From Bacteroidota bacterium (GTDB lineage Bacteria > Bacteroidota > Bacteroidia > 2-12-FULL-35-15): DNA of 64,000 nucleotides. The position numbers were made by a program, and so were the translations under genes. Below the pieces are notes generated by a model that was not told where the DNA came from, did no database searches, and saw only the letters and a program-made list of their open reading frames with translations. Below are positions 1-64,000 of this stretch, piece after piece. Where the stretch lies: the NCBI GenBank assembly GCA_029237775.1, contig JAQZBR010000004.1, positions 62,001-126,000 of the forward strand, written 5' to 3'. Every line of letters begins with the position of its first letter. The stretch's first letter is position 1.

Positions 1-1074
1 GGAACGCGACAAAGCCTGGATCCCTCCCATTACCAAGCCAACCGAACAAGCTATCACATAAAAAGCATTCGGTGTATAAACGAACTGATATGTACAAATA
101 CATATCGCGATCCAGATAAATAATGAAACTCCGAGAGCTTTAATATTCCCTATTTTGTTTGAAAGCCGCGAAAATAAAAACGCTCCCAATATCCCTACAA
201 ACTGTATAAGCAGTACACTGATTATTAAATTTCCATCTTCTAACCCTGCTATTTCTTTCTTTGCAAATAAAACCGCCATCAGCATGACGGTTTGAACTCC
301 CATGCTGTATATAAAAAATGCAATAAGGTATCTTTTCAGCTGTTTATACATCTTCAATTCATCCCAGACTTTTGCAAGCTCTCTGAACCCTTTCAAAACA
401 ATATTCCCCTCTGTTGCCAGGGATCTTGTACCATTTGGTAATCTTGCAAAAGTAATTTGCGCAAAACCGATCCACCATACCGCAACCGAAATGAATGAAT
501 ATTTAGCAGGCATTCCCATCGCTTTAATCGCAACCAGATTAAGAATAAGTAATATCGCGCTGCCAAAATAACCCATGCCAAATCCTTTTGCACTGATCTT
601 GTCATGGTCCTGAGGAAATGCGATCTCAGGCAGATACGCGTTATAAAAAACTAAACTACCCCAGAATCCAACACTGGCAAGGAGGATCGACAGCATTCCA
701 AAACCAAGGTGCTCTTTGCTGAAGAAAAACAATGAAGCACAGGAGAAAGATCCGAGAAAACAAAAGAATTGCATGAAACGCTTTTTATTTCCGCTGTAAT
801 CTGCAATCCCCGATAACACCGGTGAAATTAAAGATACTATAACGAATGATAAAGCAACGACATAAGAGTAAAGCTCTGTATTGATAAACTCACAACCAAA
901 CAAAGTAACCTTATCGCTAATGATCTGCCCCGCTTCATTCTTAACACTCGTCACTGCTTCATAAAAAATGGGAAAAATGGCTGTCGTAATAACTAGCGGA
1001 TAGGATGAATTCGCCCAGTCGTAAAATGTCCAGGCATTGATGAGCTTTTTATCACCCTTTTGCAATTGCGCCAT
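1..1074 (-). CDS. MFS transporter, UMF1 (Atg22-like) family, C-terminus cut by window edge
   Basis: Reading the minus strand from the ATG at 1074 gives 358 uninterrupted codons running off the window start, so the C-terminal part is missing. The N-terminus MAQLQKGDKKLINAWTFYDW followed by ANSSY is the YDWANSSY signature of the UMF1/Atg22-like branch of the major facilitator superfamily. At least eight hydrophobic stretches follow (for example VVALSFVIVSLISPVLSGIA, and SVLLIQFVGILGAFLF). The family contains presumed inner-membrane exporters or permeases whose substrates are mostly unknown. It lies 39 bases downstream of the OmpA-type gene on the same strand, with its own TAnnTTTG box overlapping that gene's stop. 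Family call is firm; substrate cannot be inferred. Confidence 0.85.
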   Translation of the reverse strand, partial: MAQLQKGDKKLINAWTFYDWANSSYPLVITTAIFPIFYEAVTSVKNEAGQIISDKVTLFGCEFINTELYSYVVALSFVIVSLISPVLSGIADYSGNKKRFMQFFCFLGSFSCASLFFFSKEHLGFGMLSILLASVGFWGSLVFYNAYLPEIAFPQDHDKISAKGFGMGYFGSAILLILNLVAIKAMGMPAKYSFISVAVWWIGFAQITFARLPNGTRSLATEGNIVLKGFRELAKVWDELKMYKQLKRYLIAFFIYSMGVQTVMLMAVLFAKKEIAGLEDGNLIISVLLIQFVGILGAFLFSRLSNKIGNIKALGVSLFIWIAICICTYQFVYTPNAFYVIACSVGLVMGGIQALSRS

Positions 1075-1108
1075 ATGTGAAAGATTAAAATGTGGTTCCT
1101 GTGTTCTG

Positions 1109-1116
1109 CAAATTTA
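1109..1116 (-). promoter_or_regulatory. TAnnTTTG -7 box for the MFS transporter
   Basis: TAAATTTG on the minus strand matches the Bacteroidota -7 consensus exactly. It overlaps the stop codon of the OmpA-type gene and sits 35 bases before the MFS ATG, so the transporter may be transcribed separately from the gene upstream. Confidence 0.5.
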
Positions 1117-2211
1117 TTCTTTTATTACCACAAACTCCATTCTGTTATTATTTGCTTTGTTTTCGTCTGTATCATTGGGTGCGAGAGGCTCTTCATTACC
1201 AACCCCTTTGTAAGTCATGGGGTTGATCACATCCTGCGATTTGAGATATTCAAAAATAGCTTTTGCCCGTTGTTTGGATAAACGCTTATCTGCTCCTTCA
1301 CCTTCTCCTGTATAAACGTGCCCAACGATCTCTATTTCCATGAAAGGATGCTGATTCAATGTATTGACAAGATGGTCAAGGAATTTATACGAAGCCTGTG
1401 TGAATTCGTCTGTTCCTTTAACAAATTCGATCTTTTCTATTTTTACTTTTTGTCCGGTATTAAAAATATCAGGAAATACGGGAAGGGCGTTTTTTATTTT
1501 GTCTTTGAAGACGGCAACACTATCAAAAGGAACACTTTTTTTCCGAAGGGAAATATCATCCAGGTAATAGTAAGCTTCCTTAAATTCAAACAAGCTCCAT
1601 TTATTTTTTTTTACAAAATCTTCCTTCATTTTCGTGCGGAAGTTACCGATGATCACATACTTCTCACCGCCATGAGCCCGGTAGTCTCCCTGTATCGTGA
1701 TCCAATTCAGGGTGCCGGAAATTCCTTTGTTATAGGTGGTATCAACCAATCCATCCTCTTCGAAGATCATCCCTACCTTAAACTCGTAATCTGAAAAATA
1801 AGCTCCCAGCTGTTTGATGGTAACAGTAACATTACTCGATTCAAGTAATCTGATGTACATTTTGAAGTGATATACCTGTCCCCGTTCCAGCGGCTCAAGC
1901 AATTTCACGTGCATGTATTCTTTGTAGTCTGCCTGAAAGCGGAGACCTACATAAGCGGTCCCTGTTCGTGCACCCTTATACTTTGAGGTATCCCTTTTTT
2001 CGGGCTTCAGATAATAATCAACGGTACCAACACCTTTCCAGGGCACAGCCGCTTTGATGTCAGCGCCTTTGCCTTTGTGCTCCTCAAAACTGGGATTCGG
2101 AATAAGGTTTTTATTTTTTTGAGCCTGAGCAAGATCACAATATAAAAACAGCGCTAAAAACATTATGGTTCTTAACGCTGAGGATAATTTATATTTTTTA
2201 CAATGATCCAA
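1114..2211 (-). CDS. OmpA-family outer-membrane protein with N-terminal carbohydrate-binding-like domain
   Basis: 365 aa. Residues 1-31 look like a signal peptide (KKYK, then a hydrophobic stretch ending CDLAQAQ). Residues about 36-220 begin NLIPNPSFEE, the opening of CBM_4_9-type jelly-roll domains, and may bind a glycan or other ligand. Residues about 255-365 form an OmpA C-terminal peptidoglycan-binding domain (EIVGHVYTGEG, LSKQRAKAIFEYL, NNNRMEFVV). In this family the C-terminal domain anchors the outer membrane to peptidoglycan from the periplasmic side. The only start that leaves a complete signal peptide is a TTG at 2211; the first in-frame ATG (2163) would leave a very short one. Ligand is unknown. 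Confidence 0.85.
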   Translation of the reverse strand: MDHCKKYKLSSALRTIMFLALFLYCDLAQAQKNKNLIPNPSFEEHKGKGADIKAAVPWKGVGTVDYYLKPEKRDTSKYKGARTGTAYVGLRFQADYKEYMHVKLLEPLERGQVYHFKMYIRLLESSNVTVTIKQLGAYFSDYEFKVGMIFEEDGLVDTTYNKGISGTLNWITIQGDYRAHGGEKYVIIGNFRTKMKEDFVKKNKWSLFEFKEAYYYLDDISLRKKSVPFDSVAVFKDKIKNALPVFPDIFNTGQKVKIEKIEFVKGTDEFTQASYKFLDHLVNTLNQHPFMEIEIVGHVYTGEGEGADKRLSKQRAKAIFEYLKSQDVINPMTYKGVGNEEPLAPNDTDENKANNNRMEFVVIKE

Positions 2212-2261
2212 TTTTTATGAATTTGCTTCGGCAGACTTTGCAATTACATTACACAATTTCA

Positions 2262-3287
2262 TTAAAATCTGAACTCTTTAACAGTATCAACAAAACATTT
2301 TACTTTGTCTTTTTCAAGATCAGGATACAATCCGTGCCCTAAATTTGCAATGTGGCGGTGCGGCCCGAACGCCTTTAGCATTTTGATCGCTTCCTTTTTA
2401 ATCACATCGTAATCCGAATAAAGGAGACATGGATCGATATTTCCCTGTAATGTTTTATTTTCGCCTATCAACCTCCGCGATTCTGCAATGTCCATTGTCC
2501 AGTCGAGCCCGATCGTATCACAGCTCAATTTTCCCATTTCTACTCTTGCAAAATGAGCATCCTTAGCAAAAACGGTGAAAGGAACTTCTGTGATCGCATT
2601 GCATATCTGAGATATGTATTTCAAAGAAAACTCTTTGTACTGCTCAGGTGACAAAACACCCGCCCAACTGTCAAAAAGCTGCAACATATCAGCGCCTGCA
2701 ACAATCTGGCCCTTTAAATAGTTGATAGTGCTGTCCGTGATCTTCTGTAACAACTGATGTGCCAGTACAGGCTGGGTATACAGAAACTTCTTGGCTTTGG
2801 AGAATGTTTTACTCCCGCTGCCTTCGATCATATAAGCAAAAATGGTCCATGGCGCACCGGCAAAGCCTATCAAGGGCACACGGCCATTCAGTTCCTTTTT
2901 GGTGAGCTTTATGGCATCGATCACATAGTGAAGATCTTCTGGCTTTGCAACCCGAAGCTGTTTTATATCGTCTTCCGATTTAATTGTTTTCTCAAACCAA
3001 GGCCCTTTCGCCTCTATCATCTGGTAAGGCAAGCCCATCGCTTCCGGGATCACCAGGATATCGGAAAAAATAATGGCTGCATCCACCCCAAGGATATCCA
3101 CGGGCTGGATCGTTACTTCACAAGCAAATTCGGGGGTTTCCACCAGTTCTTTAAAACCGCCCATTTTTGCTCTTACTTCACGGTATTCAGGCAATATTCT
3201 GCCGGCCTGGCGCATTAACCAAACAGGAGTTCTTTCCGTTTTCTCGCCTCTTGCTGCTCTTAAAATCAAATCATTTTTAATGGTCAT
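2262..3287 (-). CDS. hemE: Uroporphyrinogen decarboxylase
   Basis: 341 aa, the normal length. HemE decarboxylates the four acetate side chains of uroporphyrinogen III to give coproporphyrinogen III in haem synthesis, in the cytoplasm. Visible signatures are the N-terminal [18 protein letters not shown] block with the substrate-binding arginines, the [16 protein letters not shown] block with the key aspartate, GFAGAPWTI, and [12 protein letters not shown] near the C-terminus. No other haem genes are adjacent. The start is fixed by a TAAATTTG box ending only four bases before the ATG, which suggests a leaderless or nearly leaderless mRNA. Confidence 0.97.
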
Positions 3288-3291
3288 ACTT

Positions 3292-3299
3292 CAAATTTA
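3292..3299 (-). promoter_or_regulatory. TAnnTTTG -7 box for hemE
   Basis: TAAATTTG on the minus strand, an exact match to the Bacteroidota -7 consensus. Only AAGT separates it from the hemE ATG, so transcription would begin at or next to the start codon. Confidence 0.65.
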
Positions 3300-3310
3300 G
3301 TCATTTATAG

Positions 3311-5383
3311 TTATTGCGGGTGATAAACGCGAACCGCCTCTTTCAATACTTTATTCTTATCCAGCGAAACCGGCTTGGTTTTATGCTTACTGTATAATTC
3401 CATCTGATCGGTGGAATGAGGGTCATTCTTTTTACGAGAAGCACCGAAAGGGACAACCGCTTCATAGGTATTTCCCTTAGGTGAAAACTTTGCGAACATT
3501 ATGAATGAATCTCCGTTCACTGCTTTTAGTATTCCTGACCCGTCCGTCTTAGATGCCATTGCCTGCAAGCATTCCGGAAATCCGGATGCGGAAAATGATT
3601 TGTCCCCTCTTACAATTTTTTGCACGTCCCCGAAAGGAATATCAAGAGTTTTATAATGCTTCAACATGAAAGCTTTCGCAATTTTTATAGAAGCGATAAG
3701 CTCATCCGTGGTGTATGAAAATCCGGTTTCAAGTTCATTATAAGCTGCACCTTTCCGGATAAAAAGATCATTGAAGGTTACCGTCACTAAAGCTGCTTCC
3801 CGGTTATCAATTTCACCGCAGAAATTCCACTTCTTTAATTTGATTATTGCATCGGCAAGTTCAGGGTATTGGGTTTCATCGAGATCTAACACAGGTTTAA
3901 AAATCGTATAGATACCTCCGGTCTTTGAAGGGTACTGACAATCGTATTTGATCTTTTTAAACTCTTCGAAATTAATCCTTGACTTGCTTACTATGATCTC
4001 ATTGAAACGGAGATCACGGTTATTAACCCTGTTCCATGAAAAAGCAGATTGCTTATCATAACTGGACTCCATAGGGTTCTCTGCATTTGCAGTACAATGA
4101 AAGGGTGTATTATTGGTATTGTACAAGTAACCACATTTTGGATTGTATTTTAAAGGAAGCTGTCCTATACCATAAAATGAATTCCATAAAGTTTTCGAAG
4201 TATTACCGGGCACCGTTTTTTGCCAGTTGAAAGCGTTATCCCTTTTTGGAAGTCCGGCATTGAACAAATAAAAAATATTATCCTTATCATCAGCCATCAT
4301 AAAATTGAAGAGAGGAATTCCCTGTATTTCCATCGCTTCATAAAACTGAGAGTACTCCTTCGCCTTCGACATCTTATACCATTGTTCTGCAGCCTTTACA
4401 TTGAACATCGTGTTGTAACGAAGCGCGTACACTCCTTTCTCCGTCCGATATGCGGGACCGTAAACACACCATAAAGCCTGACGCTTTACCGTAATTTTTC
4501 CTGTCCCAACTTTAACTTTTAAGGGGATTTTAGAAACTTCAAAATTCTTCCACTCACCATCGAATTTATACTGATTCTTATTTTCCGGATTAAGCTCCAT
4601 TTCATAAATATCAACATAGTCTGGCCAGTTAAAAGTTATTGCCCATCCCAAATGATCATTGCAACCCATTGCAGGCACGATCATCCCGGGAACAAGCGCA
4701 CCATAGATATTCATCCCTTCATCACTATGTAAATGGGCTTCATACCATGATGCCGGGCCTTCGATCGGAACATGAGGATTGATCATCAAATAAGTTGAGC
4801 TGTCGGCAGTGATCGCTGAATTCATCGCCACAGCATTGCTTCCCGCATTTGCATTGAAGATATAATCATCAGGTTTCCCCTTCACAACAAACTCAAGCGC
4901 CCTTGAAACGCCAACCATATTTGTAAGGATGATGACATAAGCGGTGATTACATTTTGAGGCGTAACAGGAAAAATTCCTTTCAGCTTAATTTCCTTCTGA
5001 TGTGATAAAGCGTATGCATTTAACCCATCAACATATCCTTGCAAAACTTTTCGGTAAGCTGGAGAGAGATCTTTTTCATACATCGCTTCCACCTGCTCTT
5101 TTGCCCTGATGAATTTCACAAAATAATCGGAAGGAGCTGATGCCTTACCTTTAATTTCAGCAAGTCTCCCTGAAGCTGTGATCATCATCAGCTGGATGTT
5201 TTCAAAGTCATCTTCAGCATGAGCCCAGGCAAGTCCATAAGCGACTTTCGCATCCGTTGAAGCAAAAATATGGGGAACGCCAAAAGTGTCGCGTGCGATT
5301 GAAATATTGTCAACATGGATCTGTGACAATCCGCGAACAGCAAGAAAAAGAAATATAATAAGCGGGAGTAATCTTCGTTCCAT
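3311..5383 (-). CDS. Penicillin acylase-family (peptidase S45) amidohydrolase, secreted
   Basis: 690 aa. Residues 1-21 form a signal peptide ending RGLSQ. The proenzyme layout of Ntn hydrolases is clear: a short alpha chain (IARDTFGVPHIFASTDAKVAYGLAWAHAEDDF), a linker, then the beta chain beginning at Ser182 in NAGSNAVAMN, which fits the GSN(N/A)-A pattern where Ser becomes the N-terminal nucleophile after autocleavage. Later blocks GMIVPAMGCNDHLGWAIT and FSWNRVNNRD fit the family. Members hydrolyse amide bonds in penicillins, acyl-homoserine lactones or peptides-like acyl amides; the substrate here cannot be told from sequence. Probably periplasmic. It ends 23 bases before hemE on the same strand. 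Confidence 0.9.
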   Translation of the reverse strand: MERRLLPLIIFLFLAVRGLSQIHVDNISIARDTFGVPHIFASTDAKVAYGLAWAHAEDDFENIQLMMITASGRLAEIKGKASAPSDYFVKFIRAKEQVEAMYEKDLSPAYRKVLQGYVDGLNAYALSHQKEIKLKGIFPVTPQNVITAYVIILTNMVGVSRALEFVVKGKPDDYIFNANAGSNAVAMNSAITADSSTYLMINPHVPIEGPASWYEAHLHSDEGMNIYGALVPGMIVPAMGCNDHLGWAITFNWPDYVDIYEMELNPENKNQYKFDGEWKNFEVSKIPLKVKVGTGKITVKRQALWCVYGPAYRTEKGVYALRYNTMFNVKAAEQWYKMSKAKEYSQFYEAMEIQGIPLFNFMMADDKDNIFYLFNAGLPKRDNAFNWQKTVPGNTSKTLWNSFYGIGQLPLKYNPKCGYLYNTNNTPFHCTANAENPMESSYDKQSAFSWNRVNNRDLRFNEIIVSKSRINFEEFKKIKYDCQYPSKTGGIYTIFKPVLDLDETQYPELADAIIKLKKWNFCGEIDNREAALVTVTFNDLFIRKGAAYNELETGFSYTTDELIASIKIAKAFMLKHYKTLDIPFGDVQKIVRGDKSFSASGFPECLQAMASKTDGSGILKAVNGDSFIMFAKFSPKGNTYEAVVPFGASRKKNDPHSTDQMELYSKHKTKPVSLDKNKVLKEAVRVYHPQ

Positions 5384-5446
5384 TAATTCCGGTAAAAATA
5401 ATAATTAGAGGCGTATTAACGGGAGAAATCCTATCTCTTTTATGAT

Positions 5447-5454
5447 TAATTTTG
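5447..5454 (+). promoter_or_regulatory. TAnnTTTG -7 box for the SnoaL-like gene
   Basis: TAATTTTG, exact consensus, 18 bases before the ATG at 5473. Confidence 0.6.
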
Positions 5455-5472
5455 CATTGAAACTTCTCTATT

Positions 5473-5835
5473 ATGAAAGCTTTACAAAACGAAGAGATCG
5501 CTAAAAAATGGTTTGATGCATTCAACACGCATGATCTTGAAGCATTGCTGAAACTCTATCATGAAGAAGCCGAGCATTTCAGTCCGAAGCTTAAGCTTAG
5601 AAAGCCCGAAACAAATGGTTTGGTGAAAGGTAAGAATGCTTTACGCGAATGGTGGCAGGATGCGTTCGACAGGCTACCATCCCTGAATTACAATTACACT
5701 TCTCTTACTGCAAATAATGAACGAGTGTTTATGGAATATGTCCGTAAAGTGGATAATGAAGAGAATATGCTTATTGCAGAAGTTCTGGAAATTAAAGGCG
5801 GGATGATAGTGGCCTCAAGGGTTTATCATGGCTAG
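5473..5835 (+). CDS. SnoaL-like / NTF2-fold domain protein
   Basis: 120 aa single-domain protein. The opening AKKWFDAFNTHDLEALLKLY followed by HEEAEHFSP is the standard beginning of SnoaL/NTF2-like polyketide-cyclase-fold proteins, and the length fits one cone-shaped domain. Such proteins bind small hydrophobic ligands or act as isomerases; no catalytic assignment is possible here. It is cytoplasmic (no signal peptide), transcribed alone and divergently from the acylase gene, with its own promoter box. Confidence 0.8.
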   Translation: MKALQNEEIAKKWFDAFNTHDLEALLKLYHEEAEHFSPKLKLRKPETNGLVKGKNALREWWQDAFDRLPSLNYNYTSLTANNERVFMEYVRKVDNEENMLIAEVLEIKGGMIVASRVYHG

Positions 5836-5850
5836 ACATGATTTTTTCTC

Positions 5851-6276
5851 TTAACATTTTAAGGCATCACCAAGATGCACTTCCACTTTTAAATTACGCA
5901 ACTCTTTTGGAAAATTATAATTAAAGAACCACTTCATAAAACGGATCTCAAGCCCTTTAGAAAAGTTTTCGCCACACTTTTTACTATCGACCAACCTGTA
6001 GTATTCCATCTTTCCTTCATTTGTGATCGACAATCCCACATCAATATAAACAGCGCTGCAATCCTTACATGACAGTTTGATATCCTGCTCTTTCAATATT
6101 CTGAGAAATTCCTTGTTCCAATCCGCATCCACTTTTTTCCATGCTGAAGATTGTGACTCATTCAGTTGATAATATTTAGTGTAGACCGGTAAGGTGTCCT
6201 GAGGAACGATCAGCTCCTGAGCAGGAATTCTGCATGCGACAACCATTAGTATAAAAAGACTGATGCGCTTCTTCAT
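5851..6276 (-). CDS. Hypothetical secreted protein
   Basis: 141 aa with a signal peptide (MKKRISLFILMVVACRIPAQ). The C-terminal half, about residues 80-136 (VYIDVGLSITNEGKMEYYRL and following), faintly resembles the TonB C-terminal fold used in many small periplasmic Bacteroidota proteins, but I would not assign that family. There are three further cysteines (KLSCKDC, KKCGE). Its ATG overlaps the stop of the upstream S4-domain gene by one base (TAATG), so the two are probably co-translated. Function unknown. Confidence 0.65.
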   Translation of the reverse strand: MKKRISLFILMVVACRIPAQELIVPQDTLPVYTKYYQLNESQSSAWKKVDADWNKEFLRILKEQDIKLSCKDCSAVYIDVGLSITNEGKMEYYRLVDSKKCGENFSKGLEIRFMKWFFNYNFPKELRNLKVEVHLGDALKC

Positions 6277-6482
6277 TATTCGAGCAAGATACTATTTCCA
6301 TTAAACTCAACCTTAAATCCTGCACGGATCTTATTCCTTTTACGAAGCTCCGTTTCACCATTCACCTTAACCATTCCCTGATCGATCACCATATTTGCAT
6401 CAGCTCCGTTTTCGACCCAGGCAAGTGCTTTTAGAAGTTGATTCAGCTGGATATGATCGTCCTTTATTTTAAATGTTTCCAT
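6276..6482 (-). CDS. Small S4-domain RNA-binding protein (YbcJ/YaaA-like)
   Basis: 68 aa, one S4 domain. The pattern IQLNQLLKALAWVENGADAN followed by VIDQGMVKVNGETELRKRNKI and a final hydrophobic strand is the compact S4 fold seen in YbcJ and YaaA, which bind structured RNA. A near-consensus box, TAACTTTA (6487-6494, minus), ends a few bases before the ATG. It is divergent from the DUF493 gene and overlaps the following small secreted protein by one base. Confidence 0.85.
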   Translation of the reverse strand: METFKIKDDHIQLNQLLKALAWVENGADANMVIDQGMVKVNGETELRKRNKIRAGFKVEFNGNSILLE

Positions 6483-6503
6483 TTCGTAAAGTTAGTATTT
6501 CCG

Positions 6504-6511
6504 TATCTTTG
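6504..6511 (+). promoter_or_regulatory. TAnnTTTG -7 box for the DUF493 gene
   Basis: TATCTTTG, exact consensus. Only CAAC separates it from the ATG at 6516, again suggesting a leaderless transcript. Confidence 0.65.
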
Positions 6512-6515
6512 CAAC

Positions 6516-6791
6516 ATGACTTTTGATGAACAATTTAAAAATCTATACGAGAAGCTTTCGAAGGACAAGAACTGGCCGCAGGTGTATATGTTCAAATTTA
6601 TTATCACTGCCGACAATAAAAAAATAGCACAGGTGGAAGCGAAATTTTCTGACGAAGCCATAATTCATCAGAAAGAATCCAGCGGAGGAAAATACATGAG
6701 CATTACCGTGAAAGAAGTGATGCTAAATGCTGAAGCTGTAATTGAAAAGTATCGTGAGATAAGTCATATCGAAGGCGTGATGTCCTTATAA
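6516..6791 (+). CDS. DUF493 family protein (YbeD-like)
   Basis: 91 aa (MTFDEQFKNLYEKLSKDKNW). WPQVYMFKFIITADNKKIAQ and the KYMSITVKEVMLNAEAVIEKY ending are typical of DUF493, a ferredoxin-like ACT-type small domain. The E. coli relative YbeD lies near lipoate genes and is thought to have an allosteric or regulatory role. The open frame extends upstream to 6438, but that part is antisense to the S4 gene, and the promoter box at 6504 places the start at 6516. Confidence 0.85.
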   Translation: MTFDEQFKNLYEKLSKDKNWPQVYMFKFIITADNKKIAQVEAKFSDEAIIHQKESSGGKYMSITVKEVMLNAEAVIEKYREISHIEGVMSL

Positions 6792-6794
6792 TTA

Positions 6795-7664
6795 TCAGCT
6801 GATCATTTCATTCAGATTTTTCTTTATAGTATTAGCGATCTCATCAGTAGGAAGGTCATTTTGTTCGTGTCCAAATGGATCTTCAATCTCTTCTGCGATC
6901 AGCTCCAGACTCGCAAATGCGTAAAACACAAAAAGAACAATGGGGATTGTCGCCCATTTCAGATCAGCTATCAAACCAAGCGGAAGGGTGATGACATATA
7001 AAAAGATCATTCGCTTAATAAAGGAGCTGTAAGAATATGGAATAGGTGTTTTCCGGATTCTTTCGCATGCACCGGCAACATTAGTGAATGAACGAAGCTC
7101 ATCGTTTATCATTAACAATTTCTCTTCCGAAATGATCTTTTTGCTGACGAGACTTTCCGAATCTTTATACAGCTGACCTGCGATACGGTTCGGAATATGA
7201 TTAAACTCCTTGAGTTGTGATAATCTCAGATCAGGATGCTCTTCCAGCTGTTCCTGAATAAAACCTCCACGCAAATGTTCCTTCAAAGCAAAGGCATAAT
7301 TGGAAATGTGAATCCTGAAATTATTCTTCAGTTCTCTATGTTGCTCAGGTATAAAAGCATTGTATTTTAACATGAGGTTCCTGCTGTTATTTACCAGGTC
7401 CCCAAAAAGTTTTCTGCCTTCCCACCATCTCTCATAAGCAGTGTTCGTTCTGAACACCAATAATAAGGAGATCACAAACCCAAGAAGTGAATGCATCACT
7501 GTTGTACTTCGTAAGGCCACACATTTAAGTTCAATATGCATATAACACAAAACGGCTGAAAGCATGACCAATCCTATCATCGCAGGAATCAGCTGCCTGA
7601 ACGAATCTGATTTATGAAAAGAAAAAATAAGTGAGAACCAATGTTTCGGATTATATGCCTTCAT
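6795..7664 (-). CDS. Bestrophin-family (RFP-TM, UPF0187) anion channel
   Basis: 289 aa. The bacterial bestrophin hallmarks are present: HSLLGFVISLLLVFRTNTAY followed by ERWWEGRKLFGDLVNNSRNL, the central TPIPYSYSSFIKRMIFLYVI block, and a C-terminal EEIEDPFGHEQNDLPTDEI motif, where the acidic residues form part of the regulatory region. There are four hydrophobic stretches as expected for the pentameric inner-membrane channel. Bacterial members are weakly selective ion channels (KpBest conducts cations). It is convergent with DUF493 (three bases between stops) and is downstream of the acn terminator. Confidence 0.92.
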   Translation of the reverse strand: MKAYNPKHWFSLIFSFHKSDSFRQLIPAMIGLVMLSAVLCYMHIELKCVALRSTTVMHSLLGFVISLLLVFRTNTAYERWWEGRKLFGDLVNNSRNLMLKYNAFIPEQHRELKNNFRIHISNYAFALKEHLRGGFIQEQLEEHPDLRLSQLKEFNHIPNRIAGQLYKDSESLVSKKIISEEKLLMINDELRSFTNVAGACERIRKTPIPYSYSSFIKRMIFLYVITLPLGLIADLKWATIPIVLFVFYAFASLELIAEEIEDPFGHEQNDLPTDEIANTIKKNLNEMIS

Positions 7665-7675
7665 ACATCATGTAA

Positions 7676-7706
7676 TTAAAAAGCCGTTCTGAGATCAGAA
7701 CGGCTT
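7676..7706 (-). terminator. Intrinsic terminator downstream of aconitase
   Basis: A perfect 10-bp stem, AAGCCGTTCT pairing with AGAACGGCTT, around a six-base loop, followed on the minus strand by TTTTT. It stands between the acn stop and the bestrophin ATG and so ends acn transcription. Confidence 0.85.
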
Positions 7707-7726
7707 TCTTGCTTTAATGAATTTAA

Positions 7727-9994
7727 TTATGCTCTAACACTCGCGCGGATAATGTTCAATGCTCCTCCTGCTTTGAACCATTCTATCTGCTGTTCGTTAT
7801 ATGTATGATTTACTTTGATCTCATCTTTTGTTCCGTCAGCATGGCTTAATTCAAGCGTAAGCGGAGTGTTTGGTGCGAAAGAAGTAAGTCCGATAATATC
7901 AATGATGTCATCTTCCTGGATCTTTTCATAATCTGTTTTATCAAAAAATGTAAGAGCAAGCATACCTTGTTTCTTAAGATTTGTTTCATGGATCCTTGCG
8001 AAAGATTTAACCAGCACCGCACGAACTCCAAGGTGACGCGGCTCCATTGCTGCATGTTCACGGGAAGAACCTTCTCCGTAATTCTCATCACCCACGACTA
8101 AAGTACCAATATTGCTGGCTTTGTAGTGGCGCTGAACCTTAGGAACGCTTTCGTAAGTACCGGTAAGCTGGTTCTTTACGAAATCTGTTTTGTCATTGAA
8201 TGAATTCACTGCACCGATAAGCATGTTGTTGGATATGTTGTCGAGATGACCGCGGTATTTCAACCATGGACCTGCCATTGAGATATGATCCGTAGTACAT
8301 TTACCTTTCGCTTTGATCAGAAGGCGTAAACCTTTCAGATCAAAACCTTCCCATGCCGGGAATGGGTCAAGCAGCTGTAAACGATCGCTGGTTGGAGATA
8401 CAGCAACAACTACATGGCTCCCATCTTCTGCAGGAGCCTGAAATCCGGCATCTTCTACCGCAAACCCCTTTGGAGGCAATTCATATCCTGACGGAGGATC
8501 CAGTTTTACCTGTTCACCGTTTTCATTTGTTAAAAAATCGGTTAATGGATTGAAAGTTAAATCACCTGCGATTGCCATCGCAGTCACAATTTCCGGTGAC
8601 GCAACAAAAGCAAATGTATTTGGATTTCCATCGGCACGCTTCGCAAAGTTCCTGTTGAAGGAATGGATGATCGTATTCTTCTCCTGCTTCTCAGCACCCA
8701 TTCTATCCCACATTCCGATACATGGCCCGCATGCATTTGTAAATACTTTTGCTCCGATCTGATCAAAAACATCAAGGAAGCCATCGCGCTTAATGGTGTA
8801 GCGAATCTGCTCAGAACCCGGATTGATCAGGTATTCTGATTTTGATTTAAGATTTTTTGCTGAAACCTGTTTAGCAAGACTTACAGCTCTTGATATATCT
8901 TCATAAGAAGAGTTCGTACAAGACCCTAATAAACCAACAGAGATCTTTAAAGGCCAGCCATTTTTAATCGCTTCCTCTTTTAATTTAGAAATTGGTGTTG
9001 CAAGATCCGGAGTAAAAGGACCATTTACGTGAGGCTCCAATGTTGAAAGATCTATTTCTATAACCTGATCAAAATATTTCTCAGGATCTTCATAAACTTC
9101 CGGATCCGCAGTTAAATGCTCTTTCACTTTATTTGCAAGGTCAGCAACATCCGCACGGCTAGTAGCGCGCAGGTAACGTTCCATTGACTCATCATAACCG
9201 AAAGTTGATGTGGTAGCTCCAATTTCAGCACCCATATTACAGATAGTACCTTTTCCGGTACAGCTCATGGATGTGGCACCTTCGCCAAAATATTCAACGA
9301 TTGCGCCAGTTCCGCCTTTAACGGTCAGGATGCCTGCAACTTTAAGAATAACATCTTTCGGAGCAGTCCAGCCATTTAATTTTCCTGTTAATTTAACTCC
9401 TATCAGCTTTGGAAATTTTAACTCCCATGCTAATCCCGCCATTACATCACAGGCATCAGCTCCACCAACACCGATGGCAATCATTCCAAGACCGCCTGCA
9501 TTCACTGTATGTGAATCAGTTCCGATCATCATCCCTCCCGGGAATGCGTAATTTTCAAGTACCACCTGGTGAATGATCCCGGCACCCGGTTTCCAGAAAC
9601 CGATACCGTATTTATTTGAAACAGAACCAAGAAAATCAAAAACTTCCTTGCTCTCCTGAGTGGCAAAACTAAGATCTTTTGCAGCACCGTCTTTTGCTGT
9701 GATCAGGTGGTCACAGTGAACGGTAGAAGGAACAGCCACTTTCGGACGGCCGGCCTGCATGAACTGAAGAAGGGCCATTTGGGCTGTAGCATCCTGCATA
9801 GCAACACGATCCGGAGCGAAATCCACATATGACTTCCCTCTACCGAAATTATCCTGCTTTTGATCTGCGTGAAGATGAGCGTATAATATTTTTTCAGTCA
9901 GTGTAAGCGGATGTCCAACCAATTTGCGTGCTGAGGCAACCTTTGCAGGAAGTTTCTCATAAACTTCTCTGATCATCTCAATGTCAAAAGCCAT
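7727..9994 (-). CDS. acn: Aconitate hydratase
   Basis: 755 aa, the length and type of mitochondrial aconitase rather than the ~890 aa AcnA or AcnB forms. It interconverts citrate and isocitrate through cis-aconitate in the TCA cycle. The three [4Fe-4S] cysteines are visible in [16 protein letters not shown] and [12 protein letters not shown], with the substrate-binding serine and arginine region [20 protein letters not shown] in the swivelling C-terminal domain. It is a single-gene unit: own promoter box 70 bases upstream and a strong terminator downstream. No gltA or icd is adjacent. Confidence 0.97.
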
Positions 9995-10067
9995 AATCTT
10001 GTGTTTTTTGATTTGTATTTAAAGTAAAATATGTTCTATTCTGAAGGGATCGGAAGCGATTCCTTTG

Positions 10068-10075
10068 CAAATTTA
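10068..10075 (-). promoter_or_regulatory. TAnnTTTG -7 box for acn
   Basis: TAAATTTG on the minus strand, exact consensus, giving a 5' untranslated leader of roughly 65 bases before the acn ATG at 9994. Confidence 0.6.
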
Positions 10076-10095
10076 GCAATTCCCGCCTTTTTTTC

Positions 10096-10130
10096 CAATA
10101 AAAAAGGGGCTATTTTTCCAATGCCCCTTT
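10096..10130 (-). terminator. Intrinsic terminator of the ankyrin gene
   Basis: AAAGGGGC pairs with GCCCCTTT across a 12-base loop, followed by TTTTTT on the minus strand. The left arm is formed by the last codons of the ankyrin gene and its stop codon lies in the loop. Confidence 0.8.
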
Positions 10131-10967
10131 AGTTTTAAGATAATTTATGATGCTTATCTCACCCTTATCCTGCGCCATCTTCAGCGGTGTGTCATCAAAA
10201 TCATTTTTTGCATTTATATCAGCGCCTTTTTCAACAAGGTACTGAACCAACTCAAGCTTATTCGCTCTCACAGCGCATAATAGCGGGGTATTCCCACCAT
10301 CATCCTTATCGGTGATCTTGCAACCTTTCGACAAAAAGAACTCTGTCAACTCTCTATCGGGCGCGGGCTTATCCTTTGCCGGCTTAGTTGAAGAAACGTA
10401 CAGAATTGTTTTATGCAAAGGATGGATATTTTCAGGCTTCGTCCAGCTTGCACCTTTATTGATAAGATATTTCACCAGTTCCGGCTGTGAGTTTGTCAAT
10501 GCGATCTCCAGGGGAGTGGAGGTCATTGTTTCATCTTCATTATTCAACAAGCCCGGGTTCTTCTTAAGAGCAGCTTCCACCATGTTTACGTTACCATTCT
10601 TCACATAATCAAGAAATTTCGTGTCATCAAAGAAAGAGATCTCAACCAGCTTCGTTTCTCCTGACTTAGCATTGATAGTTCTTTTGTAAGTGGATTTTTT
10701 ATCTGTTGAAACAGCCTCGATCGTATTGTCTCCCACTTTCAAAGGGACTTCGACAGGAGTATAGGCCTTAACGACAACGAGCTTTGCTCCACCGTTGATC
10801 TTAACATTACAATCAAGATCAGCAGCAATTGTACCTTTTGCTGTTCCCTTTGCAGCTGCCGCTGAAGCAGATGCAGATGGTTTTTTTGGAGGCTGGGAGT
10901 ATGAAAAATTAAAGAGAACAATAAATATCAGCGCCAGTATAATTTTAGCGGTATTTTTAAGAAGCAT
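10110..10967 (-). CDS. Secreted ankyrin-repeat protein with PEGA-like domain
   Basis: 285 aa from the chosen ATG at 10967. Residues 1-25 (MLLKNTAKIILALIFIVLFN, then FSYSQ) form a signal peptide; an Ala/Ser/Lys-rich low-complexity linker follows. Residues about 45-110 resemble a PEGA-type beta domain (VPLKVGDNTIEAVSTDKKST). Residues about 115-285 hold ankyrin repeats (TPLEIALTNSQPELVKYLIN, NTPLLCAVRANKLELVQYLV, DTPLKMAQDKGEISIINYLK). Upstream in-frame ATGs at 11018 and 11036 are possible starts (11036 follows an A-rich run), while the earliest, 11162, lies inside the divergent permease gene and is rejected. Likely a periplasmic protein-protein interaction protein; partner unknown. Confidence 0.8.
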   Translation of the reverse strand: MLLKNTAKIILALIFIVLFNFSYSQPPKKPSASASAAAAKGTAKGTIAADLDCNVKINGGAKLVVVKAYTPVEVPLKVGDNTIEAVSTDKKSTYKRTINAKSGETKLVEISFFDDTKFLDYVKNGNVNMVEAALKKNPGLLNNEDETMTSTPLEIALTNSQPELVKYLINKGASWTKPENIHPLHKTILYVSSTKPAKDKPAPDRELTEFFLSKGCKITDKDDGGNTPLLCAVRANKLELVQYLVEKGADINAKNDFDDTPLKMAQDKGEISIINYLKTKGALEK

Positions 10968-11092
10968 GGGAAGGTGTTTTTTAAAATCGATATAAATATA
11001 CTTTTTTATCGCGTCCATTATGCCTGTTAAATCCATTTTTTTTTGATTTTTTATAAACCAAGCCGTTAAATGCGGCACTATTAATACTTTAT

Positions 11093-11100
11093 TACCTTTG
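11093..11100 (+). promoter_or_regulatory. TAnnTTTG -7 box for the MacB-like permease
   Basis: TACCTTTG, exact consensus, 12 bases before the ATG at 11113. Confidence 0.6.
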
Positions 11101-11112
11101 CCATCAACGCAC

Positions 11113-12360
11113 ATGTCAAAAAATCTCGTCCGGGAAAATATAAGAATCTCTTTGAAAGCCATCAGCAGTCAAAAACTGCGGACCGCTCTTACAATGCTGA
11201 TCATTTCCATTGGTATCTTATCTCTTGTGGGGACGCTTACTGCAATTGACGCCATTAAAGCGTCCATCAACAGCAACTTCACAAGGATGGGGGCCAATAC
11301 ATTTACCATCAGGAACAAGAACATGACTGTCAGGATCGGAAATAAAGGTAAGGGCCCTAAAACTTACAGGCAGATCACATACGATGAAGCCGTGCGCTTT
11401 GGAAGAGAGTACGACTTTCCTGCATACCCTTCTGTTTCAACAATGGCTTCCGGAGCGGCAACAATCAAATTCGAATCAAAAAAAACCAATCCCAATATCC
11501 GTGTATTTGGCGGTGATATAAATTACATGGCAACTTCCGGATATGAAATGGAAAAAGGAAGAAATTTTTCTGCCCAGGATGTGGAATACGGTAAACATGT
11601 AGTGATACTTGGAAAAGATGTGGTTGATGCTTTATTCGGAAAAAAAACAGATCCCATAGATCAGATCATAACGATCGGAAGCGGAAAATATAAAGTTATC
11701 GGTGTTCTAAAGTCAAAGGGTAACAGCGTTGGTTTCGGTGGCGATAAGGTCTCTATCATTCCGCTGAATAATGTTCGTCAATATTTTTCAAGACCAAACA
11801 TGTCGTTCACAATAAACGTGATGACCAACAGTCCTCAGCAAATGGAAGCCGCCATAAGTGAAGCAACGGGTAAATTCAGAATCGTGAGAGGATTATCAGC
11901 CGGTGAAGAAGATGATTTTGAGATCACCAAAAGTGATAACCTCGCGAACCTGCTGATAGAGAATACTCAGAAAGTAACAGCGGGCGCTACGTTCATAGGC
12001 ATCATCACACTTCTTGGCGCAGCCATCGGATTGATGAATATCATGCTCGTTTCAGTAAGCGAACGAACCCGTGAGATAGGAATCAGAAAAGCTGTTGGAG
12101 CTAATCATAAAACTATCCGTAATCAATTCCTTGTTGAAGCAATTGTAATTTGTCAGCTCGGAGGGATCTTCGGAATTTTATTATCCATCATTCTGGGAAA
12201 TATATTTTCATTCCTTGTGCTCCAGGGTAGCTTTATAATGCCTTGGGCATGGACCATTCTCGGATTTTCAATTTGTATGATCGTTGGATTGATCTCGGGT
12301 TTGTATCCTGCAGTGAAGGCAAGCAGATTAGATCCAATCGAGTCACTGAGGTTTGAATAA
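11113..12360 (+). CDS. MacB/FtsX-family ABC transporter permease
   Basis: 415 aa. It begins with the ISLKAISSQKLRTALTMLII segment of MacB-type permeases (first membrane helix), followed by a ~230-residue periplasmic MacB_PCD domain and a C-terminal FtsX domain with three helices (FIGIITLLGAAIGLMNIMLV, SVSERTREIGIRKAVGA, and the ISGLYPAVKASRLDPIESLR end). Such permeases do not move substrate through a channel; they act as mechanotransducers for lipoprotein release, peptide or antibiotic efflux. No ATP-binding partner or membrane-fusion protein is adjacent, so the role is open. The TTG at 11098 lies inside the promoter and is not the start. Confidence 0.9.
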   Translation: MSKNLVRENIRISLKAISSQKLRTALTMLIISIGILSLVGTLTAIDAIKASINSNFTRMGANTFTIRNKNMTVRIGNKGKGPKTYRQITYDEAVRFGREYDFPAYPSVSTMASGAATIKFESKKTNPNIRVFGGDINYMATSGYEMEKGRNFSAQDVEYGKHVVILGKDVVDALFGKKTDPIDQIITIGSGKYKVIGVLKSKGNSVGFGGDKVSIIPLNNVRQYFSRPNMSFTINVMTNSPQQMEAAISEATGKFRIVRGLSAGEEDDFEITKSDNLANLLIENTQKVTAGATFIGIITLLGAAIGLMNIMLVSVSERTREIGIRKAVGANHKTIRNQFLVEAIVICQLGGIFGILLSIILGNIFSFLVLQGSFIMPWAWTILGFSICMIVGLISGLYPAVKASRLDPIESLRFE

Positions 12361-12380
12361 TTGCGATCTGTGTGCAAGAG

Positions 12381-12436
12381 TCATCCTGAACTTGTTTCAG
12401 GATCCGCGCGCAGATTCTGAAACAAGTTCAGAATGA
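12381..12436. repeat. REP-like palindromic intergenic repeat
   Basis: Two 24-base arms, positions 12381-12404 (TCATCCTGAACTTGTTTCAG then GATC) and 12413-12436 (GATTCTGAAACAAGTTCAGA then ATGA), are imperfect reverse complements separated by CGCGCGCA. The arm sequence is the motif (TCATTCTGAACTTGTTTCAGAATC type) that I know as a dispersed palindrome in many bacterial genomes. It lies between the convergent permease and dtd genes and may act as their shared terminator. Confidence 0.75.
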
Positions 12437-12460
12437 CTAACCCACCTCTCCTTAATAAAA

Positions 12461-12913
12461 TCACTCTCTGTTTTTACTGTCAATAATAATTGTTACAGGT
12501 CCATCATTGAGCAACTTTACTTTCATATCTGCACCAAATTCTCCTGTCTGAACAGGCTTTCCGAGATCGAGCTCTAATCTTTCTATCATTTTCTCATACA
12601 AGGGAATTGCGATCTCAGGCCTGGCAGCTTTAATGTACGAAGGGCGATTACCCTTTTTTGTAGAAGCGTGTAATGTGAATTGTGATACTAAAAGTATATC
12701 GCCTTCAACATCTTTTACTGAAACATTCATCACACCGGAATCATCATTAAAGATCCTCAAATTACAGATCTTTGAGCTTAGCCACTCAATATCTTCTTCT
12801 GAATCTGCATCCTCAATGCCAAGTAAAATAAGCAATCCCGGCCCAATCGAGCTTTTTATTTTTTCATCGATTGTTACGGAAGATTTTGCGACACGTTGAA
12901 TGACAACTTTCAT
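12461..12913 (-). CDS. dtd: D-aminoacyl-tRNA deacylase
   Basis: 150 aa, the standard DTD length. It removes D-amino acids (and glycine from tRNA-Ala) mischarged onto tRNA. Both active-site signatures are seen: LLVSQFTLHASTKKGNRPSY (SQFTL with the Gly-Asn-Arg-Pro block) and the cross-subunit GPVTIIID near the C-terminus, which contains the Gly-cisPro pair responsible for L-amino-acid rejection. It starts 12 bases after the rsgA stop and is probably in the same operon, linking two translation-quality genes. Confidence 0.96.
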   Translation of the reverse strand: MKVVIQRVAKSSVTIDEKIKSSIGPGLLILLGIEDADSEEDIEWLSSKICNLRIFNDDSGVMNVSVKDVEGDILLVSQFTLHASTKKGNRPSYIKAARPEIAIPLYEKMIERLELDLGKPVQTGEFGADMKVKLLNDGPVTIIIDSKNRE

Positions 12914-12925
12914 TGATGGGAAATA

Positions 12926-13861
12926 TTAATCCTTGTAATCAATTTCCAGTTCTTCACCGTTAATGATACTCAGATAACTGTTATAACGGGAAACAGCAAT
13001 CTCACCGCTTTCGACTGCAGCAAGAACTGCACATTTAGGTTCGTTAACATGAAGACAGTTGTTGAATTTGCATTCTCCTTTGATTGCAAAAAATTCAGGG
13101 AAATAATCTGTGATCTCCTCTTTTGCCATATCAACCAAGCCAAGTTCCTTGATCCCAGGAGTGTCAACAATAAATCCTCCGTAACTTAACTTATGCATTT
13201 CGGCAAAGGTTGTGGTATGTTTTCCTTTTGAATGTGCGTCAGAGATCTCGCCTGTTTTAAGATCCAGTGTTTCATCCATTGCATTCGCAAGTGTTGATTT
13301 ACCCACACCCGAATGTCCGGCAATCAACGTGATCTTATCTTTCGTCAGCTCTTTCAGCACCTCGATATCTTTTTTTTCTGTTGCAGAAACCTTATAACAC
13401 CGGTAACCGATCTTCTCATAGATACCAATAAATTTATTCAGTATTTCCAGGTTCACAGGATCATTCTCGAAAAGATCGATCTTATTAAAAACAATAATAG
13501 CAGTTATTCTGTAAGCTTCGGCAGTCAGAAGAAATCTATCAATAAAACCTGGCGATGTACGAGGGAAAGCAAGCGTAGCAATGATCATGGCCTGATCAAC
13601 ATTGGCTGCAAGAATGTGCGCCTGTTTGGATAAATTGATCGATTTTCTGATTATGTAATTCTTACGTTCTTCAATTTTATGGATCACCCCTCTTCCATCG
13701 GCTTCCATTTCATACTCTACCTTATCTCCGACAGCAATGGGATTGGTTGTTTTTATTCCCTTGATTCTGAACAGTCCTTTGATTCGGCACTCTATAACAG
13801 CCCCTTCATCATTAAGCACCTGATACCAGCTTCCCGTTGATTTTATTACAATACCGTTCAT
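12926..13861 (-). CDS. rsgA: Small ribosomal subunit biogenesis GTPase RsgA (YjeQ)
   Basis: 311 aa. It has the circularly permuted GTPase order typical of RsgA: an N-terminal OB fold (residues about 1-70), then NKIDLF (G4), the P-loop GHSGVGKSTLANAM, and DTPGIKELGL (G3), followed by a C-terminal zinc knuckle (CKFNNCLHVNEPKC: three Cys and one His). RsgA tests and completes late 30S assembly. It is the first gene of an rsgA-dtd pair and has a TAAATTTG box 24 bases before its ATG. Confidence 0.96.
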   Translation of the reverse strand: MNGIVIKSTGSWYQVLNDEGAVIECRIKGLFRIKGIKTTNPIAVGDKVEYEMEADGRGVIHKIEERKNYIIRKSINLSKQAHILAANVDQAMIIATLAFPRTSPGFIDRFLLTAEAYRITAIIVFNKIDLFENDPVNLEILNKFIGIYEKIGYRCYKVSATEKKDIEVLKELTKDKITLIAGHSGVGKSTLANAMDETLDLKTGEISDAHSKGKHTTTFAEMHKLSYGGFIVDTPGIKELGLVDMAKEEITDYFPEFFAIKGECKFNNCLHVNEPKCAVLAAVESGEIAVSRYNSYLSIINGEELEIDYKD

Positions 13862-13884
13862 AACAATTCACACAATTTAGAAAA

Positions 13885-13892
13885 CAAATTTA
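13885..13892 (-). promoter_or_regulatory. TAnnTTTG -7 box for rsgA-dtd
   Basis: TAAATTTG on the minus strand, exact consensus, 23 bases before the rsgA ATG. Confidence 0.6.
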
Positions 13893-13903
13893 TCAAAAAG
13901 AAT

Positions 13904-13911
13904 TAGCTTTG
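13904..13911 (+). promoter_or_regulatory. TAnnTTTG box upstream of gldA
   Basis: TAGCTTTG, exact consensus on the plus strand. It is 111 bases before the gldA ATG, with the ACGAAT repeat cluster inside the presumed leader, so its use for gldA is less certain than for closer boxes. Confidence 0.4.
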
Positions 13912-13915
13912 TACT

Positions 13916-13974
13916 ACGAATACGAATGAATACGAATATATTCAACGAATACGAATCATTACGAATTTACGAAT
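13916..13974. repeat. Cluster of seven ACGAAT hexamers
   Basis: ACGAAT occurs at 13916, 13922, 13932, 13945, 13951, 13961 and 13969, all in the same orientation, within 59 bases of the rsgA-gldA intergenic region. Spacing varies from 6 to 13 bases. This is too regular to be chance but is not a CRISPR (no constant repeat/spacer units). Confidence 0.8.
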
Positions 13975-14022
13975 CTGCGTTTGCAAAAACAGTACATCTC
14001 CGCCTAAATCTTAATTATATAA

Positions 14023-14931
14023 ATGTCAATTTCAGTTAATAATATTTCCAAGATCTATGGTGATCAAAAAGCCATTGATAATATTTCTTTTGAAGTTGGA
14101 GAAGCAGAGATCGTGGGATTTCTTGGGCCGAATGGTGCAGGCAAATCCACGATGATGAAGATCCTCACCTGCTTCATCCCTCAAACTTCAGGGAAAGCAA
14201 GTGTTTGCGGTTATGATGTGGCGGAACAAAGTCTGGAGGTACGCAAACAGGTAGGATATCTTCCCGAACATAACCCTTTGTATCTCGACATGTATGTAAA
14301 GGAATATCTTGAATTCATAGCAGGATTACATCACATCAAAAATCCTAAGAACAGAATCGCGGAGATGATAGAGATGACAGGACTGCAGGTTGAACAGAAG
14401 AAAAAGATCGGAGCGTTGTCGAAAGGATATCGCCAGCGTGTAGGACTTGCGCAAGCTTTGATACATGACCCTAAGGTACTTATTCTTGATGAGCCTACAA
14501 CGGGGCTTGATCCAAATCAGCTTGCTGAGATAAGGAATCTTATCATCCAGGTTGGAAAACAAAAAACGGTGATGCTTTCAACGCATATCATGCAGGAAGT
14601 TGAAGCGATGTGTGACCGTGTGATCATTATCAATAAGGGAAAAATCGTTGCGAACAGCGATACGGAGAGCTTACAGAAATCACAGATCGAAAACAAATAT
14701 TATATCACCGTAGAGTTTGACAGGCCTGCGAATACCAGAACCCTGAGAAGTCTCGATCATGTCACTGACGCAAAGAATATAAAAGATAACGTATGGCTTA
14801 TTGAAGTTAAGGGTGAAAAAGATATCCGGCCGGAAGTGTTTCAGTATGCGGTTAAAAATGGACTTGCGGTTCTTACATTAAACAAGGAAGAACAAAAACT
14901 GGAAGATGTATTTAAAAAGCTAACGAAATAA
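14023..14931 (+). CDS. gldA: ABC transporter ATP-binding protein GldA
   Basis: 302 aa. The N-terminal ATPase domain has Walker A GFLGPNGAGKSTMMK, Q-loop GYLPEHNPLYLDMYVKEYL, signature LSKGYRQRVGLAQAL, Walker B VLILDEPTTGLD and the switch His in STHIMQEVEAM. The Q-loop region and the ~80-residue C-terminal extension match GldA of Flavobacterium, where GldA works with the membrane proteins GldF and GldG in gliding motility. Those partners are not next to it here, so GldA assignment rests on sequence resemblance. Next gene downstream is an M13 peptidase 27 bases away. Confidence 0.85.
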   Translation: MSISVNNISKIYGDQKAIDNISFEVGEAEIVGFLGPNGAGKSTMMKILTCFIPQTSGKASVCGYDVAEQSLEVRKQVGYLPEHNPLYLDMYVKEYLEFIAGLHHIKNPKNRIAEMIEMTGLQVEQKKKIGALSKGYRQRVGLAQALIHDPKVLILDEPTTGLDPNQLAEIRNLIIQVGKQKTVMLSTHIMQEVEAMCDRVIIINKGKIVANSDTESLQKSQIENKYYITVEFDRPANTRTLRSLDHVTDAKNIKDNVWLIEVKGEKDIRPEVFQYAVKNGLAVLTLNKEEQKLEDVFKKLTK

Positions 14932-14958
14932 TTGCACAACAGAGAACAAAACATATTT

Positions 14959-17019
14959 ATGAAAATCAACACTTCTTCCCTATTTACTATCGCACTGACA
15001 ACAATTTTCATTGGCTGTAATTCGGACAAAAAAAATCAGAGCAGTGAATCCAGTCCATTCGTTGATCCTATAACATCGCACATAGATTCATCCATTGCCC
15101 CACAGCAGAATTTCTACATGTTTGCCAATAATGGCTGGTTCAAACAACATCCAATTCCTTCTTCGGAAAGCAGTAATGGAATATTCAGAACTATTCAGGA
15201 TACTATCAATGAAGCAGTAAAAAGAATTTGTGAAAGTTCTGCAGCAGATACAAAAGCACCAAAGGGAAGTAACAAGCAAAAGATCGGTGATTTCTATTTC
15301 AGCGGACTTGATACTTTGAATATTGAAAAAACCGGAATAAGCCCATTAAAAGAGGAGCTTTCCAATATCGATAAGATCAAAAATATTCCTGAGCTTTTAA
15401 CCGAGTTAGCTCGAATGCACAGAATGCAAGCCGGATGTATGTTCCGCTTCAATATCAGCAAAGATGAAAAACAAAGCTCTCAATATGTAGTTGCCTTGGG
15501 ACAAAGCGCATTAGGATTACCTGAGAGAGATTATTATTTCAATACAGACTCGAGAACTTCAGAAATAAGAAATGAGTATGTTTCTCACATCAGCAAAATG
15601 TTTCAGCTTACTGGATTAAAGACGGAAGAAGCAGACAAGAACAGTAAGAACATCATGACTATTGAAACTACACTTGCAAAAGCCTGCAGGAAGATGGAAG
15701 ACCTGCGCGATCCGTATAAGAACTACAACAAAATGACTGTTGCAGCTCTGAATAAATTAACACCTTCAATTGAGTGGAACGACATGTTCAGCAAGCTTGG
15801 TGTAAAAAGTGTTGACTCCGTGGTAGTAGGACAGCCTGAGTTTTTTACTGCGCTGGATAAAGGTTTGAAACAATTCAGCATCGAAGACTGGAAAACTTAT
15901 CTGAAATGGAATGTATATGATAGCTATGCTAACTTCCTGACCAAGCCTATTGCCGATGAACATTTTCATTTTTATGCAACTGTGCTTGAAGGAATAAAAG
16001 AGCAAAAGCCTCGTTGGAAAAAAATTGTTGAAAACACCGATGGTTATCTTGGTGAGCTTGTCGGCCAGGTTTACGTAGAGGAATATCTTCCGAAAGGAAC
16101 AAAGGAAAAATTACTTGAGATCGGTAATAACATTCGCGATGTATACCGCGATCACATTAAGCAGCTTGACTGGATGAGTCCCGAAACTAAAGAAAAGGCA
16201 TTGGTAAAGCTTAACAAAATTTCAATGAAAGTTGGTTATCCCGATAAGTGGAAAGACATGAGCAATCTTGAGATCTCACGGGACAGCTATCTTCAGAATG
16301 TGATCAATGTAAATAAATGGAATTATAATTATACGATCAACAAGTACGGCAAGCCAGTCGATCGTAGCGAATGGGAAATGTATCCTCAGACATACAATGC
16401 TTATTATGATCCCACGAATAATGAGATCTGCGTTCCGGCATGCAATATTATTGTTCCCGGATTTGAAGGAAGAATGCCTGATGATGCAGTGTTGTATGGT
16501 ATCATTGGAGGCTCAACTTTCGGACACGAAATCACGCACGGTTTTGATGACCAGGGGAGCTTGTATGATGAGAATGGAAATCTACGTGACTGGTGGACCA
16601 AAGAAGATCGCGAAAAATTTGTTGCAAAAACAAAACTGATCGTTGAGCAGTTCAATAATTATGTTGTTCTTGACAGCCTGCATTTAAAAGGCTCAAACAC
16701 ACAAGGTGAGAACATTGCTGATCTGGGAGGTGTCATCATGGGATTGGAGGCATTTCATAAAACAGAGCAGGGGAAATCAAAAGAACTCATCAATGGCTAT
16801 ACTCCTGACCAGCGCTATTTCCTGGCTTATGCTTATGCCTGGATGGTGAATAAAACAGATGCTTCTTTGGCAAAGCAGGTGATGAGTAATGAGCATGCAC
16901 CTTCCGAATTTCGCGTGATCGGGCCACTTTCCGATATTGATGCTTTTTACCAAGCTTTCAATGTAAAAGAAGGTGATGCAATGTACAGGCCGGATAGTTT
17001 GAGGGTGAAGATCTGGTAG
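14959..17019 (+). CDS. M13-family (neprilysin/PepO-like) zinc metallopeptidase lipoprotein
   Basis: 686 aa from the ATG at 14959. Residues 1-21 form a lipoprotein signal (IFIGC lipobox, Cys then NSDKK), so the enzyme is probably anchored in the outer or inner membrane facing the periplasm. Peptidase_M13_N spans about 40-420 and the catalytic domain follows, with zinc ligands in GHEITHGFDD (HExxH at 523-527) and ENIADLGG (the third ligand Glu), plus the NAYYDP and CNIIVPG substrate-pocket blocks. M13 enzymes cut small peptides. The frame continues upstream to a TTG at 14932, which would spoil the signal peptide. Confidence 0.94.
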   Translation: MKINTSSLFTIALTTIFIGCNSDKKNQSSESSPFVDPITSHIDSSIAPQQNFYMFANNGWFKQHPIPSSESSNGIFRTIQDTINEAVKRICESSAADTKAPKGSNKQKIGDFYFSGLDTLNIEKTGISPLKEELSNIDKIKNIPELLTELARMHRMQAGCMFRFNISKDEKQSSQYVVALGQSALGLPERDYYFNTDSRTSEIRNEYVSHISKMFQLTGLKTEEADKNSKNIMTIETTLAKACRKMEDLRDPYKNYNKMTVAALNKLTPSIEWNDMFSKLGVKSVDSVVVGQPEFFTALDKGLKQFSIEDWKTYLKWNVYDSYANFLTKPIADEHFHFYATVLEGIKEQKPRWKKIVENTDGYLGELVGQVYVEEYLPKGTKEKLLEIGNNIRDVYRDHIKQLDWMSPETKEKALVKLNKISMKVGYPDKWKDMSNLEISRDSYLQNVINVNKWNYNYTINKYGKPVDRSEWEMYPQTYNAYYDPTNNEICVPACNIIVPGFEGRMPDDAVLYGIIGGSTFGHEITHGFDDQGSLYDENGNLRDWWTKEDREKFVAKTKLIVEQFNNYVVLDSLHLKGSNTQGENIADLGGVIMGLEAFHKTEQGKSKELINGYTPDQRYFLAYAYAWMVNKTDASLAKQVMSNEHAPSEFRVIGPLSDIDAFYQAFNVKEGDAMYRPDSLRVKIW

Positions 17020-17036
17020 ATAAGTTCACTATGGAG

Positions 17037-17407
17037 CGTGTCCCCCTCCGGTGGAGGGGGCAGGGGGAGGATGGACCTTTTTTCTATGATTGAAAATCAT
17101 TTTTACAACTCGAACCTTAAATCAAAGGCTTCTACGTTACGCTCCTCCATGACGAAAGCGGAAGCTTGCCTATGGAAATATGCCCTTAAGGCAAGAATGA
17201 TGAAGGGCTACACTTTCAATCGACAACAACCTGTTTTGAACTTTATCGCAGACTTTATGTGTAAAGAACTTTCTTTAATTATTGAAGTTGATGGCGGTTA
17301 TCATCTGAAGGAAGATGTTTATATAAAAGACTTAGAACGTCAAAGAGAACTGGAGCTTAAGTTAAAGCCATAATCACCTCCCCCTGCCCCCTCAAGAGGG
17401 GGACGTG
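17037..17407. mobile_element. Putative small element: DUF559 gene between 31-34-bp hairpin-bearing inverted repeats
   Basis: The left end 17037-17070 reads CGTG, CCCCCTCC hairpin arm, loop GGT, GGAGGGGG, then CAGGGGGAGG. The right end 17377-17407 is its reverse complement, differing only in the hairpin loop and the outermost bases (right end loop region CTCAAGAG). Each end is therefore itself a hairpin and the two ends also pair with each other. The 303-base DUF559 gene fits exactly between them, its ATG touching the left repeat and its stop four bases from the right repeat. The G/C-rich ends contrast sharply with the A/T-rich surroundings. Confidence 0.65.
17071..17373 (+). CDS. DUF559 (Vsr-like endonuclease fold) protein, C-terminally short
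   Basis: 100 aa from the ATG at 17071. The block RSSMTKAEACLWKYALKARM, then KGYTFNRQQPVLNFIADFMC and LIIEVDGGYHLKED, is characteristic of DUF559, a PD-(D/E)xK-fold family related to Vsr endonucleases; the ADF, ExDG and following His are kept. Family members usually go on for about 25-30 more residues with a (K/R)VLRF...V block; here the protein ends ELELKLKP immediately before the right repeat, so it is truncated. The frame extends back to a GTG at 17038 through the repeat, giving Gly/Arg-rich residues, which I reject. An alternative start is ATG 17086. Confidence 0.8.
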   Translation: MDLFSMIENHFYNSNLKSKASTLRSSMTKAEACLWKYALKARMMKGYTFNRQQPVLNFIADFMCKELSLIIEVDGGYHLKEDVYIKDLERQRELELKLKP

Positions 17408-17592
17408 CTTCGTGAAATTCACTCCATTCAGTTTTAACGAAACAATAGTAGCTCCCTAATGTCTCATATGTAAAAACAGGTTAACAAAGTTTAATAAAAT
17501 CATCTCCCCTGAATTTCCCTATTTACCAATTAATTGTATTTTAGCGCTCGTTAAAAAATCTTACACATTTCTAAAAACACAAACACAAATTC

Positions 17593-18846
17593 ATGGGATA
17601 CTTATTTACATCCGAATCAGTTTCGGAAGGACATCCGGATAAAGTTGCTGACCAGATCTCTGACGCATTAATTGACAACTTCCTTGCATTCGATCCTCAA
17701 TCAAAAGTTGCATGCGAAACACTTGTTACAACAGGACAGGTTGTACTCGCAGGAGAAGTAAAATCCAAAGCATATCTTGATGTTCAGACTATCGCTCGCG
17801 ATGTGATCAAAAAGATCGGATACACAAAAAGTGAATATATGTTTGAAGCAAATTCATGCGGTGTGTTCTCTGCGATCCATGAACAATCTTCTGATATCAA
17901 TCAGGGGGTTGATAAAAAGAAAAAAGAAGAACAAGGAGCCGGTGACCAGGGAATGATGTTTGGTTATGCGACAAACGAAACTGAAAATTATATGCCTCTT
18001 GCTCTTGATCTTGCGCATGCAATATTGATCGAGCTTGCTGCATTAAGAAGAGAAGACAAACAAATAAAATATCTTCGTCCGGATGCAAAGTCACAGGTTA
18101 CTTTAGAGTACGATGACAACAACAATCCTGTTAGAATTGATTCAATAGTTGTATCCACACAGCATGATGATTTTGACGAAGAAAGAAAGATGCTTGATAA
18201 AATTAAAAAAGACATTATCAGTATCCTTATTCCACGTGTAAAGAAGAATTATCCTAAATACGCTCACCTTTTCAATAACAAGATCAACTATCATATCAAT
18301 CCAACCGGCAAGTTTGTGATTGGTGGCCCGCACGGTGATACCGGATTGACCGGACGTAAGATTATCGTAGATACTTATGGTGGTAAAGGTGCTCACGGTG
18401 GTGGCGCATTTTCCGGGAAAGATCCTTCTAAAGTTGACCGTTCCGCAGCTTATGCTACACGTCACATCGCTAAAAACCTGGTTGCTGCTGGAGTTTGCTC
18501 TGAAGTACTTGTTCAGGTTTCTTATGCGATCGGTGTTGCACAGCCAATGGGAATCTACATTAACACTTACGGTTCTTCAAAAGTAAAAATGACTGATGGA
18601 CAGATCGCAAAAATCGTTGAAGGCGTATTTGATATGCGTCCATACTTTATTGAGCAGCGTTTAAAATTACGTAACCCAATTTACAGTGAAACTGCTGCTT
18701 ACGGGCACATGGGACGTAAACACGAGACAGTAACTAAAATTTTCAGATCTCCTGATGGAAAAGAGAAAAAAGTTAAAGTTGAACTCTTCACCTGGGAAAA
18801 ACTTGATTATGTTGCAAAAGTTAAAGCAGCATTTAAATTAAAATAA
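17593..18846 (+). CDS. metK: S-adenosylmethionine synthetase
   Basis: 417 aa. It makes AdoMet from methionine and ATP. The signatures are intact: [20 protein letters not shown] at the N-terminus (His for phosphate transfer), [13 protein letters not shown] (methionine/ATP binding) and [19 protein letters not shown] (P-loop-like). It is about 30 residues longer than the E. coli enzyme, with insertions in the middle, as is usual in Bacteroidota. The 219 bases upstream contain a weak box (TATTTTAG near 17538) but no SAM riboswitch that I can fold. A strong terminator follows, so it is monocistronic. Confidence 0.97.
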
Positions 18847-18851
18847 ACCAT

Positions 18852-18880
18852 AAATGCCCTTCAGATGAAGGGCATTTTTA
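18852..18880 (+). terminator. Intrinsic terminator of metK
   Basis: A 12-bp stem AAATGCCCTTCA / TGAAGGGCATTT with a two-base loop and a following TTTTTA run, starting six bases after the metK stop. Confidence 0.9.
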
Positions 18881-18891
18881 ATTCCATTGAA

Positions 18892-19188
18892 ATGAAATCA
18901 CTTAGTACTTTTCGTCTGATCGCTTTACTTGAAGGAATTTCCTTTCTTATACTTATATTCATCGCCATGCCGTTAAAATACATGATGGATATGCCGTTGC
19001 CGGTAAGAATTGTTGGAATGGCCCATGGGATTTTATTTGTAGCATATGTGTTTTTTTTATTGATGGTTAAGATTGATAGGAAGTGGTCATTATGGAAGAC
19101 TGCGCTTGCTTTTATCGCCTCTCTTGTACCATTTGGTACATTCGTGCTTGACGCTAAAGTATTAAAGCCGGAAAGCAAAATCTCATAA
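18892..19188 (+). CDS. DUF3817 integral membrane protein
   Basis: 98 aa with three hydrophobic helices. FRLIALLEGISFLILIFIAM, then PLKYMMD and GMAHGILFVAYVFFLLM, is the standard DUF3817 pattern (also seen fused to MFS-like proteins and in YdzA-type proteins). Function is not known. The ATG at 18892 is chosen because the earlier in-frame ATG at 18865 lies within the metK terminator stem. A terminator follows at 19211. Confidence 0.82.
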   Translation: MKSLSTFRLIALLEGISFLILIFIAMPLKYMMDMPLPVRIVGMAHGILFVAYVFFLLMVKIDRKWSLWKTALAFIASLVPFGTFVLDAKVLKPESKIS

Positions 19189-19210
19189 AACAAAAAATTA
19201 TTAAAAATTA

Positions 19211-19250
19211 CTAAAAAGCGCCAGGAACCTTTTCCTATGGCGCTTTTTAG
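19211..19250 (+). terminator. Intrinsic terminator after the DUF3817 gene
   Basis: Outer stem CTAAAAAGCGCC / GGCGCTTTTTAG is perfect and an inner AGGAA / TTCCT stem extends it. The U-run is part of the right arm. The symmetrical A and T runs could let it work in both directions. Confidence 0.8.
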
Positions 19251-19333
19251 TTTTATAAAGATCAATGCAACCCGTCAGCTTCGAACTGCATCTTTATTAT
19301 GTTGCGATTATAAACTTTTAAAGCTCTATACTC

Positions 19334-20809
19334 ATGAAACAAACCCTACTCTTTCTATCCGCCTTTATTATTTCACTTTCAGTTTTTGCCCAAAACACCG
19401 TCAATATCACTTCAGCTCAGTATGCTGCACAAAAACAAAACGGGCAGCTTGATCCGACAACCCGATATATTATTTCAGATGCCAACAGTTTTACACCTGT
19501 TCCGTTCTCTGGTCCAAGCAGGATACAAAGCCCGATATGCAGCTGCCTGATACCTCTCGACAGCACTTTCATGATAGCGATGGCTCCCAATGATGATATG
19601 AGCTCTAATCTTATCTCGATACCCTTTAGTTTCACTTTTTATGGAGTGAGTTATAATAGCCTTTATATAAATAATAACGGGAATATTTCTTTTGCTGCAC
19701 CTTACGGAGTTTTCACAGCGAATCCTTTTCCTGATGCCACCTATAACATGATCGCGCCATTCTGGGGTGATGTAGACACTCGTGATTCTGCTACCTGGGG
19801 TTCTGCCGGCAGCATCGGAAATGTTTATTACAAGATCACGCCAACCGCAATGATCGTTAAATGGGAAGCGGTTGGATATTATGCAATGCATGGCGATAAG
19901 CTGAACACTTTTCAGCTTATCATTACTGACGGAACAGACGCTTTATTACCTGCAGGAACCAACGTGGGTTTTTGTTATGGAGATATGCAATGGACAACAG
20001 GAGATGCTTCCAGCGGCATGATGGGCTTTGGCGGTGCTCCTGCAACGGTTGGAAACAACATGGGTAATGGGACTGATTATTTCCAGGCAGGCACTTTTGA
20101 TCATCCGGGATCATCATTTGACGGACCATACGCTTCAGCTGATGGTATCGACTGGCTTGACAATCAGGGAATGTATTTTGATGCATCCCTTCCGGGAAAT
20201 ATGCCTCCTGTGATTATCAATAATAATATCTGTGATACTATTGATGTTTATACAGGAGACACTTTGCGTTCTTATGACTTTGCAGAATTCACGCTTGCAG
20301 CGACAACACCGGAGATCAATCAAACTGTAACCGCTGTTATCACAAGCAGTGATCCTTCTGCTTTGACAGTCAATCAGACAATGAACTCATCCACGTATAA
20401 ACAATTTGATTGTACTTTTTCCGCAGTTGGCTTATCTACCGGACTTCACTATGTAACCATCACAGCAACAGATAACGGTTCTCCTGCTCTTTCTGCTTCA
20501 AGAACCATTGTGATACGCACACATTATGATGCAAGTGTTGCAACCGGAATCAGTGAAAACAATTCTCCAGAAGGAGTTAAAATTTATCCTAATCCTGCAA
20601 CTAACACAATAACGATCAACCAAAATTTTGCTCAGGATTCTAACCCTTACATAACTTTAACAGATGTTTTAGGGAAAACGGTTTTGAACAATGCACTTGA
20701 TAACAATGTTCAGACTATTGATATAGGGAAACTACCGCAAGGAATTTACTTTGCTACCATCTTCAGTAAAGAAGGAAAAAGCAAAACGATGAAAATTGTA
20801 AAGAAATAG
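19334..20809 (+). CDS. Secreted protein with nidogen-like domain and T9SS sorting tail
   Basis: 491 aa. Residues 1-20 are a signal peptide (MKQTLLFLSAFIISLSVFAQ). Residues about 85-285 resemble a NIDO extracellular domain: FYGVSYNSLYINNNGNISFA, MIAPFWGDVDT, and the cysteine-containing NVGFCYGDMQWTTGDAS. A short cadherin- or Ig-like stretch follows (about 300-400). The end is a type A T9SS C-terminal domain (VKIYPNPATNTITI, then LTDVLGKTVL, GIYFATIFSKEGKSKTMKIV and KK), which directs outer-membrane export and cell-surface attachment. A predicted client of the Gld/Por machinery encoded at 53-60 kb. Binding target unknown. Confidence 0.88.
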   Translation: MKQTLLFLSAFIISLSVFAQNTVNITSAQYAAQKQNGQLDPTTRYIISDANSFTPVPFSGPSRIQSPICSCLIPLDSTFMIAMAPNDDMSSNLISIPFSFTFYGVSYNSLYINNNGNISFAAPYGVFTANPFPDATYNMIAPFWGDVDTRDSATWGSAGSIGNVYYKITPTAMIVKWEAVGYYAMHGDKLNTFQLIITDGTDALLPAGTNVGFCYGDMQWTTGDASSGMMGFGGAPATVGNNMGNGTDYFQAGTFDHPGSSFDGPYASADGIDWLDNQGMYFDASLPGNMPPVIINNNICDTIDVYTGDTLRSYDFAEFTLAATTPEINQTVTAVITSSDPSALTVNQTMNSSTYKQFDCTFSAVGLSTGLHYVTITATDNGSPALSASRTIVIRTHYDASVATGISENNSPEGVKIYPNPATNTITINQNFAQDSNPYITLTDVLGKTVLNNALDNNVQTIDIGKLPQGIYFATIFSKEGKSKTMKIVKK

Positions 20810-20843
20810 TATTGAGACAATAAAATCTTAGTGCTACTCCCAG

Positions 20844-20874
20844 GCGTCACAATTAATATTGTGACGCTTTTTTA
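20844..20874 (+). terminator. Intrinsic terminator of the nidogen-like gene
   Basis: A perfect 10-bp stem GCGTCACAAT / ATTGTGACGC with a TAAT loop and a T6 run. The T-run overlaps the convergent der stop codon. Confidence 0.9.
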
Positions 20875-22176
20875 TTTCTTTCTCATGAAAAGCTGGATTG
20901 GCACTCCTGAGAAATCAAAATTTTCTCTCAGCCTGTTTTCGAGAAAACGCATATAGGCTTCAGTAACGTATTGAGGTAAATTACAGTAGAATGCAAATGA
21001 TGGTGCATGCGTGGGCAGCTGCGTTATGAATTTCACTTTCACATGTTTTCCTTTGATAGCAGCAGGAGGATGTTGTTCAATGATAGCAAGCATCACATCA
21101 TTTAACTCACGTGTCTTGATTGCACGCGTACGGTTCTCATTCACTTTTTCCGCCACTTCAATAGCTTTCAGCACGCGCTGCTTAGTAAGCGCAGAAGTAA
21201 ATACAATAGGTACGTCTTTGAAAGGCGCCAGTTTTTCACGGATCTTTTCCTCATACTCCTTTGTCGAGTTGGTGTTTTTCTCAAAAAGATCCCATTTATT
21301 CACAACTATTACAACTCCTTTCCTGTTCTTTTCAGCCAGATGAAAAATATTGATATCCTGTGCCTCAAGCCCAAGGGTAGCGTCAATAAGAAGCAAACAA
21401 ACATCACAATCTTCAATAGCACGAATAGAACGCATTACCGAATAAAATTCGATGTCCTCTTCGACTTTAGATTTTTTTCTGATCCCTGCAGTATCAATTA
21501 AAAGGAAATCGTGGCCGAAGGCCGTATACCTCGTATTAATACTATCGCGTGTGGTGCCGGCAATGGCAGTCACTATATTTTGATCTTTCCCGAGCAATGC
21601 ATTAACGATGGAAGATTTACCAACATTCGGGCGGCCTACAATTGCAAACTTAGGAATATTCAATTCTTCAACATCTGCGTCTTTATCAAGAGCCTTCACC
21701 ACTTCATCCAGAAGATCTCCTGTACCACTTCCGCTTATCGCAGAAATATTAAAAACATCACCCAAACCGAAACTATAAAATTCAGCTGATAATTGCTGAC
21801 GATCACCATTATCAACCTTATTGGAAACAAGAAAAACTTTCTTTTTACTTTTACGCAGCATATTGGCCACAGTCTTATCATCATCAGTGATCCCGTCTGT
21901 TACATCAACAACAAACAAAATCACATTTGCCTCATCGATCGCAAGCTGAACCTGCTTACGGATCTCTTCTTCAAAAACATCTTCAGAACCATGAACATAT
22001 CCTCCCGTGTCAATCACGGAGAATTCAACTCCATTCCAATCCGACTTTCCATAATGGCGATCACGTGTAACACCTGCCACCTCGTCAACGATTGCTTTTC
22101 TGCTATCAGTTAATCGATTGAAAAGAGTTGACTTTCCTACGTTGGGGCGTCCTACTATTGCTACTATGTTTGCCAT
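20872..22176 (-). CDS. der: Ribosome biogenesis GTPase Der (EngA)
   Basis: 434 aa. Two tandem GTPase domains are clear: first [16 protein letters not shown] with DTGGYVHG and NKVDN; second [18 protein letters not shown] with [16 protein letters not shown] and [11 protein letters not shown]-like C-terminal domain follows, ending [10 protein letters not shown]. Der is essential for maturation of the 50S subunit. It is transcribed towards a convergent terminator; the region upstream, between der and the tRNA-like gene, holds about 110 bases without a gene and a weak hairpin. Confidence 0.97.
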
Positions 22177-22287
22177 CTTGATTGTTGTTGATTTGTTGAT
22201 CCTAAGAATGTGAGATTTATAATATCTCAGTCATCAACCAGGTAAAATATGACCCTACCGGGTAAAAATACAGCTAATTTATATAAA

Positions 22288-22318
22288 TAAAAAAGGCGAC
22301 ACATTTCTGTATCGCCTA
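22288..22318 (-). terminator. Intrinsic terminator of the tRNA-Met-like gene
   Basis: On the minus strand AGGCGATACA pairs with TGTGTCGCCT (one G-U) across a GAAA loop, followed by TTTTTTATT. It begins five bases after the tRNA 3' end. Confidence 0.85.
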
Positions 22319-22322
22319 AAAG

Positions 22323-22395
<73 letters not shown>

Positions 22396-22411
22396 CTTTT
22401 TAAATGCGGTG

Positions 22412-22419
22412 CAAAGATA
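22412..22419 (-). promoter_or_regulatory. TAnnTTTG -7 box for the tRNA-Met-like gene
   Basis: TATCTTTG on the minus strand, exact consensus, 16 bases before the expected tRNA 5' end. It sits back-to-back with the era leader. Confidence 0.6.
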
Positions 22420-22467
22420 ATATTTTGTTTCTTTGTACCTAAATTTATTATTAACAATTTTAAAAAA

Positions 22468-23349
22468 ATGGCGCACAAGGCTGGTTTTGTGAATATTATA
22501 GGAAGTCCCAATGTGGGTAAATCCACCCTGATGAACGTTTTGGTGGGAGAAAAGCTTTCTATTATCACTTCAAAAGCACAAACTACCCGGCATCGCATTA
22601 TGGGAATTGTTAATGGTGAAGATTTCCAGATCGTTTACTCTGATACTCCCGGTGTTCTTAAACCTAATTACAAACTCCAGGAATCAATGATGGATTTTGT
22701 GAATACTGCTTTATCAGATGCTGATATCATTCTTTTCGTTACTGATATCTATGAAGATATTAAAATAGAGGAAAAGGTTCTTCATCGAATTAAGAATACC
22801 AGTTCAAAAGTTTTATTGCTTGTAAATAAAATTGATCTGGCAAAAGAACAGGACCAGCTCGAAGCAAAAGTGCAATACTGGAAAACGGAAGTCCCAAACG
22901 CAGAAGTGATTCCTGTATCGGCTCTTGAAAAATTCAACATCAATTATATTTTTGACCGTATCATAGCATTGTTACCGGAAGGCCCGGGCTATTATGAAAA
23001 AGACCAGCTTACAGATAAGCCTGAAAAGTTTTTTGTCTCAGAAATTATCCGTGAGAAAATTCTCCTTAACTATAAAAAAGAGATTCCATATTCAGTTGAA
23101 GTAGTAATAGAATCGTTTAAAGACGAAGAGAAGATCATTAAGATCCGCGCGGAAATTTTAGTTGTACGTGATTCTCAAAAAGGAATTATTATCGGCCATC
23201 AGGGAAAAGCTTTAAAAAAAGTGGGCACCGATGCGCGTAAGGATATCGAAGGCTTTTTCGGCAAACAGGTATTTCTAGAGTTGTTCGTGAAAGTAAACAA
23301 GGACTGGCGTGATAGCGACACACAGCTTCGAAGATTCGGGTATCAATAA
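22468..23349 (+). CDS. era: GTPase Era
   Basis: 293 aa from the ATG at 22468. G1 [21 protein letters not shown]3 SDTPGV and G4 NKID in the N-terminal GTPase domain; the C-terminal KH domain contains IIIGHQGKALKKVGTDARKD and FVKVNKDWRD, which bind the 3' end of 16S rRNA (anti-SD region). Era is needed for 30S assembly. Frame extends upstream through the tRNA-like gene to 22360, which is rejected. A terminator follows at 23370. Confidence 0.97.
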   Translation: MAHKAGFVNIIGSPNVGKSTLMNVLVGEKLSIITSKAQTTRHRIMGIVNGEDFQIVYSDTPGVLKPNYKLQESMMDFVNTALSDADIILFVTDIYEDIKIEEKVLHRIKNTSSKVLLLVNKIDLAKEQDQLEAKVQYWKTEVPNAEVIPVSALEKFNINYIFDRIIALLPEGPGYYEKDQLTDKPEKFFVSEIIREKILLNYKKEIPYSVEVVIESFKDEEKIIKIRAEILVVRDSQKGIIIGHQGKALKKVGTDARKDIEGFFGKQVFLELFVKVNKDWRDSDTQLRRFGYQ

Positions 23350-23369
23350 AACAAAGCATTATACCAACT

Positions 23370-23403
23370 AAAGAGTTGTACTCAACGTACAGCTCTTTTT
23401 TTG
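23370..23403 (+). terminator. Intrinsic terminator of era
   Basis: A 12-bp stem AAAGAGTTGTAC / GTACAGCTCTTT (one G-U) with a five-base loop and a T7 run. Confidence 0.85.
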
Positions 23404-23443
23404 TTTAATAACACACAGCCCGTAAATCTACCGTTATTTTTCT

Positions 23444-23451
23444 TATGTTTG
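23444..23451 (+). promoter_or_regulatory. TAnnTTTG -7 box for the TPR-SpoIIE gene
   Basis: TATGTTTG, exact consensus. It lies two bases before an out-of-frame ATG (23453) and 25 bases before the in-frame TTG at 23476. Confidence 0.5.
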
Positions 23452-23475
23452 AATGAACAAAACCTCTGCCTTCCC

Positions 23476-25623
23476 TTGTCGCGCTTTATTATTTCGCTTG
23501 TATTTATACTCTCGTCCCTAACTTCCTTTTCAGGGATCTGGAATGACAGCCTCTGGAATAACTGGCAGAATGAAAAGCTCCAGGATACAGTAAGGCTTAA
23601 ATCCCTTCGAAAGTACATCTTCAAATATTATATTGACTATGACAGCGACAGTACCATCATACTTGCAAATATGATGCGTGACTTTGCCATAAGAAAAGGC
23701 AACAAGGCGTTCGAAGCACAATCATTGCTAACTCTTGGGCAAGCGTATTACAGTAAAGGCGAAAACCTCAAAGCCTTAGATCTCGAAATGCAAAGCTTTA
23801 AGATCAGTGAATCAATAAATGACAAGAAACACTCCGGCAATGTTCTATGTAACATTGGAAACGTATTTCTGGAAATGGGTAATTATGCCGATGCGGTTGA
23901 ATACTACACCAAAAGCATGAAAGTGGCCGAAGAAATCGGAAACAAAAATCTTGTAGCAGCTAACCTCGCGAATATCGGAATCATTTATTTCAGTCAGGGC
24001 GACTACAAAAAAGCAATGGAATATAATACACGGAATTTAAAAATAGTTGAGACGCTTGATGACAAATACTCATTAGGATATTCATACCGAAACATTGGTA
24101 AAGTTTACGAAGTGCAGAAGGATTATCTGAAAGCGATCCGAGCGTTTACTAAAGCATACAATTACAGTGAAGAGGCGGAAGATGAAGGTGGAATGGGATA
24201 TACACTGAACTATCTCGGAACGGTTTACCACTCTCTACAAGACTATCACAAAGCTCTTGAATATTTTAACAGAAGCCTTGCTATCGCACAAAAAAGAAAT
24301 GACACATACAGCATTGCTGAAAATCTGAATCATATTGGTAATTGCTATATAGAGGAACATGATTATTCGAAGGCACTTGAGTTCTGCAAACAGTCCTTTG
24401 ATATTTCTTCTAAAACTGAACTTGTTTTGTTAAAAAGAGAGGCGGCACATTCACTTTATAAAATTTATAAGCAAACAGGAAATTATAGTCAGGCACTGTT
24501 AATGCATGAACAGTTCACTAATATCAAGGACACGCTTTTAAGCGAGGAGAACCGAAAGGGTGTATTAAAAAAGGATATACAGTATAAGTACGAAAGACAG
24601 GCATTGGCTGATAGCCTCTCCTTCATTCAAAAACAGAAACTGAATGAAATGGAACATAACGCGCAATTAGACAAGGAGAAAAATCAGCGATACATATTAT
24701 ATGGGGGTCTGGCCTTCGCTCTTATTCTGGGCGGAATGTCATTCAGGGGCTATCAACGCAAGAAGCGTGTAAACAATATAATCAGCTTCCAGAAAAAACA
24801 GGTCGAGCTGCAGAAGGACATTGTTGAAGAAAAACAGAAAGAGATCATTGATTCAATTTCATATGCTAAACGTATTCAGAATGCCATACTTCCTCCGTCT
24901 GCAGAAATAAAAAAGCAATTCCCTTTGTCGTTTGTTTTTTACAAACCAAAAGATATTGTGGCGGGAGATTTTTATTGGCTGGAAACAGTGAAACACGATA
25001 ATGGTGATGAATATATTTTTGTTGCCGCTGCGGATTGTACCGGCCATGGAGTTCCAGGAGCTATGGTTTCTGTGGTCTGCAGCAACTCATTAAACCGCGC
25101 TGTTAAGGAATACGGTTTAACGACACCCGGTAAGATCCTCGATAAGGTGAGAGAAATGGTGATTGAAACATTCAATAAAAACGGGGAAGAAGTAAAAGAC
25201 GGGATGGATATTTCACTATGCTGCATTAAAAACATGAAGTCTGGCGATAGAAATATAACCTGGGCTGGAGCAAACAACCCACTCTGGATCATCCGTAAAA
25301 AAGATTCGGATTATGAACTTATCGAATTGAAACCGGATAAGCAGCCTATCGGCTTTTTCAGCGATGCACATGCATTTACAACTCATTCTGTTGAATTGAA
25401 ACCCAACGATGCTCTGTATCTTTTTACTGATGGATTTCAGGATCAGTTCGGAGAAGCCAGTGGAAAAAAATACAAATCCGGTCAGATGCGAAAACTGCTT
25501 TTATCCATTCAGGATAAACCGATGGACGATCAGAAAAGTATACTTGAAAATACATTCAATCAATGGAAAGGAAATTTCGAGCAGGTGGATGATGTGTGTA
25601 TTGTTGGGTTAAAGTGTTTGTAA
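23476..25623 (+). CDS. TPR-repeat protein with membrane helix and SpoIIE-type PP2C phosphatase domain
   Basis: 715 aa from a TTG at 23476. Signal-like N-terminus (SRFIISLVFILSSLTSFSG), about seven TPR units (residues about 65-370, such as GNVLCNIGNVFLEMGNYADA and YTLNYLGTVYHSLQDYHKAL), a coiled coil, one membrane helix (YILYGGLAFALILGGMSFRG), another coiled coil, then a C-terminal SpoIIE/PP2C domain with metal-binding AAADCTGHGVPGAMVS, LFTDGFQDQF and DDVCIVGLK. This fits a sensor that dephosphorylates a STAS- or SiaC-type antagonist in response to a signal bound by the periplasmic TPRs. No in-frame ATG exists at the 5' end; see findings. The SiaB/SiaC-like pair at 45 kb is a possible partner. 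Confidence 0.88.
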   Translation: MSRFIISLVFILSSLTSFSGIWNDSLWNNWQNEKLQDTVRLKSLRKYIFKYYIDYDSDSTIILANMMRDFAIRKGNKAFEAQSLLTLGQAYYSKGENLKALDLEMQSFKISESINDKKHSGNVLCNIGNVFLEMGNYADAVEYYTKSMKVAEEIGNKNLVAANLANIGIIYFSQGDYKKAMEYNTRNLKIVETLDDKYSLGYSYRNIGKVYEVQKDYLKAIRAFTKAYNYSEEAEDEGGMGYTLNYLGTVYHSLQDYHKALEYFNRSLAIAQKRNDTYSIAENLNHIGNCYIEEHDYSKALEFCKQSFDISSKTELVLLKREAAHSLYKIYKQTGNYSQALLMHEQFTNIKDTLLSEENRKGVLKKDIQYKYERQALADSLSFIQKQKLNEMEHNAQLDKEKNQRYILYGGLAFALILGGMSFRGYQRKKRVNNIISFQKKQVELQKDIVEEKQKEIIDSISYAKRIQNAILPPSAEIKKQFPLSFVFYKPKDIVAGDFYWLETVKHDNGDEYIFVAAADCTGHGVPGAMVSVVCSNSLNRAVKEYGLTTPGKILDKVREMVIETFNKNGEEVKDGMDISLCCIKNMKSGDRNITWAGANNPLWIIRKKDSDYELIELKPDKQPIGFFSDAHAFTTHSVELKPNDALYLFTDGFQDQFGEASGKKYKSGQMRKLLLSIQDKPMDDQKSILENTFNQWKGNFEQVDDVCIVGLKCL

Positions 25624-25706
25624 AATTAAACATCAGATTTATATCCCATCTTATTTATTGAAGCTCATCCTCCTTAATTTTGAATCCTGTAAAAGCTCCT
25701 TTTCCC

Positions 25707-25714
25707 TATATTTG
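25707..25714 (+). promoter_or_regulatory. TAnnTTTG -7 box for the 1096-aa surface protein
   Basis: TATATTTG, exact consensus, 38 bases before the ATG at 25753. Confidence 0.6.
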
Positions 25715-25752
25715 CACCCTTAGAAACACACTAATTTTAACAAAAACTTTTA

Positions 25753-28700
25753 ATGAAAAAAATTTTTACTCTTTTAATGAGTTGCATGCTTGCGTCAGCT
25801 TTTGCTCAGACAAAACAAGCCGTAAATGCAACCAGTATGCAACATCAGCCCTTTACACCACAGAACTCCATGCGTTCTCAGACTGGGCCATTGGCTAATA
25901 CTTTTGCCTTAACCGGGTATTATACACAAGGTTTTGAGAACACTACATTTCCACCTGCGGGCTGGCGTACAGAAAACGTTGCAGGTTCGAATGTGTGGAA
26001 CAGATCAACTGCACAAGCGCATGCAAGTACCGCATCAGCGTACATACAATATCAGGCTACTGCTGCTCAAGACTGGCTGATCATGCCAAGATTTCAGATA
26101 GCATCCACAGATTCAATTGTATTCTGGATGCGACTGGCATATGCAGGTTATTCACCCGACTCACTTTCTTTAAAAGTTTCTACGACAGATTCACTCTCAA
26201 CTTCTTTTACAACAACAATATTGAGTTTAAAAGAAGGAGTAAATTATCCTACTAACTCTACAACATGGTATCGTTATGCAGTTAGCTTATCTGCATACTC
26301 AGGACAACAGATCTTTGTCGCATTCAAGCATTACAACAACAATGGAGATGGCTTATATATTGATGACATCGCACTTGGAACAAAACCTTCTGCGGAAGTA
26401 ACCACAACAGCAATCCTTGTTAACTCAACACTTTCCGCAAGTGCTACAACACCTCAGGCAACATTTTACAACAATGGCAGCGTCACTCAAACTTTTAATG
26501 TGGCTACCATTATAACACCCGGAGGATACAGCTCAACTCAAACGATTACTTCTCTTGCACCAGCCGCTTCAGCTACTGCAACATTCGCAACATGGACGCC
26601 TACCGCTGGAACCTACACGGTTAAAACATTTACCCAACTTACAGGCGATGCAAACAATACGAATGATACCATAACAAAAACTGTTGTTGTTTTAAGCTCC
26701 TTTACAAACATGGGCTGGACAAGTAAACCAGCTCTTCCCGGAGGAAGATGGGCCACTGCACCGGTATTTGCTAAGCCATGCTCATCGGGTACCGACACAG
26801 GTTTCGTTTACCTGGTATCGGGAGCGGATGCCGCATTTGCAAACTCGTCACTTACATCAGCTTATAATATCACATCGGGGCTCTGGTCAACTAAGGCTCC
26901 GATTCCACAATCGCGCATGCAGATAACACCAATACAGGTCAACAATAAAATCTACGTGATAGGTGGTTATAGCGGCTCGTTTTCACCTGTTACCACTACA
27001 AGCATTTACGACATAACGAGTAATACATGGACCACGGGCGCAGCAATGCCTGCGGCTGTGGGAGATTATGCCAGCGGTGTTTATAATGATTCCCTTATCT
27101 ATATTATTGGTGGATATAATGGTTCCGGTGACGTTAATACTGTCCAGATTTACAATATCAATACAAATACATGGGCTATAGGAACTGCAAAAACGGGCAC
27201 TGCATCGGCCGGACTTAGAGGAGCTATCAGCGGAAATAATATTGTTATTGCCGGTGGTTACAGCCAGACTTTGGCGGCTACGCAATCCTCTGCAGTATTA
27301 GGTGTGATTGATCCTGCTAATCCTCTCTCCATAACATGGACTAACTTACCTTCATATCCTGCAGGGCCATCAGGAAGACTAGCTGCCGGTGTTGCCGCAC
27401 AAAATAACGGATTGGTTTATTTTGGGGGTGGAGACCCGAATGGCCAGGGCACTTCTGCAATCAATAATGTTTACGCTTACAACACAAACTTGTCACAATG
27501 GGAAACCGGACCGGCTATGTTAACAGGTGCAAGCAATATCAGCGGATTTGCAAGTGTTATCGAAAACGATACACTGTACCTTGTTACGATGGGAGGATAC
27601 AATGGCACTGCCGTTACTGCGGCTAACGAATGGCTGAAGATTGGCCCTGCGACTATCCCAGCGGTTCAGGCTGGAGCTTCAATATGTGCTGGAAGCAGTA
27701 CAATGCTAAGCGCTTCCAATGGTACTGCATATAGTTGGAGCCCCGCAGCGAGTCTTGACAACGCAATTATTGCAATGCCAACCGCTACACCTACCGGCAC
27801 AACCACTTATACTGTTAACATCAGTACGAAGTATGGGTGCCCTGTTTCTAAAACAGTTACTGTAACAGTAAATCAATTACCTGTCGCTGATGCCGGTGCA
27901 GATGCAAGTATTTGTGCGGGTAGCGATACTACGCTCGGAGCAAACGGAGGTACTTCGTACTCATGGGCACCTGCGGCAGGACTCGATTTCACAAATATTG
28001 CAAACCCTGTTGCTTCGCCTTTCGGAACAACAACCTATACTGTAACCGTTACTGATGCCAATGGATGCGTTAACACGGACGATGTAACAGTTAATGTAAA
28101 CTTATTACCAACAGCCGATGCAGGAAGTGCTGCTTCAATTTGTGCCGGAGAGAATATTACGCTAGCGGGATCAGGTTCCGGTTCTTACTCCTGGACTCCT
28201 GCTGCTAGTCTTGACGACAATACCCTTGCTGGCCCGCTTGCAACACCGACAATTACTACTACCTACACACTCACTGTTACGGATCTAAACAATTGTATGA
28301 ATACTTCAACTGTTGTTGTTACGGTTAATGATCTGCCGGCACCTGCATTGATTTCTTCATCGAATATTTCCTGCAATGGATTAACAGACGGATCTGCCGG
28401 TGTATCTGTAACAGGTGGAAGCACTTACAGTTATTTATGGTCAAACGCTGAAACAACGTCCACTGTTTCTGGATTACCTGCAGGTATTATCTCTGTTACA
28501 ATTACAGATGACCTTACGGGATGTGAATCTCAGGGTTCATTTACAATTGTTGAGCCTTCTCCTATTTCATTATTAACAATGGATGATACAACTGCTGGAT
28601 GTGATGCATCAGTGATGGTTATGGCGATGGGTGGAACTCCAGGTTACACTTATTTATGGAACGACCCTGCCCTCCAAACAAGCGATATGCCGATGAACTT

Positions 28701-29043
28701 ATGCTCAGGTACCTATACAGTTCAGGTAACAGATGCAAACGGATGTACGGCCACAGCTACGGCAAACGTTCAATCCTCCGTTTCGGTCAGCGAAAATGAA
28801 GAGGATAATCTGAATATTTATCCTAATCCTGCTGACAATAATTTGTTTGTTAAAGCAAACTTTAGTTCTTCAACCAATATTTCAATTGTAAATATTTTAG
28901 GTGAAGAAGTTATTGCTGTTTCATCAAATACAAAAGGAAGCTTCAGCCAGACTATTGATATTTCGACTCTTTCAGCGGGTGTGTATTACCTCAGAATTAA
29001 AAACGAAAATAAAATTGCTTCTAAGAAGATAGTAAAAAAGTAA
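25753..29043 (+). CDS. Large T9SS-exported surface protein: adhesin-like, Kelch, Ig-like and SprB-type repeats
   Basis: 1096 aa. Signal peptide 1-19 (MKKIFTLLMSCMLASAFAQ). Residues about 55-210 form a cleaved-adhesin/MAM-like jelly roll (FENTTFPPAGWRTENVAGSN). Residues about 330-600 hold Kelch-type beta-propeller blades (NKIYVIGGYSGSFSPVTTTS, SLIYIIGGYNGSGDVNTVQI). Three tandem Ig-like units with ASICAG and TTTYTVTVTDANGC follow, then SprB-like repeats (GGTPGYTYLWNDP...GTYTVQVTDANGCTA). The C-terminus is a type A T9SS sorting domain (LNIYPNPADNNLFVKANF ... GVYYLRIKN ... KKIVKK). Likely a cell-surface adhesin; ligand unknown. Monocistronic, with promoter and terminator. Confidence 0.9.
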   Translation: MKKIFTLLMSCMLASAFAQTKQAVNATSMQHQPFTPQNSMRSQTGPLANTFALTGYYTQGFENTTFPPAGWRTENVAGSNVWNRSTAQAHASTASAYIQYQATAAQDWLIMPRFQIASTDSIVFWMRLAYAGYSPDSLSLKVSTTDSLSTSFTTTILSLKEGVNYPTNSTTWYRYAVSLSAYSGQQIFVAFKHYNNNGDGLYIDDIALGTKPSAEVTTTAILVNSTLSASATTPQATFYNNGSVTQTFNVATIITPGGYSSTQTITSLAPAASATATFATWTPTAGTYTVKTFTQLTGDANNTNDTITKTVVVLSSFTNMGWTSKPALPGGRWATAPVFAKPCSSGTDTGFVYLVSGADAAFANSSLTSAYNITSGLWSTKAPIPQSRMQITPIQVNNKIYVIGGYSGSFSPVTTTSIYDITSNTWTTGAAMPAAVGDYASGVYNDSLIYIIGGYNGSGDVNTVQIYNINTNTWAIGTAKTGTASAGLRGAISGNNIVIAGGYSQTLAATQSSAVLGVIDPANPLSITWTNLPSYPAGPSGRLAAGVAAQNNGLVYFGGGDPNGQGTSAINNVYAYNTNLSQWETGPAMLTGASNISGFASVIENDTLYLVTMGGYNGTAVTAANEWLKIGPATIPAVQAGASICAGSSTMLSASNGTAYSWSPAASLDNAIIAMPTATPTGTTTYTVNISTKYGCPVSKTVTVTVNQLPVADAGADASICAGSDTTLGANGGTSYSWAPAAGLDFTNIANPVASPFGTTTYTVTVTDANGCVNTDDVTVNVNLLPTADAGSAASICAGENITLAGSGSGSYSWTPAASLDDNTLAGPLATPTITTTYTLTVTDLNNCMNTSTVVVTVNDLPAPALISSSNISCNGLTDGSAGVSVTGGSTYSYLWSNAETTSTVSGLPAGIISVTITDDLTGCESQGSFTIVEPSPISLLTMDDTTAGCDASVMVMAMGGTPGYTYLWNDPALQTSDMPMNLCSGTYTVQVTDANGCTATATANVQSSVSVSENEEDNLNIYPNPADNNLFVKANFSSSTNISIVNILGEEVIAVSSNTKGSFSQTIDISTLSAGVYYLRIKNENKIASKKIVKK
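27661..28331 (+). repeat. Three tandem ~75-residue Ig-like repeats inside the surface protein
   Basis: Units begin near 27661, 27886 and 28114; each carries A(S)ICAG, then YSW-PAA-LD and TTTYTVxxxxxxxC. They diverge at the DNA level, so the duplication is not recent. Confidence 0.8.
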
Positions 29044-29065
29044 GATCTCAAAGTTTTACGCGAAG

Positions 29066-29091
29066 GCCGGGACATAAGTCCCGGCTTTTTT
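29066..29091 (+). terminator. Intrinsic terminator of the large surface protein gene
   Basis: Perfect 8-bp G/C-rich stem GCCGGGAC / GTCCCGGC, ATAA loop, T6 run. Confidence 0.9.
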
Positions 29092-29134
29092 ATGCCTGAT
29101 TTTCGGCTATCTTTATGCCCTATATTCTTAAGTT

Positions 29135-29713
29135 ATGGAGCACCTGAAATTATACATGCTGCTTTTAGGCTGTAAGCCGAAAGGAAGATTAACTGAACAG
29201 CATGATATATTTTTCGGCATAGCAGGTTCATTAAAAGCACTGACACCAGAGATCAATTCATTCTGGAAAGAGGCGAAAGGAATTATTCATATTGATGCCT
29301 GGCGGGAAGTTAAAGTTGTGAATAAGTATTCAATTAAAATAAAAAGTCGTCCTGCAAAAAGCAATGCTAATAAAAAGCCGAAATTATTCTTCCTGAATCT
29401 TGGAGGGTACAAACCCAATGAATTCGAAGAGCATCATTATAAAATGCTTGTTGCAGCAAACAATTCCGCTGAGGCGATAAAAAAAGCAAAAGAAACGGTG
29501 TTCTATAAGGAGACAGGATTCAAAGGAGCTTCTTCACATATTGACGACAAGTACGCTCTTGATGTTGATGATGTTTACAACATTGAAGATATCTTACCAT
29601 CGGAAGTTAAAGCGAAATTCATCATAGAACTGAAGCCTTTAAGTAAGACGGAGCCAGTTGATGAGATCCATTTAGGATATTTACAGCTATGGAAGATAAA
29701 AGATAATTACTAG
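29135..29713 (+). CDS. DUF1543 protein
   Basis: 192 aa. The opening LYMLLLGCKPKGRLTEQHDI followed by FFGIA is the DUF1543 signature, and LFFLNLGGYKPNEFEEHHYK marks the second copy of the same half-domain; the protein is thus an internal duplicate. Cytoplasmic, no known activity. A 7/8 match to the -7 box (TATCTTTA, 29108-29115) precedes it. It is convergent with the XRE regulator (19 bases between stops). Confidence 0.85.
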   Translation: MEHLKLYMLLLGCKPKGRLTEQHDIFFGIAGSLKALTPEINSFWKEAKGIIHIDAWREVKVVNKYSIKIKSRPAKSNANKKPKLFFLNLGGYKPNEFEEHHYKMLVAANNSAEAIKKAKETVFYKETGFKGASSHIDDKYALDVDDVYNIEDILPSEVKAKFIIELKPLSKTEPVDEIHLGYLQLWKIKDNY

Positions 29714-29732
29714 ATGGGCGATACACGAAAAA

Positions 29733-30125
29733 TCACTTTTTCCCTTTCTTTTCCAACCGGCTCAGCTTTTCCTCCTGTAGCCTGTTCAACTTCTGAAGAG
29801 TTTCGTATTGTTCTTCAAGAGAGTGCAGTTTCTTTTTAAATTCTTTTAGCTCATCACCCAAAGAAGATATCAGATCCGTCTTTTTAATATATCCTATTTT
29901 TCCCGGCTCTTTAATAACCGGTAAAGCCTGGCTGTAATAATTAAAAAAATCGTGCTCTAAAACCTCACTAATCTTTTGTAATAAGGCAGTGTCTATACTT
30001 TCTTTTGCACAGATCTTATACACAACATCACGCGTGCGGTTGATTTCTTTTGCAAATTCAATTGCAGAAAACCCTGACGCATCCAGAACTTCTTTGATCC
30101 TTTTACCAATATGAATATGAGGCAT
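29733..30125 (-). CDS. XRE-type helix-turn-helix regulator with C-terminal coiled coil
   Basis: 130 aa from the ATG at 30125. Residues about 4-62 form a Cro/CI-type HTH (IGKRIKEVLDASGFSAIEFA, then KEINRTRDVVYKICAKESID). Residues about 88-125 are a heptad-rich coiled coil (ELKEFKKKLHSLEEQYETLQ) likely used for dimerisation. Divergent from the patatin-like gene across 301 bases, so that gene, or the regulator itself, is the natural candidate target. The TTG at 30131 is less likely as a start. Confidence 0.85.
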   Translation of the reverse strand: MPHIHIGKRIKEVLDASGFSAIEFAKEINRTRDVVYKICAKESIDTALLQKISEVLEHDFFNYYSQALPVIKEPGKIGYIKKTDLISSLGDELKEFKKKLHSLEEQYETLQKLNRLQEEKLSRLEKKGKK

Positions 30126-30426
30126 ACACAAAAGTCAATGTTTAACCTTTTAAAAAAATAAAATATTGAATTACATAGAAATACAACATGAATTATTTTT
30201 TAATACAAGCCTTATTGGTCTTTATTTTAGATCCACGAAGAATTCAAAAGATCAGTCAATAGCATCCACGAAAACCGAAAGGGTTCTTTTCATTTTCACG
30301 GGTGACAGATCATCTTATGAGAACCCGCCAAAGCATAGTTTTTTGGTTGTTCTTACACGAATCTCGTAAGACAAACCCCTTTCCCTGGCACAGAAATATC
30401 ATGTTATTATAAGGAGGACTCCTGCT
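30126..30426. other. 301-base intergenic region between divergent XRE and patatin genes
   Basis: No convincing gene. A 67-codon open frame (30166-30369) has no homology signal, no ribosome-binding site and odd composition. CATCCACGAAAACC (30260s) and GATCCACGAAGAAT (30230s) share an eight-base direct repeat that could be an operator pair, but this is weak. The strong Shine-Dalgarno of the patatin gene lies at the right end. Confidence 0.4.
30411..30423 (+). promoter_or_regulatory. Strong Shine-Dalgarno in a small palindrome, upstream of the patatin gene
   Basis: AAGGAGG (30411-30417), nine bases before the ATG at 30427. Bacteroidota genes normally lack such a site. AGGAG (30412-30416) and CTCCT (30419-30423) are complementary, so the site can fold on itself or be read as an inverted repeat. 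Confidence 0.6.
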
Positions 30427-31341
30427 ATGAGTAAAAAGCTATATATTTTATCTGTGGATGGCGGAGGGCTGAAAGGGCTTGTCGCTATTAGGATCCTGAA
30501 GATCATCGAAGACATAACAAAAAAGAGAATAACCGATACTTTTAACCTGATGGGCGGAACCTCCACAGGTGGCCTCATAGTATCCGCACTAACCGTAAAA
30601 GAAAAAGATAAAGATAAACCCAGATTCAATCTTGATCAGATTGAAGGCATGTATCTGGAAGCAGCACAAACTGTTTTTCAGCAGGGTGGATTCAATCTCA
30701 CAGGTTATGAAACTGATCACTTGAATAATTTGCTGGAGCGATGCTTTGACAGCATACCAATTGCCGATACGCTAATTCCAATATTTGTTCCTACTTACGA
30801 TCTTAACGAAAACAGGATCATCGTATTTAAGACGCGATCTGCACGCGAGGACCAAACCAAAAATATCACACTGTTTGATGTGGGGAGGGCGACTTCCGCC
30901 ATTCCTCCCGTATTTCCTACCTATTCACTAAAATATAATAACAGGGAACTTAAATGCATTGATAGCGGATACTATATAAAAAATCCTTCCATCGCAGTTC
31001 TGGCAGAAGCGTGGAAACATAAAGAATACTATGTATCATCTGATGTTAAAGAAGAAGATATCGTTCTTCTCTCTGTTTCTACAGGGAATTTCTCGCAAAG
31101 AAATAAAAGCTGGTCATCTGATATTGATGAAGTTCTACCTGACCAGGGCATTGCTAAAAAATATATAAAGGACCAAGGACTTAAAATTGATCTCCGTAAA
31201 GTGAAGTACATGAGAATAGACCTGAATTTTGGGGGCGGAGCTTTCAATTTGATGAAACTTATTGAGGTGGGTGACCGGCTGGAAGGTCTTTCACAAGATG
31301 GAACATTTCGTAATGAAATAAGTAATTTGCTTAAGAACTAA
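30427..31341 (+). CDS. Patatin-like phospholipase
   Basis: 304 aa. The patatin fold is shown by the oxyanion loop SVDGGGLKGLVAIRIL, the nucleophile elbow GGTSTGG (GxSxG) and, near residue 180, CIDSGYYIKNPS, where D-S-G takes the place of the usual D-G-(G/A) catalytic aspartate motif. Patatins hydrolyse acyl chains from membrane phospholipids in the cytoplasm. The architecture resembles short effector patatins such as CapV of CBASS, but no cyclase, HORMA or other defence partner is present, so a stand-alone lipase is the safer reading. It has an unusual strong Shine-Dalgarno and a divergent XRE regulator. Confidence 0.9.
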   Translation: MSKKLYILSVDGGGLKGLVAIRILKIIEDITKKRITDTFNLMGGTSTGGLIVSALTVKEKDKDKPRFNLDQIEGMYLEAAQTVFQQGGFNLTGYETDHLNNLLERCFDSIPIADTLIPIFVPTYDLNENRIIVFKTRSAREDQTKNITLFDVGRATSAIPPVFPTYSLKYNNRELKCIDSGYYIKNPSIAVLAEAWKHKEYYVSSDVKEEDIVLLSVSTGNFSQRNKSWSSDIDEVLPDQGIAKKYIKDQGLKIDLRKVKYMRIDLNFGGGAFNLMKLIEVGDRLEGLSQDGTFRNEISNLLKN

Positions 31342-31396
31342 GTATTTTCACTGGCGCATTTTTTGAGTCATTTTTGAGGGTTATGACCTTAATTTT

Positions 31397-33517
31397 ATGC
31401 GGCAGATCTATTCTTCAACTATCCCATATTTCTTTTTCAGCCAGGCTTTGTCTGACGGGATCCGCATCACTTTTTCGCTGCTAGCGCCTGTACTTTTCTT
31501 CAGGCATATTGGTCAGTTTGAAACGGGTTTAGCAATTTCACTTGGTGCCATATGTGTTAATATTACAGACATACCAGGCCCTCTGATCCATAAAAGAAAT
31601 GGCTTGCTGATCTCCTGCGCACTCATTTTTATAGCTTCTCTCATTTCAGGGGTCTTTCATTTCAATGTGTATCTGACCGGTTTGATCATAACTGTCAGCA
31701 CATTTATTTTTACCATGTTTTCTGTATACGGTGTGCGCGCGGCAACTGTTGGAAGCTCGGCATTATTAATAATGATCCTTTCACTGAGAAACGAACACCT
31801 TTCCTTTTCAGAACATTTATATCACTGCCTGCTTATTTTATCCGGTGCTCTATGGTATACTGCGATAAGTCTTTTATCAGCTACGATGGGACCATACAGG
31901 ATGGCACAGCGTGCACTTGGTGAATGTATCCGGGAGACGGCAAAATACCTGGCATTAAAGGCTCATTTTTACGACACACGCACCCGCCTGGAATTGAATT
32001 ATCGCGAATTGCTTGCTCAGCAGGTGATCGTTATCGAAAAGCAGGATACCGCGCGCGAACTGCTGTATAAAACAAGGCAGATCGTAAAGGATACAAATGG
32101 TACAGGCCGCTCGCTGATGCTAACCTTCGTAGAAGCGATGGACCTGTTCGAGCTCATTACAGCATCTTACTATAACTACCAGTCGATAAGAAAAGAGTAT
32201 GACAAGACACCTATCTTAAAAAATATTTCAAAGCTTTTGAAGCATATGTCTTTTGAGTTAAATGACATCGGCTTTGCTATCCAATCGAACCGGGCATATA
32301 AAAAAGACTTCAGAATAAAGAGGGAAATTGAGGAGCTGAGAAACCTCATTAATGAAACAGAGGGAGGCAAATACAGGAATCATCACATTTTAGCTAAGTT
32401 GATCGAAAATATTGAAACTGTTTATCAGCATATAAAGGGGTTGGAAATATATTTTGAAGAGAATGCGACAGAGAAAAAAGACATTAAAATTGAACATAAA
32501 CCTTTCATAAATCATCAGGATTATAGCTTCGAGATCCTGCAAGATAACTTAACATTAGAATCCTCTGTATTCAGGCACACGTTGCGTGTAACCATTGCAT
32601 GTATGATCGGGTTCGTTGTAGCGCAACTTTTAAATTACGGGCATCATAGCTATTGGATCCTTATAACAATTGTATTCATCATGAAGCCCGCCTTCAGCCT
32701 GACTAAACAGAGAAACATGCAAAGACTTCTTGGAACAGCTGTGGGAGGGCTTTTAGGGCTGGTCATTTTATATTTCATCAAAGATCCAAGCATAGTTTTC
32801 AGCTTCCTACTCGCATTTATGCTTGGAACCTACACATTTATGCGCATCAATTATATAGCTATGGTAATATGCACTACTCCTTATGTCCTCATTCTTTTTA
32901 AAATAACAGGAACAGGCTACATTTCAGTCATAGAGGAAAGGGTGATTGATACTGCTGTCGGCTGTGCGATTGCCCTGCTCTCCGGATATCTTTTGTTCCC
33001 GAAATGGGAAGCGGAAGAACTTGATGATCATTTACGGAATGTTCTGAAAGCAAATCTGAATTACATTCAATATTTTGCAGGTTATATCTGTGGCCAACCT
33101 ATCGACAGGATCAATTATAAATTGGCAAGAAAAGAAGTTTTTGTAAGCTCAGCCAATCTTTCAGCAGCATTTCAGCGCATGCTGTCGGAACCGAAAAAAA
33201 AGCGAACGAACAGCACAAAGGTTTATGAATTTGTTGTTTTGAATCACATCCTCTCCTCTAACATCGCGGGGCTCACGGCTGACAAGATCCATAACATGCC
33301 TCAAAATTGCTCAAACGGAGAAGTTGCCATGCTTGAAAAAATACAAGCTACACTTAAGAAATGCTTAAAGGAAAAAGAAGAAAACGAAATCAAAAGCAAT
33401 TCATCGATAACCATTAAAGACACGGAATCACAATCACTGAAAGGTCATCTGGAATTCATTCTCAACCTATGCGCGGATATATATAAAGCGAAACAACTAA
33501 TTCTGAAGGAGAGCTGA
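31397..33517 (+). CDS. FUSC-family inner-membrane protein (YccS-like)
   Basis: 706 aa. Two membrane modules of about six helices each flank a long soluble middle: the first about 10-170 (ISLGAICVNITDIPGPLIHK), the second about 390-530 (HSYWILITIVFIMKPAFSLT, then KQRNMQRLLGTAVGGLLGLV and TTPYVLILF). This is the FUSC/YccS arrangement of the aromatic acid exporter-like superfamily; substrates are mostly unknown. The ATG directly follows TAATTTTA, a 7/8 match to the -7 box. The stop is immediately adjacent to the convergent YfiR stop with no base between them. Confidence 0.9.
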   Translation: MRQIYSSTIPYFFFSQALSDGIRITFSLLAPVLFFRHIGQFETGLAISLGAICVNITDIPGPLIHKRNGLLISCALIFIASLISGVFHFNVYLTGLIITVSTFIFTMFSVYGVRAATVGSSALLIMILSLRNEHLSFSEHLYHCLLILSGALWYTAISLLSATMGPYRMAQRALGECIRETAKYLALKAHFYDTRTRLELNYRELLAQQVIVIEKQDTARELLYKTRQIVKDTNGTGRSLMLTFVEAMDLFELITASYYNYQSIRKEYDKTPILKNISKLLKHMSFELNDIGFAIQSNRAYKKDFRIKREIEELRNLINETEGGKYRNHHILAKLIENIETVYQHIKGLEIYFEENATEKKDIKIEHKPFINHQDYSFEILQDNLTLESSVFRHTLRVTIACMIGFVVAQLLNYGHHSYWILITIVFIMKPAFSLTKQRNMQRLLGTAVGGLLGLVILYFIKDPSIVFSFLLAFMLGTYTFMRINYIAMVICTTPYVLILFKITGTGYISVIEERVIDTAVGCAIALLSGYLLFPKWEAEELDDHLRNVLKANLNYIQYFAGYICGQPIDRINYKLARKEVFVSSANLSAAFQRMLSEPKKKRTNSTKVYEFVVLNHILSSNIAGLTADKIHNMPQNCSNGEVAMLEKIQATLKKCLKEKEENEIKSNSSITIKDTESQSLKGHLEFILNLCADIYKAKQLILKES

Positions 33518-34048
33518 TTATTTCTCGACAAACGCCAAAGAGATCAGGGTTTGTGAAATCCTGAGATTATGCCCCTCAATAGCCTTTTTGTTCAATTCAA
33601 ACTTGAGAGTTTCATCATCAAGTGTAAGGAAATTAATTCCAGCCCCTTTTTTAACGAGTCCTTCGCGCTCCGCAATGACCAATGTTGGCACGTTCTTCGT
33701 TTTTTCCAAAACATCCTTTATTAGACTACTCTTACCTGTAGATATATATAGGATCTGAGCATTTCCTATCTCTGTCAGCGAAACGATGTTCCGGACAAGG
33801 ATCGTCTGGCCATTTGCTTTTTTTGATGCGGCAAGCGCACGCAATTCTTTTGTTATAGGCGAATCACCGATCACCGCAATAACGAATTCACCTTCCTTAC
33901 TTGATTCCGGCCATTCAATGTATTTAATAAAATTATATACGTAAATTGAATACGCCCTGTAATCTTTTTCCTGCGCATGAACGCGGCTATTCAGAACTAC
34001 GCTCAAAAAGAGAAAACAAATAAGATTTAAAACTATCTTCCTTTTCAT
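33518..34048 (-). CDS. YfiR family periplasmic protein (DUF4154)
   Basis: 176 aa with a signal peptide ending RVHAQ. AYSIYVYNFIKYIEWPESSK, then FVIAVIGDSPITKEL and the ending GHNLRISQTLISLAFVEK are typical of the YfiR family. In Pseudomonas YfiR is a periplasmic inhibitor of the diguanylate cyclase YfiN, but this gene has no GGDEF neighbour; instead it is next to a TonB-dependent receptor and sensor kinases. Its ATG overlaps the receptor's TGA by four bases (ATGA), and a GAGGAGGGG Shine-Dalgarno sits seven bases upstream inside the receptor gene, so the two are translationally coupled. Confidence 0.9.
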   Translation of the reverse strand: MKRKIVLNLICFLFLSVVLNSRVHAQEKDYRAYSIYVYNFIKYIEWPESSKEGEFVIAVIGDSPITKELRALAASKKANGQTILVRNIVSLTEIGNAQILYISTGKSSLIKDVLEKTKNVPTLVIAEREGLVKKGAGINFLTLDDETLKFELNKKAIEGHNLRISQTLISLAFVEK

Positions 34049-36129
34049 TCAGTCCCCTCCTCTTTCTTTTTAAAGCCGAATGAGTATGACACTTTGATCG
34101 CGAATTCGCGCGACAAACCCGGGAGTGGGGCGTGGAGTGAATTATAAGGCTGAATATATCTTACACGTTCATTGAAAATATTATATACGCCTACTCCAAC
34201 ATCCAACCCTTTGACAATATTTACATATCTCAAAAACAGATTGGCATAAACGACAGCGGGAAGCTTTTCAATAATACCATTACCCATTGTATCAATTGAG
34301 GTGCAGGCATATCTGTCTGACTGAAAAGAAACAGATGGGTTGATAGTAAAATGTCTTGTATAATTGAAATTCACATTCAGATTCGCCTTATGGGCTGAGA
34401 ATGCAAGCAGCACAGACTTATTCTGAGGAACTTCATAATCTTCTATCTTGCCTTTACCACTGGCGGTGTAAAAGGAATAGTTTAAATTAATATAACCCCA
34501 GTGGTCCTTGATCTTGTACTCGAACTCCCCACCTCGTGTGCCATTGCTTCCAACATTATGGTACGCGTCCATCCCGGTGTTATTATCAAAATAATATATG
34601 ATGGTACCCCGGGTGGTAATGTCAAAAAGATTAACTGTGACAATGGATTTTCTGTTCAGCTGGTAACCCGCCTCAAATTCGATTACAGAAGTCCGTTCGG
34701 GCTTCATCCCCGTTGAGTCTGTAAGATTTATATTTTCGATCGTTGGTGCTCTGAATGCATTGCTGTATAAAACTTTAAAATGGAATTTGTCTATTTTTTT
34801 AGTAAGTCCAACACGAGGCACGAAAGAACTGCCGTAGATATTATGATTATCAAAACGAGCCCCAACGATTATATTGATAAGGCGAAATTTCATCAATGCC
34901 TGTGCAAACACAGCTTCGTTAAGATAACTTACCTTTTTTGCAGAGTCAGCATAGTAGCTGCCTTCCACTCTGTCTTCAGCCCTGTCATTAAACACCTCTC
35001 CCCCAATTGTGATATTTAATTTCCTGCTATAGTTATATGAAACATTGAGGTTACCGGTATATCGGTCAGCAATCTTATAGTACGGATCTGTTATTGAATC
35101 ACCTTCAGTGTTCCAGGGAATCTGATTCTTATAGTTGATCTTCGGAATTATAGTAAGCTTTTTTCCAAGCTTCAGCTCGTATTTTATCTCACAGAATTTA
35201 GAATTGAACTTCCCCCAATAAGGCTCACGAACAGCGTCATACCCGTCAGCGCTTCTGACAGCGTAATTATCCAGAATGAATCGCGTGCTGAAATTCCTGA
35301 ACTTAAATCCAACATTCAAATTTGCCGGATTGATCGCTGAGAATTTATTCATGTCATATGATCCTCCGTAAACATCTGTATAAACCTGATCACTGCGCTT
35401 TGCCTCTCCGATGGATCCGGCAATGCTGAAATCCAGTTCCCCCTTTTTATAGCCTCCTGACAGGGATAAATTCCTTCTTGCGAAAGATTTCTGCATTTGT
35501 CCGTAAGTTGCCACTGCTGAAATTCCATTTATATCCTCTCCGTTTCTGGTAATAATATTGATTACACCATACTCGGCATAACCGCCATAAATGGCCGATC
35601 CGGGACCTCTGATGATCTCGATCCTTTTAATCTGATCCACAGAAATATGATTACCAAATTGCGTGGTGCCAAAAAGAACTTCATTCATTTCCTGACCGTC
35701 AAGCAGCAATAAAACTTTTCCTTCATGAGCCCAGTTACCGCGAAGGCCGATACCTATCACTCCTTCCACGTCCACACCGAAATCCATTCCCGGAACTAAG
35801 TTTAAAATATCAATAAGGTCACGCGCACCGGAATTTTTTATTTCTTCCTGCGTGATAAGTGTCACGATGCTCGGAGACTCCCTACCCGACAAAGGTTTCT
35901 TAGATGCAACACCGATCAGGGAGTTAATCAATTTTTCCAGATCAGAGGAAACGCCAACTGCTTTTAATTTCTGAAGCTGCTCAATGGACATCTCATAGAT
36001 ATCCGCAGTCTCCATTTTATAAAGACTATCATTAGTATGTAATGTATCCTGAGCAATGGATAAGAAAGGAAATACAAAGCACAAAAAAGCCGTCAGAAGC
36101 AGGCGTGAAAATAAATATGTGTTTCGCAT
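34045..36129 (-). CDS. TonB-dependent receptor
   Basis: 694 aa from the ATG at 36129. Signal peptide 1-27 (RLLLTAFLCFVFPFLSIAQ). The plug spans about 75-190 (SPSIVTLITQEEIKNSGARD, LIDILNLVPGMDFG, LLLLDGQEMNEVLFG, IKRIEIIRGPGSAIYGGYAE). A beta-barrel with about 22 alternating strands follows, with conserved FKVLYSNAFRAPTIENINL. The start lacks a carboxypeptidase-regulatory-like (SusC) domain, so it is a small classic receptor of the type often next to signalling genes. Ligand unknown. It precedes YfiR with a four-base overlap and follows the REC-kinase gene by 118 bases. Confidence 0.93.
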   Translation of the reverse strand: MRNTYLFSRLLLTAFLCFVFPFLSIAQDTLHTNDSLYKMETADIYEMSIEQLQKLKAVGVSSDLEKLINSLIGVASKKPLSGRESPSIVTLITQEEIKNSGARDLIDILNLVPGMDFGVDVEGVIGIGLRGNWAHEGKVLLLLDGQEMNEVLFGTTQFGNHISVDQIKRIEIIRGPGSAIYGGYAEYGVINIITRNGEDINGISAVATYGQMQKSFARRNLSLSGGYKKGELDFSIAGSIGEAKRSDQVYTDVYGGSYDMNKFSAINPANLNVGFKFRNFSTRFILDNYAVRSADGYDAVREPYWGKFNSKFCEIKYELKLGKKLTIIPKINYKNQIPWNTEGDSITDPYYKIADRYTGNLNVSYNYSRKLNITIGGEVFNDRAEDRVEGSYYADSAKKVSYLNEAVFAQALMKFRLINIIVGARFDNHNIYGSSFVPRVGLTKKIDKFHFKVLYSNAFRAPTIENINLTDSTGMKPERTSVIEFEAGYQLNRKSIVTVNLFDITTRGTIIYYFDNNTGMDAYHNVGSNGTRGGEFEYKIKDHWGYINLNYSFYTASGKGKIEDYEVPQNKSVLLAFSAHKANLNVNFNYTRHFTINPSVSFQSDRYACTSIDTMGNGIIEKLPAVVYANLFLRYVNIVKGLDVGVGVYNIFNERVRYIQPYNSLHAPLPGLSREFAIKVSYSFGFKKKEEGTE

Positions 36130-36247
36130 TTCAGGAGTAATGGTCACTAAATATACTTGTTTTTACGCAATGTCCTGTTGAGTATAAAAAAAGAAATGTT
36201 GCCCCCTTGCTTCATTTCTAAAATGACAGGAATATGGTGAATGTGAA

Positions 36248-37426
36248 TCAATTTTCGTAATCCCGAATAGTGAAAAAGAATGTTGAACCCTTCCCGAATT
36301 CGGATTCCATCCATATTTCGCCACCAAGCCTTTGCACTATTTTCATGCAAATTGCAAGGCCGATGCCTGTACCCGGATAATGCTGCATTGAATGGAGTCT
36401 TTGGAAGATTTCAAAGATCCGGTTGGAGTATTCTTTTTTGATACCAATTCCGTTATCCTCTACAGAGAAAAGGAAATATCCTTCTATTTTTTTAACTCCG
36501 ATCTTGATCAATGGATCCTTATCACTTCTGAACTTAACCGAGTTGCCAATAAGGTTCTGAAATAACTGGACCATCTGGATCCGGTTACCGCGAATCACCG
36601 GCAGTTCTTCTGATTCAACAACAGCATTGCTATCCTTTATACTATTACTGAGATTTTGCAGAACTTCTTTTAGAACCATGTTGCAGTCGACAGGATCCAG
36701 AGCAACATCGGCACGATTGATCCTGGAGTATTCAAGCAAATCGTTGATCAATGTTTTCATTCTTTTGCTTCCGCTTACAACGAACTCCATAAATTCATTT
36801 GCTTCACCATCCAGCTTATCGCCAAACTTTTTTTGCAACAATTGTATATAGCTTGTGATCGTTCTTAAAGGTTCCTGCAAATCATGTGAAGCCACGTAAG
36901 CGAACTTTTCCAGTTCCTGAACATTTCTTGTTAAGTCGTGCGACCGTTGCTCCAATTGCATATTAAGCATTCTGAGGTGCTCGCCCTGCGCTTTTAATTC
37001 ATGATTCTTTTTATACAGCTCCACAAACACTTCCACCTTTGCTTTCAGGATCTCAGGGATATAAGGCTTCAGCATATAATCCACTGCCCCGGCTTTATAA
37101 CCTTTAAAAATATTATCTGAAGCCTTATTATCAGCAGTAAGAAATATAATAGGAATATATTTCAACTTTTCACTTTGCCTGATCATTTCAGCTGTCTCCA
37201 AACCATTCAGCACGGGCATCTGAACATCCATCAGGATAATAGCGAAATCCTGTTCTTTCAGCAGAATTTTCAATGCATCGCGTCCTGAATTTGCCTCCAC
37301 CAGGGTGTAATTCTGATTGCTCAATGTCAACGACAAAGAGAGCAGGTTTTCTTTTCTGTCATCCACCAATAAGATCTTAACCGGGTGCTCTTTTTCCATT
37401 TCCAAGCTTACAGAATTATTATCCAT
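36248..37426 (-). CDS. Response-regulator/histidine-kinase fusion (REC-HisKA-HATPase)
   Basis: 392 aa from the ATG at 37426. A receiver domain comes first (KILLVDDRKEN, phospho-acceptor Asp67 in LMDVQMPVLNG, Lys120 in DYMLKPY), then a coiled coil, HisKA with His181 in FAYVASHDLQEPLRT, and HATPase_c (NGIGIKKEYSNRIFEIFQRL, GTGIGLAICMKIVQRLGG). It has no membrane segment, so it takes its input through the receiver, probably from the HPt protein encoded just before it. One base separates it from the HPt stop. The reading frame extends upstream of the ATG but overlaps the HPt gene. Confidence 0.93.
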   Translation of the reverse strand: MDNNSVSLEMEKEHPVKILLVDDRKENLLSLSLTLSNQNYTLVEANSGRDALKILLKEQDFAIILMDVQMPVLNGLETAEMIRQSEKLKYIPIIFLTADNKASDNIFKGYKAGAVDYMLKPYIPEILKAKVEVFVELYKKNHELKAQGEHLRMLNMQLEQRSHDLTRNVQELEKFAYVASHDLQEPLRTITSYIQLLQKKFGDKLDGEANEFMEFVVSGSKRMKTLINDLLEYSRINRADVALDPVDCNMVLKEVLQNLSNSIKDSNAVVESEELPVIRGNRIQMVQLFQNLIGNSVKFRSDKDPLIKIGVKKIEGYFLFSVEDNGIGIKKEYSNRIFEIFQRLHSMQHYPGTGIGLAICMKIVQRLGGEIWMESEFGKGSTFFFTIRDYEN

Positions 37427-37427
37427 T

Positions 37428-37787
37428 TTACGCAAACTTAGTTTTTTCCACTTCAAGTTCCTTCACAACTTCTGCTGTAATGGATTTAATTCTTTCAACC
37501 AGGCCGGGCATTAGCTCCAGATCTGTTTCCGCACTGCACTTCTCCTCCAGCGTATTTACAAGAACCTCTAGCTCCTTCACTCCCATAAAAGAATATGATG
37601 GCTTCATTTTATGCGCAGTTGCACGAAGTGATTTCCAATCTTTTGCCTGAAGGAATTTATCAATATTCGCCAGTTCAAGAGGAATCTCCTCGATAAACAC
37701 GGTGATCATTTGATAAACAAATTCATTGCTTCCGTTTGAAATCTGCTTGAGATACTCAAGGTCAATATACTTATTATTTGTTTCCAT
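37428..37787 (-). CDS. HPt (histidine phosphotransfer) protein
   Basis: 119 aa, an all-helical HPt domain with the phosphorylatable His59 in ATAHKMKPSYSFMGV. The preceding IDLEYLKQISNGSNEFVYQM, then FIEEIPLELANIDKFLQAKD, is the usual helix-A/B pattern. It is placed between a hybrid kinase that ends in a receiver and a protein that begins with one, which is exactly where a phosphorelay shuttle would be expected. Confidence 0.93.
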   Translation of the reverse strand: METNNKYIDLEYLKQISNGSNEFVYQMITVFIEEIPLELANIDKFLQAKDWKSLRATAHKMKPSYSFMGVKELEVLVNTLEEKCSAETDLELMPGLVERIKSITAEVVKELEVEKTKFA

Positions 37788-37800
37788 ATTGTTGTATTTA

Positions 37801-40221
37801 TTATTGGACGTAGTTTTTTTTAATTACAGAAATTATTTTTGAATAAAGAATTTTTTTATCGAAGGGTTTAGAAATATAATCATTCATACCCACGTTAAGG
37901 CACTTATCGGCTTCTCCGGCAAGCGCGTGCGCAGTCATAGCGATGATCGGAATAGAAGCTTTCGGTTCTTCAAAAGTTTTTCTGATTCTTCGTGTAGCTT
38001 CATACCCATCCATTTCAGGCATCTGGATATCCATGAGAACAATATCGTAATCGTTCTTAAGAATTTTGTCAACCGCTATTAAGCCGTTATCAGCAATGTC
38101 AACCTTCCAGTTCCAGTCGGTAAGCACTTTCTTGGCAAGGATCTGATTCAATGAATTATCCTCAACCAAAAGAATATTCAATTCCTGAGTGAACTCCGGA
38201 TCTGTTGTGTCCACAACCACTTTCTTCTCAACTTCCGGATTTAAGTTTTTCCTAAACTTAATATTAAAAGAGAATGTTGATCCTTCATTGACCTTGCTGT
38301 CTACAGTGATTGTCCCTCCCTGTAGTTCGACCAACTGCTTTACAATCGTTAGTCCTAAACCTGTACCGCCATACTTTCGCGTAGTTTCATTACTTGCCTG
38401 CGTGAATCCTTCAAATACTGTATCCAACTTATCGGGTGGAATTCCAATTCCTGAATCTATCACCTGAAATTTCAAATCAACAGTGTCTACGGTCTCCTCA
38501 ATAAGATCCACAGTTACCTTCACTTCACCCATTTCAGTGAATTTAATTGCATTTCCCACCAGGTTCAGAAAGATCTGATTAAGCCTTGTTGGATCACCGA
38601 TCAGGTTATCAGGGATCCGTTTATCAATCTTTGTCAAAAGTTGAATATTCTTCTCGATGGATTTTGGAAGCATGAGCTCAGTGAATGTTGAGAATAACTG
38701 AGAAAGCCTGAAATCGGTTTGTTCGAATACAAATTTGCCTGACTGGATCTTTGAAAAATCAAGAATATCATTAATGATCACCAGTAGATTCTCACCTGAA
38801 GTCTTGACTGCATTTATATACTGTTGTTGTTCCGCAGTAAGATCGGTCTTTAACAACAGGCTTGTAAATCCAACGATAGCATTCATGGGAGTGCGGATCT
38901 CATGGCTCATGTTGGCAAGAAATTGCTCCTTTACTTTCATGAGTTCTTCAAGCTCTTTTCTGATCTTCATCAACTCTTCAACAGCATCTGTAGCTTCCTT
39001 CAACGATTGCTCGGCAACCTTATTCGCCTGGATGAGCTCCTCCTCCATTTCCTTCCGTAAGGTGATATCAGACTCGATAGCAAGGATCCTTTCCACCGCG
39101 CCATCCCTGTTAAGCACCGGAGTTAATGTAGTGATCACCCAGTATTCGCGGCCATCTTTTGCAATATTTTTACTTTCGTAAATCACAGGTTTTCTATCTG
39201 TAATCACTGAGCGATAAAAGCTTGCTTCCTGTGAAAGTCCCGTATCACTACCTCTTCGCAGAACTTCACCATGAGTGTCTTTCACTTCATCTAAAGTGTA
39301 TCCCGTAAGCTTAGTGAAACCCTCGTTGATCCAGATTATCTTACCATCATTATCTGCAATAATAACAGAGTTATTGGATTTGGTTGCCGCTACTGCAAGC
39401 TTCTCCATCTCTTCTTCATTAACCCGTTCGGAAACATCCTGCATTGTCCCGATCACACGTACAACCTTTCCTCTTTCATCGGCCACCACTTCGCCCTTTG
39501 CATCAAGCGTCCTCACCGTTTTATCCGGCCGTACGATCCTGTAATAAAAGTTGAAGGGCTTTTGTTCCTTGATAGATTCTTCCAGCATGTTCCTTAAATA
39601 TTCCCTATCGGCAACATGAGCAAGCTCTATTAATCTTTCATAGGTAATCTCCTCTGTAGATTTGATCCGGTGAATTCTATACAACTCATCAGACCATGTG
39701 AACACATTTGCATTCAGATCCCAGTCCCAGTTTCCTATGTGCGCCAGTTTCTGTGCCTCAGCCAATCTAAGCTTTTCACGGTTCAGCGCCTCCGTTTGTT
39801 CTTCAAGCTTCCTTGTTTTTTCAGAAAGCTCATTCAAAAGCCGGTAACGTTCGATACTGTATTTTATAGAACGCTTTAATGTATTCACTTCAAGCCTTCC
39901 TTTTACAAGAAAATCCTGAGCTCCCAGTTTCATTGCGTTGATTCCGATCGACTCATCTTCAACCCCTGTCAGAACTATGATCGGAGTTTCCTGCGCCTTT
40001 TCATGAATCTTTCTGAATGTTTCCAATCCGTCACTATCCGGTAACGAGAGGTCAAGAATGATGATTGTAAAACTCTGCTTATCTAAGTACTCCAATCCCT
40101 TTGATAAATAATCAACATTGATAACCTTATAATTATCGAATGATTCACGCAAATAAATATCGATCAGCCGCGCATCACCAGGGTTATCTTCTACTAATAA
40201 AATGTTCACTTTATCTTCCAT
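37801..40221 (-). CDS. Hybrid sensor kinase REC-PAS-PAS-HisKA-HATPase-REC
   Basis: 806 aa, cytoplasmic (no membrane segment). Receiver 1 at about 5-120 (Asp57 in IILDLSLPDSDG); PAS domains about 150-270 (HIGNWDWDLNANVFTWSDEL) and 275-390 (SVIIADNDGKIIWINEGFTK); coiled coil; HisKA with His440 in FLANMSHEIRTPMNAIVG; HATPase_c about 545-665 (GTGLGLTIVKQL); C-terminal receiver about 680-800 (LVEDNSLNQ, LMDIQMPEMDG, ISKPFDKK). The PAS domains have no heme or LOV cysteine signature that I can see. Two bases after the MASE1 kinase stop and 13 bases before HPt. Confidence 0.94.
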   Translation of the reverse strand: MEDKVNILLVEDNPGDARLIDIYLRESFDNYKVINVDYLSKGLEYLDKQSFTIIILDLSLPDSDGLETFRKIHEKAQETPIIVLTGVEDESIGINAMKLGAQDFLVKGRLEVNTLKRSIKYSIERYRLLNELSEKTRKLEEQTEALNREKLRLAEAQKLAHIGNWDWDLNANVFTWSDELYRIHRIKSTEEITYERLIELAHVADREYLRNMLEESIKEQKPFNFYYRIVRPDKTVRTLDAKGEVVADERGKVVRVIGTMQDVSERVNEEEMEKLAVAATKSNNSVIIADNDGKIIWINEGFTKLTGYTLDEVKDTHGEVLRRGSDTGLSQEASFYRSVITDRKPVIYESKNIAKDGREYWVITTLTPVLNRDGAVERILAIESDITLRKEMEEELIQANKVAEQSLKEATDAVEELMKIRKELEELMKVKEQFLANMSHEIRTPMNAIVGFTSLLLKTDLTAEQQQYINAVKTSGENLLVIINDILDFSKIQSGKFVFEQTDFRLSQLFSTFTELMLPKSIEKNIQLLTKIDKRIPDNLIGDPTRLNQIFLNLVGNAIKFTEMGEVKVTVDLIEETVDTVDLKFQVIDSGIGIPPDKLDTVFEGFTQASNETTRKYGGTGLGLTIVKQLVELQGGTITVDSKVNEGSTFSFNIKFRKNLNPEVEKKVVVDTTDPEFTQELNILLVEDNSLNQILAKKVLTDWNWKVDIADNGLIAVDKILKNDYDIVLMDIQMPEMDGYEATRRIRKTFEEPKASIPIIAMTAHALAGEADKCLNVGMNDYISKPFDKKILYSKIISVIKKNYVQ

Positions 40222-40223
40222 TG

Positions 40224-43200
40224 CTAATGTGTTACTTCTATATTTTTACTGTTCCTTAAATTCTGTTTGATTGTAAAATAAAATGTGCTTCCTTTTCCTA
40301 ACTCTGAATCCATCCAGATCTCGCCTCCGTGACGCTCCACTATCTTCTTGCAAATTGCCAGTCCGATTCCTGTTCCCGGATATTTATCTTTCGTATGAAG
40401 CCTCTGAAATATGACAAATATTTTATTTGAATACTCCTTGTCTATACCTATTCCATTGTCCCTTACTGAAAAAAGAAAATCTTCAGCGCGTTTCTCTCCT
40501 GAGATGATGATCTCAGGGTTTTTAGGCCCTTTGAATTTTATAGCATTTGAAATAAGGTTCTGAAATAACTGGCCGATAAGAATCGGGTCCCCGGTTATCT
40601 CGGGAAGATCATTCACCACAATTGATGCAGCATTCTTATTAACACTGTCTCTTAGATCATGCATCACCACTTCCATCAATTCATTCGTATTGATCTTTTC
40701 GAATGGTTTTACACGATTTACGCGTGAGTATTCGAGCAAGCTTTGAATTAAAGTTCTCATTCTATTGCTGCCATCCACTGCAAAAGCTATAAACTCATTC
40801 GCATCCTGATCGAGTTTATCTTTATATCGTTTTTCAAGAAGCTGAACGTAACTCGTCACCATTCGCAAAGGCTCCTGTAGATCGTGAGATGCAACATATG
40901 CAAACTGTTCAAGCTCTGCATTAGATCTTGCGAGCTCTTCAGATTTTAGTTTTAATTCCGTCTCTGTCTTTTTTCTGTCGGTTATATCATTTGATATACC
41001 AAGCAAATAACGCGGTCTTCCGGTTTCATCATAGATCGGGATCTTCTTTGTTTCTAAGGTTCGCAGACCCTTTGTCTTGGTACTCACCAGTTCTTCACTG
41101 ATATCTTCCTGTGCACCGCTTTCTAGCACCTTTCTATCTTTAGCGATGAAAAATTCCGCTTGGTTTTCAGGGAAAAAATCATAATCACTTTTACCGATAA
41201 GATCATTTCTTGAGTAACCAAGAAGCTCTTCCCCAGCCTTGTTAAACTTGACAAACTTCAAGGTTTTCGCATCTTTTACAAAAAGCATATTCGGAAGATT
41301 CTCCACCACTGAATCAAGGAAATTCTCAGAAGACTTCAACATCGCTTCTGCCATCTTTCGTTCGGTAATGTCTTTCATAAAACCTATGAAGATATATTGT
41401 CCGTTCACAGTTATCGGAGATGAGATACTGAGTGATACGCTGAATTCTTTACCGCTTTTATTCAATGCTTCAATCTCAATTGTCTTGTTAAGGGCCGGAC
41501 TTTCTCCTGCCTCCAGGAAATGCGTTAAGCCCTTTGGGTGCTCTTTTCTATGTTTTTCAGGAATTATAAATTCATGTAAGGGTTGTCCTACAATTTCTTC
41601 TGCACTCCATCCGAATATCATTTCTGCTTTCGGATTCCATTCGATGATCCTGCTCTCTGAATCCATAACGATTACCGCGTCAGGCGCATGCTTGATGATC
41701 GATTGCAATTGTGCTTCGCTTTGCTTCAGTCGTTCTTCATTCTTCTTCCTTTCGGTAATATCCCTTGTCACTTTAACAAAGCCGATAACATTCTTATTGC
41801 TATCGTACATTGTGGTTAAAACCACGTCAGCCCAAAACTCGGTTCCGTCTTTTCTAACGCGCCAACCTTCAGTCTCGAACCGCCCCAGCTTGCGAGCCAT
41901 ACTCAGATTATATTCCGGCTCCCCCCTTTCAAGTTCTTCTGCATTGTAAAAGATAGAAATATGTTTACCCAAAACTTCTTCAGCCGTATAACCCTTAATG
42001 TGTTCCGCCCCTTTGTTCCATCCGGCAATGTAACCGTCTTTGTCAACACGAAAAATTGCATAATCCTTCACGCTTTCAACCAGCATTCTGAATCGCTCTT
42101 CACTCTGCTGAAGCTTCTGGATCCTCACCTTAAGCTCCTCGCTCAAAGTGTTGAGCCCCGCTGCTATTGCATCGATCTCATCACCCTTGTCACTAACCGG
42201 TACGGTTTGCGAAAAATCAAGTAATGTATATTTAAGAATCGCAGAGAATATACTTTCAATTCTCTTCTGATAGTCATCAAGTTTTTCCGTTCGTTTATTA
42301 ACAAGCCCTGCAAGCTCATTGTGTGCAATCTGCAATGCTTTTTCTGATTGTTCCCTTTCACAGATTGCTGCCTTCATCGCAAGAATGGTAACTGCAATGA
42401 TCGACACGTACATCTGTGATGAGAGCAGAGATTCAGTTAAATTATTTCCGGCAAAAGGACCGCTCCTGTGCATCGTTTGCCAGATGGAAAAGCCTGCTGT
42501 AAGAGTAATTGCCAATACCGTTTCTAGTTGTCCGAAACGAAAAGCCGCCCATAACAATGGCGGGAGGATAAGATATGGCTTTATGAAAGTAGGATCAAAG
42601 TTCAGCCATCCGCCAAAAATAGTTCCGTTCATAAATATGATAAGCATAAAGAGTATCGCGACCTCCAGCTTCCTCTTAAAGTTAAGATTGGCGCGGAAGT
42701 ATTTAAATATGATCAGAATAAGGGGAGTGGCAACAAAGATCCCGGATACATTACCGAGCCACCATGCAAACCATACCGCAAGGAAATCATGCCATGAGAC
42801 AAAACTCGTGATCCCTGAAACCACTGCGCCTATTGTCGCATCCAGAATACACATCAGCAGCACTGAAAAAGTGAACGCGAATACATATTTGATCTTATCG
42901 AATGGGATAATACGCTCAGGCACTCGTTTTAACAATGAAGAACCTATCAGCAGCACTGACACAAATCCGACAGAAACGAGAACAGACACCCAGATCGAAG
43001 TGTATACGTCAAACAGGTTATAAGTCTGGTAAACGATTATGTTTGTGATAATATTTCCAAGAAAGAGACCCGGAATCACTCTGAATCCTATCAGTAAAAC
43101 TGCCGCGAACGCAATCCCATAGATAGGCCATACCGGTAGAACTGATGCAGGCAGGGACGTTAATAGCAATCCACCGCGAACCAGAATGTAATACACAAGC

Positions 43201-43262
43201 ATTACAACGACTGTTAAACCGATATTGCTTAAACGAAAATAGGAGCTTGCCTTTTTTAACAT
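40224..43262 (-). CDS. MASE1-PAS histidine kinase
   Basis: 1012 aa from the ATG at 43262; an upstream ATG at 43316 would add 18 residues. Residues about 15-300 are a MASE1 sensor module of about eight helices (PVWPIYGIAFAAVLLIGFRV, GLFLGNIITNI). A HAMP-like linker follows (GDEIDAIAAGLNTLSEEL), then three PAS domains (FRMLVESVKDYAIFRVDKDG; LQSIIKHAPDAVIVMDSESR; FLDSVVENLPNMLFVKDAKT) each followed by a PAC motif, HisKA with His in FAYVASHDLQEPLRMV, and HATPase_c ending GSTFYFTIKQN. It has no receiver, so it would pass phosphate to the receiver proteins next door. Ligand unknown. Confidence 0.93.
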   Translation of the reverse strand: MLKKASSYFRLSNIGLTVVVMLVYYILVRGGLLLTSLPASVLPVWPIYGIAFAAVLLIGFRVIPGLFLGNIITNIIVYQTYNLFDVYTSIWVSVLVSVGFVSVLLIGSSLLKRVPERIIPFDKIKYVFAFTFSVLLMCILDATIGAVVSGITSFVSWHDFLAVWFAWWLGNVSGIFVATPLILIIFKYFRANLNFKRKLEVAILFMLIIFMNGTIFGGWLNFDPTFIKPYLILPPLLWAAFRFGQLETVLAITLTAGFSIWQTMHRSGPFAGNNLTESLLSSQMYVSIIAVTILAMKAAICEREQSEKALQIAHNELAGLVNKRTEKLDDYQKRIESIFSAILKYTLLDFSQTVPVSDKGDEIDAIAAGLNTLSEELKVRIQKLQQSEERFRMLVESVKDYAIFRVDKDGYIAGWNKGAEHIKGYTAEEVLGKHISIFYNAEELERGEPEYNLSMARKLGRFETEGWRVRKDGTEFWADVVLTTMYDSNKNVIGFVKVTRDITERKKNEERLKQSEAQLQSIIKHAPDAVIVMDSESRIIEWNPKAEMIFGWSAEEIVGQPLHEFIIPEKHRKEHPKGLTHFLEAGESPALNKTIEIEALNKSGKEFSVSLSISSPITVNGQYIFIGFMKDITERKMAEAMLKSSENFLDSVVENLPNMLFVKDAKTLKFVKFNKAGEELLGYSRNDLIGKSDYDFFPENQAEFFIAKDRKVLESGAQEDISEELVSTKTKGLRTLETKKIPIYDETGRPRYLLGISNDITDRKKTETELKLKSEELARSNAELEQFAYVASHDLQEPLRMVTSYVQLLEKRYKDKLDQDANEFIAFAVDGSNRMRTLIQSLLEYSRVNRVKPFEKINTNELMEVVMHDLRDSVNKNAASIVVNDLPEITGDPILIGQLFQNLISNAIKFKGPKNPEIIISGEKRAEDFLFSVRDNGIGIDKEYSNKIFVIFQRLHTKDKYPGTGIGLAICKKIVERHGGEIWMDSELGKGSTFYFTIKQNLRNSKNIEVTH

Positions 43263-43388
43263 AATTTCCGAGGGAAAAACAACACTTTTTCCTATATATT
43301 TAAAATTACATGCCAATGCTCATTCCCATTGAGAAAACAGGCATTCCAGGCATAATCTTTAAGAAGTTTTTAAGGATGAATTAATGTT

Positions 43389-43781
43389 CTATTGATATTG
43401 TTTCAGCCAGGCTCTCGCCTCTGATTCATTGGTGAACATTTTTGTCGGGTATGGCTGCTGTTTGATATTGAAGAACAGATTTGCAAGCATCTTACCCAGC
43501 TCAGAAGAGGATATCATAGCAATCGCTTTAATGAATTTCGGGAATTCCTCTGCAGCATAATTTCTTGACTCCCTGGATGACTCGTTGGAGTTAGTAACAT
43601 CAATCAGCAGGCAAACTTTTCCTTCCGGAAGATTAGAGCGAAGCAAGGCCATCGCAGCTTTTACCTCTTCAAGGGTTTGAGGGGGGCCCTTTTTAGAAAC
43701 AGCGCAAAGAATACCCTCTGAATCAATCCAGAAAGTAGACGTTGCAGTTTCAGTTATAATTGAATCTTTAGGAGCTTCCAT
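43389..43781 (-). CDS. Small STAS/SpoIIAA-like protein
   Basis: 130 aa, cytoplasmic. The layout (IITETATSTFWIDSEGILCA strand pair, EGKVCLLIDVTNSNESSRES, then KFIKAIAMISSSELGKMLAN and a final ARAWLKQ helix) resembles the SpoIIAA/SEC14-like STAS fold of the DUF7793 type. Such proteins are small regulatory or adaptor modules. It lies between the receiver protein and the MASE1 kinase on the same strand. Assignment is a fold-level judgement; the serines after DVTNSNESS would be the obvious phosphorylation candidates. Confidence 0.6.
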   Translation of the reverse strand: MEAPKDSIITETATSTFWIDSEGILCAVSKKGPPQTLEEVKAAMALLRSNLPEGKVCLLIDVTNSNESSRESRNYAAEEFPKFIKAIAMISSSELGKMLANLFFNIKQQPYPTKMFTNESEARAWLKQYQ

Positions 43782-43812
43782 ACAATTATATTCTCAATGT
43801 CCGACTATCAGG

Positions 43813-44265
43813 TTAGTATTCGTTCTTAGGCAGCTTCACGATCGTCAGCCAGAAATTTTCAATTGACCTGATGACATTGATAAACTGATTAAAATCAACA
43901 GGCTTTGTAATGTAACAATTAGCATGATGTTCATACATGTTACGAATATCATTTTCAGCGTTGGAAGTGGTAAGAACGATGACCGGAATGAGCTTTAAAT
44001 TGGGATCACCTTTAATTTGTGCAAGAACTTCACGGCCATCTTTTTTTGGAAGATTCAGATCCAGCAAAATTATATCCGGAGTAAAAGCATCTTTATACTC
44101 CCCCTTTCTTTTAAGGAAAGAAATAGCCTCCTCTCCATCCATTGCAACACTTAAATTATTGCGGATCTTTCCTTCCTTTAATACTTCTTTTGTCAGCCGG
44201 ATATCACCGAGATTATCCTCTACCAGCAATATATTGATCCCGGGAACATTTAACTTAACACTCAT
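43813..44265 (-). CDS. Single-domain response regulator (Rcp1-like)
   Basis: 150 aa, one receiver: NILLVEDNLGDIRLTKEVLK, phospho-acceptor Asp69 in IILLDLNLPKKDG, switch Thr in VLTTSN, Lys in CYITKPVDFNQF. The EDNLGDIRL start and NLPKKDG motif are those of the Rcp1 type, often paired with PAS or phytochrome kinases such as the ones encoded downstream. No output domain, so it works as a phosphate shuttle or protein-interaction switch. Confidence 0.93.
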   Translation of the reverse strand: MSVKLNVPGINILLVEDNLGDIRLTKEVLKEGKIRNNLSVAMDGEEAISFLKRKGEYKDAFTPDIILLDLNLPKKDGREVLAQIKGDPNLKLIPVIVLTTSNAENDIRNMYEHHANCYITKPVDFNQFINVIRSIENFWLTIVKLPKNEY

Positions 44266-44314
44266 GTTGTCAGGTTTTAAATTAAACTTGTTGATTTGAC
44301 CCCGGGAGAAAAGA

Positions 44315-45019
44315 TCAAATTAAATTCAGCTTGCGCAATAACTCTTTTTTATATTGTTCTCCTATCGACAAAGGATGTTTCCCGATATAGGCGGTATTCT
44401 CCTCTACATTATCGATATGATCAAGGGAAACCAGGTAAGAACGATGCAGACGGAAGAATTTGTTGTTATGAAGCTTCTCTTCCATACCTTTTAACGTAAT
44501 ATGCACAGTATGTCTTTTACCATCGGAAGTAAAAATATTTACATAGTCACCTAAGGCTTGTATATAAATTATATCGTTGATACGGATCTTTGTTAATACA
44601 GAATTAGATCTAACAAATATGTACTCTTTATCTTTTTCCCCGCTAACCTCAACCTTATTATCCTTCTTTTCAAACAACTCTTTCGCCCTGTCGACAGCTA
44701 CCATGAAACGCGCCATACTAACGGGTTTTATCAGATAATCTGCAACGTTAAGCTCGAAAGCTTCAACTGCATACTCCTGCTTGGTTGTGATCAGAATAAT
44801 GATAGGAGGGTTCTGAAGATTTTTGATCAGCTCAATACCTGTCATCTCGGGCATTTCCACGTCCAGAAAGATCAGATCGATAGATTCTTTCTTTAGGATG
44901 TTAAAAGCCTCAATAGGATTTTCACACTCCGTTTTAAAATTCAGAAAATCCACCTGAGAGATCATCTGTTTGATGGCAGCTCTTGCCAGTTTGTTATCAT
45001 CTACTACAATGCAATTCAT
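44315..45019 (-). CDS. LytTR-family response regulator
   Basis: 234 aa. Receiver about 1-118 (CIVVDDNKLARAAIKQMI, Asp53 in LIFLDVEMPEMTG, DYLIKPVSM) and a LytTR DNA-binding domain about 135-232 (IRINDIIYIQALGDYVNIFT, RLHRSYLVSLDHIDNVEENT). It is the only DNA-binding output in the signalling island. Its usual partner, a LytS/His_kinase-type membrane kinase, is not adjacent, so it may be driven by the MASE1 or hybrid kinases. Confidence 0.94.
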   Translation of the reverse strand: MNCIVVDDNKLARAAIKQMISQVDFLNFKTECENPIEAFNILKKESIDLIFLDVEMPEMTGIELIKNLQNPPIIILITTKQEYAVEAFELNVADYLIKPVSMARFMVAVDRAKELFEKKDNKVEVSGEKDKEYIFVRSNSVLTKIRINDIIYIQALGDYVNIFTSDGKRHTVHITLKGMEEKLHNNKFFRLHRSYLVSLDHIDNVEENTAYIGKHPLSIGEQYKKELLRKLNLI

Positions 45020-45124
45020 GTCTGATCGTTTAGGTTATACTTAAAACATCAAGTATAAGCACCATTAAAAAAAACATGCCGACAGATAACAGGTAGAAAG
45101 AAGTGGTAAAATATTCCCCGTAAC

Positions 45125-45154
45125 AACAAAAAATCCCGCTAAAAGCAGGATTTT
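45125..45154 (-). terminator. Intrinsic terminator downstream of the siaB-siaC-like pair
   Basis: On the minus strand AAAATCC-T-GC pairs with GC-G-GGATTTT, one mismatch, followed by a T6 run. It separates the SiaB/SiaC-like pair from the LytTR gene 100 bases further on. Confidence 0.75.
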
Positions 45155-45164
45155 AATATTTGAA

Positions 45165-45542
45165 CTAGTCGTTAACAGCGAACTTAAATGGGAGTTTGGT
45201 GATCTTCATATAATCTTCCCCCGTTTTCTTGATATCATCATCATCCTCATCATAATTCCACACCACAATCACGTTACATCCCATGGCCTGATACTCTTGT
45301 AATTTTAAAAGGATCTGTTTTACCGAAATTATAGAAGATGAGCTTAAATAGAAGAGATTAAACTTTAGCTGAAAAGTTGAGGGAAGCTCCGCTTTGTACC
45401 CTTCGAGCCATTCGATCAGAACCCGATAAAACTCTTTACTATCTTCAGGAAACGATTTTCCCTCTATGATAAATAAAGATGATGCAGGGTCAAAAACTAT
45501 ATGAGGGGTGTTTCCACCTTCTGGTATCTCTAAACGGTTCAT
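45165..45542 (-). CDS. SiaC-family regulatory phosphoprotein (DUF1987)
   Basis: 125 aa. NTPHIVFDPASSLFIIEGKS, then PEDSKEFYRVLIEWLEGY and FNLFYLSSSSIISVKQILLK, is the DUF1987/SiaC signature. In Pseudomonas SiaC is phosphorylated by kinase SiaB, dephosphorylated by PP2C SiaA, and when unphosphorylated activates the cyclase SiaD. The LSSSS stretch is where the family's phospho-residue is expected. It follows the SiaB-like gene by one base. No siaD is present. Confidence 0.88.
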   Translation of the reverse strand: MNRLEIPEGGNTPHIVFDPASSLFIIEGKSFPEDSKEFYRVLIEWLEGYKAELPSTFQLKFNLFYLSSSSIISVKQILLKLQEYQAMGCNVIVVWNYDEDDDDIKKTGEDYMKITKLPFKFAVND

Positions 45543-45543
45543 A

Positions 45544-46122
45544 TCAGCCTTGTACTTTTGAATGTAATGAAAATAATGAGTATTCTTTATTCAGCATTTG
45601 AAACTCAAAGTCCATATTATTGTTTGATTTCAGCGCTATGGTAAGAAAACCAAGGCCGGCACCACCTTTAGCTGATAATTCCCCATTTGATAATACATCC
45701 ATATATTGCTTCTTAAGTTCGCTGTCATTAAGCGATTTAATGGAATTTAATCGTCTGTTTAATCTTTCAGCCTGTAAACTTGTAATAATATTACCTGAAT
45801 GGATATTGAATTCGTTTTTATTCCTTCCTATTATGAAATAGGTCATCTGATAACCGTTGTTATCTTTTTCCCCGTGTAAGCAAATATTCTGAAGAGTTTC
45901 AATAACTATATTGAATATCTTTTTTACAGCGCTTTTGCTGACACCGAAATTTTCCATCTGAGTTTCAACAAGATTGGAAATTGAGTTAACCTTGTCGTGA
46001 TCAAGCTCCCCGACATGTACCACCACAGCCTTCTTTTCCTCTCCGTTATATGAGGCTCTGATACTATTTACTTTAGAAGTAAAAATAGTTTCTTCAACAG
46101 AACCACTCTTATTTAAATCCAT
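45544..46122 (-). CDS. SiaB-family protein kinase (DUF6272)
   Basis: 192 aa. VVVHVGELDHDKVNSISNLV, then KKIFNIVIETLQNICLHGE and YFIIGRNKNEFNIHSGNIIT with GGAGLGFLTIALKSN, is the SiaB pattern: a HATPase-related GHKL fold that phosphorylates SiaC on Ser/Thr. The N-box-like NIVIETLQN and the G-rich GGAGLG loop are present. First gene of the Sia-like pair and probably first gene of the minus-strand island. Confidence 0.87.
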   Translation of the reverse strand: MDLNKSGSVEETIFTSKVNSIRASYNGEEKKAVVVHVGELDHDKVNSISNLVETQMENFGVSKSAVKKIFNIVIETLQNICLHGEKDNNGYQMTYFIIGRNKNEFNIHSGNIITSLQAERLNRRLNSIKSLNDSELKKQYMDVLSNGELSAKGGAGLGFLTIALKSNNNMDFEFQMLNKEYSLFSLHSKVQG

Positions 46123-46292
46123 ATAATAGTTAAAGTAGGGCTTTTTACAGACGGCAATATCTGAAAAATTTACCCAATTATAAGAAATTTAATCTAATTA
46201 TTGCCAAAAACTTACCCTTTTGAGCAATCAACTGATTGGTTTTCTAAAAAAATACGCCTGTTAATGAATCAGCCAAAGTCGATTTACTTTCT

Positions 46293-46300
46293 TAAATTTG
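46293..46300 (+). promoter_or_regulatory. TAnnTTTG -7 box for the ChaN-like gene
   Basis: TAAATTTG, exact consensus, 20 bases before the ATG at 46321. Confidence 0.6.
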
Positions 46301-46320
46301 GAACACTCAACATAATCTAA

Positions 46321-47175
46321 ATGCGCTATTCACTATATTTCTTTGCGACTTTTGTATTTTGCTCTTTCAGCACCGACAAAAAAGCTTATCAGCTGTTCGA
46401 TAATACCGGAAAAGCCAGCAGTTACGATAAACTGTTGAATGATGCTAAAAAAGCCGACATTATCCTTTTCGGTGAGCTTCACAACAATTCCGTTTGCCAT
46501 TGGCTTGAAGCCGAATTGACAAAAGACCTTTATGCAGAAAAAAAATCCGGTCTTATTTTATCTGCTGAAATGTTTGAGGCAGATGATCAGATAGTAATCA
46601 ATGAATTTCTAGCAGGGAAGCTTTCGGATAAAACGTTTAAAGATGAAGCGAAACTCTGGTCCAATTACACCAATGACTACAAACCACTTTTGGAGTTTGC
46701 AAAACAAAATCATTTAAAATTTATTGCAGCCAATATCCCAAGACGCTATGCAAATCTTGTTTACAATAAAGGCATCGAACAGCTGGATAGCCTTGAACCG
46801 GAAGCAAAAAAGTGGATCTGCCCGCTTCCTATGAAATATGATGCATCATTGAAATGCTACAGGGATATTTATGAATCAGCAGGCGGACATGGTGGTGAAA
46901 ACCTCCCCAAATCACAGGCGGTAAAGGATGCCACTATGGCCTATTTTATTCTGAAAAATTATGAGAAAGGAAAATCAATTCTCCATTTTAACGGTTCTTA
47001 TCACAGTAATTTTCATCAGGGAATCGAATGGTATCTTAAGCAGGAACATCCCCAACTTAAGATCCTCACGATAGGATCAGTTGAACAGGAAAACATTGAC
47101 ACACTTGCTAAGGCCTCGAATAACCTTGCAGATTTTATCATCTGCAATCCGGCATCGATGAACAAATCATACTAA
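46321..47175 (+). CDS. ChaN-like (Tiki/TraB-superfamily) protein
   Basis: 284 aa. DIILFGELHNNSVCHWLEAE is the GExH motif of the ChaN/Tiki fold; GLILSAEMFEADDQIVINEF, FIAANIPRRYANLVY and GKSILHFNGSYHSNFHQGIE complete the family's conserved metal/heme-binding residues. The N-terminus (MRYSLYFFATFVFCSFSTDK) is a secretion signal, possibly a lipoprotein signal. ChaN proteins bind heme or iron in the outer membrane; related Tiki proteins are proteases. Convergent with the ABC-F gene with a four-base overlap of stops. Confidence 0.88.
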   Translation: MRYSLYFFATFVFCSFSTDKKAYQLFDNTGKASSYDKLLNDAKKADIILFGELHNNSVCHWLEAELTKDLYAEKKSGLILSAEMFEADDQIVINEFLAGKLSDKTFKDEAKLWSNYTNDYKPLLEFAKQNHLKFIAANIPRRYANLVYNKGIEQLDSLEPEAKKWICPLPMKYDASLKCYRDIYESAGGHGGENLPKSQAVKDATMAYFILKNYEKGKSILHFNGSYHSNFHQGIEWYLKQEHPQLKILTIGSVEQENIDTLAKASNNLADFIICNPASMNKSY

Positions 47176-49100
47176 GACAGCTTACCCTGAAGGTCTTCCC
47201 AGGTTTTCATTTCTGACTCCAGCTGCTTCTTCATCTTTTCATAATTATCGAAAGCGGCCTTATCATTCATTACAGTCTGGTATTGTGTGGGGTCAGCCAG
47301 TTTGGAATCGAAGATCTTAATTTCATTTTCCAAACGCTCGATCTCTTTCTCGCATTTAGTGAGTTGCGATTTCCACTGCTTTAATTCTTTTTCACGTTCC
47401 TCGTTTTTAGGATCTTCTTTCGGTTTCTCTTTTACAACGTCAGGTTTTGCTTTCTGAAACGGATTCTTTGATGAATTCATTTCACTCAGCCTGTTCATTT
47501 TCAGTTTCTCCATGAAACCATTGATATCACAAAGATGCTCATTCACATGTCCATCCTTGAACTCATACAGTTTATGAACAAGTCCATCAAGAAAATCACG
47601 ATCATGTGACACAAGGATAACAGTTCCTTCGTAATCCATTATCGCTTTCTTAAGGATCTCCTTGCTTCTGATGTCAAGGTGATTTGTCGGCTCATCCAGT
47701 ACCAGAAAATTATAAGGCTCAAGCAAAAGCTTGCATAAGGCAAGCCTTCCACGTTCTCCACCGCTTAGCACAGACACTTTTTTATCTATATCATCACCTC
47801 CGAAAAGGAAGGATCCAAGTAATGTTCTTACTTGTTTTCTGATATCCCCTACGGCAAGCTCATCGATAGTTTCAAAAACTGTTTTATTCTTATCCAGCTT
47901 CTCAGCCTGATCCTGTGCAAAATATCCCATCATGACGCTATGCCCGTGCTGAACCAAACCGTCATAGGTGATCTGCTTTGCGATCATTTTGATCATCGTA
48001 CTCTTTCCTTCACCGTTTCTTCCTACTAATGCGATCTTCTCCCCTTTCGTCAGGATAAAATTAGCACCGCTAAAAATTCTCTTTCCATCATATTCCTTCC
48101 CTGCATTCTCCACAGTAAGAACGATCTTTCCGGAATGTGCCGGTGGCGGAAATTTAAAGAACATCGTTGCATTGTCGCTTTCATCCACTTCCACTCTTTC
48201 CATACGATCGAGCTTCTTGATAAGCGATTGAGCAAACGAAGCTTTACTTGCCTTCGCACGGTATTTATCGATGAGGACTTCCGTCTGATCAATTATTTTC
48301 TGCTGATTCTTCGCAGCATTCTCCTGCTGCTCTCTGCGTTCCTTGCGAAGTATCAGATAGCGGGAGTAATTCGTTTTATAATCATAGATCTTATTATTCG
48401 AGATCTCAATGGTTCTTGTAGTGACAGTATCCAAAAACTGTCTATCGTGACTGATCAGCATCACCGATCCTGCAAATGTTTGAAGAGACTCTTCCAGCCA
48501 TTGTATCGACTCGATATCGAGGTGATTGGTGGGCTCATCCAGTAACAGGATATCAGGCTTACGCAGAAGGATCTTCCCAAGCTCTATACGCATCCTCCAG
48601 CCACCGCTGAATTCAGATGTTGAACGATGAAAATCACTTGCAGAGAATCCGAGGCCTTTGAGAATCTTCTCAATCTCCTCTTCTTTGTTTGCTACACCCA
48701 GGATCTCAAGCCTGTTATTGATATCAGTAAGCTCGTTTATTAAGTTCATGTACGCATCACTTTCGTAATCTGTACGTGTTTCCAGTTCGTGTGTGACAGT
48801 AACCAGTCGTTTTTCCAGCTCCTGCATTTCTTCATACGCTGTTTCCGTTTCCTCAAATACAGTTCTTCCCTGCTGATGGATCATATCCTGTGGAAGATAT
48901 CCGATCTTAAAATCATTCGGTTTCGATATCTCACCTTTGCTTGGATTTTGAAGACCTGCCAATAGCTTTAGCATCGTTGATTTACCTGCACCATTTTTAC
49001 CTGCAAGACCGATCCTATCTTTCGGATTTACCAAAAAACTGACATTGTCAAACAAATCGTACCCGCCAAAAGATACCGTAACCGAATTAACTGAGATCAT
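47172..49100 (-). CDS. ABC-F family ATPase (translation factor type)
   Basis: 642 aa. Two ABC domains in one chain and no membrane segment: domain 1 GLAGKNGAGKSTMLKLLAGL with FSGGWRMRIELGKILLRKPD and LLLDEPTNHLD; domain 2 ALVGRNGEGKSTMIKMIAKQ with LSGGERGRLALCKLLL and LVLDEPTNHLD. Between them is the charged P-site tRNA-interaction-motif linker (IDKYRAKASKASFAQSLIKK), and the C-terminal ~80 residues form an acidic/basic coiled coil as in Uup/YdiF. ABC-F proteins act on ribosomes or 23S-bound nascent chains. Cognate role (housekeeping or resistance) cannot be settled. Confidence 0.93.
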   Translation of the reverse strand: MISVNSVTVSFGGYDLFDNVSFLVNPKDRIGLAGKNGAGKSTMLKLLAGLQNPSKGEISKPNDFKIGYLPQDMIHQQGRTVFEETETAYEEMQELEKRLVTVTHELETRTDYESDAYMNLINELTDINNRLEILGVANKEEEIEKILKGLGFSASDFHRSTSEFSGGWRMRIELGKILLRKPDILLLDEPTNHLDIESIQWLEESLQTFAGSVMLISHDRQFLDTVTTRTIEISNNKIYDYKTNYSRYLILRKERREQQENAAKNQQKIIDQTEVLIDKYRAKASKASFAQSLIKKLDRMERVEVDESDNATMFFKFPPPAHSGKIVLTVENAGKEYDGKRIFSGANFILTKGEKIALVGRNGEGKSTMIKMIAKQITYDGLVQHGHSVMMGYFAQDQAEKLDKNKTVFETIDELAVGDIRKQVRTLLGSFLFGGDDIDKKVSVLSGGERGRLALCKLLLEPYNFLVLDEPTNHLDIRSKEILKKAIMDYEGTVILVSHDRDFLDGLVHKLYEFKDGHVNEHLCDINGFMEKLKMNRLSEMNSSKNPFQKAKPDVVKEKPKEDPKNEEREKELKQWKSQLTKCEKEIERLENEIKIFDSKLADPTQYQTVMNDKAAFDNYEKMKKQLESEMKTWEDLQGKLS

Positions 49101-49118
49101 TCACAAAAATTTAGGGCG

Positions 49119-49126
49119 CAAATTTA
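49119..49126 (-). promoter_or_regulatory. TAnnTTTG -7 box for the ABC-F gene
   Basis: TAAATTTG on the minus strand, exact consensus, 18 bases before the ATG at 49100. Confidence 0.6.
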
Positions 49127-49175
49127 GTGAAAAAAGCGTTATAAATTGCCTATTTTAGGGGCTGAAATAGCCAAT

Positions 49176-50040
49176 ATGTCTAAAAAAGAATCCTCAGTTC
49201 TTAATCTGAACTCTTTTAATAAAAAAAAAGATCAGCGCCCCGATTTCTATATAAAAACTTTTCAGAAACACAAAGCTGAACATCCATTTGTCATGCTTCC
49301 TCACTCTCATGATTTTTATCTCATCATGATCTTTACAAAAGGGAGCGGGACTCATCGCATCGACTTTAATACCTTCAAAATAAAACCCGGGAGCATATTT
49401 TTTATGAGCCCCGGTCAGATGCATTCCTGGCAACTAGGTGATGATGCGGATGGCCACGTTTTATTTTTTAATTCGTCTTTTTATTCGATGGCGCGTGAAG
49501 AAAGGCGGATCACTGCCTTTCCTTTTTATAACACTACTCAACTAAATGCAGCTGAACTTTCGTCATCCCAGGTAAAAGCTTTGCAGCCATTCATATCCTT
49601 GATCGAGACAGAAAGTATTAGCGCTTCTGAATTCCAGCATTTTATTTTAAGAGGCGCGCTTGATTCACTTTTATACAAATTGTTTTCTTTTTTCCCTTCC
49701 AATAAAATTCCTTCTCATGACATTTCATTGATCACAAAAGTTGAACTTACTGATCGAACAATTTTATAAAGAACATTTGCCTGCTTCATTTTATGCTGAG
49801 AAGCTGAAGGTTTCCACACAGAAGATGAATCAGCATACTCGCCAGTTTCTTAACAAAACGGTAACAGAACTTATAAATGAAAAATTACTGATCGAAGCGA
49901 AACGGCTGCTCGCATATTCAGATAAATCAGTGAGTGAGATTGCTTATGAGATGAATTTCAATGACAATTCATATTTCAATAAGTTCTTTAAAAGAATAGA
50001 AAAAGAAACCCCTGAACAGTTTAGAAAACGTTTTAAGTAA
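49176..50040 (+). pseudogene. AraC-family regulator split by a one-base frameshift
   Basis: The N-terminal part, from ATG 49176 to about 49740, has the AraC-type cupin (FVMLPHSHDFYLIMIFTKGS, IKPGSIFFMSPGQMHSWQLG). The C-terminal part, in the next frame and ending at 50040, has the two HTH motifs (ASFYAEKLKVSTQKMNQHTR, SVSEIAYEMNFNDNSYFNKF, FKRIEKETPEQF). Removing one A from the AAAA run at 49736-49739 joins them into an unbroken ~287-aa protein through ITKLNLLIEQF. As written, translation stops at 49767-49769 and leaves a cupin without a DNA-binding domain. Either a recent inactivating mutation, a phase-variable tract (unlikely at four bases) or a sequencing error. Confidence 0.85.
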
Positions 50041-50090
50041 TAATACCACATAATCATAAAAAAGCACCATGGAATAGCTTTTTATGTATG

Positions 50091-50098
50091 TAACTTTG
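50091..50098 (+). promoter_or_regulatory. TAnnTTTG -7 box for the DUF983 gene
   Basis: TAACTTTG, exact consensus, 17 bases before the ATG at 50116. Confidence 0.6.
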
Positions 50099-50115
50099 AG
50101 TATAAATTATAAAAA

Positions 50116-50487
50116 ATGAGTTACAAAGAAACCAAGCTTTACAGCATATTAAATAATAAATGCCCGCATTGTCACGAAGGGAACTTTTGGGAAACAAGCA
50201 ATCCCTATAATCTTAAACGCTTTGCCAAAATGAATAACAGCTGTCCTGTCTGCAATGAAGATTTTAAACGCGAGCCGGGATATTATTTTGGTGCCACCTA
50301 CGTGAGTTATGGGTTGACGGTAGCATTCGGAATCGCAATGTATGTGGTTTTATCCGGAATTTTCAAAATGGAAACGCTCCCTTTTCTGATCACATTCAGT
50401 ATTGCATTGATAATACTGATGCCGGTTTTTTACCGTTCAGCAAGATTGATATGGATTAATATGTTTGTACCTTATCGGAAAGCCTGA
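50116..50487 (+). CDS. DUF983 membrane protein with zinc-ribbon-like cysteines
   Basis: 123 aa. Two CxxC pairs (KCPHCHEGNFW and SCPVCNEDFK) form a rubredoxin-like knuckle, followed by EPGYYFGATYVSYGL, the DUF983 signature, and two membrane helices (FGIAMYVVLSGIF, ITFSIALIILMPVFY). Common in Bacteroidota and alphaproteobacteria; function unknown. It is convergent with the oxidoreductase gene with no base between the stops. Confidence 0.88.
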   Translation: MSYKETKLYSILNNKCPHCHEGNFWETSNPYNLKRFAKMNNSCPVCNEDFKREPGYYFGATYVSYGLTVAFGIAMYVVLSGIFKMETLPFLITFSIALIILMPVFYRSARLIWINMFVPYRKA

Positions 50488-51147
50488 CTATTTACCTAAG
50501 TCCTGAAGCCTGTCCGATTCGAACACGGCAACCTCATCAAGACTTGTTTTCGACAAAGCGACCATAGCTTTTGCAACTGTTAATGCTTCAATTGCTTTAT
50601 ATTTTTTGAGCTTACCGACAAACAAAAAGCCCAGGCCTTTCATCAACATCTTACCGATCAATTCCCCTAAACGAAATTCAGAACGTTTTCCGAGAAGCAT
50701 CGAAGGCCGTACAATAATAAGGGAAGGAAATCTTAGCCTCTTTAACGCGTTCTCCACATCTCGTTTCACAGTAAGGTAAAAGTTTCCACCTGAATCAGAA
50801 ACTCCAAGCGATGACACGATCACAAACCGTGAGACATTGTTTTGTTTAGCGAGTTCAGCAAAATTAACTACGTAAGTATAATCCACGTTAACAAACGCCT
50901 CCTGTGAACCTGCAGCTTTAATAGTAGTTCCCATGGTGCAGAAAACTACTTCACCTTTTATTTTTTCCTTAACAGTATTTAAATTATCAAAATCTGTAAT
51001 GACTTGTTCGAACTTAGGATGAATCAGATTTATTTTTTTCCGTACAAATACTTTTACGTTTATGTACTCTGCATCCGACTCAAGTATTCTGAGGAGTTGA
51101 GTCCCGACCAATCCCGAAGCGCCAATTATTAAAGCTGTTTTGCCCAT
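50488..51147 (-). CDS. NAD(P)-binding atypical SDR / HTATIP2-like oxidoreductase
   Basis: 219 aa. Rossmann start ALIIGASGLVGTQLLRILES (GxxGxxG), VVFCTMGTTIKAAGS, NNVSRFVIVSSLGVSDSGG, and YLTVKRDVE, which holds the Tyr-x3-Lys pair of short-chain reductases, then the IIVRPSMLLGKRSEFRL segment. This is the YraR/HTATIP2-like atypical SDR group, with unknown substrate. It starts two bases upstream of the end of... its neighbour: one base separates its ATG from the stop of the membrane hydrolase gene, so the two form an operon. Confidence 0.85.
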   Translation of the reverse strand: MGKTALIIGASGLVGTQLLRILESDAEYINVKVFVRKKINLIHPKFEQVITDFDNLNTVKEKIKGEVVFCTMGTTIKAAGSQEAFVNVDYTYVVNFAELAKQNNVSRFVIVSSLGVSDSGGNFYLTVKRDVENALKRLRFPSLIIVRPSMLLGKRSEFRLGELIGKMLMKGLGFLFVGKLKKYKAIEALTVAKAMVALSKTSLDEVAVFESDRLQDLGK

Positions 51148-51148
51148 T

Positions 51149-52159
51149 CTAAACTCCTTTTATACGTGTAATAAGTGATGAGATCGCTTCAGAAAAAGTT
51201 TTCTTAAACCTGTTGCGGTCGAGTGCCTTAGAATTGTCAGCGTTTTTATCCAGCTTAAAAGTGAAAACAAAAGCAGAGTCCGGGCCGTCCCATCCTCCCA
51301 TCTGTCCAAACCTTATATCATTAAAGAAAACAGCTGAATCGCTTTTCGACATGATATAATGGCCCTGAGAGAAACGCTTTAACAGCTGAACCGATTCATC
51401 ATTTTCATAAGGAATTATAAGGGAGTCCTTTTTATTCACATGATAAAATTCCATGTTCTTACTTTTATCAAACACCGAATGATATCCAAACCAATAACCA
51501 GTCGCATCCTTTGAATAGGTCATCCAGAGAAAATTATTCAAAGCAGTCGGTGTCGTAACAACTTCTTCCACCGCGATATTCTTTTCAGCCAGTTGTGATT
51601 CTGTTAAATTTTGAATATGAATCTTGTTAAGAATTGTGAATAACAGATAAAGGCTGCTGATCCATAAACCCGCCTTGGTCCATCTTCTTCTTTTATCTGA
51701 TCCGTTTTTCGCGATAAGCGCGATAACAATACAAATAAGAAATGGTATAGTATAAAAAATGTCCGCAACAAAAATCGTATTGAAAGAAACACGATAATTA
51801 CTGAAAGGCTCAAACCATCCTGTGCCATAAGCTGTGAGTGAATCTAAAAGCACGTGACTGAACATACCGCAAAAGAATAACCATGTCCAGGCTTTCCAGT
51901 CAACGTCTTGCTTTTTGAACAATCTGCTGAACAGCCATCCTAAAAAAGGAGACATGATCGCGATAAATAAAAATGAATGCGTGAAGCCGCGATGTACTAG
52001 TAACTGTTGGGCGTCAGAGAAACATGGTGAGGCAAACACATCAAAATCAGGAATCGTATCTGCGAGAGCTCCCCACAACATTGCTTTACGTCCGATCTTT
52101 TTACCAAGAATCGCCTCTCCTATAGCAGCACCTAAAATTACATGTGTGAGTGAATCCAT
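51149..52159 (-). CDS. Membrane-bound metal-dependent hydrolase (YdjM/DUF457-like)
   Basis: 336 aa from the ATG at 52159. The N-terminal part carries MDSLTHVILGAAIGEAILGK, then GALADTIPDFDVF and VHRGFTHSFLF, followed by FSHVLLDSLTAYGT: the His/Asp metal motifs (H...D...HRGxTHS...HxxxD) of the YdjM/DUF457 family. About five membrane helices fill residues 20-180, and a soluble C-terminal ~150 residues follow. Members are called membrane-bound hydrolases, but no substrate is established. A TACCTTTG box lies 15 bases before the ATG; the TTG at 52177 lies inside that box and is rejected. Confidence 0.87.
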   Translation of the reverse strand: MDSLTHVILGAAIGEAILGKKIGRKAMLWGALADTIPDFDVFASPCFSDAQQLLVHRGFTHSFLFIAIMSPFLGWLFSRLFKKQDVDWKAWTWLFFCGMFSHVLLDSLTAYGTGWFEPFSNYRVSFNTIFVADIFYTIPFLICIVIALIAKNGSDKRRRWTKAGLWISSLYLLFTILNKIHIQNLTESQLAEKNIAVEEVVTTPTALNNFLWMTYSKDATGYWFGYHSVFDKSKNMEFYHVNKKDSLIIPYENDESVQLLKRFSQGHYIMSKSDSAVFFNDIRFGQMGGWDGPDSAFVFTFKLDKNADNSKALDRNRFKKTFSEAISSLITRIKGV

Positions 52160-52174
52160 ATCATAGAATTTGCT

Positions 52175-52182
52175 CAAAGGTA
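52175..52182 (-). promoter_or_regulatory. TAnnTTTG -7 box for the membrane hydrolase operon
   Basis: TACCTTTG on the minus strand, exact consensus, 15 bases before the ATG at 52159. It faces away from the plus-strand box at 52207. Confidence 0.6.
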
Positions 52183-52206
52183 GTGAAAACTATACTTTTA
52201 ATTTAA

Positions 52207-52214
52207 TATCTTTG
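52207..52214 (+). promoter_or_regulatory. TAnnTTTG -7 box for the DUF2461 gene
   Basis: TATCTTTG, exact consensus, 47 bases before the ATG at 52262. Confidence 0.6.
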
Positions 52215-52261
52215 CAGTGCCTGACGCCAAGCCAGAAGGCCCTAAAACAGTACCATTCATC

Positions 52262-52921
52262 ATGATCCAAAAATCCACATTTGACTTTTTAAGCAAATTA
52301 AAAAAGAACAATAGCAAAGAATGGTTCGACAAGAACAGGGCTGAATATGAAATAGCAAAAACAAATCATAAGGAGTTTATTAACGAGCTGATACAATCGA
52401 TTGGAAAGTTTGATCCGTCTGTTAAAAGCCTCGAACCAAAGAACTGTATCTTCAGAATAAACCGTGATATCAGATTTTCGAATGACAAAACTCCCTACAA
52501 GGTAAACATGGGTGCAAGCATTGCTCCCGGTGGAAAGAAATCGATCACGGCAGGTTATTATTTACATTTGCAACCGGGCGCATCCTTTATTGCCGGAGGA
52601 ATGTGGCAACCACCTGCCCCGGAACTAAATGCGATTCGTCAGGAGATCGATTATAATCCTGATGAATTTAAAAAGCTCATTAACAACAAGGACTTTAAGA
52701 AATTCTTCGGCAAACTCTCCGAGGAAGATAAAGTAAAAACCACTCCGAAGGGTTATGATAAAACACATCCTGAGATAGAATTCCTGAAATTAAAAAGCTT
52801 TTTGATGGTGCATGACCTATCCGACAAAATTGTTCTATCAAAGGATTTCCTGACGCAATGCACCGAAATCTGCAAAGCAATGTTTCCTATGATGCAATTT
52901 CTGAGAAAGGCTTGTGATTAA
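52262..52921 (+). CDS. DUF2461 family protein
   Basis: 219 aa. FDFLSKLKKNNSKEWFDKNR, then CIFRINRDIRFSNDKTPYKV and NMGASIAPGGKK with GYYLHLQPGASFIAGGMWQP are the DUF2461 (TIGR02453) hallmarks. A cytoplasmic protein of unknown function found widely in bacteria and fungi. The GTG at 52217 would give an upstream extension of 15 residues without family support. The gene ends one base before the stop of the convergent GldN-type gene. Confidence 0.88.
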   Translation: MIQKSTFDFLSKLKKNNSKEWFDKNRAEYEIAKTNHKEFINELIQSIGKFDPSVKSLEPKNCIFRINRDIRFSNDKTPYKVNMGASIAPGGKKSITAGYYLHLQPGASFIAGGMWQPPAPELNAIRQEIDYNPDEFKKLINNKDFKKFFGKLSEEDKVKTTPKGYDKTHPEIEFLKLKSFLMVHDLSDKIVLSKDFLTQCTEICKAMFPMMQFLRKACD

Positions 52922-52922
52922 T

Positions 52923-53783
52923 TCAGTACTGCCACAGATTGCTTTCGTATTTAAAAACATCTTCCTTTATCTCTTCTGATTCAAGTAAGGCATCTACACC
53001 GCGTTTATACTCCGCGATGGATCTGTCGTACACATTCGATTCCTTATAAATGTAGCTTGCAAACATTCGTTTCTGAAAGAGTTCATCGTAATTAAGCCGT
53101 TCATGATCATTCCAGCGGTTGAAAACGGCAGCCCTTACAAGGTATGGTCTCGCCTCAGGGAAGTAGATCCAGAACAAAGGCTTAGATCCAACCACTTCTC
53201 CATCTGCAGTTTTCTTAAGAGTCAATGGACAAATCCCTACGATCCTCGATTCCATGACCGAGCGTTGCTTATCAAAAAACCAGTCCTCCTTGATCCAGTA
53301 CTGAGTGATCTCCTCCGAGGTGATTTCGGTCTTCAAAGGATTTGCTATCATGCTCCCGGGGTTATTAATATCTTCAGAGAGATGAGTTGAATCCCAGCTT
53401 ACCAGAAGATCAAACACTTCCTTTTTCGTCAGGGGCAACGTAAATTCATCATCGAAAACCGGATTGGCGAAAGCCTGTAAGTCGCCTTCGAGGACAGCAC
53501 ATTTTAAAACATCGAAGAGGCTCATCAGGCACACCTTCGGTTGTACGGGATAATACATAGGCATATTAAGCTTTTCCTTCAGATCGATCACTCGCCAGAT
53601 TCGTTTACTCCACATAACATCCGCTTCTCTGAGCGATGAATATGCAACAGGAAAAGGCCGTTGAATCCTGTCGGCCCGACAGGGATCCGGTGATAAGGGA
53701 TTGATGATTGAACTGGAAGGATGACATTGAGAACAAACCTGCAAGGTGTGCATGGTTAGCATCAGGCTTATGATCGTTTTCAT
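52923..53783 (-). CDS. gldO: Second GldN-type protein (GldO-like)
   Basis: 286 aa, paralogous to the gldN product next to it over its whole length: LREADVMWSKRIWRVIDLKE, then MPMYYPVQPK, SLFDVLKCAVLEGD, YWIKEDWFFDKQRSVMESRI, FWIYFPEARPYLV, KRMFASYIYKESNVYDRSIA. It has a signal sequence, and its N-terminal region differs by a cysteine-rich linker (VCSQCHPSSSI, DPC). In Flavobacterium johnsoniae gldO lies directly after gldN and is partly redundant with it; the same arrangement suggests GldO here, though orthology needs a tree. It is separated from gldN by a terminator and has a strong AGGAGG site. Confidence 0.85.
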   Translation of the reverse strand: MKTIISLMLTMHTLQVCSQCHPSSSIINPLSPDPCRADRIQRPFPVAYSSLREADVMWSKRIWRVIDLKEKLNMPMYYPVQPKVCLMSLFDVLKCAVLEGDLQAFANPVFDDEFTLPLTKKEVFDLLVSWDSTHLSEDINNPGSMIANPLKTEITSEEITQYWIKEDWFFDKQRSVMESRIVGICPLTLKKTADGEVVGSKPLFWIYFPEARPYLVRAAVFNRWNDHERLNYDELFQKRMFASYIYKESNVYDRSIAEYKRGVDALLESEEIKEDVFKYESNLWQY

Positions 53784-53789
53784 AATTAG

Positions 53790-53795
53790 CCTCCT
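53790..53795 (-). promoter_or_regulatory. Strong Shine-Dalgarno of the gldO-like gene
   Basis: AGGAGG on the minus strand, six bases before the ATG at 53783. Such sites are rare in this window, where most starts have only A-rich leaders. Confidence 0.6.
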
Positions 53796-53911
53796 GAATC
53801 TAAATTATACCGGGAAGTTCCGGAACAAGACAATTAACGGGAGAGTAGCCTTCTTTTCATGTAGGGTTAAGAACGGCAACATGCTGCAGGTTATTGCATT
53901 GAATAATTCTC

Positions 53912-53949
53912 AAAAAAAAATCCCGTCATACATTTCTGCAGACGGGATT
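53912..53949 (-). terminator. Intrinsic terminator after gldN
   Basis: On the minus strand AATCCCGTC pairs with GACGGGATT across a 13-base loop and a T9 run follows. It begins 18 bases after the gldN stop and separates gldN from the gldO-like gene. Confidence 0.88.
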
Positions 53950-53966
53950 CTATTAGGTTTCATTAC

Positions 53967-54839
53967 TTAGAAATGGAACAGATCGTGCTCATATTTGAAG
54001 ATGTCTTCTTTAACGCGGTCAGACTCCAGTAAAGCATCAATTCCAAGTTTGTATTCGCTGATATAACGATCATAAACGTTAGTTTCTTTACGGACATAGC
54101 TTGAGAACATACGCTTCCAGAATATATCTTCCAGAGTTCTGCGTTCAGCATCATTATGACGCATGTAAACTTCCTGATTTGCAAATACCGGACGTGCTTC
54201 AGGGAAATAGATCCAGAACTGAGGACTATCGCCACCTGTACCCACACCGCCTGAAACTTTTTCAATTACAGGACAGATCCCGATGATACGAACATCAAGA
54301 ACGGAACGCTGCTTATCAAAGAACCAATCTTCTTTGATCCAGTATTTCCAAATCTTTTCTGCGGTCACATCAACGTCCTTTATTGGAGCCGCGATCATAA
54401 GATCCGGATTGTTTGGATCCGGAGCCTGGTTTGTTGAATCCCAGTGAACAAGTTGTTTTTCAATCTCACTTTTCGTTAATTCCATTTTGAACTCATCGTC
54501 CAAAGCAGGATTACCAAAGCAAGTGATTGTTCCGTCTTTTAATGCAGCGTCTTTGATCACATCAAACAAGCTTTTTCTGTCCAGAATAGGCTGTGCGGGG
54601 TAATACAAAGGATGATTCATTTTTTCACGAAGATCGATCACACGCCACACACGCTTGCTCCACATAACATCTGCTTCGCGCAGGTGTGTATACGGGATAG
54701 CTCTTCTTGTGCGGGTATTTTCTTTTGTATAAACTCCGTCAGGATATTTAGGAGCCGGGGCTACAACCTCCTGAGCATAGCTGTTTGCTGCTGCAATCAC
54801 AACTGCAAATACTACTAAGAAATACTTTAATGTTTTCAT
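53967..54839 (-). CDS. gldN: T9SS/gliding protein GldN
   Basis: 290 aa with a signal peptide (MKTLKYFLVVFAVVIAAANS, then YAQ). The GldN core is LREADVMWSKRVWRVIDLRE, KMNHPLYYPAQP, SLFDVIKDAALKDG, YWIKEDWFFDKQRSVLDVRI, FWIYFPEARPVFA and KRMFSSYVRKETNVYDRYIS. GldN (PorN) is a periplasmic component that forms the ring with the lipoprotein GldK at the outer membrane and contacts GldM. It starts 19 bases after gldM stop and so belongs to the gldM transcript. Confidence 0.95.
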   Translation of the reverse strand: MKTLKYFLVVFAVVIAAANSYAQEVVAPAPKYPDGVYTKENTRTRRAIPYTHLREADVMWSKRVWRVIDLREKMNHPLYYPAQPILDRKSLFDVIKDAALKDGTITCFGNPALDDEFKMELTKSEIEKQLVHWDSTNQAPDPNNPDLMIAAPIKDVDVTAEKIWKYWIKEDWFFDKQRSVLDVRIIGICPVIEKVSGGVGTGGDSPQFWIYFPEARPVFANQEVYMRHNDAERRTLEDIFWKRMFSSYVRKETNVYDRYISEYKLGIDALLESDRVKEDIFKYEHDLFHF

Positions 54840-54858
54840 GATCTTCGTTATTATAATA

Positions 54859-56469
54859 TTATTTGATCTTTAATACACAACCAGGGATTACACGAACTCC
54901 ATCAGGAGCTTGTACTTTCACCTGCTCGATGATAACCTTACCGCCTGTTTTAGCACGCTGTAAAAGTTCTTTCATCTGAGGAGTTGTAGCCGGTCCGTTC
55001 GCAGGCATATCCACGAAGGCACCATTTACGTTCATTGACATTACCCATGAAACAACAGGGAATTTTAAGTCGAACACGAAATCCTCAAGCTTAGGAATAA
55101 CTCCTGTAGCAGCCTGTAATTCTCCTTTGCTCACTTTGCTATCTCCTGTAACACCTGCGTAAGAAGCCAAAGGACTAGGAACTTTCTTTACACGGAATTT
55201 CATAGAACCCATTGATTTGCTTCCTGTTTTAGTTTTAACAGAAACGTTTATGGTACACTCACCCGGCTGTTTCACCATGATTTCATAATGACCTTGTCCT
55301 TTGTTGATGATCTGACCACCACCACCGGCAATGGAAGGAACAACATCAGTTGGAGCAGCACCTGCAACAGAAATATCAACAGGATTCGCAACACCGATAT
55401 AGAACACGTTCATTTTTGTTGGTGAGATCGCCATAGATGGTTTTGCAACCATGTAGCTAGATTTGAATGGATAAGGAATTACTTTACCATCCTGCATCTT
55501 AACATTAATAACACCACTGAAATCCTGTTCACCTTCAGCACCTGTTCTCACAGAATACTTACCTAAACCATTGTCGAATGTCTCAAGCTTTGTACTTGCT
55601 CCACGCATTTGTCCGGTTGCTGTGTCAACATCACCGATAAGGATCTCGGGATTTGTCGAAGAGTTATAAGCTGCGATAAAGATATCCGCTTTGTATTCCT
55701 CACCTGAAATAATATAATTTGACTCGGAAACTACTTTCGCAACAACTTTATCAAATTTAATGGTAGCCTCATCAACATTACGTAAAAGGGTACTCACCAC
55801 ATCACTCTCAGCATTTTTAACATCATTCTTCAATTTTGCTAATACGCTAAAAACCGCAGCAGCAGGTTGGTGAGCAAATAAATTACTCTCCCATTTTACC
55901 ATTTTCTCATCTCCGATAGAATACATATCATCTGTACTCAATCCAAGTTTCAAAGCAGCACGGTCTTTTTGAGGAACCTGCTCTGTAATGAACTTTTTGT
56001 AAGCTTCGATCTTTTCTTTCAGATCCTTTGCTTTACCTGTTGCATTTTCAGCATCAGCACCAGCACCTATCATTAACTCGGTAGGAATATTATTCTCATC
56101 CTTGCTTTCAAGGTTTTTTAACTGAAAGGTATCAGCAACCTCTTTTGGAAGCTTCTGGATCTTCTGATACATTTCACTTTTGATCTCATCAATAAAACCA
56201 CACAATTCCTTCGATTTAGCCTGAACCTTCAAAGCTTTTTCCTGCCAAGGCTTGGCTCTGTCCGGATTTTCAGCAACAGCTTTTGCAAACTTTGCATAAA
56301 ATAACCCGTTTTTTCCATCGAAGTTATCATTGGTTACATTAAGACCTTCTTCAATAATTACGAAAGCATTCAGAATCTCTTTCGATACGTTAAGCGCCAA
56401 AAGTGCTGTTAACACCAGGTACATCATACCGATCATCTTCTGCCTCGGGGTTTCTTTACCACCTGACAT
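54859..56469 (-). CDS. gldM: T9SS motor/periplasmic rod protein GldM
   Basis: 536 aa. One N-terminal membrane helix (KMIGMMYLVLTALLALNVSK) and a long periplasmic part with four beta domains (for example FSVLAKLKNDVKNAESDVVS helical domain D1; KMQDGKVIPYPFKSSYMVAK; NVSVKTKTGSKSMGSMKFRV; and the last domain ending VRVIPGCVLKIK). The conserved GGKETPRQKMIGMMYLVLTA start is diagnostic. GldL-GldM form the proton-driven T9SS motor of the inner membrane that reaches to the GldK-GldN ring. Preceded by a terminator after gldL; see findings. Confidence 0.96.
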   Translation of the reverse strand: MSGGKETPRQKMIGMMYLVLTALLALNVSKEILNAFVIIEEGLNVTNDNFDGKNGLFYAKFAKAVAENPDRAKPWQEKALKVQAKSKELCGFIDEIKSEMYQKIQKLPKEVADTFQLKNLESKDENNIPTELMIGAGADAENATGKAKDLKEKIEAYKKFITEQVPQKDRAALKLGLSTDDMYSIGDEKMVKWESNLFAHQPAAAVFSVLAKLKNDVKNAESDVVSTLLRNVDEATIKFDKVVAKVVSESNYIISGEEYKADIFIAAYNSSTNPEILIGDVDTATGQMRGASTKLETFDNGLGKYSVRTGAEGEQDFSGVINVKMQDGKVIPYPFKSSYMVAKPSMAISPTKMNVFYIGVANPVDISVAGAAPTDVVPSIAGGGGQIINKGQGHYEIMVKQPGECTINVSVKTKTGSKSMGSMKFRVKKVPSPLASYAGVTGDSKVSKGELQAATGVIPKLEDFVFDLKFPVVSWVMSMNVNGAFVDMPANGPATTPQMKELLQRAKTGGKVIIEQVKVQAPDGVRVIPGCVLKIK

Positions 56470-56513
56470 AGTTTATATTTCGTTTGTGTAGATTAATACT
56501 TTTTTATAACTCG

Positions 56514-56537
56514 AAAATGAAGAATGATCTTCATTTT
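56514..56537 (-). repeat. Hairpin between gldL terminator and gldM
   Basis: A perfect 10-bp inverted repeat AAAATGAAGA / TCTTCATTTT with a four-base loop. It follows the gldL terminator on the minus strand and lies in the presumed gldM leader; no T-run follows. Confidence 0.7.
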
Positions 56538-56540
56538 AAA

Positions 56541-56572
56541 GAAAAAATAATTCCGTTTGAACGGAATTATTT
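56541..56572 (-). terminator. Intrinsic terminator directly after gldL
   Basis: On the minus strand AAATAATTCCGT pairs with ACGGAATTATTT across a four-base loop; the left arm contains the gldL stop codon and the T6 run is at the end of the right arm. A 12-bp perfect stem makes it strong, although the stem is A/T-rich at its base. Confidence 0.85.
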
Positions 56573-57358
56573 TCTCATTGCAGTAAGCATGTTACCGTAA
56601 ATTGTGTTCAGTGATTCTAAGTTAGAAGATAACTGACCGATCTGCTCTTTGTAACGTCTTGTATCATCTACAGAGTCGTTCAGGTTCTTCATCAGGTCAT
56701 TTAATCCTTCATAGAATTTAGAAGTTGCTTTTAAGTGATCGTTAGATCCCTGTAATTGCAATTCGTAAGAAGCATTTAAAGCAGCTAAGTTCTTAGATAC
56801 TTTAACGATCTGATCACCGAAAGAAGCGCTTTCGTCATTGTTAACAGTAAGTCCCATCAAAGACTCAGCTGCTTTCGAATAAGAATCAGAAAGAGTGCTT
56901 ACATTCTTTGCTGCCGACTGTACGCTTGATACGTAATCATTAGTAGCAACAGAAGCATCAGTGATATTGCTTAATTTGTTTGCCTGATCGCTCAGGTTTC
57001 TCATACCTTCACCTAAACTTGCGATCAGCTCAGGTCCGATCTTGGCCTCTTCAAGCATGTTATCTAACTGCTCAGTGATAGTACCTTTATCTTCTTCTTC
57101 AATTTTAGCGTGTTCTTTATCTCCGTCTTCACCGTGCATTCCTGCTAATTCAGGATAAACAAGGCTCCAATCGATCTCTTCATGAGGTGGCTCAAATGCC
57201 GAGAAAAAGAAGATCACCGCCTCTGTGGATAATCCGACAACAAGCATCGGACCAGCACCAGGCCAGTGCATGATTTTAAACATCGCTCCAACGATTACAA
57301 TTGCTGCACCAAATCCGTATAATTTGGCCATGAAACTTTTCCATTTTTTACCACCCAT
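56567..57358 (-). CDS. gldL: T9SS motor protein GldL
   Basis: 263 aa. Two N-terminal helices (FMAKLYGFGAAIVIVGAMFK, then MLVVGLSTEAVIFFFSAFEP) with the characteristic KIMHWPGAGPML between them and PPHEEIDWSLVYPELAG after, which contains the acidic residues implicated in proton flow in GldL pentamers. The remaining ~190 residues form a long cytoplasmic helical/coiled region (AAKNVSTLSDSYSKAAESLM). It works with GldM. The gene follows gldK by 66 bases and ends in its own terminator. Confidence 0.95.
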   Translation of the reverse strand: MGGKKWKSFMAKLYGFGAAIVIVGAMFKIMHWPGAGPMLVVGLSTEAVIFFFSAFEPPHEEIDWSLVYPELAGMHGEDGDKEHAKIEEEDKGTITEQLDNMLEEAKIGPELIASLGEGMRNLSDQANKLSNITDASVATNDYVSSVQSAAKNVSTLSDSYSKAAESLMGLTVNNDESASFGDQIVKVSKNLAALNASYELQLQGSNDHLKATSKFYEGLNDLMKNLNDSVDDTRRYKEQIGQLSSNLESLNTIYGNMLTAMRK

Positions 57359-57424
57359 AATTTTTAAAAGTTTAGAAAGTTAATAATTGATTATTTAGTT
57401 TAGATTAGAGATTACAAATTGAGA

Positions 57425-58867
57425 TTAAAAGCCATTTCCAGGAGCATCGCCTCTGTTACGTCCTAAGTAAGTCTGAACGCAACGGAAACCAACATAACAT
57501 TTTGCCGTATCCTGATATTCATATGTTCTTGAGCTTGTTTGAAGGTAGTATCCTACATCTTTCCATGAACCACCTCTGATCACTTTTCGTTTTAAAACGT
57601 TTGCCTCATTATCCTGAGCTTCATAAACGTAATCAGGGTTAAGATCGTGGTTAAAATCATAAGCAGACTCATCAAAAGCATTGCTTGTCCACTCCGCAGC
57701 ATTTCCTGCCATACAATATAAACCGTAATCATTTGGATTGTATGACATGATCTTCACAGTATGGAATCCACCGTCATCAATGTAAGAACCGCGCATCGGC
57801 TTGAAGTTACCCAGGAAACATCCGAGGGCGTTTCTGATGTAAGGACCACCCCAAGGATATGGACTCAATGCATTACCTCCGCGGGCAGCATATTCCCACT
57901 CAGATTCTGTCGGTAGACGGAAATCATTTACATATGTCTGTCCGTTCGCATTCAACCATCCGTTGAATAATTGTGTTCTCCAGATACAAAAAGCTCTTGC
58001 CTGTTTCCAGGTAACGCCAACAACAGGATAATCATCGTAAGCAACGTGCCAGAAATACATATTTGTCATTGGCTCGTTGAATGAATATGTGAAATCATGC
58101 ACCCATGCAAGAGTATCAGGATAAACATTAATAATATCCTTCACGATAAAGATACTTCTGTCTTTGTCTTTGCTCTCACGTGTGCTATAGTTACCGCTAC
58201 CATCAGAGATACCGTCTTTCACATCATAGTGACCAAGCGTCTTGTTATCGCCAACACTTGTAGACTGATATCCGTTGATGAAATCACGACCTTTATCATC
58301 CGGAGATTTAGAAGGCTTGAATCGGTTGGACTTTTGTGCAGCTAAACGTAAATTGATCCAGTAATATTCGAAATTAAGCTTACGGGTATCGACCTCTCTT
58401 CTTCTGTAATAACGCTCTTCAGGCGGAAGGTACATAAATTCAAGAACCTCTCTTACATCCTGTTCATCATATGCGATCTCTTCTTCCCAATTTACAAATG
58501 GAGGTTCAACCGGTTGATCATAATCATCTGTTTCAATTCCATGCTCTGCTCTTCCGTCTTCAAATAACGCTTTGTGAGCAATTGAATCTCGTACCCAATA
58601 TACAAACTGGCGATATTCATTATTTGAAATCTCTGTCTGGTCAATGTAAAAAGCCTGAACGGAAACCGTTTTAGATTTAGTGGTATGAGAATAAGGGGTA
58701 TCCTCATCACTAGGTCCCATATTATAGCTACCCATTGGGATGTACAACATACCAAAAGGATCAATATCGAACCACTCTTCACGGGGGTGAACACCTACAA
58801 GCTCTCCACTGCTTTTAGTACAACTGGCTAAAGCAATTACAGAACTTAACAAGAGCAACTTTTTCAT
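57425..58867 (-). CDS. gldK: T9SS lipoprotein GldK
   Basis: 480 aa. Lipoprotein signal with lipobox LASC (Cys at about residue 16). The remainder is a formylglycine-generating-enzyme/sulfatase-modifying-type domain: MLYIPMGSYNMGPSDED, FYIDQTEISNNEYRQFVYWV, YDDYPVVGVTWKQARAFCIW, RLPTESEWEYAARGG, RKVIRGGSWKDVGYYLQTSS. GldK resembles GldJ but with insertions (about 150-230), and position before gldL identifies it as GldK. It is thought to form the outer-membrane-associated ring with GldN; the FGE-type active site cysteines are not needed. It lies 134 bases downstream of the porP/sprF gene with a hairpin between them. Confidence 0.94.
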   Translation of the reverse strand: MKKLLLLSSVIALASCTKSSGELVGVHPREEWFDIDPFGMLYIPMGSYNMGPSDEDTPYSHTTKSKTVSVQAFYIDQTEISNNEYRQFVYWVRDSIAHKALFEDGRAEHGIETDDYDQPVEPPFVNWEEEIAYDEQDVREVLEFMYLPPEERYYRRREVDTRKLNFEYYWINLRLAAQKSNRFKPSKSPDDKGRDFINGYQSTSVGDNKTLGHYDVKDGISDGSGNYSTRESKDKDRSIFIVKDIINVYPDTLAWVHDFTYSFNEPMTNMYFWHVAYDDYPVVGVTWKQARAFCIWRTQLFNGWLNANGQTYVNDFRLPTESEWEYAARGGNALSPYPWGGPYIRNALGCFLGNFKPMRGSYIDDGGFHTVKIMSYNPNDYGLYCMAGNAAEWTSNAFDESAYDFNHDLNPDYVYEAQDNEANVLKRKVIRGGSWKDVGYYLQTSSRTYEYQDTAKCYVGFRCVQTYLGRNRGDAPGNGF

Positions 58868-58907
58868 GTTTTTTGTTTTAATTTATATTAAACCCCTTTT
58901 TATCAGA

Positions 58908-58941
58908 AATCATCATACTGCATTTTTAGAGTATGATGATT
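58908..58941. repeat. 12-bp inverted repeat between porP/sprF-like gene and gldK
   Basis: AATCATCATACT and AGTATGATGATT are perfect reverse complements around a 10-base loop. It follows the porP/sprF stop by about 60 bases on the minus strand, without a U-run on either side, so it is more likely an mRNA structure or a binding site than an intrinsic terminator. Confidence 0.75.
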
Positions 58942-59001
58942 CAAGAGAAAATAGGGTAGTTTAAACGATACTAAGTGTATAAGGTTACAAAAATCTTATT
59001 T

Positions 59002-59973
59002 TTACAGGAACCTTACGTTCTGGTGACTTTGTCTCTTCACAGGTTTTACAAACTTCTGGCAGAACCCTAACATAACCTCATGTGTTCCGCTGTTGTAGCT
59101 TTTTATAGCTGATAACGTAACATCGTAAGAGTAACCAAATTTAACAGTTGACTTTCCACTCTTTAAAGGCCACTCAATACCTGCCATAATAGGAATCGCA
59201 TCAGTTAAACGATAAGACGCTCCAACGAAAACCATATTGCGCCATTTAGCAAATAAATTAATATCCACCTGAGTTGAAGAAGCATCCGATTTAGCAAGAA
59301 CTCCGGGAGTTAAAGTAAAATCAGGGCTTAAGTTAAATTTATAACCCGCCATTATAAAGTAGTGACGCGCCATCTGGTATTCGAAAGAATAAGCTGAGTT
59401 AGCAGCTCCACCGCTGTTAGATAAAGTCTGTGCAGGCAAGTGAAGTGATGATACGCCAACATATAATCTGTCATTAGTAAAATATAATCCCAATCCAACA
59501 TCATACGTCACAGCAGATGTTCCGCCCCAAGGAATAGACTGATCGCTTCCACCAGTCAGAGTTGTTGATCCATCAGGAGCAACAAAATTTCCAGTGATTG
59601 ATTTCTGAATCATACCTGCATCAAGTCCGATACCTAAAGTACCTAAACCATTTAACGACATATGATATGAATAAGCAAGCTTTGCTTTTAATGTTTTATC
59701 AAAGCCTAACTGATCCTGATCAACTGTTAAACCTAAACCACCATGAAGAATTCTTCCGTAGTCAAGGCTGAACAACCCTGTTTTAGGAGCTCCCGGGAAT
59801 TTATCCCACTGATCACGATATAATAATGTTCCGCAAAGGGCCTGGCTTGTTCCGGCATATGCAGGATTAACCGACAGTTTGTTAAACATGTTCATGCTGA
59901 ATTGAGCGTCCTGCTGTGCAAAACCTACCAGTCCGGCAATGGATAAAGCAATAGTAGTAAGGGTTTTTTTCAT
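59002..59973 (-). CDS. PorP/SprF family T9SS membrane protein
   Basis: 323 aa with a signal peptide ending VGFAQ. QDAQFSMNMFNKLSVNPAYA, then GTSQALCGTLLYRDQWDKFP, is the opening signature of the PorP/SprF family, followed by alternating strands of a small outer-membrane beta-barrel (about 14 strands) ending LGFCQKFV. PorP/SprF proteins handle surface display of T9SS cargos such as SprB-like adhesins and are often first in gldKLMN operons, as here. Confidence 0.92.
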   Translation of the reverse strand: MKKTLTTIALSIAGLVGFAQQDAQFSMNMFNKLSVNPAYAGTSQALCGTLLYRDQWDKFPGAPKTGLFSLDYGRILHGGLGLTVDQDQLGFDKTLKAKLAYSYHMSLNGLGTLGIGLDAGMIQKSITGNFVAPDGSTTLTGGSDQSIPWGGTSAVTYDVGLGLYFTNDRLYVGVSSLHLPAQTLSNSGGAANSAYSFEYQMARHYFIMAGYKFNLSPDFTLTPGVLAKSDASSTQVDINLFAKWRNMVFVGASYRLTDAIPIMAGIEWPLKSGKSTVKFGYSYDVTLSAIKSYNSGTHEVMLGFCQKFVKPVKRQSHQNVRFL

Positions 59974-60106
59974 GTTTTACTTTCTTAAAAGTGAACAGTT
60001 TTTTGTTGCTTCTGGGTTGTAGTTAGGTCGCTAAATTAAATATAATGTTTATAAAAACAAATTTTTTAAACATTTTATTGTTCATACACCGGAATTAAAG
60101 TCCTTT

Positions 60107-61276
60107 TCATCCTAATTTTTGAAAGGTTAGCCACCATTTGTCGGGCATTTCGTCCCTGCAGGCTGTCTCATAATCACTGTAAGAGCAAGGAACCATGTGG
60201 TGTCTCTCAAACTTGATCTGATGATTTACCGGATAAGGCACATCCATCCACCACCGGTCGCTCTTATTGCTTTTATAAAACACGATCTCGTGTTCATTAT
60301 TGGTTATCGAAACACGGTACTTCGTATATTCGGACTTATCCACAATCGGATAATCCTGTTTACGATTGTAGTACCCGTCAATAAAATACCATACCATCTG
60401 AGCAGCCAGATGAGCGGTTTGCTTGTTATTATCAAATGCAGGGTTGATCTCATATAGTCCGAACGAAGACAGCTTATCGCTCATTCCCGCGTAGCGGCAG
60501 ATCTGACAAGCTTCCTCCCCGTAAAACCCGTTTGGTGAAGCATTTCCATTTCCCGGAGCATCGCTTTGACGGATAGCGGAGACATCAAAGCTCAGCACAT
60601 CAGCATTTCTCACAATAGGTTCAACATCTTCCATATGTTTTCTCACCTGTCCCAAACGATGCGCATCAAAATATAACTTTCCCATCAGCTCTATTGCGTT
60701 TTGCTCCACAAAATAAGTCTGGTATCCCACATTACTGTAGTTGAAAAGAATATTCGGCTTGTGCAAAATGATCTTGCTCAGATAGCTTTGTGAATTTAAC
60801 TCTTTATCACCATCTCCGATATCAAATGCCGCATCAACAGAAACGATATTGATGGTTTGTTCCATTTTCTGGTATGAGAGATAATTGCAATAAGTAAGAT
60901 CCTGTCCACCACCGACAACAATCGGAATAATATTTTTTTTCAGCAGTTGCGAAAGAACATCAGTCAGGGCGAAATAAGAATCATCGATAGTGTTTCCCTT
61001 TTTTATATTTCCAAGGTCCGCAATCTTTGCTGAGTAATTACCCTGAAATAATCTGTAAAGATTTTCTCGTACGTAATCTGCGGCCAGTCCGCAACCTTCA
61101 TTGTTTACAGCTCTTCTGTCCTCTTCCACTCCAACAATTGCAAGGTGAACCCCATCCAAATCCGGAAAATCACTCCCAGCCTCATAGAGATTAATCAGTT
61201 TCCCGTAGGAGGACTCTGTGTAATTACGATAACCTGTAAATCCGGAAGGATCAATGGGTGTAAAATATTCCTGCAT
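60107..61276 (-). CDS. Arginase-fold protein lacking three metal ligands
   Basis: 389 aa, clearly of the arginase/agmatinase/formimidoylglutamase superfamily (VGGGQDLTYCNYLS, VSVDAAFDIGD, LSFDVSAIRQSDAPGNG, YGEEACQICRYAG, INPAFDNNKQTAHLAAQMVW). Canonical Mn ligands are HGGDHS-type His, Asp-x-His-x-Asp and the Asp-x-Asp pair. Here the positions are Q125, D148-A150-D152 and D231-S233: three of six ligands are lost, so a two-metal hydrolase mechanism is unlikely. Bacteroidota genomes are often annotated with a formimidoylglutamase at this place beside topA and the T9SS operon. Likely a pseudoenzyme or adaptor. Confidence 0.85.
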   Translation of the reverse strand: MQEYFTPIDPSGFTGYRNYTESSYGKLINLYEAGSDFPDLDGVHLAIVGVEEDRRAVNNEGCGLAADYVRENLYRLFQGNYSAKIADLGNIKKGNTIDDSYFALTDVLSQLLKKNIIPIVVGGGQDLTYCNYLSYQKMEQTINIVSVDAAFDIGDGDKELNSQSYLSKIILHKPNILFNYSNVGYQTYFVEQNAIELMGKLYFDAHRLGQVRKHMEDVEPIVRNADVLSFDVSAIRQSDAPGNGNASPNGFYGEEACQICRYAGMSDKLSSFGLYEINPAFDNNKQTAHLAAQMVWYFIDGYYNRKQDYPIVDKSEYTKYRVSITNNEHEIVFYKSNKSDRWWMDVPYPVNHQIKFERHHMVPCSYSDYETACRDEMPDKWWLTFQKLG

Positions 61277-61373
61277 GTTCTGATAACAAATTAAAAACGA
61301 ATCTACGATTCGGTGTGTCTACTCTATGCTTTGAATATAACTCAGAAGCAGGTGTTAAGATACACTTCAAATC

Positions 61374-63824
61374 CTATTTTTTTGTAACAGTTTTTTTAAC
61401 AGCTTTCTTAGCAGCTTTTTTAGGAGCTGTTTTTTTCACTGCTGTTTTCTTTACTGCCGCCTTTTTTGCGGCCTTTTTAGGAGCAGCTTGCTTGAAAGGT
61501 TTCTTCTCTACAGTTTTTTTCTTGAAACGATTTCCTTTGCTTGCATTTTTTGGATCTGCTGCAATGTCAAGACAATCCTGCAACGACAATGATTTTGGAT
61601 CAATGCCTTTCGGAAGCTTAAAATTGTTTTGTCCTATCACAAGGTAAGGCCCCCAACGCCCGTTCAACAACTGAACTTCCGGATTTTCAGGGAATGTCTT
61701 AATGTATTTGTCTATTTCTGCCTGACGCTTCGCCTGTATCAGTTCAATACATCTGTCAGCACTGACAGTCATTGGATCATCTTCTTTTTTCAAAGAAACA
61801 AAGATGCTGTTGTGACGGATGTATGGGCCGAACCGTCCTATTGCAACCACCATCTCTTTGTCTTCGAATTCGCCAACTACGCGTGGTAGTTTGTATAAGT
61901 CAAGTGCCTCTTCGAAAGTAATTGTTTCGAGTCGCTGATCTTTTCTCAGACTTGCAAATTTCGGCTTGTTATTTTCGTCATTACCTTCTCCGAGCTGCGC
62001 CATCGGACCGAAACGACCGATCCGCACATAAAGGTTTTTTCCTGTTGCAGGATCAACTCCAAGTAATCGTTCCCCGGATGCACGCTCAGAATTCTCGGAA
62101 GTATTCTCAACATTTTTATGAAACGGCTTGTAAAAATCCGAAAGCATTGTAGTCCAGTTGATCTTCCCTTCCGCGATCTCATCAAACTCCTCTTCCACTT
62201 TCGCAGTGAAATTATAATCCATGATCTGCGGAAATTCTTTCAAAAGAAAATCATTCACAACCATTCCGATATCAGTCGGGAAAAGTTTAGATTTTTCTGC
62301 ACCGGTTCCTTCTGTTCTCACTTCATCAGTGATCTTTTTATCCTTCAGTGTAAGAACATTAAAATTTCTTTGAATGCCTTCTCTATCTTCTTTTACAACA
62401 TATTCACGTTTTTGAACAGTTGAGATTGTCGGTGCGTAAGTTGAAGGACGACCAATACCAAGCTCTTCTAATTTCTTTACCAGACTCGCCTCCGTATATC
62501 TTGCCGGATGGTGCGTGAAGCGCTCAACTGCGGTGATCTCGTTTGGTTTTAATTTTTCACCAACTTTCATCGGAGGCAACATTCCCGCCTGATTCTCTTC
62601 ATCTTCGTCATCAGTTCCTTCAAGATAAACCTTTAAGAAACCATCAAACTTCAAGACTTCACCCTGAATTATAAATCGTTCTGTTGTTCCGGAAGGTGTA
62701 ATAACAACAGTAGTTTTCTCCAATTCCGCATCGCTCATCTGAGAAGAAATTGTGCGCTTCCAGATCAGATCATATAAGCGTTTGTCGGCTGAATCGCCTT
62801 CAATATTCTGGTTCTGAATATAGGTCGGACGGATAGCCTCGTGAGCCTCCTGAGCACCTTTTGATTTGGTTTTATACTGACGGATATTTAAATATTTTTC
62901 ACCGTAATTTCCTGTGATGGTTTCCTTGGCTTGATCAATCGCAGTTCCGGAAAGGTTCACGGAATCCGTTCTCATGTAAGTGATCTTTCCGCTTTCGTAT
63001 AATCGCTGTGCAACAACCATTGTTTGTGCAACTGAGAAGCCAAGCTTACGGCTTGCTTCCTGCTGCAATGTTGAGGTTGTAAATGGCGCAGAAGGAGATT
63101 TTTTTGTTGGTTTGGTTTCGAGACTGTCGATTGTAAACTCAGCATTCTCACACTTTTTTAAGAATTCGCGTGCCTCTTCCTGTGTTTTGAATTTGGTGGA
63201 AAGCTCAGCTTTAACAACAGCGTTACCGGCCATGAAATTTGCTGTAACTTTATAGGAAGATGTGCTTTTAAAGTTCATGATCTCGCGCTCACGCTCAACG
63301 ATCAGGCGAACGGTAACAGATTGTACGCGTCCCGCGGATAAGCTTGGCCGAACCTTTTTCCAGAGTACCGGAGAAAGCTCAAATCCTACCAGACGATCAA
63401 GGATCCTTCTGGCCTGCTGAGCATCCACCAAATGCTTGTCGATAGTACGCGGATTTTCAATTGCTTTTTTAATTGCAGGCTTGGTGATCTCGTGGAAAAC
63501 GATTCGTTTTGTTTTCTTTTCCGTAAGATCGAGGGACTCAAATAAGTGCCAGGAAATAGCTTCTCCTTCACGGTCCTCATCGGTTGCGAGCCAAACCATG
63601 TCGGCTGATTTTGCTAGTTTTTTCAGTTCGGCAACTACTTTTGCTTTATCCGGAGAGATCTCGTAATTAGGAGTAAACTTGTTTTCGAGATCAACGCCTA
63701 AACCTTTTTTTGCAAGGTCCCTTACGTGACCGAAACTCGATTTGACAGTATATCCCTCGCCTAAAAATCCTTCAATGGTCTTCGCCTTCGCAGGGGACTC
63801 AACAATCACTAAATTTTTGCTCAT
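61374..63824 (-). CDS. topA: DNA topoisomerase I
   Basis: 816 aa. Toprim domain (NLVIVESPAKAKTIEGFLGE, DEDREGEAISWHL), the type IA core with SAGRVQSVTVRLIVERERE, GKITYMRTDSVNLSG (catalytic Tyr in YMRTDS), and EEDEVEEGDE-like acidic region, then two to three C-terminal Toprim_Crpt units (YVRIGRFGPMAQLGEG, VVAIGRFGPYIRHNS, NGRWGPYLVIGQNNFK) instead of the zinc fingers of E. coli TopA. The last ~50 residues are a Lys/Ala-rich histone-H1-like tail (KKAAKKAAVKKTAVKKTAPK). It relaxes negative supercoils. Convergent overlap none; the arginase-like gene follows on the same strand. Confidence 0.97.
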   Translation of the reverse strand: MSKNLVIVESPAKAKTIEGFLGEGYTVKSSFGHVRDLAKKGLGVDLENKFTPNYEISPDKAKVVAELKKLAKSADMVWLATDEDREGEAISWHLFESLDLTEKKTKRIVFHEITKPAIKKAIENPRTIDKHLVDAQQARRILDRLVGFELSPVLWKKVRPSLSAGRVQSVTVRLIVEREREIMNFKSTSSYKVTANFMAGNAVVKAELSTKFKTQEEAREFLKKCENAEFTIDSLETKPTKKSPSAPFTTSTLQQEASRKLGFSVAQTMVVAQRLYESGKITYMRTDSVNLSGTAIDQAKETITGNYGEKYLNIRQYKTKSKGAQEAHEAIRPTYIQNQNIEGDSADKRLYDLIWKRTISSQMSDAELEKTTVVITPSGTTERFIIQGEVLKFDGFLKVYLEGTDDEDEENQAGMLPPMKVGEKLKPNEITAVERFTHHPARYTEASLVKKLEELGIGRPSTYAPTISTVQKREYVVKEDREGIQRNFNVLTLKDKKITDEVRTEGTGAEKSKLFPTDIGMVVNDFLLKEFPQIMDYNFTAKVEEEFDEIAEGKINWTTMLSDFYKPFHKNVENTSENSERASGERLLGVDPATGKNLYVRIGRFGPMAQLGEGNDENNKPKFASLRKDQRLETITFEEALDLYKLPRVVGEFEDKEMVVAIGRFGPYIRHNSIFVSLKKEDDPMTVSADRCIELIQAKRQAEIDKYIKTFPENPEVQLLNGRWGPYLVIGQNNFKLPKGIDPKSLSLQDCLDIAADPKNASKGNRFKKKTVEKKPFKQAAPKKAAKKAAVKKTAVKKTAPKKAAKKAVKKTVTKK

Positions 63825-64000
63825 TTATTTCCTTTTCCTTTAGAGTAATTTGAAAAACGCGGATTTTCCGAAGTAGAATTTTTTCGGGAAACCGGTGCAA
63901 AGAAAACAAATCAAAATCGATTTTTCCAAATTTGATTTGGAATTGTCAGGAACTATATATATAAATATATATATAAAATTTTCAAATTTTTTTTGAAACT
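63825..64000. other. 176 bases upstream of topA without a gene; A/T-rich palindromic DNA
   Basis: It contains TTTCTTTG (a 7/8 -7 box on the minus strand near 63900), a CCAAAT-TTG-ATTTGG palindrome, an alternating TA tract at 63954-63975 and, at the window end, a TTTCAAA/TTTGAAA inverted repeat with a T8 run, possibly a terminator of a gene beyond the edge. Nothing else is supported. Confidence 0.4.

Follow-up and report, generated by a model that had tools for sequence, protein, structure and literature searches.

Palindrome-bounded DUF559 nuclease genes as candidate mobile elements of Bacteroidota, some lodged in frame within essential enzymes

In a Bacteroidota genome and its relatives, genes of the DUF559 family commonly lie between two inverted arms, each made of a hairpin and a short tail, and gene and arms together probably constitute a single mobile element with an EDxHD-type nuclease as its driver. 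This reading rests on the architecture of the elements, the specific association of the arms with DUF559, the co-variation of arm and protein, the turnover of elements at fixed sites, the boundaries of two pairs of copies, purifying selection and the fold of the protein. With rather less assurance, we lean towards a wider proposal: that these elements make up a class of mobile element not described before in prokaryotes, in which EDxHD nucleases bounded by palindromes spread within genomes, and that one large Bacteroidota clade colonises loops of essential enzymes (LeuRS, MetH, RecG, IleRS, ValRS, acetyl-CoA synthetase and RecJ) as translated, unspliced ‘exonic’ homing elements that give rise to solo arms as non-autonomous offspring. 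It is the combination of features that we rate as new; the relation to REP/RAYT pairs, to homing endonucleases and to Rickettsia palindromic elements (RPE) is one of analogy. The in-frame lodging of the main DUF559 clade in housekeeping enzymes is the larger point, and it is absent from the sequence-only reading of a single copy that this analysis followed up.

The element upstream of metK

That copy lies in a window of 64,000 nt, the whole stretch of DNA analysed, which maps to contig C3 of a 4.08-Mb draft genome. The element and its neighbours are listed here in order along the window.

14932..17019, + strand: upstream host gene, M13-peptidase-like, outside the element (ORF; name from sequence reading)
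17033..17041, + strand: outer flank of the left arm, GGAGCGTGT (sequence)
17042..17060, + strand: left-arm hairpin, CCCCCTCC-GGT-GGAGGGGG (sequence; class by script)
17061..17070, + strand: left-arm tail CAGGGGGAGG, facing the gene (‘IN’ orientation) (sequence; class by script)
17071..17373, + strand: DUF559 (PF04480) ORF, 100 aa, C-terminally truncated (ORF list, Pfam, alignment with relatives)
17377..17386, - strand: right-arm tail, CAGGGGGAGG on the - strand, CCTCCCCCTG as read on the + strand (sequence)
17387..17402, - strand: right-arm hairpin, CCCCCT-CAAG-AGGGGG (sequence; class by script)
17593..18846, + strand: downstream metK (S-adenosylmethionine synthetase), outside the element (ORF; name from sequence reading)

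The sequence-only reading described the ends as hairpin-bearing inverted repeats around a DUF559 gene, and so they are. The arms (17042-17070 and 17377-17402) pair over 26 nt, 17045-17070 with 17377-17402, at 85% complementarity, and their best gapless core of 17/17 nt scores 17.0 against a maximum of 13.5 among 261 controls in the same loci. The paired arrangement is the striking feature; the tail CAGGGGGAGG alone is not rare enough, with three matches of at most one mismatch in the window against 1.27 expected. The place that corresponds to the outer flank GGAGCGTGT is occupied by GGAGCATAT or GAGCTTGT in the relatives L063, L067 and L079. The gene had also been said to fill the whole interior, and its ATG at 17071 does directly abut the left arm, although the stop codon (TAA, 17371-17373) stands three bases from the right arm and not four. 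The true start of the ORF is uncertain, since the reading frame extends without a stop back across the left arm to a GTG at 17038.

The window ORF matches the Pfam DUF559 profile with an E-value of 3.2e-21 and 75.7 bits (cut-off 20.6). DUF559 was the only match in this search, with no HUH/Y1 transposase, and the earlier description of a REP/RAYT-like layout housing a DUF559 protein rather than an HUH enzyme is supported. Of the 109 profile columns the match covers 2-79, and the C-terminal block is therefore lacking, as had been claimed: the nearest relatives (L066, L067, L073 and L063) run on with a last strand and helix where the window protein ends, and the right arm starts three bases past this early end. 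An alignment of 27 rows has T, E, W, R, Q, D, E, D, H, D and R as its invariant columns, all of which the window copy retains, and it is to these columns that we assign, as our own assumption, the letters of the EDxHD motif. A broad alignment of 27 rows contained no stretch of sufficient conservation to base a scan on. Having lost its C-terminus relative to the nearest relatives, the window copy is a truncated and probably inactive derivative belonging to a ‘tails-inward’ clade, which agrees with the earlier suspicion of a dead copy.

Absence of the arm repeats from the rest of the genome had been named as grounds for rejecting the sequence-only reading, and taken literally that absence is what is seen: the 15-mer GGGGGCAGGGGGAGG, with up to two mismatches, has no occurrence in the 4.08-Mb draft beyond the two window arms. 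This absence tests the degenerate window copy rather than the family, and the arm search is uninformative for a decayed copy. The broader hairpin type CCTCTCCNNNGGAGAGG occurs four times in the same draft, and the pattern CCCCCTYN(3-5)RAGGGGG twice, one of the two being, by our reading, the left arm of the window. The genome also carries a second DUF559 copy of a different clade (L093, C3:417517-417807), which has an internal TGA and a right-hand palindrome, with a further palindrome downstream of it.

The metK gene fixes a slot that the window copy has in common with three relatives. DUF559 is found upstream of metK in 4 of 30 metK loci, those of the window's genome and of G003, G010 and G035, and the copies in the last three are full length, armed and in the same orientation. 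Over the searched 136 aa, the MetK of G028 shows 99% identity, yet its slot holds no gene; a short imperfect palindrome, GAGCGTGTCCCC-TTCTGC-GGGATGCGCTC, stands at a similar position and may be read as a remnant or solo form. By eye, other loci (G006, G007, G016, G025 and G031 are examples) have a short intergenic stretch with neither gene nor palindrome upstream of metK, and some have a different gene. As the slot is occupied in relatives, the window copy is most simply an inherited and decaying member of an older insertion.

Matching inverted flanks around DUF559 genes

The genome set comprises 59 genomes, the window's own and 58 relatives, and DUF559 is present in 45 of them, in 112 rows. 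Two overlapping rows of G009 were merged to give 111 places, which were analysed as a first batch of 91 and a later one of 20, the latter mostly weak or partial. At each place the left 200 nt were aligned to the reverse complement of the right 200 nt, with a threshold of 13.5 set by the maximum of the 261 control placements. The first batch had 87 testable places, 70 of them above the threshold, and the later batch had 18, of which 7 were above it. Matching inverted flanks that exceed every control are therefore found in 77 of 105 testable DUF559 places, the other six of the 111 lying untestable at contig ends. The same was true of 0/104 other ORFs, 90-400 aa long, from those loci, these being mechanical ATG-to-stop frames that may overlap one another. 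The sequence-only reading was prepared to fall if DUF559 genes in relatives were flanked by such arms no more often than other genes, and it survives, as the difference is very large. No inverted flanks over the threshold were seen in 28 of the 105 places; those of the later 20 are mostly fragments or distant relatives.

A genome scan added 80 named loci, of which 47 lie above 13.5 while the maximum of 240 controls is 13.0; DUF559 sits in frames of at least 250 aa in 72 of the 80. At least five of these loci (L215, L216, L217, L259 and L294) repeat contigs of the 59-genome set, and with these five removed the counts become 44/75 above the threshold and 67/75 in frames of at least 250 aa, a share that is not a rate, since the named set was picked by similarity to the in-gene clade.

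Fold, selection and published background of DUF559

The window copy being truncated, the fold was approached through the domains of relatives. A model of one of them (L253; pLDDT 83, pTM 0.76) was matched by Foldseek to a Neisseria endonuclease-like protein (3hrl), to the catalytic domain of I-Bth0305I (3r3p, E 9.6e-5) and to Vsr (1vsr/1cw0, E 0.02), and an hmmsearch with a sequence profile of relatives (A4) gave 1.7e-31 for 3hrl and 1.8e-5 for 3r3p. One solved chain among the profile matches is named ‘Mobile intron protein’. Conserved residues and the predicted model thus point to a catalytic domain of the I-Bth0305I/Vsr type, with the EDxHD feature. Codon comparisons indicate that the DUF559 domains are under purifying selection: among the 13 pairs for which dS is usable, 12 have dN/dS of 0.03-0.20 and one, at a very small dS, has 0.48. 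Altogether 19 pairs were tested, six of which gave no usable dS; dS is over 1 in four of the 13, and stop codons in the rows of L026 and L053 were left out.

The EDxHD family of homing endonucleases includes I-Bth0305I (PMC3943268), and a DUF559 gene has already been placed in this family, in a section on inteins (PMC9403480). The VsrA protein of Caulobacter is a Vsr-like DUF559 protein reported as a predicted mismatch-repair nuclease (PMC12907096), so not every DUF559 protein need be selfish. In Legionella, segments with DUF559 plus a transposase are reported to be recombination hotspots (PMC12308824). Among papers that mention DUF559, in a scope lying outside preprints and most subscription papers, none describes such elements in its title or the start of its abstract.

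Arm type, protein clade and solo palindromes

REP/RAYT pairs, or REPtrons, consist of dispersed hairpin-plus-tail palindromes and a single nuclease gene between two inverted copies, and the type of palindrome co-varies with the protein. A palindrome-bounded gene whose palindrome is also dispersed in the genome is found here at the level of the family, and weakly in the window's own genome.

Arm orientation was assigned by script in 48 of the first 91 places. Tails lie outside in 29 of the 91 (OUT) and inside in 19 (IN), and the remaining 43 are mixed, one-sided or had no hairpin detected. In a tree of the 91 domains, a clade of 30 rows (support 100/99) contains 16 IN and no OUT elements, and a clade of 31 rows (98/93) contains 23 OUT and no IN elements, all 31 rows lying within open frames at least 359 aa long. 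In 0/500 shuffles did the orientation labels cluster as well on the tree, for IN and OUT alike. Between genomes, the similarity of the proteins of 70 elements is correlated with that of their arms (Mantel rho 0.47; 0/500 permutations as high), and within elements the best match of the left arm is its own right arm in 31 of the 70, while in 57 the right arm ranks third or higher. This phylogenetically structured association of protein and arm is what recognition of the arm by the protein would predict.

The hairpins also occur away from the gene. Hairpins of the OUT type number 0-62 per genome, with none for a reversed-pattern control in all 59, and those of the IN type number 0-46, with one match each way for the reversed control in 2/59. 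OUT palindromes are more numerous in genomes with non-IN DUF559 (p 1e-4) and IN palindromes in those that carry the IN clade (p 4e-5), p-values that are optimistic, as the genomes are related and not phylogenetically independent. The cross terms give p 0.33 for OUT counts against the IN clade and a marginal p 0.04 for IN counts against non-IN DUF559. When up to two copies per element are subtracted, the associations become weaker (p 0.005 for IN, 0.009 for OUT). This test classified 91 of the 111 places, and its ‘neither’ group includes G012, G026, G055 and G056, genomes whose DUF559 hits were examined after the test. Some genomes do not fit. In G001 palindromes of both types occur with no DUF559 hit, G012 combines 16 OUT palindromes with only a weak DUF559 hit, and G026 combines 38 OUT palindromes with a sole DUF559 gene that has GGGGTGTGT-tailed, inward-looking arms. 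Among the DUF559 copies examined in G012 and G026 none is of the expected clade, and several genomes with DUF559 have no such palindromes.

The same palindromes would also be seen if DUF559 were an ordinary Vsr-like mismatch-repair gene, hitch-hiking in, or tolerated beside, REP/BIME-like palindromes that owe their spread to another agent, such as RAYT transposases. VsrA offers a precedent for such a gene, and RAYT-family (Y1_Tnp) genes are common, being found in 48 of the 59 genomes (46 above the family cut-off), with palindrome counts that rise with RAYT presence (p 0.04). The counts follow DUF559 more strongly, however (p 8e-5), the type of arm follows the DUF559 clade, and G006, G010 and G031 have palindromes and DUF559 with no RAYT hit. 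The flanks of RAYT genes themselves exceed the threshold in 11 of the 30 loci examined out of more than 150 listed matches, which is a positive control for the method, and by eye none of their palindromes is of the CCCCTCTCC/CCCCCT type. As the RAYTs examined, 30 loci of the more than 150 listed, carry their own, different palindromes, RAYT was rejected as the main driver, and the account of DUF559 as a hitch-hiking repair gene is unlikely.

Copies inside essential enzymes

The 31-row OUT clade lies in frame, arms included, within long host ORFs of 359 to 1183 aa, some of them cut by the fetched stretch. The in-gene insert measures about 145 aa, nearly all of it DUF559 and arm peptides, and the frame is open through both arms. 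In ten host proteins chosen over both sets, Pfam locates DUF559 within, or fused to the end of, the host enzyme: MetH (twice), RecG, LeuRS, ValRS, an aldehyde-dehydrogenase/MaoC protein, acetyl-CoA synthetase, RecJ, a CoA transferase and a class I synthetase that we take to be IleRS. The loop of the LeuRS editing domain is the host site of 44 of the 104 in-gene rows of the combined set, by motif labels that left 16 of the 104 as ‘other’. The tree of these 104 rows, from which the five repeated named loci were dropped, is poorly resolved, with 51 of 101 inner branches open.

Among 30 LeuRS loci of the 59 genomes, the editing-domain loop holds a full element in five, a solo arm in three and an unrelated palindrome in one; one further locus was missed by the motif and 20 are without such an insertion. 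Of 30 MetH loci, eight hold a full element and four a solo arm at a loop of the activation domain, and in the remainder the loop has neither form, apart from an unrelated palindrome in L117 and what looks like a remnant in L108. The unrelated palindromes of the LeuRS loop (L140) and of the MetH loop (L117) are short, in frame and of the CCTGAGCGGAGTCGAAGG type, so these loops accept several palindrome families. The MetH gene of the window's own genome (L100, C5:285475-288975), missed by the motif search, contains an in-frame DUF559 element with an internal deletion that has spared both arms and roughly the first 20 residues of the domain.

The nine genomes of the first set with a copy in LeuRS (G004, G006, G013, G019, G021, G040, G048, G049 and G058) have one LeuRS match each, and the LeuRS fusion should therefore be functional, as far as the drafts are complete. 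In a model of a Dysgonomonas LeuRS with its insert (pLDDT 80, pTM 0.66, 27 rows), the helices and strands of DUF559 are predicted to sit between two strands of the host, and two of the four stretches of lowest confidence (295-305 and 426-431) correspond to the translated arms. Insertion is not confined to loops: in Hymenobacter aerophilus DSM 13606 one element is appended to the C-terminus of MetH (Pfam) and a second to the C-terminus of another protein, presumably PurQ/PurL-like from a reading of its sequence. Two in-gene copies, in MetH and RecG, come from contigs labelled Saccharibacteria (L256) and Limnohabitans (L224); they group with Bacteroidota and are perhaps mis-binned contigs rather than transfers.

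Turnover at fixed sites

The LeuRS and MetH loops vary between species, some being empty and others occupied by a solo arm or by a full element. The MetH genes of G006 and G031 carry different elements at the same site, within flanks that are 94% and 93% identical over 600 nt either side; the inserts are 63.5% identical over their aligned part and have different arms. The MetH genes of G004 and G034, with flanks about 94.5% identical, carry different solo arms. MetH copies as a whole fall in two separate supported DUF559 clades.

Two pairs of copies within genomes show where an element stops. In G042 the domains are identical at 309 of 324 nt and the copies are alike up to the end of the right arm, beyond which identity is about 50-66%, with 72% in one stretch, in paralogous genes that we take to encode phosphatases. 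In G038 the copies are identical at 246 of 252 nt, and, coming from outside, they become alike roughly a dozen bases before the left hairpin. One end is seen per pair, one G042 copy and both G038 copies running off the contig end, and no clear target-site duplication was recognised by eye at these ends or in the metK slot. As far as can be read from sequence, the turnover of sites and the copy pairs are consistent with gene conversion promoted by cleavage.

It might be argued instead that the in-gene copies are stable, functional fusions, domesticated as sensors or repair modules, whose arms are linker-coding relics. This would accord with purifying selection, with several LeuRS copies that are common to clades and with the RecG copies of Flavobacteriaceae. 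The latter (L239, L243, L250, L251, L273, L283 and L289) have DUF559 at one site with no detectable arms, look inherited by descent and may be a candidate domesticated form. Stable fusion is improbable as a general account, however, because different elements occupy one MetH site in genes that are about 94% identical, because two separate clades are found at that site, and because the MetH copy of the window's own genome is internally deleted with both its arms kept. Solo arms at the same loops and the C-terminal fusions in Hymenobacter aerophilus also argue against it.

Inteins or intron-encoded homing endonucleases with an overlooked splicing part are a very poor prospect, even though I-Bth0305I, the ‘Mobile intron protein’ and the placing of a DUF559 gene in a section on inteins all lead in that direction. 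No intein/Hint family was found at E 1e-5 or better in the 10 host proteins, and no Rfam intron RNA family at the gathering threshold overlaps the elements in 10 loci. Moreover, the small size and make-up of the insert and the frame open through both arms speak against a splicing part. A lone group II intron RNA match (L005:3113-3187, - strand) lies near an element-bearing MetH gene and outside the element.

Assembly chimeras or chance palindromes in MAGs hardly merit consideration: most loci are on MAG contigs and some at contig ends, but the flank controls are clean and 13 NZ_ records of the named set, with the host recognised in 12 and carriers that include Rufibacter sp. XAAS-G3-1, Hymenobacter aerophilus DSM 13606, Dysgonomonas sp. 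521 and Mucilaginibacter sp. FT3.2, have DUF559 in frames of at least 250 aa.

How such an element might spread

For the mobile element that we favour, we infer recognition, cutting, a copying route, movement and the absence of splicing at the level of the protein along the following lines. A nuclease made from any copy would recognise hairpin-plus-tail arms of its own type and would nick or break the DNA at an arm or at the target. Host repair or replication would then copy the whole element, or a single arm, into the new place, in a manner that may resemble that of a homing endonuclease or of a REP/RAYT pair, and single arms would spread as non-autonomous palindromes. Selection would filter the insertions, with those that survive being intergenic, C-terminal or in frame in tolerant loops of essential enzymes. 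Inside genes, the arms would encode flexible linkers and the nuclease would be translated as an internal, unspliced domain. Essential hosts would shield the element from deletion, so that it would be hard to lose.

Comparison with known systems

The DUF559 elements share with REP/RAYT pairs the dispersed palindromes, the gene between inverted copies and the co-variation of palindrome and protein. They differ in the enzyme, which has a Vsr/EDxHD fold and lacks the HUH/Y1 feature, in having a major clade that is intragenic and in frame, and in their palindromes, those used by RAYTs of the same genomes being others. With inteins they share the habit of an in-frame selfish nuclease within conserved enzymes, but no splicing domain was detected and the insert appears to be retained in the mature protein. 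As a defining feature tested is missing for REP/RAYT pairs and for inteins alike, the elements belong to neither.

The EDxHD and free-standing homing endonucleases resemble the DUF559 elements in catalytic fold, in residence at conserved genes and in replacement at the same site. The DUF559 elements differ in having palindromic arms at their boundaries; a self-splicing intron or intein was not detected with them, and the in-gene copies are without a large DNA-binding region beyond the catalytic domain. Vsr and the Caulobacter VsrA protein have the fold and the DUF559 domain in common with them but are described as repair enzymes, and palindrome-bounded elements go unmentioned in the available part of the VsrA paper (PMC12907096). 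RPE are elements of about 150 bp that lie in frame in metabolic genes and are translated, with no gene mentioned in the part of the source at hand (PMC10969869). Solo arms are likewise gene-less palindromes in frame in coding sequence, whereas the full DUF559 form carries its own nuclease, of which the solo arm is a reduced form; RPE are compared here by description. As regards IS elements and MITEs, the window ORF matches DUF559 only, and the copy pairs and metK slot have no duplication recognisable by eye.

Should the proposal be true, a widespread ‘domain of unknown function’ would acquire a role, and small G/C-rich palindromes would acquire a candidate driver other than RAYT proteins. Selfish nucleases of bacteria would then be seen to live in essential enzymes without splicing, and the elements would put to the test the tolerance of tRNA synthetases and metabolic enzymes to large insertions and ideas on the origin of new protein domains. 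Cultured carriers exist, so the idea is testable.

Two minor observations concern the palindromes themselves. The C-termini of two DUF559 proteins (L087 and L088; G016:C66 and G025:C11) are tandem repeats with several copies of units of the IPLAPFSKGEG type, in which the palindrome itself is apparently translated. RAYT loci such as L172, L173 and L181 have long inverted palindromic flanks of other sequence, and the RAYT flanks form a ready comparison set for the evolution of REP in Bacteroidota.
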